Assembly (NCBI GenBank): GCA_017399035.1
Contig: JAFQEM010000016.1
Coordinates: 1 to 43,000, forward strand
Direction: 5' to 3'
From: Clostridia bacterium
GTDB taxonomy: Bacteria; Bacillota; Clostridia; Christensenellales; Borkfalkiaceae
DNA: 43,000 nt
Shown here: one piece after another, positions 1 to 43,000 of the stretch
How the letters are laid out: each line of letters starts with the position of its first letter
How positions within the stretch are numbered: position 1 is the stretch's first letter
The notes under the pieces: model-generated
What the model saw: only the letters and a program-made list of their open reading frames with translations
Databases searched by the model: none
Told to the model about the DNA's origin: nothing
Translations under genes and position numbers: made by a program

Positions 1-2
1 AA

Positions 3-212
3 GATGCTGAAATGAGTATTGAAGATAAAATTTGTAGCAAAGTTACATATATTTCAGTTAAAAATATAAATGATACCATTGAACTTAGTGTAGGTGGTAA
101 AGGATTAAATTGGAAGCAATTTATGCTAACTTCAGCATATTCTAAGTTGTGTAATTGCTTTGAATGGGCATGTAAAAAACAAGGTTATCAATTTAAAATT
201 AGAAAAATTTAA
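3..212 (+). CDS. C-terminal end of an unrecognised protein (partial)
   Basis: The frame is open from the window edge, so this may be the tail of a longer gene. An ATG at position 12 would give a 66-residue protein, but no convincing ribosome binding site can be seen so near the edge. The visible peptide is basic at its end (QFKIRKI) and has three cysteines in its second half (LCNCFEWACKK). I do not recognise the family and assign no function. The gene is closed off by an intrinsic terminator at 232-265, so it is not in the same transcript as the dnaG-like gene that follows. It lies on the far side of the suspicious dnaG/L5 junction and may not belong beside the ribosomal cluster. Confidence 0.45.
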   Translation, partial: DAEMSIEDKICSKVTYISVKNINDTIELSVGGKGLNWKQFMLTSAYSKLCNCFEWACKKQGYQFKIRKI

Positions 213-231
213 TTTTGGTTTTATTAAAAAT

Positions 232-265
232 AAAATCTGCAAATCACATTTGCGGATTTTTTTTT
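232..265 (+). terminator. Intrinsic terminator after the first partial gene
   Basis: A 12-bp stem (233-244 with 248-259, one G-T wobble, loop CAC) runs into a tract of nine T at 257-265. It ends transcription of the gene ending at 212. Confidence 0.8.
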
Positions 266-288
266 GACAAGTTTATTAGTTTTAGGTA

Positions 289-317
289 TTGCTAATAACA
301 GAAAAATATGGTATAAT
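289..317 (+). promoter_or_regulatory. Promoter of the dnaG-like gene
   Basis: TTGCTA (289-294) and TATAAT (312-317) are 17 bases apart, with a TG one base ahead of the -10 box (extended -10). This predicts a start near 324 and a 5' leader of about 105 bases before the ATG at 431. A dedicated promoter here is unlike the middle of a normal spc operon, where rplE is read through from rplX. Confidence 0.6.
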
Positions 318-430
318 ATATTAAATTATGTAAATTACAAAATTTTTAAATTATTTTTAAAAATCTTAGGAATTATACATTATTTTGTGGTATTAAGTAA
401 TTATAACACAATTTTGTTTAAAAGGTGCAA

Positions 431-1384
431 ATGATAAGTAAAGGATTTAGTCAGGCTTTTTTGGACGAGTTGATAACTAAAAACGATATAGTGTCCGTCA
501 TCTCTAAATATGTTACTTTGACAAGAAGAGGAGCTAATTTCTGGGCGTGTTGCCCTTTTCATATGGAAAAAACTCCTTCAATGTCGGTAAAAGAGGACGG
601 TCAGTTTTTTAAATGCTTTGGTTGCGGTGGTGGCGGTAATGTTATTAACTTTGTTAAGCAAATTGAAAATGTTGACTTTTATAAGGCAGTAGAGATTTTG
701 GCTGAAAATGCAGGTATGCAACTTCCAACTTATGAAGATAATGAGGAAATGCAGAAAAAAAAGCATCAACGAGATACAATCCTGTCAATACTAAAGGCTA
801 CAAGCGATTTTTATATATCAAATTTAAATAAAGTTGAAGCGAATAAGCATATTGATTATATTCGTAGTCGTGGCATAACTGATGCAATGGTTAAAAAGTT
901 TAATTACAATAACGTAAATCAAGTTCCCAAACTCGTAAAAATTACAATCAACTCTGGTTTGGGCGCAATTAAAGACAACTCTAAAAGCGTTCAACTCGCT
1001 CAAAAAGAACTTGAACTTATTTCTGGTCAAAAGCCCGTGTTGACACTTGCAAAGAAGTCAGTTGCAAACTTCAAAGTGAGAGAAGGTCAAGGCGTAGGTA
1101 TGAAAGTTACTCTTCGTGGAACTAGAATGTATGAATTTTTTGATAAATTCATTTCAATCGCACTTCCTAGAGTTAGAGACTTCCGCGGTGTATCTAAGAA
1201 GTCATTTGACGGCAGAGGAAACTATTCAATGGGTGTAAAAGAACAATTGATATTCCCTGAAATTTCTTACGACCAAGTAGAAACTGTAAGAGGATTTGAT
1301 ATCTGTATCACCACGACGGCTAATACCGACGAAGAAGCAAGAGAATTGCTTACGTTACTCGGAATGCCCTTTGCAAATAAGTAA
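431..1384 (+). CDS. Chimera: DNA primase N-terminus fused in frame to ribosomal protein L5
   Basis: The reading frame is uninterrupted but joins two unrelated proteins. Residues 1 to about 155 are the start of DnaG primase: a CHC2 zinc finger with C41, H44, C62 and C65 (CPFH and CFGCG), then the beginning of the primase core with its YIRSRGIT stretch. The TOPRIM catalytic domain is missing. From about residue 156 ([16 protein letters not shown]) to the end it is ribosomal protein L5, with the family's [22 protein letters not shown] and TTANTDEEA blocks. About 18-20 N-terminal L5 residues are absent. ATG 431 is preferred over GTG 425 because AAAGG at 421-425 sits five bases ahead. rpsN follows 18 bases downstream, as after a normal rplE, but rplX and rplN are not upstream. 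A metagenome misjoin or a real recombination are both possible; as written, it is unlikely to be a working primase. Confidence 0.85.
890..913 (+). other. dnaG/rplE junction
   Basis: Within these bases the primase-like peptide ([11 protein letters not shown]) becomes L5 ([12 protein letters not shown]). Both families can encode a short K-F-N-like stretch here: Bacillus L5 has TKFNYDSVMQVPK, and DnaG has a helix ending in a similar lysine/phenylalanine run. A short shared sequence is therefore enough to explain the join. Two Asn-Val pairs before the junction use AAT-GTT (near 638 and 667), while the first Asn-Val pair after it uses AAC-GTA, the usual choice in the rest of the window. Confidence 0.7.
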
Positions 1385-1402
1385 GGTATAAGGAGTTAAA
1401 AA

Positions 1403-1588
1403 ATGGCTAAAAAAGCAATGATTAATAAGCAGCAAAAGCCTGCTAAATTTTCCACCAGAGCCTACACCAGATGCAGCATCTGCGGTCGTCCGCACGCTGT
1501 ACTCCGTAAATACGGTATTTGCCGTATCTGCTTTAGAGAATTGGCTTATAAAGGTCAAATTCCTGGCGTAAAGAAGGCTAGTTGGTAA
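1403..1588 (+). CDS. rpsN: 30S ribosomal protein S14, zinc-binding type
   Basis: This is the 61-residue short (type Z) S14, a protein of the 30S head that contacts 16S rRNA. Two CxxC pairs (CSIC at about 24-27 and CRIC at about 39-42) form the zinc ribbon that separates this form from the longer zinc-free paralogue. Length and C-terminus (GVKKASW) fit the family exactly. AAGGAG lies seven bases before the ATG. It sits between rplE and rpsH as in nearly all Firmicutes, which shows that the sequence from L5 onward is a genuine spc operon. Confidence 0.97.
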
Positions 1589-1603
1589 AGGAGGATAAGA
1601 AAA

Positions 1604-1990
1604 ATGACAGACGTTATTGCGGATATGCTTACCAGAATCAGAAACGCTCTGATGGCTAAGCACGAAACTGTTGAAATTCCCGCTTCAAACACTAAAAAAG
1701 CGATTGCAGATATTCTTTTGAAAGAAGGTTATATCTCAAACGTAGAAATTATTGAAGGCGTACAGGGAACTATTAAAATTACCCTTAAATATGAAGGTAA
1801 TCAAAAGGTTATTACTGGACTTAAGAGAGTAAGCAAACCTGGTTTGAGAGTTTACGTAGGTACTGATGAAGTTCCTCAAGTTCTCGGTGGACTCGGAATT
1901 GCAATTCTTTCTACGTCAAAAGGTATTATGACCGGTAAAGAAGCAAAGAAAGCCCATCAGGGCGGCGAAGTTCTCGCTTACGTATGGTAG
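1604..1990 (+). CDS. rpsH: 30S ribosomal protein S8
   Basis: S8 binds helix 21 of 16S rRNA and is an early assembly protein of the 30S platform. In enterobacteria it also represses its own operon by binding the mRNA near rplE. The protein has 128 residues and starts [15 protein letters not shown]. The C-terminal rRNA-binding block [17 protein letters not shown] and the ending VLAYVW are canonical. A strong GGAGG precedes the ATG. The gaps to rpsN (15 bases) and rplF (13 bases) indicate one transcript. If S8 autoregulation exists here, its target at the rplE start would be lost through the dnaG/L5 join. Confidence 0.97.
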
Positions 1991-2003
1991 GAGGTATTAA
2001 GTT

Positions 2004-2549
2004 ATGTCAAGAATAGGAAATGCTATCATCAATATCCCTGCAGGCGTAACCGTTGAAGCAAAAGACAACGTTATAACTGTTAAAGGACCTAAAGGAACTT
2101 TAACCCAAAGTTACGACCCGATTATCACTCTTAACATTGAAGGTGCAACCGTTAGACTCACTAGAGCAAACGATTTAGGACCTACCAAAGCAAAGCACGG
2201 TCTTTATAGAGCGCTTTGTGCAAATATGATTAAAGGTGTTACGGAAGGTTTCAAAAAGAGCCTTATCGTAAACGGCGTAGGTTGGAAGGTTGCAAAGCAA
2301 GGTAAAAAAGTTGTTATGAATATCGGTTTCAGCCACCCTGTTGAAATCGAAGAAATTGAGGGAATTACTCTTGATTGCCCCGCACAAAACGAAATTACCG
2401 TTAATGGTATTGACAAAGAAAAAGTTGGTCAATTTGCTGCTATGGTAAGAGGCTATAGAGAACCCGAACCTTATCACGGATACGGAATTCGTTATAGTGA
2501 CGAAGTTATCGAACGTAAAGTTGGTAAAGCAGCCGGCGGTAAAGGTTAA
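2004..2549 (+). CDS. rplF: 50S ribosomal protein L6
   Basis: L6 lies at the base of the L7/L12 stalk near the GTPase centre and sarcin-ricin loop. The 181-residue protein begins MSRIGNAIINIPAGV and contains the two L6 repeats. The second ends in the signature block EPYHGYGIRYSDEVIERKVGKAAGG, close to the usual PYKGKGIRY form. AGGAGG is positioned before the ATG. Unlike its neighbours, it is followed by a 104-base gap with two hairpins before rplR. Confidence 0.97.
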   Translation: MSRIGNAIINIPAGVTVEAKDNVITVKGPKGTLTQSYDPIITLNIEGATVRLTRANDLGPTKAKHGLYRALCANMIKGVTEGFKKSLIVNGVGWKVAKQGKKVVMNIGFSHPVEIEEIEGITLDCPAQNEITVNGIDKEKVGQFAAMVRGYREPEPYHGYGIRYSDEVIERKVGKAAGGKG

Positions 2550-2571
2550 TAAGTTTAAAGGGCTTTTAGTG

Positions 2572-2630
2572 GACGCGCTTGAAGTTTTAGCGCGTCTGCC
2601 GAGTGCGCTTTTCGGAATAAGCGCGAAAAG
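2572..2630 (+). promoter_or_regulatory. Double hairpin between rplF and rplR
   Basis: The first stem is 8 perfect base pairs (2572-2579 with 2589-2596, GACGCGCT/AGCGCGTC, 9-base loop). A second follows at once, either CTTTTCG/CGAAAAG (2608-2614 with 2624-2630) or the competing GCGCTT/AAGCGC (2605-2610 with 2619-2624). There is no T tract, so this is not a terminator. The GC-rich stems stand out from the AT-rich surroundings. It could be an mRNA processing site or a ribosomal-protein binding site controlling rplR and the downstream genes; the function is inferred from position only. Confidence 0.5.
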
Positions 2631-2653
2631 TTATTAAATTAGGAGTTAAAACT

Positions 2654-3022
2654 ATGATTAGCAAAATCAATAAAAACAAGGATAGACTTAAAAGACATAA
2701 GAGAGTCAGAGCAAAAATCAAAGGTACTGCGGAAACTCCCAGACTTTCAGTATATAGAAGTTTGACTCATATTTATGCTCAACTTATAGACGACGTTAAA
2801 GGAAATACCTTGGTTACGGCGTCTACGCTCGATAAAGAACTCAAAGGTGCTTTTGACGGCAAAGACAAGAAAGCGCAAGCGTTCGCAGTTGGCGAACTTC
2901 TTGCAAAGAAGGCAAAGTCGAAAAAGATTAGCGCAGTTGTTTTTGACAGAGGCGGTTATCTTTACACCGGTCGTGTTGCAAGTTTAGCAGACGGCGCAAG
3001 AAAGGGCGGCTTGGAATTCTAA
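2654..3022 (+). CDS. rplR: 50S ribosomal protein L18
   Basis: L18 binds 5S rRNA with L5 and L25 and helps to anchor it in the central protuberance. The 122-residue protein has the basic start ([14 protein letters not shown]), the [19 protein letters not shown] strand and the C-terminal [28 protein letters not shown], all typical of L18. AGGAG lies before the ATG after the two-hairpin spacer. It is 22 bases from rpsE, so the two are co-transcribed. Confidence 0.97.
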
Positions 3023-3044
3023 TATAATCAAGGAGAAAACGAAA

Positions 3045-3566
3045 ATGGCAAGAGATAATAACAGAGCGCCTAGAAGGGCGGAAGAAAACGACGGCTTGGT
3101 TAAAAAGCTTATCTGTGTAAATCGTGTTACCAAAACCGTTAAAGGCGGTAGAAATATGAGATTTGCCGCTCTCGTAGTCGTAGGTGACGGCGCAGGCAAA
3201 GTAGGTTGCGCAATGGGTAAGGCTAAAGAAGTTCCCGAAGCAATCGATAAGGCAACGCTTAGAGCAAAAAAGAATATGTTCCCCGTAGCAATGTGCGGTA
3301 CCAGTATTCCTCACGAAGTTTTGGGTGAATTCGGTAGCGGTAAAGTTCTTATGATGCCCGCTGACGAAGGTACCGGTGTTATTGCAGGCGGTCCTGTTCG
3401 TGCGGTAATGGAAGCAGTTGGTATCACCAACATTAGAACCAAGTCTCACGGAACTAACAATAAAATTAACTGTGTAAAAGCAGCACTTGCAGGCTTAAAG
3501 AGCCTCAGAACTGCAGAACAAATTGCAGCTATTCGCGGTAAGACCGTCGAAGAAGTAAACGGTTAA
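3045..3566 (+). CDS. rpsE: 30S ribosomal protein S5
   Basis: S5 helps form the mRNA entry channel and affects translational fidelity. The 173-residue protein shows the dsRBD-like N-terminal domain ([34 protein letters not shown]) and the C-terminal domain with [30 protein letters not shown]. The glycine-rich loop VKGGRNM is where spectinomycin-resistance changes are known in other bacteria; it looks unaltered by eye. AAGGAG precedes the ATG. It lies in the normal order between rplR and rpmD. Confidence 0.97.
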
Positions 3567-3579
3567 GGAGGGTACTTTT

Positions 3580-3783
3580 ATGGCAAAGGCAAAAACAGCA
3601 GAAACTGCAAAAATAAAAGTTACGCTTGTAAAAAGCACGATAGCGATATTGCCGCAACACAAAAAAATAGTAGCGGCTTTAGGACTTAAAAAAGTTCGTT
3701 CTTTCCGTATTCACGAAGAAAATCCTTGCATTCTTGGTATGATTGCAAAGGTTAAATACCTCGTGAAAGTAGAAAAGATTTAA
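3580..3783 (+). CDS. rpmD: 50S ribosomal protein L30
   Basis: This small 50S protein has 67 residues. The family core is clear: KVTLVKSTIAILPQHKKIVAALGLKKVRSFRIHEENPCILGMIAKVKYLVKVEKI, where most L30 proteins read LGL(R/K)K followed by D-N-P-x-I-x-G-M. A short extra N-terminus (MAKAKTAETAK) makes it slightly longer than the usual 58-60. An AGGAGG-type site precedes the ATG. Confidence 0.95.
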   Translation: MAKAKTAETAKIKVTLVKSTIAILPQHKKIVAALGLKKVRSFRIHEENPCILGMIAKVKYLVKVEKI

Positions 3784-3812
3784 GTTAATTACTAAATTTA
3801 AGGAGTAATAAA

Positions 3813-4259
3813 ATGAGATTAGGTGAATTAAGTCCCGCTATGGGCGCTACGACCACCAAGAAGAGACTCGGAAGAGGTATCGGTTCAGGTCTTGGCAAAA
3901 CCAGTGGTAAAGGACATAAAGGACAATGGGCAAGAAGCGGTGGCGGTGTTCGTCCAGGATTTGAAGGTGGTCAAATGCCTTTAATCAGAAGAATTCCGAA
4001 ACGCGGATTCAATAACCATTTTAGAAAAGTATACAGTATCGTAAACCTTTCTGTTTTAGAAGGTTTAGAAGCAAACTCCGTAGTGGATATGCAAATGCTT
4101 AACGAAAAAGGACTTATCAAAGTCATTAAAGGAAGCGTAGGATTAAAAGTTTTGGGCAACGGAACTCTTACTAAAGCGTTGACTGTTAAAGCAGCAAGTT
4201 TCTCTGCATCAGCAAAAGACGCTATTGAAAAAGCCGGTGGCCAAGTAGAACAAATCTAA
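3813..4259 (+). CDS. rplO: 50S ribosomal protein L15
   Basis: L15 is a late-assembling 50S protein with a long, glycine-rich extension threaded through 23S rRNA. The 148-residue sequence has the characteristic start [22 protein letters not shown], then [16 protein letters not shown], the [15 protein letters not shown] block and IPKRGFNN. The C-terminal globular part ends in [17 protein letters not shown] precedes the ATG. It is followed 23 bases later by secY, the usual order. Confidence 0.97.
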
Positions 4260-4282
4260 CCCACTAATATAGGGAGGGCAAA

Positions 4283-5575
4283 ATGTTTCAAACGATAGTA
4301 AATGCGCTCAAAATTAAAGAAGTTAGAAATAAAATCCTTATAACTATTGCTTTGTTGTTTGTGTACAGATTAGGATGTTATATTCCAGTACCAGGCATCA
4401 ACGGTTTTAGTGGATTGAGTGATTATACTTTCTTACAAATAATGAGTGCAGTATCCGGTGGCGCATTAACCTACGGTACGTTCTTCGCTATGGGTATCGG
4501 ACCGTATATCAACGCGTCAATTATAATTCAACTTTTATCTGTAGGTATTCCTGCACTTGAAAGATTGAGTAAACAAGGTGAAGAAGGTCGTAGAAGAATC
4601 AATACGTATACGAGAATTTTAACGTTAGTTCTTGCTATTGCACAAGCAATAGGTATTCTTGTTGCGTTTGGTGGTTCAAACAGCATAGATTTTAATAAGT
4701 TGTTTGGTGGCGACGGATTCCCAAGATTTATGAGTTACGTATTCTTGGTATTAGTTTATACCACGGGTTCGGCTCTCACAATGTGGATAGGCGAAAGAAT
4801 AACCGATTACGGTGTATCAAACGGTATTTCGCTTCTCATCTTTGCAGGTATTTTGTCTACAACAGGTACGGCAATTATCAGTCTTCTTAAGCAATTAGGT
4901 AGCCCTGATACTGCAATGAGTGCAGCGTGGACGTTGGTTGGCTTTGTTGGTGCAGCAATTATAATTTTTGCAGCAATCGTAGCCGTTAATAGCGCAGAAC
5001 GTAAGATATCCGTTCAGTATGCAAAGCAGGTTAAAGGTAGAAAGATGTATGGTGGTCAATCTACTCATATACCGATCAAAGTTAACGCAACTGGCGTTAT
5101 GCCTTTAATCTTCTCATTTGCAATCTTAAGTTTCCCCGATTTGATTATCAACTTGTTCGGTGTTAAGTCGGATAACTGGTGGTCAACGTACGTTGGAACT
5201 GACAGTTGGTTATATATGGTACTCTTGTGCTTGCTTATATTGTTCTTTTCATATTTCTATAACCAAATTCAATTTAATCCTGACGACATAAGTAAAAGTA
5301 TTCAAGGCAACGGTGGTTTTATCCCCGGCATTAGACCTGGTAAACCCACTGCCGATTACTTGAAGAAAGTATCTAACAGAATAACGTTGTTTGGTGCAAT
5401 CTTCCTCGCAATCGTTGCTCTTATACCTTCGTTAGTGTTTAAGGCTATTGATATCGGTTTAGTAAATGCGTTCAGTGCAACTGGTCTTTTAATTATAGTT
5501 TCAGTAGCGCTTGAATTTGAACAAGCATTGCAATCACAAATAATGATGAAGAACTATAAAGGTTTCTTAAAGTAA
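4283..5575 (+). CDS. secY: Preprotein translocase subunit SecY
   Basis: SecY is the protein-conducting channel of the cytoplasmic membrane, working with SecE/SecG and the SecA motor, which is encoded at 27503. The 430-residue length fits. Ten hydrophobic segments can be followed from ILITIALLFVYRLGCYIPVPGI to the last one ending in VSVALEFEQALQSQIMM. The plug and first-helix region has the family's R-x-G-x-x-I-P-x-P-G. QGEEGRRRINTYTR and AERKISVQYAKQ, cytosolic loops that contact SecA and the ribosome, are present. An AGGGAGG site precedes the ATG. Confidence 0.97.
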   Translation: MFQTIVNALKIKEVRNKILITIALLFVYRLGCYIPVPGINGFSGLSDYTFLQIMSAVSGGALTYGTFFAMGIGPYINASIIIQLLSVGIPALERLSKQGEEGRRRINTYTRILTLVLAIAQAIGILVAFGGSNSIDFNKLFGGDGFPRFMSYVFLVLVYTTGSALTMWIGERITDYGVSNGISLLIFAGILSTTGTAIISLLKQLGSPDTAMSAAWTLVGFVGAAIIIFAAIVAVNSAERKISVQYAKQVKGRKMYGGQSTHIPIKVNATGVMPLIFSFAILSFPDLIINLFGVKSDNWWSTYVGTDSWLYMVLLCLLILFFSYFYNQIQFNPDDISKSIQGNGGFIPGIRPGKPTADYLKKVSNRITLFGAIFLAIVALIPSLVFKAIDIGLVNAFSATGLLIIVSVALEFEQALQSQIMMKNYKGFLK

Positions 5576-5585
5576 AATAATTATT

Positions 5586-6203
5586 ATGAAGTTGATATTA
5601 CTTGGCGCTCCTGGTAGCGGCAAGGGTACTCAAGCGGCGTATATTTCCGACAAGTACGACCTGCCGCACATTTCAACGGGCGATTTATTTAGAGAAAATA
5701 TTAAAGAAAAAACACCTTTAGGGTTGAAAGTTAAAGCCGTTATGGACACGGGCAATCTGTGTCCAGACGATTTAACCGTAGAACTTGTTAAAGACAGGTT
5801 AAACAACGCTGATTGTAAAGTTGGATATCTTCTTGATGGATTTCCTAGAGATTTAGTGCAAGCAGTTGCTTTGGATGAAATTTCCGCTCCCGATAAGGTT
5901 ATAAATCTTGTTGTGGACTTGTCAAAAATCGAACACAGAATTACTGGTCGTAGAAGTTGTCAGTTTTGTGGTGGTTCGTTCCACGTTGATTTTATAGGTA
6001 ACGTTGATAATTGTCCTACTTGTGGTGAAAAACTTACGATAAGAAAAGACGATAATCCCGAAACCGTTAAAGAAAGACTTGATGTTTATCAAACTCAAAC
6101 GGCACCTTTGATTGAATACTATTCAAAACAGGGCAAGTTGATTAACATAAACGGCGACCAATCAATAGACAAAGTGTTTGAAGATATCGTAAAGGTTTTA
6201 TAA
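5586..6203 (+). CDS. adk: Adenylate kinase, zinc-bearing LID
   Basis: The enzyme interconverts ATP + AMP and 2 ADP in the cytosol. The P-loop GAPGSGKGT is at residues 7-15, the AMP-binding block HISTGDLFRENI follows, and LLDGFPR is the conserved NMP-core motif. The LID has a four-cysteine zinc site, CQFC and CPTC, common in Gram-positive enzymes. At 205 residues it is slightly short of the usual 212-217. No clear Shine-Dalgarno is seen; the start lies 10 bases after secY, so translation is probably coupled. The secY-adk-map order is the common one in Firmicutes. Confidence 0.96.
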   Translation: MKLILLGAPGSGKGTQAAYISDKYDLPHISTGDLFRENIKEKTPLGLKVKAVMDTGNLCPDDLTVELVKDRLNNADCKVGYLLDGFPRDLVQAVALDEISAPDKVINLVVDLSKIEHRITGRRSCQFCGGSFHVDFIGNVDNCPTCGEKLTIRKDDNPETVKERLDVYQTQTAPLIEYYSKQGKLININGDQSIDKVFEDIVKVL

Positions 6204-6205
6204 TT

Positions 6206-6952
6206 ATGATAACGGTTAAAACCGACGCAGAAATTGCATGTATGCGCGAAAGTGGTAAACTTACGAAAAACGTTCTCGACCTTATCGGTAGAGAAATTAG
6301 AATAGGTATGACCACCAAAGAACTTGATAAGATTGCGTATGACTATATAAAATCTTGTGGTGCATATCCTTCGTTTTTAGGTTATTCAGGTTATCCCGCA
6401 TCAATATGTGCATCTATAGATGACGTTGTTGTTCACGGTATTCCGTCAGACGACGTAGTTATTAAAGATGGTCAATTAGTTAGTATTGACGTTGGCGTAG
6501 TTTATAACGGGTGGCAAGGTGATGCAGCAAGAACGTTTATGGTTGGTAACGTAAGCCAAGAAAAACGCAAACTTGTTAAAGTAACAGAAGAATGTTTTTT
6601 CAAAGCAATCGAACGTTTAAGAGACGGCACACCGCTGGGTGATATAGGTTATCAAGTTCAAACTCACGCAGAAAATAACGGATTTTCAGTCGTTAGAGCG
6701 TTGGTAGGACACGGAATAGGCAGAGAGATGCACGAAGACCCAACCGTTCCTAATTATGGAAAAAAGGGTACTGGTATTCGCTTAAAAAAGGGAATGACTA
6801 TTGCAATCGAGCCTATGATAAATGCAGGTGTTTATCAAGTAGATTTTATGTCGGATGGTTGGACGGTTAGAACTAGAGACCGCAAACCTTCTGCTCATTA
6901 CGAAAACACTATCGCCATAACCGAAAACGGCGTTGAAATTCTTACGCTTTAG
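6206..6952 (+). CDS. map: Methionine aminopeptidase type I
   Basis: The enzyme removes the initiator methionine from new proteins. The 248-residue pita-bread fold has all five metal ligands in the expected contexts: the aspartates of SIDVGVVYNGWQGDAARTF, the histidine of GHGIGREMHEDP, the glutamate of AIEPMINAG and the glutamate of HYENTIAIT. VVHGIP is the substrate-site block. The gene starts two bases after adk ends, with only a weak AAAGG about ten bases upstream, so it is likely translated by coupling. Confidence 0.96.
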   Translation: MITVKTDAEIACMRESGKLTKNVLDLIGREIRIGMTTKELDKIAYDYIKSCGAYPSFLGYSGYPASICASIDDVVVHGIPSDDVVIKDGQLVSIDVGVVYNGWQGDAARTFMVGNVSQEKRKLVKVTEECFFKAIERLRDGTPLGDIGYQVQTHAENNGFSVVRALVGHGIGREMHEDPTVPNYGKKGTGIRLKKGMTIAIEPMINAGVYQVDFMSDGWTVRTRDRKPSAHYENTIAITENGVEILTL

Positions 6953-6959
6953 GTGAAAA

Positions 6960-7244
6960 ATGGCAAAGGCTGTAAAACAAGGCGATTTAGTTAAATCAAT
7001 AGCTGGTCGCGATGCTGGTAAAACGTTTTTAGTAGTTTCCGTTAAAGAAAAATTCGCTTTTGTAGTTGACGGTAAAACTAGAAAAACGGTTAAACCAAAG
7101 AAAAAAAACGTAAAACATCTTGAAAAATTTTCAAACGTGAGTATAATAGAACTTGCGGAGAAAATAAAAAATGGTATTCCCGTCGGAAACGATAGAGTTT
7201 ACCGTGCGGTCAAAACCGAACAACAAAAATTACAGGAGGATTAA
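6960..7244 (+). CDS. KOW-domain RNA-binding protein of the map-infA gap
   Basis: This 94-residue, lysine-rich protein starts with a KOW motif ([23 protein letters not shown]) like that of ribosomal proteins L14e, L24 and L27e. A small KOW protein between map and infA is a regular feature of Clostridia and is usually annotated as an L14e-like RNA-binding protein. Its precise role is unknown; a ribosome or rRNA partner is inferred from the domain and from its place in the operon. AGGTG lies before the ATG, and the stop is four bases from the infA GTG. Confidence 0.85.
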
Positions 7245-7248
7245 GTTT

Positions 7249-7470
7249 GTGTCAAAAGACGACGTTATAGAAACCGAAGGCGTGATTGTAGAAGCATTAC
7301 CAAACGCAGCGTTTAAGGTTAAATTATCAAACGGTCACGTGATAACGGCTTATATTTCGGGAAAGCTTCGTATGCATTATATAAAAATCATTCCCGGTGA
7401 CAGTGTGAAACTTGAAATGAGCCCTTACGATTTGACGAAAGGCAGAATAATCTGGCGAAGCAAAAACTAA
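7249..7470 (+). CDS. infA: Translation initiation factor IF-1
   Basis: IF-1 occupies the 30S A site during initiation and works with IF-2 and IF-3. From the GTG at 7249 the protein is 73 residues and starts (M)[25 protein letters not shown], matching the family's MSKDDVIEVEG. The S1-like OB fold continues through [43 protein letters not shown]. The GTG is chosen because AGGAGG at 7234-7239 is nine bases upstream. The longer frame opening at 7171 would overlap the KOW gene by 74 bases. Confidence 0.95.
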
Positions 7471-7502
7471 AAACATAAACGAATTCCAAAGGAGATAATA
7501 TT

Positions 7503-7619
7503 ATGAAAGTAAGACCTTCAGTTAAGCCTATGTGCGATAAGTGCAAAGTCATTAAAAGAAACGGAAAAGTAATGGTAATTTGTTCAAAGAACAAGAGCCA
7601 CAAACAAAGACAGGGTTAA
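7503..7619 (+). CDS. rpmJ: 50S ribosomal protein L36
   Basis: This short gene encodes 38 residues beginning [19 protein letters not shown] and ending KSHKQRQG. The zinc ribbon ligands C11, C14, C27 and the following histidine mark the zinc-containing form. It is one residue longer than the usual 37 because of an extra residue before SHKQRQG. AAGGAG precedes the ATG. It keeps its normal place between infA and rpsM and is followed by a structured 136-base gap. Confidence 0.95.
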
Positions 7620-7630
7620 TCCCACCGACT

Positions 7631-7710
7631 TAAACTTCGAAAGAAGTTTAGCGTGAAAATAACCGCGTAAACGTGCAAATGGCAATCATTCCACAGCTAA
7701 AGCGCGTTTA
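7631..7710 (+). promoter_or_regulatory. Structured leader between rpmJ and rpsM
   Basis: An 8-bp hairpin capped by a GAAA tetraloop (TAAACTTC 7631-7638, GAAGTTTA 7643-7650) is followed by a 9-bp long-range stem (TAAACGTGC 7668-7676 with GCGCGTTTA 7702-7710, one wobble) enclosing a 25-base loop. No T tract follows. Its place ahead of rpsM-rpsK-rpsD-rpoA-rplQ fits an autoregulatory binding site for a ribosomal protein encoded there (S4 does this in E. coli and Bacillus), but the partner is an inference. Confidence 0.5.
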
Positions 7711-7755
7711 GGCATTGACATATATTAAAATATTAAAAATTAAGGAGAAATTTTA

Positions 7756-8133
7756 ATGGCACGTATAGCCGGCGTTGATTTGCCGAATAACAAAAGAGTT
7801 GAAATCGGTTTAACGTATATTTACGGAATCGGTCTCACCACGGCGAAAAAAATCATTAGTGAAACGGGTGTAAATCCCGACGTTAGAGTAAAAGACTTGA
7901 GCGAAAGCGATATTGCTAAACTCAGAGAATACATTGAACACAACCTTCACGTAGAAGGTGATTTGCGTAGCGAAGTAAGCCTTAATATCAAGAGGTTGAT
8001 AGAAATCGGTTGCTACCGTGGTGTTCGTCATAGAAAGAACTTGCCCGTTCGTGGACAAAGTTCAAAGAGAAACGCGAGAACCAGAAAAGGACCGCGTCGT
8101 ACCGTTGCTAAAAAGAAAACGGCAACTAGATAA
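7756..8133 (+). CDS. rpsM: 30S ribosomal protein S13
   Basis: S13 is in the 30S head and forms intersubunit bridges and P-site tRNA contacts. The 125-residue protein begins [26 protein letters not shown] and has the conserved [33 protein letters not shown] tail that reaches the P site. AAGGAG stands before the ATG. It opens the alpha-type cluster, and rpsK follows after 15 bases. Confidence 0.97.
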
Positions 8134-8148
8134 TGGAGGTAACCGATA

Positions 8149-8541
8149 ATGGCAGCAGCGAAGAAAATTGTTAAAAAGAAAAAAGATGCCAGAAAAGTTG
8201 ACAAGGGTCAAGTTCATATTCAAGCATCTTTCAATAATACGTTAGTAACTATTACCGATATGCAAGGTAACACCGTATCTTGGTCAAGTGCAGGTAGCCT
8301 TGGTTTCAAGGGTTCTAGAAAGAGCACACCATTTGCGGCACAAATGGCTGCAGAGGCTGCAGGTAAAGTTGCAAGAGAACAGGGTATGCGCTCTGTTGAA
8401 GTTTACGTTAAAGGCCCTGGTGCAGGTAGAGAATCTGCTATCCGTGCACTTACCAACTGTGATATGGAAGTAACTCTTATTCAAGACGTTTCACCTATTC
8501 CACACAACGGTTGCAGACCGCCCAAAAAACGTAGAGTATAA
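8149..8541 (+). CDS. rpsK: 30S ribosomal protein S11
   Basis: S11 lies on the 30S platform and lines the mRNA exit path. The 130-residue protein has a lysine-rich N-terminus, then [60 protein letters not shown] and the family end [24 protein letters not shown] precedes the ATG. It sits in normal order between rpsM and rpsD. Confidence 0.97.
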
Positions 8542-8555
8542 TGGAGGACAAATAA

Positions 8556-9179
8556 ATGGCTAAATATACTGAATCTAAATGTCGTTTGTGCAGACGTGAA
8601 GGCGCAAAACTTTTCTTGAAAGGCGAAAGATGCTTTAAAGGCGTTTGTGCTTTTGAAAAAAGACCGGTAGCTCCTGGTCAACACGGTATGAGCAGAAAGA
8701 AAGTTTCTGAATATGGCTTACAACTTCGTGAAAAGCAAAAATGTAAGAGAATTTACGGAGTACTTGAAGGTCAATTCAGAAAGTACTATGAAAAAGCAGA
8801 CCGTATGAAGGGTATTACTGGTGAAAATATGCTTTCACTTCTTGAAAGAAGACTTGATAACGTTATTTTCAGAATGGGAATCGGTTCTTCAAGGTCTCAA
8901 GCTCGTCAATTAGTAACTCACGCACACTTCACCGTAAACGGTAGACCCGTTAATATCGCATCTTATTGTGTAAAAGTCGGTGATGAAATTGCAGTAAAGG
9001 AAAGCAAGAAAGACAACAAGTATTTTGCTGAAATTAAGCAAATGAAAGTTGGTGCAATGCCCAAGTGGCTTGAATTTAACCCTGAAACTTTGACGGGTAA
9101 AATACTTGCTAACCCTGTAAGAGAAGACGTTGACGTTCAAATTAAAGAACACATGATTGTCGAATTATATTCTAAATAA
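8556..9179 (+). CDS. rpsD: 30S ribosomal protein S4
   Basis: S4 nucleates 30S assembly by binding the 5' domain of 16S rRNA. The 207-residue protein starts [23 protein letters not shown]; the paired cysteines (CRLC) and a later cysteine near GVCAF suggest that the N-terminal zinc site is kept. The S4 domain [40 protein letters not shown] is complete. TGGAGG precedes the ATG. In many Firmicutes rpsD lies elsewhere; here it stays within the alpha cluster as in E. coli and many Clostridia. Confidence 0.97.
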
Positions 9180-9221
9180 TCAATATATTAAATTTAATAA
9201 ATATAAATTTTCGATGGGTTT

Positions 9222-9282
9222 TTGCGGGGGGAAAGTTGAGATTTTCCACGTCTTGACAAGAATTCCCGCAATAATCTATATC
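9222..9282 (+). promoter_or_regulatory. Hairpin element with embedded promoter ahead of rpoA
   Basis: TTGCGGG (9222-9228) pairs perfectly with CCCGCAA (9265-9271). Nested inside is GGAAA/TTTCC (9230-9234 with 9243-9247). A TTGACA box (9253-9258) lies inside the folded part, with a weak TATATC (9277-9282) 18 bases on, so a secondary promoter for rpoA-rplQ is possible. AAGGAGG of rpoA follows at 9297. Whether this is an mRNA structure, a promoter or both cannot be settled by reading alone. Confidence 0.45.
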
Positions 9283-9312
9283 GGAACTATTTTTTAAGGA
9301 GGTAAATTTCTT

Positions 9313-10266
9313 ATGATGGAAATTGAAATGCCGAAAATAGCAGTGGAAGAAAATGAAAACAGAAGTTATGCGAAAGTAGTTGTAGAACCATTAGAAAAAG
9401 GTTTTGGTCTTACCCTCGGTAACGCTCTGAGAAGAATTCTGTTGTCAGCACTCCCCGGAGTTGCAATTCAGAACATTAAATTCGCTGAAGAACTCGGCGT
9501 AAAGCACGAATTCTCGTCTATCCCTAAAGTAAAGGAAGACGTAACTGAAATTATTCTTAACTTGAAATGCGTAACCTTTAAGTCTGCGTCTATGGATAAA
9601 GATTTTAAGAAAAACGTAAAGATTAAGAAGGTTGGTCCCGCTGTTGTAAAAGCAGGCGATATCGAGTGTGATTCAGATTTAGAAGTTTTGAATCCTGATT
9701 TGTATCTTTGCACGATTGACGAAGGTGGCAAACTCGAAATGGAACTTACGGTAGGCAGAGGTCGTGGTTATCAGGGCGCAGACGAACACAAAACGGATAT
9801 TATTGACAATATTGCTATTGACAGTATTTATACACCCGTTAAGAAAGTAAGTTACAACGTGACGGCTACACGTGTTGGTCAAAGTGTTGACTTTGATAAA
9901 CTTACTCTTGAAATTTGGACAAATGGTGCATTCTCTGGTAGAGATATTGTTAGCCTTGCTGCAAAGATTATGGAAGAACATATCAGTATGTTCGTATCTT
10001 TGTCAGAAGTTGGTAATATAGGAATTTTAGTTCCACCGGAAGAAGACAAGAAGACTAGAATTCTTGAAATGACCATTGAAGAAATGGATTTGTCAGTTCG
10101 TTCATACAACTGCTTGAAGAGAGCAAATATTCATACCGTTGAAGATTTAACAAAGAAAACGGAAGACGATATGCTTAAAGTTCGCAATTTGGGTAAGAAA
10201 TCTCTCGATGAAGTTATTTACAAACTCGAAAGTTACGGCTTAAAATTGACGGACAAGGAGGACTAA
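9313..10266 (+). CDS. rpoA: RNA polymerase alpha subunit
   Basis: Alpha dimerises to seed core RNA polymerase assembly and contacts activators and UP elements. The 317-residue protein has the N-terminal assembly domain (KVVVEPLEKGFGLTLGNALRRILLSALPGVAI) and, after an acidic linker (PPEEDKKTRIL), the helix-hairpin-helix C-terminal domain ending in DLTKKTEDDMLKVRNLGKKSLDEVIYKLESYGL. AAGGAGG at 9297-9303 is nine bases before the first of two tandem ATG codons, so 9313 is used; 9316 is equally possible. rplQ follows after four bases. Confidence 0.97.
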   Translation: MMEIEMPKIAVEENENRSYAKVVVEPLEKGFGLTLGNALRRILLSALPGVAIQNIKFAEELGVKHEFSSIPKVKEDVTEIILNLKCVTFKSASMDKDFKKNVKIKKVGPAVVKAGDIECDSDLEVLNPDLYLCTIDEGGKLEMELTVGRGRGYQGADEHKTDIIDNIAIDSIYTPVKKVSYNVTATRVGQSVDFDKLTLEIWTNGAFSGRDIVSLAAKIMEEHISMFVSLSEVGNIGILVPPEEDKKTRILEMTIEEMDLSVRSYNCLKRANIHTVEDLTKKTEDDMLKVRNLGKKSLDEVIYKLESYGLKLTDKED

Positions 10267-10270
10267 TAAA

Positions 10271-10780
10271 ATGGAAAGAAAATTAGGCGTAAACGCTACG
10301 CAAAGAATAGCACTCATTAAAAACCAAGCATCCGCGCTTTTATGGCACGGTAAAATTGAAACTACCGAAGCAAGAGCAAAAGAAGTTGCTTCTTACGTTT
10401 CAAAGATTATTACTCTTGCTGTTAATACCTACGCTGATACCGTAGAAACTGAAGTAACCGTTGCAGGCGAAAAGGGTAAAGAAACAACAAAAACTCTCGT
10501 TAAAGACGGCGCTAAAAAACTTAACGCAAGAAGAAAAATTATGTCTATGGTAAACGACCTTCAAGAAGTTAAAGGTTTCAAAGAAAGCAAACCTGACTTC
10601 AAGAAGAGAACCAAGGCTATTAAATATCCCCTTATTGAAAAGATTTTTGATGAATACGCGCCCAAATATGCGGCTCGTAAAGAAGAAAAAGGTCAAGGCG
10701 GTGGATATACCAGAATTTACAAACTTGGACCCCGTAAAGGTGACGCAGCTGAAGTTGCAATTATCGAGTTGGTAGACTAA
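10271..10780 (+). CDS. rplQ: 50S ribosomal protein L17, with an internal insertion
   Basis: L17 lies on the solvent side of the 50S near the exit tunnel. At 169 residues it is about 50 longer than the usual 112-127. The N-terminal [48 protein letters not shown] and C-terminal [39 protein letters not shown] are canonical. The additional residues lie in the middle ([20 protein letters not shown] and a following lysine-rich helix). Long L17 forms of this kind occur in some Clostridia. AGGAGG precedes the ATG, and a strong terminator ends the operon. Confidence 0.95.
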   Translation: [169 protein letters not shown]

Positions 10781-10822
10781 TTTTAAGGCTTTGTTCTTTA
10801 TCATAAAACAAAAAATAAGTTT

Positions 10823-10861
10823 AAAACCCACTAATTTATATAATTAAATTAGTGGGTTTTT
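10823..10861 (+). terminator. Terminator of the ribosomal operon
   Basis: A perfect 15-bp stem (10823-10837 with 10846-10860, 8-base loop) ends in a short T tract. It closes the rpsM-rplQ transcript. The A-rich left arm means it could also work from the other strand, but no minus-strand gene is near. Confidence 0.85.
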
Positions 10862-10880
10862 GTTTACAAAGTAAGCGCAT

Positions 10881-10905
10881 ATTTGATAACAATATCAAAT
10901 ATAAT
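10881..10905 (+). promoter_or_regulatory. Palindromic operator and -10 box of the feo operon
   Basis: ATTTGATA (10881-10888), a four-base spacer and TATCAAAT (10893-10900) form a perfect 8-bp dyad, immediately followed by and sharing one base with TATAAT (10900-10905). A protein bound here would block the promoter. The GATA/TATC half sites recall the Fur box (TGATAAT-N-ATTATCA) but are spaced one base differently. An iron-responsive repressor of the Fur or DtxR type is the natural guess, from the genes and not from the site alone. A good -35 box is not seen. Confidence 0.6.
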
Positions 10906-10911
10906 ATACAG

Positions 10912-11136
10912 ATGACAGTTATGGATTTAAAAAAAGGCGAAAGCGGTATTGTTACGAAAATTGACGTAAAACCCAAAATTAAACTACGCTTAATGGAAAT
11001 AGGGCTTTTGAGCGGTTTAAAGATAACTTTAGTTAGGTTTGGACCGTTATTTTCTACTGTTGAAATTAAAGTCGGTAACTTCTATTTAGCAATACGTAAG
11101 TCTATAGCGTCAAAAATAGTGGTGAATAAATTATGA
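10912..11136 (+). CDS. feoA: FeoA, ferrous iron transport accessory protein
   Basis: FeoA is a small SH3-like cytosolic protein that associates with FeoB and is needed for full Fe2+ uptake. From ATG 10912 it has 74 residues (MTVMDLKKGESGIVTKIDV-KIKLRLMEIGLLSGLKITLVRFGPLFSTVEIKVGNFYLAIRKSIASKIVV). The family's R-L-x-x-x-G-L and the I-x-V-x-x-x-x-x-A-I-R pattern are visible. ATG 10921 is an alternative. The longer frame beginning at 10852 would start inside the terminator and upstream of the promoter, so it is rejected. Its TGA overlaps the feoB ATG by four bases. Confidence 0.9.
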   Translation: MTVMDLKKGESGIVTKIDVKPKIKLRLMEIGLLSGLKITLVRFGPLFSTVEIKVGNFYLAIRKSIASKIVVNKL

Positions 11137-13061
11137 AAGAAATTGCGCTTGTAGGTAATCCTAACTGTGGAAAAACAACGTTATTTAATGCTTTGACGGG
11201 CAACCACCAAAGAGTTGGCAACTGGACAGGTGTTACTAACGAGATTAAAAAAGGACTTTATAAAAAAGACAAGCAAATTACGGTTGTTGATTTACCCGGT
11301 ATATATTCTTTTAGAGCGGGTAGTGTTGATGTAAACAACGCTTACAATTATATAATTAAATCCGCGCCAAATGCAATAATTAACGTAGTTGATGGCACAA
11401 ATTTAAGTCGTAATCTTTATTTAACTTTAGAACTAATAAACTTAAAAATTCCAACTGTAATCGCAGTTAATATGTGTGATGAACTAGATAAAAATGGAAT
11501 TAAGATTGATTATTATAAACTATCAAAACTTTTCAATATTCCAGTAATACCCGTATCTGCATTAAAAAATAAAAACCTAAATGAACTAATAAAATTTGCT
11601 ATCGAAAACAAAAATAAGCCGTCAATAACTGACATATTATATAAATCAAACAGCCAAAATCTAGAAAAACGGATTGAGTTTGTTGAAGATAAACTGTCTA
11701 GTATTGTAACAAAAAAACAAACACGTAATCAAGTTTTTACGCAAAAACTAGATAACGTTTTAATGAACGCAACCTTTGGAATACCTATATTTTTTATATT
11801 GATGACGTTGGTCTATTTTTTAGCAATAAAAATAGGTGGGGTATTTGGTTCTGAAATCACTTTCTTTTTTGATAACTTTACAAATAAAATTGAAAGTTCG
11901 CTATATAATAAAGGGGTATCGGTATGGTTAATTTCACTTATATGTGATGCGATTTTACACGCTATCGGTGGAATAACTTCATTTTTACCTCAAATACTAA
12001 TACTATTTATTCTTTTAGCATTGATTGAGGATAGCGGTTATGCCGCTCGAGCAACTTTTCTTTTCGACGGATTTTTTACTAAATTTGGTTTAAGTGGTAA
12101 ATCTCTTTTACCTATGATGGTTTCTTGTGGATGCACGGTAACGGGGTTACTTTCAAGCAGAACTATTGAGGGTGTAAGCGCGCGTCGTATGACAATATTT
12201 TTATCCCCGTTTATGCCCTGTGGCGCAAAATCAGCCGTTTTTGCTTGGTTTTCATCTGTGCTGTTTAATGGTAATGCTTTAATTGCATCATCAATGTATT
12301 TTTTAGGTATAGTTTGCGTTGGTATTTTTGGAAACGTACTTAAAAGATTCAAGGCGTTTAGTGATGAAGACCAAAGTTTTGTGTTAGAAATCCCCACGTT
12401 AAGATTGCCGTCTATAAAAAACGTGTTTTCGGTAATGTGGGAAAAAGTTAAAGAATTTACCACGAAAGCAGGTTTTGCGGTGTTTACCGTGTCAGTATTT
12501 TTGTGGTTGTTAAAAAATATAGGTGTAAGTGGTTACGTTGGAGAAAACGTTGAAAAAAGTTTTTTATATTTACTTGGCGATAAAATAAAATACATATTCT
12601 ATCCGTTAGGTTTTAGCAGTTGGCAAACGAGCGTTGCGTTGCTATCTGGAATATTTGCTAAAGAGGCAGTTATAGAAACGTTAGAATTAGTTTGTTATGA
12701 CGTAACCGCTATTTTTCCTTCTACGTATACGGCCTATGCTTTTATGGCGTTTATTTTATTATCCCCACCGTGTATTGCCGCGCTTTCTACTGCAAAAAAC
12801 GAACTAAACAGCACTAAATGGTTTTTATTTATGTGCTTATTCCAGTTTTGTTCAGCGTATATTGTTGCTCTTACAATAAATTTTTTTGGTTTTATGTTTA
12901 CTTCATTTGGAAACTTGATTTTATCTGTCATAATTGTTATAATAATAGTAATAAGTTTGATTTATTCCATTCTAAAAATGAGCAACGGCTGTAGTTTGTG
13001 TCATAAAAAATGCAGAGGAGGAGCAAAATGCCACAAAAGGGAAAAACGCTTTACGATTTAA
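11133..13061 (+). CDS. feoB: FeoB ferrous iron transporter with Cys-rich tail
   Basis: FeoB is the membrane Fe2+ transporter with an N-terminal G protein. G1 GNPNCGKTT is at residues 8-16, the switch region GNWTGVT near 30, G3 DLPG at 53-56, G4 NMCD at 113-116, and SALK for G5. Two Gate regions follow from about residue 210, including LLPMMVSCGCTVTGLLSSRT with the conserved cysteine and LSPFMPCGAKSAVFAWF. The protein has 642 residues. It ends, after a final hydrophobic stretch (SVIIVIIIVISLIYSIL), with a cysteine/lysine-rich tail (CSLCHKKCRGGAKCHK) that resembles the separate FeoB-associated Cys-rich membrane protein of other Firmicutes. It overlaps feoA by four bases. Confidence 0.95.
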   Translation: MKEIALVGNPNCGKTTLFNALTGNHQRVGNWTGVTNEIKKGLYKKDKQITVVDLPGIYSFRAGSVDVNNAYNYIIKSAPNAIINVVDGTNLSRNLYLTLELINLKIPTVIAVNMCDELDKNGIKIDYYKLSKLFNIPVIPVSALKNKNLNELIKFAIENKNKPSITDILYKSNSQNLEKRIEFVEDKLSSIVTKKQTRNQVFTQKLDNVLMNATFGIPIFFILMTLVYFLAIKIGGVFGSEITFFFDNFTNKIESSLYNKGVSVWLISLICDAILHAIGGITSFLPQILILFILLALIEDSGYAARATFLFDGFFTKFGLSGKSLLPMMVSCGCTVTGLLSSRTIEGVSARRMTIFLSPFMPCGAKSAVFAWFSSVLFNGNALIASSMYFLGIVCVGIFGNVLKRFKAFSDEDQSFVLEIPTLRLPSIKNVFSVMWEKVKEFTTKAGFAVFTVSVFLWLLKNIGVSGYVGENVEKSFLYLLGDKIKYIFYPLGFSSWQTSVALLSGIFAKEAVIETLELVCYDVTAIFPSTYTAYAFMAFILLSPPCIAALSTAKNELNSTKWFLFMCLFQFCSAYIVALTINFFGFMFTSFGNLILSVIIVIIIVISLIYSILKMSNGCSLCHKKCRGGAKCHKREKRFTI

Positions 13062-13195
13062 TGCGTGAATCTGACAATAAAGAAGAAGACGCTTGTTTTC
13101 CCGAAGAGTGGGAAGACGAGCGTCAAAAAAGTCAAAAAGAAAAATATTTTGAATATTACGACGATATAAAACTTACACCAAAGGACGATTGGTAA
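13028..13195 (+). CDS. Small acidic protein downstream of feoB, unknown
   Basis: This is a 55-residue hydrophilic, strongly acidic peptide (KEEDACFPEEWEDERQ and a tail KDDW) with one cysteine and several tyrosines. ATG 13028 is preferred because GAGGAGGAG lies just ahead, with the best ribosome binding site of the operon. It overlaps the end of feoB by 34 bases in another frame, so the feoB Cys-rich tail and this start share DNA. I do not recognise a family. Its place suggests a part in iron uptake, for example a cytosolic partner like FeoC, but no FeoC winged-helix pattern is visible. Confidence 0.6.
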   Translation: MPQKGKTLYDLMRESDNKEEDACFPEEWEDERQKSQKEKYFEYYDDIKLTPKDDW

Positions 13196-13227
13196 TTTGT
13201 TTGGCTAAACACAAGATAGGTTTTTGT

Positions 13228-13839
13228 TTATTGAGGTTGCTCTTGAGTAACCTCTTTATTTTTATCCGTCGACTTCTTAAATCTAATTTCAGCTATAATA
13301 ATTGAACAAATACACATAAGGTCGTTAACGACACCTGCAAGCGAATATGCAACTGCATTATAAATAACCCAACAAGCGTTTGAGGGAAGGTTAACCATTC
13401 TAATAACGTGTGGATTTTTAAAGCCGTAAGCAACGGTGGTTAAAAGTTTTGCAACTATAGAAATGATGCTAATAGATACGGCAATAATTAAAACTACCGA
13501 CGCATTTGAAGACCAACGTGATGCGTAACCTATCGACTTATCCCAAGTCGTTGCAATAGTTATAACGCCTGCAATGAACGTAAATGCTGTAAAAAATATA
13601 ATCCACCATTTATTTGATTTGCCATTTTTAACGTTAAGCGTAAAAATAATATTGCGAATTGAACCGATAAGGTCCATAACCATACCAACCCACGCGCCAA
13701 GCAAAAGGTATTGAATAACGAACGTCATTGAACCAAGTGTTTTAAAGAGCATAATTTTCCAATGTTTGTTAAATTGCACGGAAAGGATATTTAACGCAAT
13801 ACCGATAAATCCTATAATTTGAACAAAAATATCAAACAT
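13228..13839 (-). CDS. YgjV-like inner-membrane protein
   Basis: This is a 203-residue polytopic membrane protein of the YgjV family (uncharacterised; known from E. coli YgjV). It starts with FVQIIGFIGIALNILSVQFNKHWKIMLFKTLGSMTFVIQYLLLGAWVGM, the family's typical first two helices, and about six to seven hydrophobic segments can be counted. The C-terminus is short and charged (KKSTDKNKEVTQEQPQ). AAGGAG precedes the ATG. It has its own promoter (13869-13897) and stands alone between the feo and pot operons. No biochemical activity is established for the family. Confidence 0.75.
   Translation of the reverse strand: MFDIFVQIIGFIGIALNILSVQFNKHWKIMLFKTLGSMTFVIQYLLLGAWVGMVMDLIGSIRNIIFTLNVKNGKSNKWWIIFFTAFTFIAGVITIATTWDKSIGYASRWSSNASVVLIIAVSISIISIVAKLLTTVAYGFKNPHVIRMVNLPSNACWVIYNAVAYSLAGVVNDLMCICSIIIAEIRFKKSTDKNKEVTQEQPQ
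13233..13264 (+). terminator. Probable terminator of the feo operon
   Basis: GAGGTTGCTC (13233-13242) and GAGTAACCTC (13245-13254) pair, with one wobble and the centre used as loop, followed by TTTATTTTTAT. It lies inside the last codons of the converging ygjV-like gene, so the two genes share this DNA. Confidence 0.55.
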
Positions 13840-13868
13840 AGAAAATTCTCCTTGATAAGATATTAAAA

Positions 13869-13897
13869 ATTATATATTCAACTAAATAAAAAGTCAA
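13869..13897 (-). promoter_or_regulatory. Promoter of the ygjV-like gene
   Basis: Read on the minus strand: TTGACT (13897-13892), 17 bases, TATAAT (13874-13869). The predicted start is about 25 bases before the ATG. Confidence 0.75.
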
Positions 13898-13948
13898 GTT
13901 TTTTAATGTTGAATTAGCCTTGAAAACTATAATTCGCTTTACTGCTAT

Positions 13949-13972
13949 ATAAAACACAAGATAAAACACAAG
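13949..13972. repeat. Tandem 12-base duplication
   Basis: ATAAAACACAAG occurs twice with no gap (13949-13960, 13961-13972) in the AT-rich spacer between the divergent ygjV promoter and the ncRNA promoter. No function is apparent. Confidence 0.6.
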
Positions 13973-14020
13973 TTTGCATATAAAAGATAAGTATATTTTT
14001 TAAAAATAAACAAAATATGC

Positions 14021-14049
14021 TTGACATAAAATTCAAAATACTATAATAT
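14021..14049 (+). promoter_or_regulatory. Promoter of the 14.05-14.40 kb RNA
   Basis: A perfect TTGACA (14021-14026) is followed by TATAAT (14042-14047, spacer 15) or TAATAT (14044-14049, spacer 17) in a very AT-rich region. Transcription would begin near 14055, about 20 bases before the closing stem of the structured RNA. Confidence 0.7.
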
Positions 14050-14055
14050 ATAAAA

Positions 14056-14404
14056 CGGAATTGAACTTTATAAAAACAGAGTCTTTCCAAGCGATAAAGG
14101 ACCACTCGAAAGAGTTGAGGCCATACGGACAGCCGGGTCCACTGCCGATTGGTGGTTTGCCACCATATTATTGATTGAGTTAAAAGCTCAAATTTTATAA
14201 GTTGGTTACTTTATAACCGAAAATGCGAAAATTCGCAGACTTGTGAAACGGTCAATAAAGAGTAGTAAAAGTTTTGTTGCTATATAGACTCTGATTACCA
14301 AATATTAAATTAAAACTTAACAGGCGTATATTTGCCTGTGTTTGGTTATTTTTAATATTTGTTAGGCTGTTGCAAGTTGTTAAACGACTTGCGTTTTTTA
14401 TTTT
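14056..14404 (+). ncRNA. Large structured RNA upstream of potABCD (class not identified)
   Basis: About 350 bases with a strong promoter and an intrinsic terminator but no ORF. CAGAGTC (14077-14083) pairs with GACTCTG (14287-14293), closing a 217-base domain. Inside are GGACC/GGTCC (14099-14103 with 14136-14140) enclosing a GAAA-capped ACTC/GAGT hairpin (14104-14115) and GGC/GCC (14119-14121 with 14132-14134). Then come TGGTGG/CCACCA (14150-14165), TTGAG/CTCAA (14175-14191), GGTTA/TAACC (14204-14218) and TGCGAA/TTCGCA (14224-14237). A second domain (14299-14361) is closed by 11 bp and precedes the terminator. Conserved cores of tmRNA, RNase P, SRP, 6S, T-box, SAM, TPP and c-di-GMP RNAs are absent. 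Size and compact junctions would fit the clostridial raiA RNA class, but I cannot confirm this. It could also be a riboswitch for the polyamine importer that follows. Confidence 0.65.
14372..14404 (+). terminator. Intrinsic terminator between the structured RNA and potA
   Basis: GCAAGTTGT (14372-14380) pairs with ACGACTTGC (14384-14392), one wobble, then TTTTTTATTTT. It ends 14 bases before the potA ribosome binding site. That is the geometry of either a stand-alone RNA terminator or a leader attenuator. No other potA promoter is apparent downstream of it, so some readthrough is expected. Confidence 0.8.
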
Positions 14405-14428
14405 AAACGCACTAAAAAGAGGTGTTTT

Positions 14429-15961
14429 ATGACTAATGAAAAAATGACTAAAACGTTATCCGACGAAAAGATTATTCAAATTGAAAATCTTACGAGAAGA
14501 TTTGAAGATGGTGTGGTTGCTGTAGACGATATAAGTTTTTACGTGCGAAAAGGCGAATTCGTAACCTTTTTAGGTCCGTCTGGATGCGGAAAAACCACAA
14601 CTCTTCGTATGATAGCGGGCTTTGATAAACCTACTTCGGGTAGAATTTTACTTAATGGTGAAGATATTAGTTATTTGCCACCTAATAAACGACCTATAAA
14701 CACGGTGTTCCAACGCTACGCACTTTTTCCGCATCTCAACGTTTACGATAATATTGCGTTTGGGCTTAAACTAAAAAAAGTTAAAGTAACTTACCGTGAT
14801 AAAGATGGCAACGAGATTGAAAAGGTTGAAAAATTAAAGAAGTGGGAAATAACTGCAAAAGTTCAAAAGGCGTTAAAAATGGTTGACCTTGAAGGTTTTG
14901 AAAAACGCAGTGTATCTACGCTTTCTGGTGGTCAACAACAAAGAGTTGCTATTGCGCGTGCAATAGTCAACGAGCCAAAAATTCTTCTTTTAGACGAACC
15001 TTTGGGCGCTTTGGACCTAAAGATGAGAAAAGATATGCAACTTGAACTTAAAGAGATGCATAAAAAACTTGGCATAACCTTTATATACGTTACGCACGAC
15101 CAAGAAGAGGCTTTGACAATGAGTGATACTATAGTGGTTATGAAAGACGGCGTAATTCAACAAATAGGCACACCTACGGATATATATAACGAACCTAAAA
15201 ATTCTTTCGTTGCAGACTTTATAGGGGAAAGTAATATTTTTAGCGGAACTATAGTTGGAAAGAAAAAGGTTAGATTTATAAATCATAATTTTGACTGTGT
15301 AGACGATTTTGCCGTAAATGAAAAGGTAGACGTTGTAGTTCGCCCAGAAGACATTGTTCTGGTTGATAAGGGGCAAGGGCAAGTTGACGGAAAGATTATT
15401 AGTTCGATATTTAAAGGCGTTCATTATGAAATGGTGATGCTTGTTGGTAAAACGGAAATAGTAATTCAAGATACGGTAGAAAGAAAAGTTGGGGAAGAAG
15501 TGAGCCTTAAAATCCAACCCAACGATATTCACATAATGGAAAAAGAATTTTCGTCTAATAAATACGACGGATATATTACAAAACGCAATACCGTATGTTT
15601 TGGCGACGGAGAGTTTGAGTGTGACGTAACCCAACTTTATCCTAATTCAATTTTAGACGAAGAGGGCTATTTGATTACGGAAGAGGGGGATAGAATAGAC
15701 CTTACTGACGTAGACGTAGAAGTAGAAGTGGGGCTTAAAGACATTGAAATAAGCGACGACGCGGACAAGGGCGGAGCAATAGGAAATATTGTTTCAATGA
15801 TTTATAAAGGCGACCACTATCAACTTATAGTACGCACTGATGAAAATGAAGAAGATTTTGTTTTTGATACAGAAGACACTTGGAACGAAAACGACAGGGT
15901 AAGCGTAATCATTCCTAAAGAAAAGATTAAACTAAAGATAAAACAGGAGATTAAAAGATGA
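14429..15961 (+). CDS. potA: Spermidine/putrescine ABC transporter ATPase PotA, long form
   Basis: This is the ATPase of a polyamine importer. Walker [10 protein letters not shown] is at residues 49-57, the Q-loop is in [12 protein letters not shown], the signature LSGGQQQR at 165-172, Walker B ILLLDEP near 187-193 and the switch histidine in [10 protein letters not shown]. At 510 residues it is about 130 longer than usual. The additional length comes from two successive TOBE-like regulatory segments: one around [29 protein letters not shown], the other around [41 protein letters not shown] precedes the ATG. It is the first gene of potABCD and overlaps potB by four bases. Substrate assignment rests on the operon and on PotD. 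Confidence 0.92.
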
Positions 15962-16797
15962 CGGAAAAGGACTTTATTCAAGAAAAGGCTATGAGAAACA
16001 ATAAGTTTCGACTTTCCTTTTCTAGAAAACAGTTGTGTTTACCTTATGGTGTTTTTCTTGCTCTGTTTGTCGTTTTACCTTTGCTTTTAATTGTGTTCTA
16101 TTCTTTTACTGATAAAGACGGCGGATTTTCGTTTAATAACTTTATAAGGTTTTTTTCTAGCGCAACTACTCTAACCACGGTTATAATAAGCGTGCTTATT
16201 GCGCTTGCAACAACTATAATATGCATACTTTTGGCTTATCCCGTTGCGTATATACTTGCTCGTAGCAATTTAAATCGCGGTGGAACTTTATTGTTACTTT
16301 TTATTATGCCTATGTGGATAAATTTTGTACTTCGCGCAATGGCAATGAAAGATTTGTTAACAATAATAGGCGTGTTTGGATTTAATAATTACGTGAACGT
16401 TATAATAGGTATGGTTTACGACTATTTGCCATTTATGGTTTTACCGTTATATACGGTGCTTTCTAAAATGGACAAAAGTTACGTTGAGGCAAGTAAAGAT
16501 TTAGGCGCAAACGCTTTTCACACTTTTACTAAAGCAACGCTTCCGTTGTCAATGTCAGGGATTGCAAGTGGCGTAACGATGGTATTTATGCCAACTATGA
16601 CTTGTTACGTAATTTCTGATACTTTCGGTAACGGACTTATAACTATAATAGGTAAACTTATTGACGAACAGTTTACAACCTTCCAAAACTGGAATTTAGG
16701 CTCTGCAATGGCTATGGTTTTACTTGTGATTATGCTTGTGTCAATGTGGGTAACTGGTGCGTTCAAAAGTGAAGATACAAGGGGGAATAATCTATAA
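15958..16797 (+). CDS. potB: Polyamine ABC transporter permease PotB
   Basis: A 279-residue permease with six transmembrane segments. The binding-protein-dependent permease signature (EAA loop) reads [28 protein letters not shown], the coupling helix that docks on PotA. The N-terminal cytosolic lead ([21 protein letters not shown]) precedes the first helix [23 protein letters not shown]. It overlaps potA (ATGA) and potC (one base), so the three cytoplasmic and membrane components are translationally coupled. Confidence 0.92.
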
Positions 16798-17597
16798 TGA
16801 AAAAGTTTTTTCAAATATTTTATATCGCCTTGATTTTACTCTTTATCTATGCGCCCATTTTCACTTTGGTGCTTTATAGTTTTGTAGATTCGCCTGTAGT
16901 TAGTATAAGGCAAGCGTTTGAAATAGGTTTTTCATTTGACCTATACGTTAAACTTTTTAACGACGCATCACTTATGAAAATCGTTTGGGATACGCTATTT
17001 TTAGCATTACTCGTAGCAGTTCTTGCAACCCTTTTGGGAACGCTTGGCGCAATAGGTATATTTTATAGCAAAGGTAAATTTGGAAAAGGTGTTTCCGCTG
17101 CGTCTAGAATACCCGTTATAAATGCAGAAATAGTTACGGCTGTTGCTCTAGTTTTGTTATTTGCATTTGTGTTTAAAGAAAGCCGTTCGTATTTTGCAAT
17201 GGTTATAGGTCATTTGGTAATAACAACGCCTTTCGTGGTACTATCTATTATTCCAAAATTAAAACAAATGGATTCTAATCTATACGAAGCCGCTCTTGAC
17301 CTAGGCGCATCACCGTTTGGGGCGTTAGTAAAAGTTGTAATACCTGAAATTTTATCGGGTATTTTGAGCGGATTTATGCTTGCAATAACGCTTTCTTTAG
17401 ACGATTATATTATATCTGCATATACTAAACCTGCAGGTTTTGATACCATATCAACTTACGTTTACGGCGCAATGGCAAAGTCTAACGCAAATTCATCATT
17501 GCCAGCACTTCGCGCTCTTTCGGCTATAATATTCGTCGTTATAATTTTGGTTGTTGTTGGCAAAAATATTTATTCAAGAAGGAGGGAAAGCAAATGA
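16797..17597 (+). CDS. potC: Polyamine ABC transporter permease PotC
   Basis: The second permease of the pair, 266 residues and six membrane segments. Its EAA loop is LYEAALDLGASPFGALVKVVIPEILSGI, and SLDDYIISAYTKPAG matches the PotC family block in which most members have S-x-D-D-F/Y-v-I. It overlaps potB by one base and potD by four. Together PotB and PotC form the membrane channel. Confidence 0.92.
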   Translation: MKKFFQIFYIALILLFIYAPIFTLVLYSFVDSPVVSIRQAFEIGFSFDLYVKLFNDASLMKIVWDTLFLALLVAVLATLLGTLGAIGIFYSKGKFGKGVSAASRIPVINAEIVTAVALVLLFAFVFKESRSYFAMVIGHLVITTPFVVLSIIPKLKQMDSNLYEAALDLGASPFGALVKVVIPEILSGILSGFMLAITLSLDDYIISAYTKPAGFDTISTYVYGAMAKSNANSSLPALRALSAIIFVVIILVVVGKNIYSRRRESK

Positions 17598-19126
17598 TAA
17601 AAAGACTTTTTTCACTTCTTCTGGTTTTAGTTATGTTGTTGCCCACGTTTAGTGCGTTTGGTTGCACAAAGACAAACGGAAATACAAACGTAATTAGGGT
17701 ATGTAATTGTGAAGATTACATAGACGAAGGTTTGCTTTTAGAGTTTGAACAAGAAACTGGAATTACTGTAGAATATTCAACTTACGGTACTAATGAAAAT
17801 TTATATAACGAGTTGGTTATCAATCCAAATAGTTACGATTTAGTTGTACCGTCAGAGTATATGATTGAAAAACTTGCAGAAGAGGGCAGAATACAAAAAC
17901 TCGACTTCACTAAACTTTCAGGATATAAAGCAAACGTTTCGCCATATATTCAAAATAGACTTGATAACCTTAAATTTACCGTTAAAGACGGTGAATACGT
18001 AGGGGAAGAAGTTGCCCTTTCAGAATTTATGGTAGGTTATATGTGGGGAACTATGGGTTGGGTATATAATACCGAATACGTAACTAAAGAAGAAGTTTCT
18101 TCTTGGGGTGGCGTGTTTGAAAATCCTGCCCTTTCAAAAAAGATTACTATAAAAGACGCAGTAAGAGATTCTTTCTTAGTTGGTCTTGCGCTCGTTTACA
18201 AACAAGATTTAATAAATGCAAGCGACAACGCTACAATTACTGAAATATTAAATAGAACTCAACAGATAGACGTTGACAGAGTAGGCGAAAAACTTTCTTC
18301 AATAAAGCCTATGCTTTACGGCTTTGAAGTTGACAGTGGCAAAAACGATATAGTTTTAGGCAATATTAACGCCTACGTTGCGTGGAGTGGCGACGCTGCT
18401 TACGCCATTGACGTTGCCGCAGGTGAAGTAGAAGATGATGACGGCACTTATTTAGAGGGCGATTCTATAAGAGATTTAAGTTATTCAATACCTCAAGAGG
18501 GGTCTAACATTTGGTTTGATGGTTTCGTTATGCCGTCATCAAGTAGAAATTATGACGCCGTTTATAAGTTTTTAGAATTTATTTCTCGCCCTGAAAACGT
18601 TTATAGAAATATGAACTATACGGGATACACCAGTATGGTTGTCGGGGGAGATTTTGCAGAACCTATAATTGATGAAGACGGTAACACGTTTAATAACTTA
18701 TACGACGCAGTTTTTCTCGGTTGGTTTGACGAGTCTGAAGACCTAGAAGTTGGCGAAGGGAAAACGGTTGATTTTTCTTATCTTTTCGGTGTGCCAGCAA
18801 ATACTTATACAGTTACAGTATCTGAAGAGAGTTACGGAAGACTTATTGCTCAATATCCCACTGAAGATATAGTTGCCCGTTGCGCTATTATGAATAATTT
18901 TGACAGTGATACGCTTATGGTTATAAATGATATGTGGGAAAAAGTTAAAGGTGAAACCTTTGACTTATGGCTGATAATTTTAATTGTTGCATTAGTAGTT
19001 TTACTTGCAATAGCAATAGTCGTATTAAGAAATAAAGATAAAATTTTCAAAACAGAATTTATAGCAGTTCAAACAAAACCTCGTAAAAAAGGGTATAAAG
19101 TGGTAAAAATTGAAGAATTATCTTAA
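17594..19126 (+). CDS. potD: Polyamine-binding protein PotD with C-terminal membrane anchor
   Basis: Extracellular substrate-binding protein of the importer. A lipoprotein-like signal peptide (MIKRLFSLLLVLVMLLPTFSAFGC) puts the lipidated cysteine at about residue 24. The periplasmic-binding fold starts with IRVCNCEDYIDEGLLLEFEQETGITVEYSTYGTNENLYNEL, like PotD/PotF, and includes VAWSGDAAYAI and NIWFDGFVMPSSSRNYDAVYKFLEFI. The 510-residue length is well above the usual 340-370. The surplus includes an extra lobe near the end and a clear transmembrane helix (WLIILIVALVVLLAIAIVVL, about 458-478) with a basic cytosolic tail. A lipid anchor plus a C-terminal helix is unusual for PotD. Confidence 0.9.
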   Translation: MIKRLFSLLLVLVMLLPTFSAFGCTKTNGNTNVIRVCNCEDYIDEGLLLEFEQETGITVEYSTYGTNENLYNELVINPNSYDLVVPSEYMIEKLAEEGRIQKLDFTKLSGYKANVSPYIQNRLDNLKFTVKDGEYVGEEVALSEFMVGYMWGTMGWVYNTEYVTKEEVSSWGGVFENPALSKKITIKDAVRDSFLVGLALVYKQDLINASDNATITEILNRTQQIDVDRVGEKLSSIKPMLYGFEVDSGKNDIVLGNINAYVAWSGDAAYAIDVAAGEVEDDDGTYLEGDSIRDLSYSIPQEGSNIWFDGFVMPSSSRNYDAVYKFLEFISRPENVYRNMNYTGYTSMVVGGDFAEPIIDEDGNTFNNLYDAVFLGWFDESEDLEVGEGKTVDFSYLFGVPANTYTVTVSEESYGRLIAQYPTEDIVARCAIMNNFDSDTLMVINDMWEKVKGETFDLWLIILIVALVVLLAIAIVVLRNKDKIFKTEFIAVQTKPRKKGYKVVKIEELS

Positions 19127-19136
19127 AGGAGTAAAT

Positions 19137-19910
19137 ATGGAAAATTTAAGAAATAAAAAGTGTTTTATATGCGATATGGACGGTGTTATCTATCACGGAA
19201 ACCGCTTAATATCCGGTGTTAAAGAATTTGTTGAGTGGCTAGATAAAACTGGAAAGAACTTTTTATTTTTAACTAATAGTTCAGAGCGTTCACCAAGAGA
19301 ACTTAAAGAAAAACTTGCGCGTATGGGGCTAAACGTTGGTGAAGAGCATTTTTATACAAGCGCGCTAGCAACTGCATCATTTCTTAAAAGTCAATGCCCA
19401 AACGGTTCAGTTTACGTTATCGGCGAACCAGGGCTAACTAACGCGTTATACGAAGCAGGGTTTTCTATGAACGATATAAATCCAGATTACGTTGTTTTTG
19501 GCGAAACTCGTTCATTAAATTATGAAAAAATAGAAAAAGCTGTAAAACTCGTTTTGAACGGCGCAAAACTTATCGGCACTAACAGTGATTTAACTGCAAA
19601 AGTTGAAAGTGGAATAATACCTGCTTGTCGCGCGCTAATATCTTCTATTGAAATGACTACTGGAAGAAACGCTTATTTTATAGGTAAACCTAATCCGCTT
19701 ATGATGCGCCACGCTCTTAAAAAATTAGATTGCCATAGAGTTGACGCCGCAATAATAGGGGATAGAATGGATACTGATATCCTTGCAGGGATAGAGAGTG
19801 AGTTAGATACCGTGCTTGTGCTTACTGGAGTAACCGATAAAGAAGATTTGGTTAAATACGCATACGGTCCCAAATACGTATTAAACGACGTTGGCGAATT
19901 AGTTCCGTAA
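19137..19910 (+). CDS. HAD-family phosphatase, NagD-like
   Basis: A haloacid-dehalogenase phosphatase of subfamily IIA (NagD/AraL-like), 257 residues from ATG 19137. Motif I is CDMDGVIYHG with the nucleophile aspartate, motif II LFLTNSSERSP, motif III the lysine of GKPNPLMM, and motif IV IIGDRMDTDI. The class dephosphorylates nucleoside monophosphates or sugar phosphates; the substrate here is unknown. The start is chosen because AAAGGAG at 19125-19131 sits six bases ahead. An earlier ATG at 19110 would overlap potD. It is ten bases after potD and probably in the same transcript, with a shared bidirectional terminator behind. Confidence 0.88.
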   Translation: MENLRNKKCFICDMDGVIYHGNRLISGVKEFVEWLDKTGKNFLFLTNSSERSPRELKEKLARMGLNVGEEHFYTSALATASFLKSQCPNGSVYVIGEPGLTNALYEAGFSMNDINPDYVVFGETRSLNYEKIEKAVKLVLNGAKLIGTNSDLTAKVESGIIPACRALISSIEMTTGRNAYFIGKPNPLMMRHALKKLDCHRVDAAIIGDRMDTDILAGIESELDTVLVLTGVTDKEDLVKYAYGPKYVLNDVGELVP

Positions 19911-19929
19911 ATAATAAGATAAATTAAAA

Positions 19930-19963
19930 AAACTCCGCAACAAAATTGTTGCGGAGTTTTTTT
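19930..19963. terminator. Bidirectional terminator between the pot/HAD and exporter operons
   Basis: ACTCCGCAACAA (19932-19943) pairs with TTGTTGCGGAGT (19946-19957), flanked by an A tract on the left and TTTTTT on the right. It serves the converging genes on both strands. Confidence 0.9.
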
Positions 19964-20828
19964 AATAGTCCCATTTGGGAATGTATTTTTCATCTGCGCT
20001 TTCAAATTCTTGATAGAACATTTTTTCTATGCCCAAAGCGATTGCATAATCCATTACCGTATCATATTCACGCCTTGTGATTTTTCTTTTTAGTTCAGGG
20101 AAACTTTCTAATTCACCAAAGGGCGTGTATTGACTCATAACGTTTATGTAAGCCTTGTCTTTAATGTTAGCATACCAGTCAAGAATTTTTTTGCTATCGC
20201 TCGTGCATTGTGGCAAAACTAAATGTCTAACAACAACGCCTTGTCTTATAAGCCCGTTATTATCAAATATAAGGGGTTTACTGTCAATCATAAAACTAAC
20301 GGCTTTGCTTGCAACTTCAAAATAATTTTCTTTACCCGTATATCTTTTAGCAATAGCAGGTGAGAAGTACTTAACGTCTGGTAAATAAACGTCAACGTAA
20401 TAGTTTAATTGCTCTATAATTTCTATATTTTCATAGCCGTGAGTGTTGTAAACGATAGGAATATTTGGCCTATAAATTTTTAACGCCTCAATAATTTTAT
20501 TTGAATAATGCGTTGGGTTTACTAAATTTATATTATGCGCGCCTTCGTCTTCTAATTTTTTAAAAATATCGGCAAGTTCATTTACGGATATTTCTTTTCC
20601 TCTTAAATTTCTTGAAAGTTCAAAATTTTGGCAAAAAACACATTTTAGAGAACACCCACAAAAAAATATAGTACCCGACCCTTTAGTTCCGCTAATGATA
20701 GGTTCTTCAAAGGGGTGTAAGTAAAATTTTGCAATGCGAATTTTTGAATCAGTTCCGCAAGCGCCCTTTTTTAGTTCTTTATCTATTTTGCAAAGGTTAG
20801 GGCATAGATTACATTGATTATTATTCAA
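19962..20828 (-). CDS. Radical SAM protein, PflA-like (COG1313 type)
   Basis: A radical SAM enzyme: the C-x3-C-x2-C cluster motif is CSLKCVFC, followed by QNFELSRNLRGKEIS. An extra N-terminal cysteine set (CNLCPNLC and GACG) precedes it, as in proteins annotated as pyruvate formate-lyase-activating-enzyme-like oxidoreductases of unknown substrate. The TTG at 20828 is used as start (about 288 residues) because GGGAG lies ten bases before it and it overlaps the exporter gene by only eight bases. The ATG at 20903 would overlap it by 83 bases. It appears to be the last gene of the tetR-exporter transcript, although a functional link is not evident. Confidence 0.8.
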   Translation of the reverse strand: MNNNQCNLCPNLCKIDKELKKGACGTDSKIRIAKFYLHPFEEPIISGTKGSGTIFFCGCSLKCVFCQNFELSRNLRGKEISVNELADIFKKLEDEGAHNINLVNPTHYSNKIIEALKIYRPNIPIVYNTHGYENIEIIEQLNYYVDVYLPDVKYFSPAIAKRYTGKENYFEVASKAVSFMIDSKPLIFDNNGLIRQGVVVRHLVLPQCTSDSKKILDWYANIKDKAYINVMSQYTPFGELESFPELKRKITRREYDTVMDYAIALGIEKMFYQEFESADEKYIPKWDY

Positions 20829-22779
20829 GTTCAAATGCTCCCGTATATAATTGATAATACTTTCCACGTTTTTTAATAAGTTCGTCGTGTGAACCACGTT
20901 CAATAATATTACCGTGGTCTAAAACCATAATAACGTCAGAATTTCTAACCGTTGAAAGCCTATGTGCAATAACGAAAACCGTTCTACCTTGCATAAGTTG
21001 GTCAGTTCCTTTCTGAACTAAAAGTTCAGTTCTAGTATCAATAGAAGAGGTTGCCTCGTCAAGAATCATAACGGGCGCGTCTTTAACAGTAGCGCGAGCG
21101 ATTGAAAGCAGTTGTCTTTGACCTTGAGAAAGGTTAGCGCCGTCTTGGGTGAGCATTGTGTTATATCCGTTTGGTAAACGTGAAATGAAGTCGTGGGCAT
21201 AAGCAAGTTTGGCGGCTTCAATGCATTCTTCGTCTGTTGCTGAAAGTCTACCGTAACGTATGTTTTCCATAACTGTACCTGTAAACAAGTTGGTGTCTTG
21301 AAGAACAATGCCTAAAGAACGGCGTAAATCTGCTTTCTTTATTTTATTTATGTTTATTCCGTCGTAACGAATTTTACCGTCCGCTATATCGTAGAAACGG
21401 TTAATCAGGTTGGTTATGGTTGTTTTACCCGCGCCAGTTGCACCAACGAAAGCAATTTTTTGACCAGGGTGTGCGTACAAAGAAATGTTGTGAAGTACAA
21501 TTTTTTCTGGTACGTATCCAAAATCTACGTCAAAAAGTTGAATATCGCCCTTGAGTTGAGTATAGGTAATTGTGCCGTCAGCCTTGTGTGGGTGTTTCCA
21601 CGCCCAAAGCCCCGTGCGCTCTTCCGTTTCGGTTATTGTTCCATCTTCGGCAATATTGCAACGAACCAAAGTAACGTAACCTTCATCAGTTTCAGATTGT
21701 TCATCAATTAAATCAAACAGTCTTGATGCGCCTGCCAAACCCATTACTATTGCGTTTATTTGTTGTGAAGATTGAGAAATTTGCCCTGTAAACTGTTTAC
21801 TAATAGGCAAAAATGCGATAATCGTTAAAAGAAAGGTCGCCGAGTTTTCAACTTTTCCTATAATCGTAACGTTGTTAATGTTTAAGGCGATAAGCAAGCC
21901 ACCTATGAAGGCAAGCAAAACGTATAATATGTTGCCTAGGTTTCCCATAATAGGCATAAGTATATTTGCAAAGGTATGCGCGCTAGTAGCATCTCTGCAA
22001 AGTTGGTCGTTCTTTTGGTCAAAAGAAGTTTTACTTTCATCTTCGTGGCAGAAAACTTTTACGACTTTTTGACCTTGAATCATCTCTTGAATAAAGCCTT
22101 CTTCACTACCAAGCGAAATTTGTTGTTTAACGAAATATTTTGCGCTGTTACCACCTACGACTTTAGTAACTAAAAACATAAAGCAAACGCCAACGAACAT
22201 AACCAAAGACAACCATATACTAGAAGTGAGCATAATAACTAACAACGTAGTAACGCTTATTAAAGATTGATATAAACTAGGTATACTTTGAGAAACTAGT
22301 TGTCTAGTTGCATCAGTATCGTTAGTGTAAGAACTCATTATATCGCCGGTTAAGTGAGTGTCAAAATACCTAATAGGCAAGGTTTGCATCTTATTAAAAA
22401 CGCTAGTGCGAAGTTGATGCAAGAAATTTTGTGTAACTTTTGCCATTGTGCGCGCTTGAATAAGGTTACAAATTGTAGAAGAGAGATAAACCGCGCCCAT
22501 AATTACAAAAAGCGTAATCAAACCTTTTAATGCTGCGTCAAGCCCGTCGCTTAAACCCGTTTGAATATTGAGCAAAAGTTGTTTAAGAAATAGGGAAGAG
22601 GTTACGCCTGAAATTGCGCTAACCGTAATGCAAACAAAAACTAGAGCAAGAGATGCTTTATTGTTTGTAAAAAGCAAGTTTAAAACACGCTTAAGAGTAC
22701 CTTTTTTTGCTTTTTGTTTTGGTCTGCCACGGAAACCACCACGTCCAGGACCGCCCCTCATAGGCATTGCTTTAGCCAT
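20821..22779 (-). CDS. ABC exporter half-transporter, canonical ATPase site
   Basis: The second subunit of a heterodimeric exporter, 652 residues: a Gly/Arg-rich N-terminus (PMRGGPGRGGFRGRP), six membrane helices, then an ATPase domain. Walker A is GATGAGKTT, the signature LSQGQRQ, Walker B MILDEATSSID with the catalytic glutamate, and the switch IAHRLSTV. An additional 40-residue stretch (CNIAEDGTITETEERTGLW and onward) lies between membrane and ATPase domains. ATG 22779 is preferred to 22815 because GGGAGGTGAT precedes it. It overlaps its partner gene by eight bases. Drug or lipid export is usual for the family; the substrate is unknown. Confidence 0.9.
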   Translation of the reverse strand: MAKAMPMRGGPGRGGFRGRPKQKAKKGTLKRVLNLLFTNNKASLALVFVCITVSAISGVTSSLFLKQLLLNIQTGLSDGLDAALKGLITLFVIMGAVYLSSTICNLIQARTMAKVTQNFLHQLRTSVFNKMQTLPIRYFDTHLTGDIMSSYTNDTDATRQLVSQSIPSLYQSLISVTTLLVIMLTSSIWLSLVMFVGVCFMFLVTKVVGGNSAKYFVKQQISLGSEEGFIQEMIQGQKVVKVFCHEDESKTSFDQKNDQLCRDATSAHTFANILMPIMGNLGNILYVLLAFIGGLLIALNINNVTIIGKVENSATFLLTIIAFLPISKQFTGQISQSSQQINAIVMGLAGASRLFDLIDEQSETDEGYVTLVRCNIAEDGTITETEERTGLWAWKHPHKADGTITYTQLKGDIQLFDVDFGYVPEKIVLHNISLYAHPGQKIAFVGATGAGKTTITNLINRFYDIADGKIRYDGININKIKKADLRRSLGIVLQDTNLFTGTVMENIRYGRLSATDEECIEAAKLAYAHDFISRLPNGYNTMLTQDGANLSQGQRQLLSIARATVKDAPVMILDEATSSIDTRTELLVQKGTDQLMQGRTVFVIAHRLSTVRNSDVIMVLDHGNIIERGSHDELIKKRGKYYQLYTGAFELE

Positions 22780-24670
22780 TGAAATCACCTCCCTTTTCTT
22801 GTTTGTTGCTTTCAACTTTGTTTTGTGATTTGTAAAGTTCTTGATAAATGTTGTTGCATTTTAAAAGTTCTTCGTGAGTACCCACCGCACTTATTGAACC
22901 GCCGTCCATAATGATAATTTTATCAGCATCTTCAACCGACGCAATACGCTGGGCTATGATAATTTTTGTAGTTTCAGGAATAAATTCTCTAAATGCTTTT
23001 CTTATTAGCGCGTCGGTTTTAGTATCAACTGCGCTAGTTGAATCGTCAAGTATAAGAATTTTAGGTTTTTTCAGCAAGGCTCTTGCGATACACAGCCTTT
23101 GCTTTTGACCACCAGAAACGTTTACGCCACCTTGTTCTATGTAGTGGTCGTATTTTTCAGGGAAGTTTTGTATAAATTCGTCTGCTTGCGCCAACTTACA
23201 AGCCTCAATAATTTCTTCGTCGGTTGCGTTTTTATTTCCCCATCTCATATTATCTTTAATTGTTCCAGAGAAAAGCACGTTCTTTTGTAAAACCATTGCA
23301 ACGGCATTTCTTAAAGAATCTAAATCGTAGTTTTTAACGTTTACGCCCGCTACGGTAAGTTCGCCTTCGCTTACGTCGTAAAGTCTAGGTATCAGTTGAA
23401 CTAAAGAAGTTTTGCTTGAACCAGTTGAACCTATAATTCCCACGGTTTCACCGCTCTTAATATTAAGATTTATATTAGATAGGGCATAACGCTCTGCGTT
23501 TTCTGAATATTTAAAGCAAACGTTGTTAAAGTTAATACTACCATCTGTAACTTCTGTTATAGCGTTTTCAGGTGAAATGATAGAGGGCTTTTCATTTATA
23601 ACTTCTGCAATACGCTTTATGCTTGCCGTTGACATAACTAATTGAACCATAATCATTGAAAGTATCATCAAACTCATAAGCATTTGGAAAGAGTATGTCA
23701 TAAAACTTTGAAGTTCGGTAATTTTCAATAATTGTTGGTTTGATTTAATAATCATTAGCGAGCCGAATACGTAAATTGCAATAAGCCCCGAATAAACGCA
23801 AAAGTTCATAAGTGGACCGTTAAATGCAATAATTCTTTCAGCCTTAATAAAATCGTCTCTAACGTTTTTACTTGCTTTGTCAAATTTTTCCTTTTCAAAA
23901 TCTTCTCTAACGTAAGATTTTACAACTCGCATACCGCTTATATTTTCTTCAACCGACTCGTTCATCTTATCGTATTTCTTAAATATTCTGTTAAAGAATG
24001 GTACGGCTTTGGTCATAATAAGTATTAAACCTATCGCAAGTATAGGCGTTGTACAAAGAAAAATTAGTGCCATCTGCGAATTTATAGTAAATGCCATCAC
24101 CATAGAGAAAATTAACATAAACGGTGAACGAACAGCCGTTCTTATAATCATCATATAACTCATTTCAACGTGCATAACGTCGGTGGTCATACGTGTGATA
24201 AGACTTGAAGAAGAAAATTTGTCTATATTAGAAAAAGAAAAGTCTTGAACCTTATAGTACATATCCTTTCTTAAGTTTTTTGCAAAACCACTTGATGCAA
24301 CTGCGCAACATCTGCCCGACAATGCACCGAACGTTAGCGAAAGAAAAGCGAGTATCAATAAACCTAAACCAAAGTATAAAATTGTGTTTAACAGCACTGG
24401 TTGTGAATTACCAAAAAGCCATTTTACAATTTTTACTGAAATGGGGTTAGGGTTCTCTAACACGTTGTTTTCAGTGAGCGCATAAACGTATTCAATAGCG
24501 CCTAAAAGCAAAGTCATAACGTAGGGTATAAGGCATTCTATAATAACTTCCATTGCCACGAAAAGAGGGGCTAGAATAGATGGCCTTTTATACTCTCTTA
24601 TTGATTTTGTTAAAGTTTTAACTGACGGAATAAATCCATTTGTTTGTTTGATTTTTTCAGTTTTCGTCAT
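22772..24670 (-). CDS. ABC exporter half-transporter, degenerate ATPase site
   Basis: The first subunit of the heterodimer, 632 residues with an N-terminal six-helix domain and a C-terminal ATPase. Walker A is GSTGSSKTS (the second conserved glycine replaced by serine), the signature VSGGQKQR, and Walker B ILILDDSTSAVD with aspartate in place of the catalytic glutamate. The switch-histidine position reads IAQRIAS, with glutamine for histidine. These changes are the hallmark of the non-catalytic partner in exporters such as TM287/288 and BmrCD. It overlaps tetR by four bases (ATGA), which places exporter and regulator in one transcript. Confidence 0.92.
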   Translation of the reverse strand: MTKTEKIKQTNGFIPSVKTLTKSIREYKRPSILAPLFVAMEVIIECLIPYVMTLLLGAIEYVYALTENNVLENPNPISVKIVKWLFGNSQPVLLNTILYFGLGLLILAFLSLTFGALSGRCCAVASSGFAKNLRKDMYYKVQDFSFSNIDKFSSSSLITRMTTDVMHVEMSYMMIIRTAVRSPFMLIFSMVMAFTINSQMALIFLCTTPILAIGLILIMTKAVPFFNRIFKKYDKMNESVEENISGMRVVKSYVREDFEKEKFDKASKNVRDDFIKAERIIAFNGPLMNFCVYSGLIAIYVFGSLMIIKSNQQLLKITELQSFMTYSFQMLMSLMILSMIMVQLVMSTASIKRIAEVINEKPSIISPENAITEVTDGSINFNNVCFKYSENAERYALSNINLNIKSGETVGIIGSTGSSKTSLVQLIPRLYDVSEGELTVAGVNVKNYDLDSLRNAVAMVLQKNVLFSGTIKDNMRWGNKNATDEEIIEACKLAQADEFIQNFPEKYDHYIEQGGVNVSGGQKQRLCIARALLKKPKILILDDSTSAVDTKTDALIRKAFREFIPETTKIIIAQRIASVEDADKIIIMDGGSISAVGTHEELLKCNNIYQELYKSQNKVESNKQEKGGDFNG

Positions 24671-25293
24671 AATGATGTCTCCTTTTTGAAAATATCCACA
24701 ATAAAGTCTATCACAGGGAACTTGAAAGATTGTTTAAATTCTTTAGGACAGAGAATAAAATTTAGCGTTGCGCCCTGTATTATAGAATTGTAAAGTTTAG
24801 CACAGTCCGCAGGGGTAAAATCCCTTCTAAATTCACCTTGTTTTACGCCCTCTTCAAAAAAAGAGTGCATACGGATGTGCGGGGGAACTTTTTTGTCGCA
24901 TTTAGGAGGAAGTTCGCCGGACTCTGCCTTAGCAAAAATAGTTGAAACAAAAAAGTAATATCGATAGGCAAAAATCTCATCTTTTTTCATATTGTTAAAA
25001 ATATATTCAGTCATTTTGCGCAACTTGTCAACGTAATTACTTTTCTCTTCAAGAACTTTGTCTAGAAAATAAATCATATGTTTTCCACGAGTTTCAGAAA
25101 CCTCGTTAAAAATTTCTTTTTTACTTTTAAAATAATGATAAAAAAGACCGTGGCTACACTTGGCTTTTTTAACTATATCGTTAATAGTTGCGCCCGCATA
25201 ACCTTTTTCACAAAACACTTTTAACGCGCTTTCAACAATGTCTTCTTTTCGCTTTTCTTTAAGTTTAATAAATTGCATTGAGTTTTTAGGCAT
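24667..25293 (-). CDS. TetR-family regulator of the exporter operon
   Basis: A 208-residue TetR-type regulator. The helix-turn-helix lies in EDIVESALKVFCEKGYAGATINDIVKKAKCSHGLFYHYFKSKKEIFNEV, which matches the family's A-x-x-x-F-x-x-x-G-(Y/F)-x-x-T and G-x-x-Y-x-(H/Y)-F-x-x-K. The C-terminal ligand domain has no recognisable ligand. ATG 25293 with GGAGAATT directly ahead is chosen; a longer frame to 25500 would run through the promoter and both operators. It is the first gene of the exporter transcript, so it most likely represses itself and the exporter until a ligand binds. Confidence 0.9.
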   Translation of the reverse strand: MPKNSMQFIKLKEKRKEDIVESALKVFCEKGYAGATINDIVKKAKCSHGLFYHYFKSKKEIFNEVSETRGKHMIYFLDKVLEEKSNYVDKLRKMTEYIFNNMKKDEIFAYRYYFFVSTIFAKAESGELPPKCDKKVPPHIRMHSFFEEGVKQGEFRRDFTPADCAKLYNSIIQGATLNFILCPKEFKQSFKFPVIDFIVDIFKKETSL

Positions 25294-25304
25294 AATTCTC
25301 CTTC

Positions 25305-25326
25305 TTGTTGACAAAAAAGTCAACAA
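25305..25326. promoter_or_regulatory. TetR operator 1
   Basis: TTGTTGAC, six A residues, GTCAACAA: perfect 8-bp arms. It overlaps the predicted transcription start of tetR and ends 12 bases before its ATG. The regulator is inferred from adjacency. Confidence 0.65.
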
Positions 25327-25330
25327 AATT

Positions 25331-25359
25331 ATTATATATTTACAGCCTATCAAAGTCAA
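25331..25359 (-). promoter_or_regulatory. Promoter of the tetR-exporter operon
   Basis: Minus strand: TTGACT (25359-25354), 17-base spacer, TATAAT (25336-25331). It lies between the two TTGAC-N6-GTCAA palindromes. Confidence 0.8.
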
Positions 25360-25387
25360 GCGTTTTGCGATAGAAATAAGGTTATTC

Positions 25388-25405
25388 ATTGACACAAAAG
25401 TCAAT
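25388..25405. promoter_or_regulatory. TetR operator 2
   Basis: ATTGAC, six bases, GTCAAT: the same core and spacing as operator 1. The outer arms (TTCATTGAC/GTCAATAAA) continue with one mismatch. It lies upstream of the tetR -35 box. Confidence 0.55.
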
Positions 25406-25493
25406 AAATAATTTCGCAATAAAAAAATCAAAAAAAATTGTCGTAATATTCTCAAAAAAATGTAAAAACGCGTGTGCAATAAATAAAAGGTAA

Positions 25494-25522
25494 TTGACAT
25501 AATTAAAGAATTAGTGTATAAT
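25494..25522 (+). promoter_or_regulatory. Promoter of metK
   Basis: TTGACA (25494-25499), 17 bases, TATAAT (25517-25522) with TG directly before it. The leader is only about 35 bases, too short for a SAM riboswitch. Confidence 0.88.
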
Positions 25523-25563
25523 AAACAAATAGTGGAAAAATATTACTTAAGTGAAAGGTTTAT

Positions 25564-26736
25564 ATGAAAAATTATTTTACAAGTGAAAGCGTAACGTCAG
25601 GGCATCCCGATAAGGTTTGCGATAATATTTCAGATGCAGTTCTTGATGCTGTTTTAACTCAAGATAAAAATTCTCGTGTTGCGTGTGAGTGTAGCGCAAC
25701 TACAGATTTTCTTTTGGTTATGGGTGAAGTTACCACAAACGCCAAAATTGACGTGGAAAAAATTGCCAAAGAGGTTATTGCAGATATAGGTTATACCGAT
25801 AAAAAAACGGGCTTTAGTGCAGATAGCGTTAAAATTATCGTTAAACTTGATAAACAAAGCGCAGACATTGCACTTGGCGTAGACAATTCTCAAGAGGCAA
25901 AAGACGGTGGCGACGTTTTAGATAAAATAGGCGCAGGCGACCAAGGTATAATGTTTGGTTACGCTTGTCGTGAAACAGAAGAACTTATGCCACTTCCGAT
26001 AATGCTTGCTCACAAAATGTGTGAGCGTTTAGAGTACGTTAGAAAACAAGGTATATTATCATATTTACGTCCCGATGGCAAAGGTCAAGTAACCGTAGAA
26101 TATCAAAACGGCAAGCCTGCAAGAATAGAGGCGGTTGTTTTGTCTTCACAGCACAACGAAAGCGTTTCAACTGAAACTTTAAGGAAAGACCTTAAAGACA
26201 AGGTTATTGATGCTGTTCTTCCTAAAGAATATCTTGACGAACAGACCAAGTATTACATAAATCCTACCGGTAGATTTGAAATAGGTGGGCCAAACGGTGA
26301 TTCTGGATTGACGGGTAGAAAAATAATCGTTGATACCTACGGTGGAAAATGCCCTCACGGTGGCGGTGCGTTTAGTGGTAAAGACCCAACCAAAGTTGAC
26401 CGTTCGGCTACGTATATGGCTAGATACGTTTGTAAAAATATCGTTGCTTCAGGTCTTGCAGACGAATGTCAAATTCAGTTTGCATATGCAATAGGCGTTG
26501 CTAAACCCGTGTCAGTAATGGTTAATACTTTTGGAACAGGTAAACTTTCCGATGATAAAATTGCAGATATTGTAATAAAAGAATTTGACTTAAGACCTTC
26601 TGCAATTATAAAAACTTTAGGTCTTGACGCACCTATTTATAGAAAAACTGCAAGTTACGGCCATTTTGGTAAAAGTGAATTTTCTTGGGAAAAAACTGAT
26701 AGAGTTTGCGACCTTGAAAAGTATATAAAAGTATGA
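25564..26736 (+). CDS. metK: S-adenosylmethionine synthetase
   Basis: The enzyme makes S-adenosylmethionine from methionine and ATP, releasing phosphate and diphosphate. The 390-residue protein has [12 protein letters not shown] near the N-terminus, [12 protein letters not shown] at about 121-132 (the family hexapeptide region), and the P-loop-like [23 protein letters not shown] weak GTGAAAGG precedes the ATG. It is a housekeeping gene that also supplies the radical SAM protein and methyltransferases. The last codon overlaps comF (ATGA). Confidence 0.97.
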
Positions 26737-27470
26737 ATTTGCGCTCGGTAATTAAAAAACTCAAAGATTTATTTAGCAATAGTTTATTTAACGTAAAGTG
26801 GAAGTGCTTAAATTGTGGAAAAGAAATTTTTGAAGAAAAAGCATTTTGTGAAAAATGTTATGAAAAATTACCGTTTAACGATAAAATAATTTGCGCGCAT
26901 TGTGGAAGGCAAGTCGTTGCGCCTGAAAATTATTGCACTACTTGCAAAGGTAAACTTACTTCGCTTGATTGTTGTAGAAGTTTTTTCGTGTATGAAAAAC
27001 CGATAAGCACTCTTATAATGCGTTTTAAATATGGTAATCATAAATATTTGGTTGATTATTTTGCAGATTGCTTATCGAAAATTTATTTTAAGTATTATTT
27101 CAACGCTGATTTTTTCGTATACGTTCCTATGACGGCAAAAAGTGAAAAGAAACGGGGATATAATCAAGCAAAATTACTTGCTGAAAAGTTGTCGCAATTA
27201 ACTGAAGTGCCCGTAATTCAGTGCATAGAAAAGGTCAAAGAAACTAAACGGCAAGCAACGCTCAATAGAGAGCAACGGCTAAAAAACCTTAAAGACGCTT
27301 TCAGGGTTATTGATAAAAAGGTTGTTAAAGGAAAATCTATCGTTATCGTTGACGACGTAACAACAACGGGTGCAACTGCTAATTATATTGCCGTTAGGCT
27401 TAAAAAAGCAGGCGCAAAAAATGTAAGTTTAATTACGGTGGCAAGCACGCCCCCGATTGATAGATATTAA
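26733..27470 (+). CDS. comFC: ComF-family phosphoribosyltransferase-like protein
   Basis: A 245-residue ComFC homologue. The N-terminus has the family zinc fingers ([18 protein letters not shown] and [18 protein letters not shown]). The C-terminus carries the PRPP-binding loop [18 protein letters not shown]. ComFC helps internalised single-stranded DNA in transformation and in Firmicutes usually stands just before hpf and secA. Here the next gene is secA, 32 bases on, and hpf is missing. It overlaps metK by four bases, an uncommon partner. Confidence 0.88.
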
Positions 27471-27502
27471 ATGTAGACAAACTCTTAATATAAGGAGAAA
27501 AA

Positions 27503-30193
27503 ATGGGACTATTTAGGTATATTTTAGGTGGAGAAAGCAGACGCAATCTTCGAAAATTAGATTCAATGGCAGATAAAGTTCTTGCCTTACAAGAAAAATA
27601 TGAAAAGTTTACAGATGAAGAACTTCGTGAACAGACTTCGTTTTTCCGCACTCGCTTAAAATCGGGTGATACTTTAGACGATATTTTATACGACGCATTT
27701 GCAGTCGTAAGAGAAGCCGCTTATCGTGTGCTTAAAATGCGTCATTATAAAGTTCAGGTTATCGGCGGTATTTGTTTGCATCAAGGTCGTGTTGCTGAAA
27801 TGAAAACTGGTGAAGGTAAAACTTTGGTTGCAACTTTGCCTGCATACCTTAACGCCCTTTCAGGTGACGGTGTACACATTGTAACCGTAAACGATTATCT
27901 TGCTAGTCGTGACGCAGAGTGGATGGGAAAGGTATATAAGTTTTTAGGTCTAACCGTTGGCGTTGCCATTTCTGGTATGGAAGATGACGATAAACGTAAA
28001 GCATATGCTTGTGATATAACTTACGGCACTAACAACGAAATGGGCTTTGACTATTTGAGAGATAATTTAAAAACCAAAGTTGACCAAATGGTTCAACGTA
28101 CTTTATCTTTTGCGATAGTCGACGAAGTAGACTCAATTTTAATCGACGAGGCAAGAACTCCTCTTATTATTTCTGGTAAGGGTGGGGAATCAAGTGAAAA
28201 ATATATTACTGCTAATAGATTTGTTAAAACTTTAGTTCCTGAAAAAGATTTTACCATTGATATCAAAGAAAAGAGCGTTCAAATAACTGAAACGGGCGCA
28301 ACTAAAGCCGAAAAATTCTTTGGACTTAACAACTTTTCAGACATTGAAAACGCAAGTCTTTCACATCATATACAACAAGCGCTTAAAGCAAATTATATAT
28401 TTAAGCGTGATAACGACTATGTTGTTTCTGACGGCGAAGTTATTATCGTAGACGAATTTACAGGCCGTCTTATGATAGGTCGTCGTTATTCAGACGGTTT
28501 GCACCAAGCGATAGAGGCAAAAGAAAGCGTTAAAGTTCGTAACGAGAACAAAACTTATGCAACCATAACTTTCCAAAACTATTTTAGGCTTTATAAAAAA
28601 CTTTCAGGTATGACGGGTACTGCAAAATCTGAAGAAGAAGAATTTAGGGCAATTTATGGTTTAGACGTTCTTGAAATACCCACTAACAAACCCGTAGCGC
28701 GTGTAGATAATCCCGACGTTATTTATAAAACGGTTAAGGGTAAAAATAAAGCAATAATTGACGAAATTGTTGCTTGCCACAAAAAAGGTCAACCAGTTTT
28801 GGTTGGTACCGTTACCGTAGAAAAGTCAGAAGAAATATCAAAACTTCTCATTGCAAAAGGCGTTAAACATAACGTGCTTAATGCTAAAAACCACGCTCGT
28901 GAAGCAGACATAGTTGCGCAAGCAGGCAGACTTGGCGCGGTTACTATTGCAACTAATATGGCAGGCCGTGGAACGGATATTCTGCTTGGTGGTAACCCAG
29001 AATTTTTGGCTAAACGTAAATTGCGTGAAGAAGGTATTACTGACGACGTTATTGAACTTGCAACTTCGTTTATTACTGATATTCCCGAAGAGGCAAAAGC
29101 GGTTAGAGAACGTTATAGAGAAATTTATTCTAAACTAAAAGAGCAAACTGACGAAGAAAAAATTAAAGTTGTTGAGGCTGGTGGTTTGCATATTCTCGGA
29201 ACAGAACGTCACGAGTCTCGCCGTATCGATAACCAGTTAAGAGGTCGTAGTGGTCGTCAAGGCGACGCAGGTTCTTCGGTATTCTTTATCTCGCTTGAAG
29301 ATGACCTTGCAAAGCGTTTTGGCGGAGAAAGAATGCAACGTGTATACGAAATGTTTAACATTGACGAAGACCAACCTATGCAATCAAAGATGCTTTCTCG
29401 CAGTATAGAAAACGCTCAACGCACAATCGAAGGTAAAAACTTTGGAATAAGAAAACACGTTCTTGAATATGACGACGTTATGAATAAGCAACGTGAAGTT
29501 ATGTACGCAGAAAGAATGAAAGTTATTAAAGATGAAAACGTACACGAAGATATTTTAAAACTTATTCCTGATTTTGTAAAATACGTTGCAGGCACGGTTA
29601 TAAATAACGAAAACAAACCCGAAACTTGGAACGTTGAGGCTCTTAATTCGATTATTGAATTAAAATTACTTCCCAAAGGAAGTGAATTTGTTACTAAAGA
29701 AAAAATTGAAGACTGGGATTACGAATATTTTATTGAGAAATTGACAGAAGAAACCATTAGGGTATATCAAGAAAAAATTGACAGATATAAAGAAGACGGT
29801 ATAGATTTTTCTGAAATTGAAAGAATGGTTCTACTTCGTAACATAGACACCAAATGGATTGACCATATAGATTCTATGGACCAACTTCGTAAAGGTATCA
29901 GTTTAAGAAGTTATGGTCAAGTTGACCCCGTTGTTGAATATAAGAAAGAAGGTTTTGAAATGTTTGAAGACCTAACATCTTCAATACAAGACGATACTGT
30001 AACTTTGCTTCTTAAGGCAGAATTGCAAAAAATGCCACCCAAACAAGAAGATAATCAAAATTTAACAACAAATCAACCTCAAGGTCCTGTTATGAGAAAA
30101 AGGGTTACGGTTGTTAAAGAAATAGGCAGAAATGACCCCTGTCCTTGCGGTTCTGGTCTTAAATATAAGAATTGTTGCGGAAAAAACAAATAA
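27503..30193 (+). CDS. secA: Protein translocase ATPase SecA
   Basis: The ATP-driven motor that pushes preproteins through SecYEG. Its 896 residues hold every expected part: Walker A MKTGEGKT at about 100-107, the DEVD box in AIVDEVDSILIDEARTPLIISG, the preprotein-crosslinking region, the second helicase half with ATNMAGRGTDILLGGNP, RGRSGRQGDAGSS, and a C-terminal SEC-C zinc motif (NDPCPCGSGLKYKNCCG) that binds SecB or ribosomes in other species. AAGGAG precedes the ATG. prfB follows after 16 bases, the classic Firmicutes secA-prfB order. Confidence 0.97.
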   Translation: MGLFRYILGGESRRNLRKLDSMADKVLALQEKYEKFTDEELREQTSFFRTRLKSGDTLDDILYDAFAVVREAAYRVLKMRHYKVQVIGGICLHQGRVAEMKTGEGKTLVATLPAYLNALSGDGVHIVTVNDYLASRDAEWMGKVYKFLGLTVGVAISGMEDDDKRKAYACDITYGTNNEMGFDYLRDNLKTKVDQMVQRTLSFAIVDEVDSILIDEARTPLIISGKGGESSEKYITANRFVKTLVPEKDFTIDIKEKSVQITETGATKAEKFFGLNNFSDIENASLSHHIQQALKANYIFKRDNDYVVSDGEVIIVDEFTGRLMIGRRYSDGLHQAIEAKESVKVRNENKTYATITFQNYFRLYKKLSGMTGTAKSEEEEFRAIYGLDVLEIPTNKPVARVDNPDVIYKTVKGKNKAIIDEIVACHKKGQPVLVGTVTVEKSEEISKLLIAKGVKHNVLNAKNHAREADIVAQAGRLGAVTIATNMAGRGTDILLGGNPEFLAKRKLREEGITDDVIELATSFITDIPEEAKAVRERYREIYSKLKEQTDEEKIKVVEAGGLHILGTERHESRRIDNQLRGRSGRQGDAGSSVFFISLEDDLAKRFGGERMQRVYEMFNIDEDQPMQSKMLSRSIENAQRTIEGKNFGIRKHVLEYDDVMNKQREVMYAERMKVIKDENVHEDILKLIPDFVKYVAGTVINNENKPETWNVEALNSIIELKLLPKGSEFVTKEKIEDWDYEYFIEKLTEETIRVYQEKIDRYKEDGIDFSEIERMVLLRNIDTKWIDHIDSMDQLRKGISLRSYGQVDPVVEYKKEGFEMFEDLTSSIQDDTVTLLLKAELQKMPPKQEDNQNLTTNQPQGPVMRKRVTVVKEIGRNDPCPCGSGLKYKNCCGKNK

Positions 30194-30209
30194 TCGGTGA
30201 GAATTTTTT

Positions 30210-31311
30210 ATGATTAAAAGCGAAGAATATAAACTTAAAATTAAAGAATTAAAAGGTATCCTTGCGGAGACGGGACACTCTCTTTGACGTTGACGTGTTA
30301 AGGCGTGAACTCAAAGAAAAAACGGAACTTTCTGAAAAGCCAGAAATATATACCGACCTTGCAAAATCTCAACAGATATCTAAAGAAATAGCGTATTTAA
30401 CCAACAAGGTTTCGGCTTTTGATAAGGCTGAAAAAACAATTAACGACGCAGAAGAAATAGTCGCGCTTGCTGAAGAAGAAAATGATGAAAGTGTTCTCGA
30501 CGAAATAGCAGACGAAATCGTTGCGGTTGAAAAAAATATAGAAGATATGCGCTTGGCTGCATTGCTTCGTGGAAAGTATGATAAATTAAATGCGTTACTA
30601 ACGTTGCACGCAGGCGCTGGCGGTACAGAGGCTTGTGACTGGACGGAAATGTTGTACCGTATGTATATGTATTACGCAGAAAAAAACGGATATACGCTTA
30701 CCGAACTTGATAGGCTAGAGGGCGACGAGGCAGGTATTAAATCTGTTTCGTTTAAGATTGAAGGCGAATGCGCTTACGGCTATCTTAAAGCCGAAAAAGG
30801 CGTTCACAGGTTAGTAAGAATTTCACCTTTTGATGCAAATAAAAGGCGACACACTTCTTTTGCATCTCTTGAAGTTATGCCGGAAATAGAAGATGACGGC
30901 GAAATTAAAATAAGTCCTGACGAATTGAAAGTAGACACTTATCGTTCAAGCGGGGCGGGCGGTCAACACGTCAATAAAACGGAATCAGCCATAAGAATTA
31001 CGCACTTGCCAACGGGTATAGTGGTTGCTTGCCAAAATGAACGTAGCCAAACTCAAAATAGAGAAATGGCTATGAAAATGCTTATAAGCAAGTTGATAGA
31101 AAAACGCGAAGCCGAGAGAATGGAACTTGACCAAGACATTAAAGGCGAAATTAAAAAAATAGAATGGGGCAGTCAAATTCGCTCATACGTATTTTGCCCT
31201 TATACTCTTGTTAAAGACCACAGAACAGGTTTTGAAATTACGGATATCGGTTCTGTTATGAACGGTAACATACAAGGTTTTATTAACGATTATCTTAAAA
31301 AATCACAATGA
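30210..31311 (+). CDS. prfB: Peptide chain release factor 2, made by +1 programmed frameshift
   Basis: RF2 releases finished chains at UGA and UAA. Translation starts at ATG 30210 (MIKSEEYKLKIKELKGILAETGHSL) and meets TGA at 30285 after 25 codons. A +1 shift at CTT-TGA-C continues as DVDVLRRELKEKTEL, giving 366 residues, the normal RF2 length. The codon-recognition loop ISPFDANKRRHTSF carries SPF, the RF2 tripeptide. The catalytic GGQ is in SSGAGGQHVNKTESAIR at about residue 250. A frame starting from TTG 30262 is an artefact of reading only the shifted part. tsaD overlaps the end by four bases. Confidence 0.96.
30279..30288 (+). promoter_or_regulatory. RF2 autoregulatory frameshift site
   Basis: TCT-CTT-TGA-C: the conserved slip codon CTT followed by the in-frame UGA in the poor context UGAC. 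Low RF2 stalls the ribosome here and allows the +1 shift. The upstream GGAG/GGGA (30266-30275) is further away than the Shine-Dalgarno-like stimulator of E. coli, so stimulation may be weaker. Confidence 0.9.
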
Positions 31312-32360
31312 GTTATTTTGAAAAAATCTCTCAAACAGAGTTAAAAGAAAACCCTATAATAATGGGTATTGAAACGTCGTGTGATGAAACGGCGGTTGCA
31401 ATTATTAAAAACGGTAGAGAAATTTTGGCTGACGAAATAATAAGTTCAGCAACCGAACACGCGCGTTTTGGCGGTGTAGTTCCAGAAATTGCGTCAAGAG
31501 GACACACTACGGCTATATCTGAAGCCGTTGAGCGTGCATTAAAATCTGCAAATTTAACACTTGAAGATATAGATGCGTTTGCAGTTACCGAGGGCGCAGG
31601 GCTTTTGGGGGCATTGCTAGTAGGGGTGTCTTATGCAAAGGCGCTTGCATATTCAACAAATAAACCGCTTATTCCAGTAAGTCATATAAGGGGACACATA
31701 GCGGCCACTTATTTAGCAGATAAAAGCGTTCAACCGCCATTTATCACAATACTTGCTAGTGGTGGTCATACTGCAATAGTTGCCGTTGAAGATTATTATA
31801 CACTCAATGTGTTAGGGGGTACTTTAGACGACGCCGTTGGCGAAGCGTTTGATAAAGTTGCTCGTGTGTTGGGTTTAAGTTATCCAGGCGGTCCAAACGT
31901 AGAAAAACTTGCAAGTATGGGGGAAAACGTTATTCCTTTACCGAAAATGCTTAAAAATTACGACGGTGGGGAATACGATTTTTCATATAGCGGTTTAAAA
32001 ACTGCAGTTATAAACTACGTTCATAATTCTGAAAGTAAGGGCATACAAATCAATAAAGCAAACGTCGCTAATAGTTTTCAACATTCTGCAATAGATGTTT
32101 TGATTGACAAAGCATTAAAGGCGACTAAAACTTATGGATATAATACGATAGCAGTTTCTGGCGGGGTTGGCGCAAACGGATATTTAAGGAAAACGCTAAC
32201 GGAAAAGGCAAATGAATTTGGTCTAAAAGTTGTTTTACCAGAAAAAAGATATTGCACGGATAACGGCGCTATGATAGGTGCAGAAGGCTTTTTGCAATAT
32301 AAAAAGAGAAACTTTGCTGATTTAACGTTAAATGCTAAAGCAATTATTCCATTAAAATAA
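31308..32360 (+). CDS. tsaD: tRNA threonylcarbamoyladenosine synthase catalytic subunit TsaD
   Basis: TsaD transfers the threonylcarbamoyl group to A37 of tRNAs that read ANN codons, with TsaB and TsaE. The 350-residue protein has GIETSCDETAVAI at about 19-31, the metal-binding HIRGH (H126 and H130), ILASGGHTAIV, the glycine-rich LGGTLDDAVGEAFDKVAR, and AVSGGVGANGYLR. The terminal metal ligand is in CTDNGAMIG. It overlaps prfB (ATGA). The tsaB and tsaE genes are not in this window. Confidence 0.96.
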   Translation: MSYFEKISQTELKENPIIMGIETSCDETAVAIIKNGREILADEIISSATEHARFGGVVPEIASRGHTTAISEAVERALKSANLTLEDIDAFAVTEGAGLLGALLVGVSYAKALAYSTNKPLIPVSHIRGHIAATYLADKSVQPPFITILASGGHTAIVAVEDYYTLNVLGGTLDDAVGEAFDKVARVLGLSYPGGPNVEKLASMGENVIPLPKMLKNYDGGEYDFSYSGLKTAVINYVHNSESKGIQINKANVANSFQHSAIDVLIDKALKATKTYGYNTIAVSGGVGANGYLRKTLTEKANEFGLKVVLPEKRYCTDNGAMIGAEGFLQYKKRNFADLTLNAKAIIPLK

Positions 32361-32374
32361 AAGGGAGTTTATTT

Positions 32375-32659
32375 ATGATAAAACATATAGTTTGTTTCAA
32401 ACTTAACGATGGCGAAAGCCCTGAAAAAGCAAAAGAAGTTTTGCTTGGTATGAAAGGTAACGTTCCTATGCTTAAAGAAATAGAAGTGGGTGTTGATTGC
32501 TTGCATTCTGCTCGTTCTTACGACGTATATTTGAGTGTTGTTTTAGCCGATATGAAAACTCTTGAAGAATACCAAAAGGACGAATATCACTGTAACGTTG
32601 TTAAAAAACATATGCACGCAGTAACAAAATCAAGCGTTTCTATTGACTTTGAATTTTAG
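32375..32659 (+). CDS. Dabb (stress-responsive A/B barrel) domain protein
   Basis: This 94-residue protein is a single dimeric alpha/beta-barrel domain. The Dabb pattern is clear: IKHIVCFKLNDGESPEKAKEVLLGMKGNVPMLKEIEVGVDCLHSARSYDVYLSVVLADMKTLEEYQKDEYHCNVVKKHM. No catalytic residues are diagnostic, and most bacterial members have no known function. AAGGGAG precedes the ATG. It is 14 bases after tsaD and probably the last gene of the metK-tsaD run. Confidence 0.85.
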   Translation: MIKHIVCFKLNDGESPEKAKEVLLGMKGNVPMLKEIEVGVDCLHSARSYDVYLSVVLADMKTLEEYQKDEYHCNVVKKHMHAVTKSSVSIDFEF

Positions 32660-32768
32660 TTTTATTAAACAGAAGTTAAAATATTTATCTAAACCGTAGA
32701 AATAATAGAGCAATTTTTGATTTAATATTTGTAATTAAATCATTTGAGCGAAGTTTGTTTCGACGTGT

Positions 32769-32851
32769 GCGGATATGGCGAAACTGGCAGACGCGCTAGA
32801 TTCAGGTTCTAGTGGGCGACCGTGCAGGTTCAAATCCTGTTATCCGCACCA
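32769..32851 (+). tRNA. tRNA-Leu (anticodon CAG), CCA encoded
   Basis: The acceptor stem GCGGATA (32769-32775) pairs with TATCCGC (32841-32847). D arm GGCGAAACTGGCAGACGC and the anticodon stem-loop CTAGA-TTCAGGT-TCTAG give anticodon CAG, decoding CUG. An extended class II variable arm (GGGCGACCGT) is expected for leucine. The T arm is GCAGGTTCAAATCCTGT. The discriminator A and CCA (32849-32851) are encoded. Its last 16 bases recur at 32996-33011. Confidence 0.95.
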
Positions 32852-32852
32852 G

Positions 32853-32891
32853 AATTAAAAAAGCCGTTCGGTAAGAACGGTTTTTTTAATT
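32853..32891. terminator. Terminator directly after tRNA-Leu
   Basis: A 17-bp stem (32853-32869 with 32875-32891, one G-T) with loop GGTAA. The centre is CCGTTC/GAACGG, flanked by A6 on the left and T7 on the right, so it would work in both directions. Confidence 0.88.
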
Positions 32892-32992
32892 GCATTGCTC
32901 TGCAATGCGATTTGAACCCACGGTTCAATCCACTAGCGTGGGACGGCAACCCTTTTGTCGACGAATTGTCGACATTTCCCCTAGCAGGGGAA
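32892..32992. repeat. Run of five small hairpins after tRNA-Leu
   Basis: Five palindromes follow one another: GCATTGC-TCT-GCAATGC (32892-32908), TTGAACC-CAC-GGTTCAA (32912-32928), CCAC-TAGC-GTGG (32930-32941), TGTCGAC-GAATT-GTCGACA (32956-32974) and TTCCCC-TAGCA-GGGGAA (32976-32992). The arms are unrelated in sequence, with loops of 3-5 bases. No gene is supported here; open frames on both strands are by-products of the hairpins and tRNA-like DNA. Confidence 0.75.
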
Positions 32993-32995
32993 TTA

Positions 32996-33011
32996 CCTGT
33001 TATCCGCACCA
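32996..33011 (+). repeat. Second copy of the tRNA-Leu 3' end
   Basis: CCTGTTATCCGCACCA repeats 32836-32851 exactly, 160 bases downstream. No tRNA body precedes it. A duplicated tRNA 3' end is the classical mark of an integrase attachment site, though a decayed tandem tRNA is another explanation. Confidence 0.8.
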
Positions 33012-33108
33012 AAAAACATTATAATACGTAAATACATTATTTTCTATCGTTCAGTTTATAGATAATCGTCTAAATGGTTTTAACAATTATGTGTTATGCC
33101 AAAACATA

Positions 33109-33137
33109 TTGACATAAATAGCAAAATGTGATATAAT
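33109..33137 (+). promoter_or_regulatory. Promoter of ktrB-ktrA
   Basis: TTGACA (33109-33114), 17 bases, TATAAT (33132-33137). The leader to the ktrB ATG is about 70 bases and contains a GGAACC/GGGTTC hairpin (about 33160-33190). That is too short for a c-di-AMP riboswitch. Confidence 0.85.
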
Positions 33138-33214
33138 TATATAAAAATAATCTTGAAAGGAACCAACTGACTGTAGAGGATAGGGGTTCTTTTATGCTTT
33201 TTAGAGGAAATCTT

Positions 33215-34576
33215 ATGGCTAGAATAAAGAAATTCAGGCTTTCAACTACGCAGATTATTTTGTTCAGTTTTCTCGTGGCGATTCTCGTGGGCAGTGTGCT
33301 TTTGTCATTACCGATAAGCTCTGTAGATGGAAAAGCCGTGCCATATCTTGATGCGCTTTTTACTGCAACCACTTCCATCTGTGTGACAGGGCTTGTTACG
33401 CTTCCTACTGTGTCTACTTGGAGTGCGTTCGGACAGAGTATCATATTGATTTTAATACAGATTGGCGGTCTTGGTATTGTTACGATAATGACGGGACTAA
33501 TGCTTCTTCTTAATAAAAAAATGGGTATTGGCGACCGATTGCTTATTCAAGATTCATTCAATCTTAATACAATGTCGGGGCTGGCTGAATTTGTTAAGAA
33601 AGTACTGTTCGGCACTCTGATTATAGAAAGTATAGGTGCTATTTTATATATGCTTGTGTTTGTACCAGAATTTGGCGCAAATGGTATTTGGATATCAGTG
33701 TTTAATTCGGTTTCAGCCTTTTGTAACGCAGGTATTGACATTGTTGCTGAAAATAGCCTTTGTGATTATGCCACAAATCCTTTAATAAATATAGTTACCT
33801 CTGCATTGATTGTTCTAGGCGGTCTTGGTTATGTAGTGTGGTGGGATGTGATTCGTGTAATTAAGAGTCGTTCTAAAAAGAATCGAAAAATATTCAGACA
33901 TTTGACGTTGCACTCAAAAATTGCAGTTACAGTTACTGCAGGGCTCATTTTTGCTGGTTCAATATTTATATTTATTTTTGAATACACAAACCCATTGACC
34001 ATTGGCAAGATGTCTCTTTTTGATAAAATACAAGTGTCATTCTTTCAATCAGTTACTACTAGAACTGCGGGTTTTGCAACAATTCCTCAAGAGAATTTGA
34101 CGAACGCCTCTGCTACAATATCTATTATTTTGATGATTATAGGCGGCTCACCCGTTGGAACTGCAGGTGGTGTGAAAACAGTAACCATTGCGGTACTTGT
34201 CTGCTCTACGATTGCTACTATCAGAAATAAGAATAGCGCAACTTTGTTTGGCCGTCGAATTTCTGAAGGTATGGTTAAAAAGGCAGTTGCTGTAACGGTA
34301 TCTTTTTTGATAATATGCACAATATCAGCAATACTTTTGATGTTAACTAACAATGTATCCGCTCTAGATGCGGTTTATGAGTCGATAAGCGCAACTGCAA
34401 CCGTAGGTCTTTCAAGAAACTTAACCGCACAACTTAACACTTTTGGCAAGATAATTATAATAGTGACAATGTATTTTGGCAGAGTTGGTCCTATTTCGCT
34501 TGCAGTAGCGTTTGGTAGTAAGAATGAAAATCAGAACGTAATTTCAGAACCCTCGGAAGATATAAGTATAGGATAA
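33215..34576 (+). CDS. ktrB: Potassium channel subunit KtrB/TrkH
   Basis: Membrane subunit of a K+ uptake system, 453 residues from ATG 33215, which has AGAGG seven bases ahead (an ATG at 33194 is seven codons earlier). Four M1-P-M2 repeats are visible. The filter-region blocks are ATTSICVTGL, SVSAFCNAGI, SVTTRTAGFA and SATATVGLS, each with the conserved glycine. The length suits KtrB rather than the larger TrkH. The DV/NV/YV codon pairs often end the first codon in T (for example TGG-GAT-GTG), unlike most neighbouring genes. Operon with ktrA, ten bases on. Confidence 0.93.
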   Translation: MARIKKFRLSTTQIILFSFLVAILVGSVLLSLPISSVDGKAVPYLDALFTATTSICVTGLVTLPTVSTWSAFGQSIILILIQIGGLGIVTIMTGLMLLLNKKMGIGDRLLIQDSFNLNTMSGLAEFVKKVLFGTLIIESIGAILYMLVFVPEFGANGIWISVFNSVSAFCNAGIDIVAENSLCDYATNPLINIVTSALIVLGGLGYVVWWDVIRVIKSRSKKNRKIFRHLTLHSKIAVTVTAGLIFAGSIFIFIFEYTNPLTIGKMSLFDKIQVSFFQSVTTRTAGFATIPQENLTNASATISIILMIIGGSPVGTAGGVKTVTIAVLVCSTIATIRNKNSATLFGRRISEGMVKKAVAVTVSFLIICTISAILLMLTNNVSALDAVYESISATATVGLSRNLTAQLNTFGKIIIIVTMYFGRVGPISLAVAFGSKNENQNVISEPSEDISIG

Positions 34577-34586
34577 GGAGAAAATT

Positions 34587-35237
34587 ATGAAAACAAAGAA
34601 AACATACGCAGTCTTCGGACTTGGAAGATACGGCATAGCCGTAGCAAGGGAACTTGTAGAGAACGGTATGGAAGTTATCGCTGTAGATACTGATGAAAAA
34701 ATCATCAACGATGTAGCCTCATTTCTACCAGTGTGTAAATGTGCAGATGTGACTGATGTAGAGGTTATATCTCGTCTTGGTATTGGCAACATTGATACCG
34801 TCATTATTTGTATGGCGAGCAATTTTGAGGCAAGTGTGATGGCTGTTACACTTTGTAAAGAAGCAGGCGTTAAGACCGTTATAGCAAAATGTGCTAACGA
34901 GATGCAACAAAAAATATTGTTTCGTGTAGGTGCAGATCAAGTGGTTTTTCCCGAAAACGAATCGGGCATTCGCCTTGCTAAGAATTTACTCAGTTCTGGC
35001 TTTATTGATATGATTTCCTTATCAAAGGATGTATCAATAGTCGAGATTGACGTTAAAGATGAGTGGTGTGGAAAGAACTTGATAGAATTAAATCTACGAA
35101 AAAAATACGGTTTCAATATCGTTGCTATTAAGAACGGTGGGGAAGTTAACGTGAACATCAACCCTGAGCAGGTGCTTAATGCCGAAAATTCATTGATTGT
35201 TATTGCAAATACTTTAAAATTAGGAAGATTAAAATAG
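34587..35237 (+). CDS. ktrA: Potassium uptake regulator KtrA/TrkA
   Basis: Cytosolic RCK gating-ring subunit, 216 residues. The Rossmann N-domain has the nucleotide loop GLGRYGIAVARELVENG with the acidic partner EVIAVDTDE, typical of NAD(H)/ATP-binding KtrA. The C-terminal RCK-C domain begins at about residue 140 (DMISLSKDVSIVEIDV) and in Firmicutes relatives binds c-di-AMP. AAGGAG precedes the ATG. Asp-Val codons are mainly GAT-GTN here, against GAC-GTN in the rest of the window, which suggests a different origin or expression history. Confidence 0.93.
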   Translation: MKTKKTYAVFGLGRYGIAVARELVENGMEVIAVDTDEKIINDVASFLPVCKCADVTDVEVISRLGIGNIDTVIICMASNFEASVMAVTLCKEAGVKTVIAKCANEMQQKILFRVGADQVVFPENESGIRLAKNLLSSGFIDMISLSKDVSIVEIDVKDEWCGKNLIELNLRKKYGFNIVAIKNGGEVNVNINPEQVLNAENSLIVIANTLKLGRLK

Positions 35238-35375
35238 ACAGTCAATTTTGATTTATCTGTAAGTTTTTAGCAATCTAAAAAATGCACTCATTAAAAATGT
35301 TTTGCAGTTATTGATAATTATATAGAGTATCTTTAATCTATTAGAATTCCACTTTTTAATATGATTAAAATACAA

Positions 35376-35732
35376 ATAAAAAGCCGTTAATTATTGCGGT
35401 TGCCGTTAGGGATTTTTATTATATAACAAAAGTGTAGCCCACTATACTTCGCTTAAAGGCGAAATATGGTGGGCTTTTCTTATCCACAAAAGATTAAGAT
35501 AATTTAGTTTTATTTTTAGCCTTGTGGCTAAAAGTGATATGCAAAACAAGTTTTGCGTTATATTTTGGCTAACACCAAAGTTATATTAAATAAATCCACA
35601 ACTTGCCGTAGGCAAATATCACTGCCGATAGGCAATATAACTCGTCGTTAGACGAATATCACAAATCCGTTTACGGATTTATTTAGTTGCCGAATCCCTT
35701 GTAGGGACTCGGCTAAGAACGGCTTTTTATAT
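35376..35732. repeat. Palindrome array with heptamer linkers inside 13-bp inverted repeats
   Basis: ATAAAAAGCCGTT (35376-35388) and its exact complement AACGGCTTTTTAT (35718-35730) bound the element; TACAA occurs just outside each end. Inside, small palindromes alternate with 7-base linkers. The palindromes are TTTTAGCC/GGCTAAAA (35514-35533), GCAAAAC/GTTTTGC (35541-35556), TTTGG/CCAAA (35564-35579), TTGCC/GGCAA (35603-35615), TGCC/GGCA (35623-35634), TCGTC/GACGA (35642-35655), AAATCCG/CGGATTT (35663-35680) and GCCGA-TCCCT/AGGGA-TCGGC (35689-35713). The linkers are GTGATAT, GTTATAT, GTTATAT on the left and ATATCAC, ATATAAC, ATATCAC on the right, so the array is itself dyad-symmetric. No ORF is supported in this 560-base gap. 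Confidence 0.75.
35436..35479 (+). terminator. Terminator-like hairpin downstream of ktrA
   Basis: AGCCCACTAT (35436-35445) pairs with ATGGTGGGCT (35466-35475), one wobble; TTCGC/GCGAA (35448-35452 with 35459-35463) continues the stem; then TTTTC. It is about 200 bases after ktrA and inside the palindrome element. Confidence 0.6.
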
Positions 35733-35799
35733 TACAAACTTAAACTTTCTTTTAGTTTTTAGATATTACAAAACTATTAAACTTATTATATTTTTATAA

Positions 35800-36756
35800 T
35801 CATTTATTAAAAACAAAATTGTCGGCAAAAGTTTTCATTTCGTTTATATATTTTTCGGGGTTTACTATGTATGCTAAACCATGACCTGCGCCCTCAATAG
35901 TTGCAAGATATTTTGGGCTATTGCACGCTTCAAAGTTTTTTACGCTCATTTCGTACGGTACGTAAAGGTCGTTATCACCGTGCACGAAAAACACTGGTAA
36001 TTTGCTGTTTTTTAGTGCTTGAATAGGTGAATTTTCATCTAAATTAAATTTGCCAAACATTTTTGCCCCTAATTTTGCAAACGGATAAAGTAAATTAGGT
36101 GGTAACTTCATATCTTTTATAACTTTTTTAATTATATCTTTTGCTGAAGTGTATCCGCAATCTGCCATAACAGCAACAACGTTTTTAGGTAAGTTTTGTT
36201 CAGACGCCATCATAACGGTTGCTGCGCCCATAGATACACCACATAAAAAAATTACGGCATCTTTATTGATGTTTTCTATAACGTAATTTACCCAAGGTAG
36301 GCAGTCTTTACATTCGTTTACGCCAAAAGAGATAACTTTTCCATCACTTTTACCGCCTGCGCGTTGGTCAACGAGTAGAACGTTTCGTTCAAGTGCAAAA
36401 CATCTAAAAACGCCACCACTTAAATCACTTTCCGAATCACCTCTATAACCGTGGAATATAATTTCAATAGGTGCGTCGGGTTTATACTCAAAATATCTGC
36501 CACGAAGAGTTAAACCGTCAAATGATTTAACCGAAACGTTTTTGTGGGGTAGCGCATTCACTCTGTCTATAAAATCAATCATAATTTTGTGATACGGCTT
36601 ATAAATATCCGCTTGTTGCAGAGAGTATTCGCCGTCTTTTTTTATGCGAGATTTTGGCGAAGAGTAGAAAATCTTTATAAAACAAATAAACGGTAAACCA
36701 AACATAAAAAAGATTATAATTAAAATTGCTATTCCCACAAGAATCCAAGGTAACAT
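35800..36756 (-). CDS. Membrane-anchored alpha/beta hydrolase
   Basis: A 318-residue serine hydrolase. An N-terminal transmembrane helix (MLPWILVGIAILIIIFFMFGLPFICFI) anchors it. The hydrolase fold then shows IIFHGYRGDSES (oxyanion region), the nucleophile elbow GVSMGA, the acid in VHGDNDLYVP and the base histidine in GAGHGLAY, a complete triad. It resembles the YqkD-like or BEM46-like esterase group; the substrate is unknown. ATG 36756 with GGGTGG ahead is preferred over a TTG at 36825. It is a monocistronic unit on the minus strand, divergent from degV. Confidence 0.85.
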   Translation of the reverse strand: MLPWILVGIAILIIIFFMFGLPFICFIKIFYSSPKSRIKKDGEYSLQQADIYKPYHKIMIDFIDRVNALPHKNVSVKSFDGLTLRGRYFEYKPDAPIEIIFHGYRGDSESDLSGGVFRCFALERNVLLVDQRAGGKSDGKVISFGVNECKDCLPWVNYVIENINKDAVIFLCGVSMGAATVMMASEQNLPKNVVAVMADCGYTSAKDIIKKVIKDMKLPPNLLYPFAKLGAKMFGKFNLDENSPIQALKNSKLPVFFVHGDNDLYVPYEMSVKNFEACNSPKYLATIEGAGHGLAYIVNPEKYINEMKTFADNFVFNK

Positions 36757-36918
36757 ATATACCACCCATAAGTTTATAAATAAAATTTTAGCACTAGCAA
36801 TAAAAATATGCAAACGAAAATACAAACTAATTTTAATAACGTATGTATTATTTTATATGATATTCTATATTATAAAACTAAAAAAGTAATAAAAGTTTAT
36901 TTTGTGTTAATTTTTCAG

Positions 36919-36927
36919 TGATATACT
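36919..36927 (+). promoter_or_regulatory. Extended -10 promoter of the degV run
   Basis: TG-A-TATACT (36919-36927), 65 bases before the degV ATG. The -35 region is poor (TTTGTG nearby). The same TGATATACT string also stands ahead of the histidine phosphatase gene at 40248-40256. Confidence 0.5.
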
Positions 36928-36991
36928 AACAAACAATAATGGTGCATAGTGTAAAAATATATCATAAAATGCACTTCGTAGGAGAAATTAG

Positions 36992-37864
36992 ATGAGAGTT
37001 TTAGTGTCTACAGATTCATCGTGTCTAGTGAGCAGAACGGTATTTGATAAATGTGATATAAGCGTTTTTCCGTTAAACGTTATAATTGACGGGGAAGAAT
37101 TTCTTGACGGGGTAACGATAAATCAAGATGAGTTAAAAGTGGCAATGCGTTCTAATAAAGTTATAAAAACGTCTACGCCACCACTTGGCGACGTTATTGA
37201 TTATTTTGAAAATTTGTTAGCAAAAGGGTATGACCATATTATTCACTTTACAATTTCTAGCAAATTATCTTCAATGTATGAACTTTTCAAAAACGTAGCC
37301 GAACAACATTTTAGCGGAAAAGTTACGGTTATTGATTCGTTTTCAGTATCAACGGATATGCTTTCACAAGTGTTTTTTGCTTACGACGAAGTACAAAAAG
37401 GTACTGCAATCGAAGACATTGTTAAATTGAATAAAGAACGAATACGTAATGCGTTTTTTATGTTTATTCCAGAAAACCTTAACGCATTGAAAAACGGTGG
37501 AAGAATTTCACCGGCAGTTGCTTTAATAGGTAATTCAATCGGCATTAAACCCGTTATAGAGTTGAAAAACGGCGCTTTAGAAAAGAAAGAGATGATTAGA
37601 AACACAAAGCGCGCCCTCGTTGACGCGGTTGCAAAAACGTTGGAAAGTTATCCTGTCACAGACTTTGACTTTACTATTATTTCTTTTGATGCGGAAGAGA
37701 GAACGTTGAAATACGTGTTAGATTTTGCGCAAGAAAATATAAAAAATTCAAAATTGATAACTGGTTTCTTACCTATAAACGTTTGCGCCCACGTTGGTCC
37801 TGGAACGATAGGTTTAGTAGTATCGCCTAGAATTAACGGCAAATCACTTAACGACTTTATTTAA
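36992..37864 (+). CDS. DegV-family fatty-acid-binding protein
   Basis: A 290-residue DegV protein. This class binds a fatty acid and, as FakB, presents it to the kinase FakA for phosphorylation before use by PlsX/PlsY. Visible family blocks are VSTDSSCLV at the N-terminus, VIKTSTPPLGDVIDYFENLL (the T-S-x-P fatty-acid site), FTISSKLSSMYE, VIDSFSVSTDM and the LKNGGRISPAVALIGNSIGIKPVIEL block. AGGAG precedes the ATG. It leads a run with a GNAT protein, GtrA and a PlsC-like protein, which makes a lipid role plausible. Confidence 0.9.
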   Translation: MRVLVSTDSSCLVSRTVFDKCDISVFPLNVIIDGEEFLDGVTINQDELKVAMRSNKVIKTSTPPLGDVIDYFENLLAKGYDHIIHFTISSKLSSMYELFKNVAEQHFSGKVTVIDSFSVSTDMLSQVFFAYDEVQKGTAIEDIVKLNKERIRNAFFMFIPENLNALKNGGRISPAVALIGNSIGIKPVIELKNGALEKKEMIRNTKRALVDAVAKTLESYPVTDFDFTIISFDAEERTLKYVLDFAQENIKNSKLITGFLPINVCAHVGPGTIGLVVSPRINGKSLNDFI

Positions 37865-37877
37865 TTTTTGGTTTATT

Positions 37878-39002
37878 ATGAGTGTATTGATTAAAGAAGT
37901 TTTAACTAAAAAAGAATTAAAAACTTGGGTTGATTTTCCAAATAAATTATATAAAGGCGTGCCTGCTTACGTTCCTTTTTTAATGGCGGATGAGATATCA
38001 ACTTTTACTAAAGGAGAAAACCCTGCGTACGATTTTTGTGAAACTCGCTTGTTTTTAGCATATAAAGATAGAAAAATCGTCGGCAGAATAGCGGGTCTTA
38101 TAAATTACGCCGCAAATAAAAAATGGGGAACTAACAATATTAGATTTACTCGTTTTGACTTTATTGATGACTATGAAGTTTCTTCTGCGCTGTTTAATGC
38201 AGTCGTTGAGTGGGGTAAAGAAAAAGGGTTTACTAAAATTATAGGACCTATAGGCTTTACCGATATGGACCACGAGGGTATGCTTATCGAGGGATTTGAC
38301 GAGTTTAATATGTCGATAACCTTTTATAACTTTCCGTACTATCTAGAGCATATGGAAAAACTTGGCTTACAAAAGGAAGTTGACTGGGTTGAATATTTAT
38401 TTTATACCCCAAAAGAAAGAAGTGAAAAACATAAAAGGGTTAGCGAATATATCCAAAAGAAATACGGTTATAAACTCGTTACATATAAAGAGCGAAAAGA
38501 ATTAGAAAGAGATGCTTTTGAGGCATTTAAGGTTATTGACGAAGCGTTTTCTAAACTTTACGGCACGGTCCCCCTTACAGACAACGTTATAAACAAAACG
38601 GTTGAAGATAACGTTCCGCTTATGAACTTAAAATATATTTGTTCTGTTAAAGATAGCAATGGTGCAATAGTTGGTTTTTCAGTGCTTGTTCCGTCTATCG
38701 CAAAAGCGTTGAAAAAATCAAACGGCAGACTTTTTCCGTTGGGAATATTTAGAATGCTTAAAGCGTTGAAAGGCAAAAACGACGTTTTAGAAATGTTTTT
38801 TATTGCAGTAAAACCAGAACATCAGGGTAAGGGCGTAACGGCGATATTAGTTGACCAAACTGTAAAAATGCTTATAGAAAACGGTGTTAAATATTGCGAA
38901 ACTGGTCCTGAACTTGAACTTAATTCCGAAGTTCAAAGCATATGGAAAGGTTTTGAAACTAGGCAGCACAAACGCCGTCGCTGTTTTAGAAAAGAAATAT
39001 AG
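37878..39002 (+). CDS. GNAT-fold acyltransferase-like protein
   Basis: A 374-residue protein with a GNAT acetyl-CoA fold in its C-terminal half: FFIAVKPEHQGKGVTAILVDQTVKML has the motif A pattern (Q/R-x-x-G-x-G/A) for the CoA pyrophosphate. The N-terminal half (LYKGVPAYVPFLMADEISTF-NPAYDF-ARLFLAY-like and DDYEVSSALFNAVVEWGKEKGFTKIIGPIGFTDMDHEGMLIEGFDE) matches a GNAT-related family common in Clostridia without a known substrate. It begins 13 bases after degV without a good Shine-Dalgarno and is followed by gtrA 13 bases on. Confidence 0.75.
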   Translation: MSVLIKEVLTKKELKTWVDFPNKLYKGVPAYVPFLMADEISTFTKGENPAYDFCETRLFLAYKDRKIVGRIAGLINYAANKKWGTNNIRFTRFDFIDDYEVSSALFNAVVEWGKEKGFTKIIGPIGFTDMDHEGMLIEGFDEFNMSITFYNFPYYLEHMEKLGLQKEVDWVEYLFYTPKERSEKHKRVSEYIQKKYGYKLVTYKERKELERDAFEAFKVIDEAFSKLYGTVPLTDNVINKTVEDNVPLMNLKYICSVKDSNGAIVGFSVLVPSIAKALKKSNGRLFPLGIFRMLKALKGKNDVLEMFFIAVKPEHQGKGVTAILVDQTVKMLIENGVKYCETGPELELNSEVQSIWKGFETRQHKRRRCFRKEI

Positions 39003-39015
39003 TCAGGGTGATTAA

Positions 39016-39450
39016 ATGCAAAATAAAAATAGTGCTAAAGAATTTTTTAGGGCAGTTAAATTTTTAATTATATCAATAAGTGCAGGCTTAATTCAAGTCG
39101 GCACTTTTACGCTATTTAACGAGGTGTTTAAGTGGAATTATTGGGTAGCGTATTTACCTAGTTTGTTGCTTTCTGTTTTATGGAACTTTACCATCAACAG
39201 AAAATACACTTTCAAATCGGCAAATAACGTAAAAATTGCAATGATTTTAGTGCTTGCCTTTTATGTTGTATTTACACCAGTTTCAACGATTTTAGGTAAC
39301 GTTGCAGAAAATTCGGGCGCAAATGAATATTTGGTGTTGGCAATTACTATGATTTCAAATTTCGTTTTAGAGTTTTTGTATACGCGCTACGTTGTTTACC
39401 GTAATTCATGCGATACTGCTACAGGTAAGGTAAATGAAACGCAAAAGTAA
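39016..39450 (+). CDS. GtrA-family membrane protein
   Basis: A 144-residue protein with four transmembrane helices of the GtrA/DPMS family. Family signs are the first helix FLIISISAGLIQVGTFTLFNEV, NFTINRKYTFKS between helices 2 and 3, and the last helix with SNFVLEFLYTRYVVYR. Relatives help to flip undecaprenyl-linked sugars for teichoic acid or O-antigen decoration. Weak Shine-Dalgarno CAGGGTG. It overlaps the PlsC-like gene by 17 bases. Confidence 0.85.
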   Translation: MQNKNSAKEFFRAVKFLIISISAGLIQVGTFTLFNEVFKWNYWVAYLPSLLLSVLWNFTINRKYTFKSANNVKIAMILVLAFYVVFTPVSTILGNVAENSGANEYLVLAITMISNFVLEFLYTRYVVYRNSCDTATGKVNETQK

Positions 39451-40168
39451 GTTTTTCAAATTTTTACGCAAAATAGTTTTATTTTTTTATGGTAAGCGTA
39501 AATTTATAGGGCTCGAAAACATACCTAACGAGCCGTCAATTATAGTTGGTAACCATTCTCAAGCACACGGTCCACTAGTTGCAGAATTGCTTTTCCCTTA
39601 TCCAAAATACACTTGGTGCATAGGGCAAATGATGAATAGAAAAGAAATTCCCGAATATGCTATGCAAGATTTTTGGCCGTATAAAAAGAAGAGCGTTAGG
39701 TGGTTTTATAAAATTATCGCCCACATTATCGCTCGTCCGTTCGCTTACGTTTTTTCAAATGCAGATTGTATAGGCGTTTACAAAGACGCGCGCCTTATGA
39801 ACACGTTTAAGCAGTCAATCGCAGGGCTAAAAGACGGCAGGCATATTATAATTTATCCCGAGTGTCATACACCGTATAACGAGATTGTTTATGAGTTCCA
39901 AGACAATTTTATTGATTTAGCGCGATTTTATTATAAGAGCACTGGTAAAGAACTGTCGTTTGTTCCTATGTATATTGCGCCTAAATTAAAAACGGTGGTT
40001 TTGGGTAATCCCATTAAATATCGTGCTGAAATTCCCGTTGCAGAACAAAAGAATGTTATTTGTGAATATTTAAAAGGCGAAATTACCTCACTTGCAAAAG
40101 GCTTGCCAACGCATACGGTTGTTCCATATGCTAATATACCTAAAAAACAATATCCAAAATCTAAATAA
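39434..40168 (+). CDS. PlsC-like acyltransferase with altered motifs
   Basis: A 244-residue protein of the lysophospholipid acyltransferase fold. Motif I stands at IIVGNHSQAHGPLVAELLF. The usual H-x4-D becomes H-S-Q-A-H-G, so the catalytic aspartate is not at its normal place, although histidine is kept. Motif III, generally FPEGTRS, reads IIYPECHTPYNE. DCIGVYKD takes the place of motif II. It may use another acyl donor or acceptor, or have changed activity. The start overlaps gtrA by 17 bases. It closes the DegV-GNAT-GtrA run and a terminator follows. Confidence 0.75.
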   Translation: MKRKSKFFKFLRKIVLFFYGKRKFIGLENIPNEPSIIVGNHSQAHGPLVAELLFPYPKYTWCIGQMMNRKEIPEYAMQDFWPYKKKSVRWFYKIIAHIIARPFAYVFSNADCIGVYKDARLMNTFKQSIAGLKDGRHIIIYPECHTPYNEIVYEFQDNFIDLARFYYKSTGKELSFVPMYIAPKLKTVVLGNPIKYRAEIPVAEQKNVICEYLKGEITSLAKGLPTHTVVPYANIPKKQYPKSK

Positions 40169-40170
40169 AC

Positions 40171-40217
40171 CTAGTCTATTTAAGTTGTTTTAACAACAAT
40201 TTATAGGCGGGTTTTTT
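40171..40217 (+). terminator. Terminator after the PlsC-like gene
   Basis: An imperfect long hairpin: AACC (40169-40172 region) pairs with GGTT, and GTTGT-TTTA-ACAAC lies in the centre; GGCGGGTTTTTTT follows. The T7 tract at 40212-40218 supports termination. Confidence 0.6.
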
Positions 40218-40247
40218 TGATAAAGCGTAGACTTGAAAATTTAATTG

Positions 40248-40256
40248 TGATATACT
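40248..40256 (+). promoter_or_regulatory. Extended -10 promoter of the histidine phosphatase gene
   Basis: TG-A-TATACT, 24 bases before the ATG at 40280. No good -35 box is at the normal distance. Confidence 0.45.
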
Positions 40257-40279
40257 ATAACGTAACAAGGATAAAAATT

Positions 40280-40921
40280 ATGACTACCATTTTAATTGTA
40301 AGACACGGATTTAGTGAATCTAATAAACTTAAAACATTTACAGGGCATATAGACGCACCTCTATCAGACGTAGGGGTAGAACAAGCGCGCCTTACTTGTA
40401 ATTATATTGCAGAAAATTATGCGGTTGATAAAGTATATTCAAGTGATTTATCACGAGCAGTTAACACTCTCAAACCGTTAGCAGACGCACTAGGCTTAGA
40501 AATTATAAAAGAAAAAGGCTTGCGTGAAATATATGGTGGAAAGTGGGAAGGCGTTGCATTTGACCAACTACCTAAACTTTTCCCCGAAGATTATAAGGTT
40601 TGGCAAGAGAACGTTGGAATTGCCCGTTGTACTGGTGGTGAATCTTATCCCGAAAGTCAAAAAAGAGTTGTTGAAACGCTATATAAGATTGCACAACAAG
40701 AAGAAGGTAATACTATTGCCGTTGCAACTCACGGGGGACTTATTAGGGGATTAGAGTGCTATTTGTTAGGTATACCACTTGAAGAAATGTCAAAAACGTC
40801 TTACGTTCAAAATGCATCAATTAGCGTAATAGAATACGACGGACAAAAATTTACACTCAAAGAAAGGGACATAGTAAAACATCTTAACGGCTTATGCACT
40901 TCAATGGGTAAAGGTATTTAA
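40280..40921 (+). CDS. Histidine phosphatase (phosphoglycerate mutase family)
   Basis: A 213-residue cytosolic enzyme of the histidine phosphatase superfamily. The catalytic RHG is in ILIVRHGFSESNK at about 7-9. The second histidine is in AVATHGGLIRG. GHIDAPLSDVGVEQA and YSSDLSRAVNT are the usual family blocks, and EIYGGKWEG carries the acid. Such proteins include cofactor-dependent phosphoglycerate mutases, CobC and general sugar-phosphate phosphatases; the short length argues for a phosphatase. ATG 40280 with AAGG about nine bases ahead is used; an upstream ATG-like start at 40217 precedes the promoter. Confidence 0.85.
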   Translation: MTTILIVRHGFSESNKLKTFTGHIDAPLSDVGVEQARLTCNYIAENYAVDKVYSSDLSRAVNTLKPLADALGLEIIKEKGLREIYGGKWEGVAFDQLPKLFPEDYKVWQENVGIARCTGGESYPESQKRVVETLYKIAQQEEGNTIAVATHGGLIRGLECYLLGIPLEEMSKTSYVQNASISVIEYDGQKFTLKERDIVKHLNGLCTSMGKGI

Positions 40922-40980
40922 GAAAAAATCAGTTAAAACCTAATATTATTTAATATTTATCTTGAAATTTGTTTTTTCCA

Positions 40981-41009
40981 TTGACAAAAAATATAAAAGC
41001 ATTTATAAT
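40981..41009 (+). promoter_or_regulatory. Promoter of nagAB
   Basis: TTGACA (40981-40986), 17 bases, TATAAT (41004-41009). The predicted leader is about 40 bases. No obvious operator palindrome overlaps it. Confidence 0.85.
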
Positions 41010-41053
41010 AATATAAAAGTTTGTTAATTTTAAAAATAAAAGGAAATTTTGTT

Positions 41054-42193
41054 ATGAAGGCAATTATAAACGCTAATATCGTAATGAAAGACCACGTTAT
41101 TCCAGATGGAGTAATATTGATTGAAGACGGTGTTATTAAAGCGTATGGTAAGGCTAAAGACGTTAAAGTGCCAAACGGCGTGCAAACCATTGATGCGCAA
41201 AATAATTACGTTGGGCCAGGGCTTGTAGATATTCATACCCACGCAGCGGATAATATGTGGATATTTGAAAATCCTGCAGAAACTTCAAAGCATTTGCTTG
41301 AACACGGTGTAACAAAGGTATTGCCTGCGCTATATAATAACCTTAATAAAGACGCTTATATTAAAGCAGTCGACGATATTATTAAAGCAAACGAGCAAGG
41401 TAAGTTTGATAACTTTGGCGGTTTTTATATGGAAGGTCCGTATTTAAGTCCAAACTTTGGTTGTGAAAGAGATAAAAACGTTTGGAAAGATGCGGTTGTT
41501 CGTGAAGAATATATTGATATAGTTAAAAAAGTTAAAGATACCGCAAAAGTTTGGTGTTTTGCCCCTGAAAGAGAAGGCATTGACCAGTTCGTAAAAGACG
41601 TAAAGAAAGAAATACCTAATATCGTTTTTGCAGTAGCGCACAGCGAGGCAACGCCCCAACAAGTTGAAAAATATATTCCTTACGGTTTGAAAATTGCTAC
41701 CCACCACACAAATGCAACGGGTACTATTGAGCATTATTCAGAGTGCCGTGGCGTATGCGTAGACGAGGCGGTAAATTATAATAAAGAAATTTATGCTGAA
41801 CTTATTTCAGATAGAATGGGAATCCACGTTGTTCCTTATATGCAAAGGTTAGTTCGCAAAATAAAGGGTGACGATAGAATTATTCTTATCGCAGACCAGT
41901 TTGTTTGCGACGGACCTATACCAGAGGGTTTTGAAGAAGCAACGGATATTCATTTTGACAATGCAGGTGAAATTGCAGGGTCAGGGCTTACGCTTGATAT
42001 TGCGTGCAAGAACTTTATGTTCCATACGGGTTGTTCTGTTTGCGACGCGTTCAAGTTTGGTTCACTCAATCCATCAAGGGCAATAGGTTTAGTTGATTAT
42101 GGCTACATTGAAGAAGGTAACGTAGCAGATTTAATTATAGTAGATCAATTTTTTAACATAAAAAAAGTAATTTTTAAAGGAGAAGAATTATGA
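41054..42193 (+). CDS. nagA: N-acetylglucosamine-6-phosphate deacetylase
   Basis: NagA removes acetate from GlcNAc-6-phosphate, giving glucosamine-6-phosphate for NagB. The 379-residue amidohydrolase has GPGLVDIHTHAADN (the H-x-H pair), FYMEGPYLSPNFG with the metal-binding glutamate, VAHSEATPQQV, and THHTNATGTIEHY with further histidines. The catalytic aspartate is in AGSGLTLDIACKNF. It is rather divergent from the E. coli form (HIEGPFIN and HLFNAM there). ATG 41054 follows AGGA at 41041-41044. It overlaps nagB by four bases, as expected for a coupled catabolic pair. Confidence 0.88.
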   Translation: MKAIINANIVMKDHVIPDGVILIEDGVIKAYGKAKDVKVPNGVQTIDAQNNYVGPGLVDIHTHAADNMWIFENPAETSKHLLEHGVTKVLPALYNNLNKDAYIKAVDDIIKANEQGKFDNFGGFYMEGPYLSPNFGCERDKNVWKDAVVREEYIDIVKKVKDTAKVWCFAPEREGIDQFVKDVKKEIPNIVFAVAHSEATPQQVEKYIPYGLKIATHHTNATGTIEHYSECRGVCVDEAVNYNKEIYAELISDRMGIHVVPYMQRLVRKIKGDDRIILIADQFVCDGPIPEGFEEATDIHFDNAGEIAGSGLTLDIACKNFMFHTGCSVCDAFKFGSLNPSRAIGLVDYGYIEEGNVADLIIVDQFFNIKKVIFKGEEL

Positions 42194-43000
42194 GTAAATT
42201 TTTTGATCCCTCAACAACTTTCAAGTTTACACCCGCAGACTTTGTTCCTTTCAAAGACAGAGAAATTTGTGAAAAGTTAAGAAAGATTAGCGGAACTGAC
42301 CTTGAAAAACACACAAAAGCAGACCAGCACCCCGAATTCAACATTAAAGTTATGATGAATCCGCACCCCGTGCTTATTGCAACCTTGTTCTCAAGAATTA
42401 AGGAAGCATCGGAAAAAGGTAAGAAAATCACTTTGATTCTCGGTAACCCTGAACCCGATACTTATATTCCTTTGGCTCAACTTATCAACTATTTCAAAGT
42501 TGATTGCCGTAACGTTCACCTCTTTGCAATGGACGAATGGGCAGACCAAGACGGTAATATTGCGCCTGAAACGTATCAAGCAGGTTTTGCTCACTCAATG
42601 CTTAAATATTTGGTATACCAAATTGATGAAAAACTTCGTATGCCTTTAGAAAACGTTCATTATCCCACCACTAAAAATATCAACAGTTATTCAGATATGA
42701 TTACTGATTGTGGTGAAGGTGGCGCAGACATTTGTTCTTCTTCACCTGGTTGGACTGGGCATATGGCATTTATTGACCCCGTTCCTGATTTCTTCCCCGA
42801 AGGTTTTGACCCCGCTGTTGAACCCACCAAGGCTCAAATTGACGAATGGCTTAATATGAAAGCACGTATCGTTGAACTTCACCCATTAACGGTTGCACAA
42901 AACTCACTTCACGGTGTATTTGGTCAATCTGGTTATATGGCAGACGTTCCACCAAAGGCTGCAACAATCGGTCCTGTTGACGTTAAAAACGCAAGGGAAA
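42190..43000 (+). CDS. nagB: Glucosamine-6-phosphate deaminase-like protein (runs off the end)
   Basis: An open frame starts at ATG 42190 and continues without a stop to the window edge (270 residues seen). The sequence MSKFFDPSTTFKFTPADFVPF is followed by a NagB-type fold: ITLILGNPEPDTYIPL, LFAMDEWADQDG (the family's D-E-W), CSSSPGWTGHMAFIDP (in place of G-P-D-G-H-I-A-F-N-E-P) and SLHGVFG. It belongs to a larger, divergent glucosamine-6-phosphate isomerase/deaminase group. It turns glucosamine-6-phosphate into fructose-6-phosphate and ammonia if active as named. It overlaps nagA by four bases. Its codons are richer in C-ending choices than nagA, suggesting high expression. Confidence 0.85.
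   Translation, partial: MSKFFDPSTTFKFTPADFVPFKDREICEKLRKISGTDLEKHTKADQHPEFNIKVMMNPHPVLIATLFSRIKEASEKGKKITLILGNPEPDTYIPLAQLINYFKVDCRNVHLFAMDEWADQDGNIAPETYQAGFAHSMLKYLVYQIDEKLRMPLENVHYPTTKNINSYSDMITDCGEGGADICSSSPGWTGHMAFIDPVPDFFPEGFDPAVEPTKAQIDEWLNMKARIVELHPLTVAQNSLHGVFGQSGYMADVPPKAATIGPVDVKNARE

Follow-up and report, generated by a model that had tools for sequence, protein, structure and literature searches.

Near the start of a contig assigned to a Clostridia bacterium, one uninterrupted frame on the plus strand (positions 431-1384) reads as the zinc finger and first primase-core residues of DnaG and then as ribosomal protein L5, which raises the question of whether such a protein belongs to any organism or whether the frame came about during assembly. 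The window analysed here, by which we mean the whole stretch of 43,000 nucleotides (contig C12), is part of a genome bin of 1,534,702 bases in 31 contigs that is 69.35% complete and 0.12% contaminated, and the join lies less than 900 bases from the first base of the C12 sequence, which is exactly 43,000 bases long. As this length is a round number, base 1 or base 43000 may not be a true contig end. Taken as biology, the frame would be a ribosomal protein with a primase zinc finger, a reading that the evidence does not favour: the frame is almost certainly an inter-species assembly chimera and not a real gene.

Domain content and surroundings of the fused frame

From the ATG at 431 the frame encodes 317 residues up to the stop codon at 1382-1384, or 319 residues from an alternative GTG at 425. 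Pfam searches placed PF01807 (Zn_ribbon_DnaG) at residues 7-100 (E = 3.4e-36, 123.4 bits), identifying the CHC2 zinc finger, and then PF00281 (Ribosomal_L5) at residues 161-217 (E = 5.2e-22) and PF00673 (Ribosomal_L5_C) at residues 222-314 (E = 1.4e-40), both L5 domains scoring above their curated cut-offs. DNAG_N (PF08275) left a sub-threshold stub at residues 127-159 (E = 0.034, 14.7 bits versus a cut-off of 26), no TOPRIM family was matched in the frame at E <= 1, and the catalytic core of DnaG is absent. Among the NCBIfam models, the frame passes the L5 equivalog NF000585 (264.8 versus a cut-off of 186) and fails dnaG (TIGR01391, 171 versus 283.6). Compared with DnaG primases (TIGR01391, PF01807/PF08275), residues 1-157 are thus an ordinary DnaG N-terminus, but the frame lacks the catalytic core, TOPRIM and C-terminal parts and stays under the family cut-off; compared with ribosomal protein L5 (NF000585, PF00281/PF00673), it retains both domains over the cut-off, but about 15 native N-terminal residues, as measured against the L5 of genome G003 (whose start codon was read by eye), are swapped for foreign dnaG sequence. 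The original prediction had described a single frame holding a CHC2 zinc finger, the start of the primase core and then L5, with TOPRIM and the L5 N-terminus missing, and the profile searches bear this description out. A literature search found no paper on a primase-L5 gene fusion.

Table 1. Parts of the contig start, by position in the window.
Feature	Coordinates	Strand	Basis
Foreign-side flank: 3' end of ORF 3-212 and first part of the intergenic stretch	1-300	+	ORF open at its 5' end
Leader 5' of the foreign dnaG	301-430	+	blastn alignments running on into dnaG
5' part of dnaG (zinc finger, first core residues) of a Clostridia bacterium of another lineage	431-883	+	Protein and DNA identity, PF01807
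Join zone fitting both genes, encoding AMVKKFN together with base 904	884-903	+	In-register identity
rplE (L5) of the window's own species, minus its first codons	904-1384	+	DNA identity, PF00281, PF00673, NF000585
Ribosomal run after rplE, native side	1403-5575	+	ORFs in order

On the native side, the first gene after rplE is rpsN (NCBIfam NF005974), followed, as read by eye, by rpsH, rplF, rplR, rpsE, rpmD, rplO and secY, and the DNA is collinear with loci of the same genus as far as base 2400, where the query ended. At the other end, the short ORF gave no Pfam match over 12-209 at E <= 1 and no NCBIfam match over 3-209, and the bases before 301 have no DNA match to any of the seven loci that were retrieved with the 5' part of the frame (L065-L071, see below); the first 300 bases are provisionally given to the foreign organism because they are contiguous with the leader that follows them.

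Sources of the two halves and position of the switch

A search of the genome contigs with residues 1-157 returned seven loci (L065-L071), with 30 stretches matching a pattern, and the top three were dnaG genes at 84% (L065), 78% (L066) and 79% (L067) protein identity. All three belong to Clostridia MAGs, namely E14__bin63 and two recovered from the rectum of roe deer (RGIG4606 and RGIG4706), and against these genomes (G436-G438) the 5' part was 77-82% identical, the 84/78/79% values having been obtained with a shorter query. Full-length dnaG genes of the window's own genus are only 43-52% identical to the same part. For L5 the order of relatives is the opposite, as the three MAGs each have a separate L5 that is 61-63% identical to the query, and the L5 proteins of the genus reach up to 90%. 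Because 61-63% is the level seen in the other families of the order (62-71%), the three MAGs probably lie outside the genus. Each half of the frame therefore fits its own lineage and not that of the other half. Bases 1-903 have no close DNA relative within the genus, where matches occurred in 15 of 44 genomes (own genome included) and none off the own contig exceeded 68 bits, nor within the order, where 27 of 396 genomes (own genome included) gave matches at E <= 1e-8 and the best of the others reached 133 bits (70% over 309 bases). No dnaG closer than 84% identity turned up, nor did the exact foreign species.

Similarity to the foreign loci extends upstream of the dnaG start, to base 301 in L067, 339 in L065 and 385 in L066 (blastn), and since it takes in up to 130 bases of leader, what the window holds is the start of a dnaG locus and not a captured domain. 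The dnaG frames of L066 and L067 run for 593 and 594 residues from their ATG and are followed by a short frame and then by an rpoD-like sigma factor (by eye); the L065 sequence stops within dnaG. The gene before dnaG varies among the three, being, again by eye, trypsin-like in L065 (426-1958), leucine-rich-repeat-like in L066 (2-1048) and short-chain-dehydrogenase-like in L067 (3015-3776). Base composition also sets the contig start apart, with a GC fraction of 0.22 for 1-430 versus 0.36 for 884-43000. Bases 1-883 as a whole have a GC fraction of 0.284, below the minimum of 0.294 (mean 0.362, standard deviation 0.029) found in 883-base windows taken every 200 bases from 1401 on and covering most of the remaining contig.

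Where one source gives way to the other could be followed base by base in ungapped register. Over 431-870, identity to the dnaG genes of L065-L067 is 60-88% per 40-base bin, and it is 62% over 871-883; across 431-883 the rplE loci of the same genus stand at 8-50%, mostly 20-38%, the level of chance. From 904 to 1381 the roles are exchanged, with seven same-genus rplE loci (those whose blastn alignment begins at 884, L016 being left out) at 70-100% per bin and the foreign dnaG genes at a chance level of 10-42%. Only the 20 bases in between fit relatives of both sources: 884-903 share 16, 14 and 17 of 20 bases (80, 70 and 85%) with the dnaG genes of the three foreign loci and are 85-100% identical to the seven rplE loci (20/20 in G003), against a background mean of 5.6-6.3 of 20 across all 20-mers of the same loci. 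The window and the G003 rplE both encode AMVKKFN here, and the three foreign dnaG genes encode EMVKKIK, EMLTKFK and EMVEKFK. The change of source falls within 884-903, or about residues 152-157, which narrows the original placement of the L5 body from about residue 156 and gives the predicted KFN-like stretch common to both families an extent of about 20 bases.

Native genes in the bin and the search for the join in relatives

Two DnaG zinc fingers are present in the bin. Apart from that of the fused frame, an intact dnaG of 591 residues is carried by contig C24, with rpoD, as read by eye, coming next; this dnaG is the sole DNAG_N match in the genome and is 47% identical to the 5' part of the frame. 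Opposite the join, this gene and, with small changes, most of 13 aligned dnaG genes of the genus have TKFGIGAS in place of the window's VKKFNYNN, and searching these 13 genes for the motif of the shared stretch gave no match. Since the native dnaG reads TKFGIGAS, it does not offer the shared stretch. This bears on a misassembly within a single genome, in which dnaG and rplE of the same species would have been joined: the short common stretch at the join is what such an error would leave, but the species' own dnaG is intact, is a different sequence and has no such stretch, and the nearest relatives of the 5' part sit in other MAGs. We rejected this reading, which has next to no chance of being correct.

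Neither rplX nor rplN precedes the frame, as had been pointed out, and neither of these families (PF17136 and PF00238), nor rpsC (PF00189), was found in the 69.35% of the genome that the bin represents. Two loci of the genus (L005 and L010) have, by eye, rpsQ-, rplN- and rplX-like genes ahead of rplE. Looking for intact copies elsewhere, as the original prediction had proposed, thus recovered dnaG beside rpoD but no intact rplE, no second PF00281 domain and no orphan rplN-rplX or rplX-rplE end within the bin. Because the bin is incomplete, the upstream rplX-rplE piece may be unbinned, and the failure to find rplN, rplX and rpsC is consistent with an upstream contig that escaped binning.

Searches with the 317-residue frame covered the own genome plus 60 relatives, with matches in 60 of 61 genomes, and the own genome plus 43 genomes of the genus, with matches in 43 of 44; in both searches no single row spanned both halves in an open frame except in the own genome. 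A search for the L5 family found it in 31 of the 43 other genus genomes, with full-length frames of 182-208 residues versus 320 in the window, and in none of the 31 was L5 joined in frame to dnaG. No L5 was found in the other 12, one of which (G010) is 96% complete, so that 31 genus genomes inform on the join. The join is likewise absent from the 47 of 60 relatives that have an L5 row, 25 of which overlap with the genus count. The L5 rows of the genus begin at query residues 102-149, apart from two short frames whose rows begin at 174 and 184. In the four rows extending furthest left with stops marked (G023, G005, G006 and G007), TAA codons come ahead of the L5 frame, and none of the remaining rows begins before residue 133, the point at which the native L5 N-terminus aligns. 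The dnaG rows of the genus extend from the query start as far as residues 158-176, and the frames that contain them measure 549-640 residues, with G019 (320) as the exception. Outside the genus, long open L5 frames occur in G053 (418 residues), G043 (345) and G041 (315), in which the match begins at 143-146 and includes no dnaG match. Assembly or binning of the ribosomal operon seems to work poorly in this genus: besides the genomes in which L5 was not found, the L5 matches of G017 are split over C87 and C103.

These searches bear on a genuine fusion, in which a recent recombination would have placed the 5' end and leader of a foreign dnaG in frame on rplE, yielding either a truncated L5 or an L5 that carries a zinc-finger extension and is expressed from a primase leader. 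In its favour are the open, in-register frame and the retention of both L5 domains, and with an intact dnaG elsewhere the genome could tolerate another, partial copy. Yet the join is absent from all 31 of the 43 other genus genomes in which L5 was found, its occurrence in related genomes being what would have spoken against an assembly error; a real insertion would interrupt the ribosomal operon upstream of rplE, but the genes that normally precede it are not found elsewhere in the bin; and the site lies close to the first base of the MAG contig, in sequence common to both genes. With the native dnaG intact, we rejected a real fusion as extremely improbable. There is no fusion protein here and no displaced primase, and the truncated L5 that the original prediction had coupled to a displaced dnaG, should the join be real, is likewise without support.

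A second dnaG acquired horizontally beside the ribosomal operon and later truncated by a deletion into rplE would explain why the bin has two DnaG zinc fingers, and some genus genomes do carry extra DnaG-like frames, but these matches are weak and the 5' part with its leader matches dnaG loci that have an rpoD-like sigma factor downstream in other MAGs (L066 and L067, after one short frame, by eye), and we rejected this reading too, giving it almost no credence. The extra DnaG-like matches, in G023, G017, G030 and G028, are 28-48% identical with E-values of 1e-16 or poorer, and their frames of 674 and 655 residues in G023 (C44 and C8) and 650 residues in G017 (C146) perhaps belong to mobile elements.

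A probable join between two species

That a short-homology assembly error is the simplest reading, as first proposed, is supported by these results, with the refinement that the join would be between two species and not within one genome. The first ~900 bases of the contig almost certainly belong to a gut Clostridia species other than that of the remainder, and the metagenome assembler would have walked from the dnaG of one species into the rplE of the other over a bridge of ~20 bases encoding AMVKKFN, which is the same or nearly so in both genes and in the same frame, producing an open frame that is probably present in no cell. We infer that the join arose in assembly rather than in an organism, the assembler having been misled by the shared stretch. 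Counting against this account are the failure to recover the orphan rplX-rplE end that it predicts, the missing match to the foreign species itself, and the 12 of 43 other genus genomes that gave no L5. The in-frame reading follows because the bridging codons are common to both genes, and selection is not needed to account for it.

Chimeric contigs of this general kind are on record. One benchmark with Illumina reads reports, per genome, 22.15 chimeric contigs with MEGAHIT against 2.63 with SPAdes (PMC11261854). The window resembles the inter-species chimeric contigs of metagenome assemblies, as far as the accessible text of two papers describes them (PMC11261854, PMC7881036), in that different genomes meet in one contig and the best relative changes abruptly within one gene; unlike them, the present join falls in frame, in similar codons of unrelated genes, and hence reads as a fusion protein. 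A two-species chimera may thus fall in frame in codons common to unrelated genes and be annotated as a fusion protein, which calls for caution.

Elsewhere in the window, Rfam family RF02440 (SpF59_sRNA, 'Streptococcus sRNA SpF59 (ldcC RNA)') was matched at 14099-14148 on the plus strand with 67.1 bits versus a gathering score of 37.2. In a literature search on riboswitch, potABCD and spermidine, no such RNA was named among the matches listed, in the portions of text that these gave. The match lies in a 589-base gap (13840-14428) before a run of four transporter genes (14429-19126) that comprises an ABC protein with TOBE_2, two permeases and a solute-binding protein and is probably potABCD-like, and, to judge from this position, the RNA may be the leader of a polyamine-type uptake operon in a Clostridia MAG.
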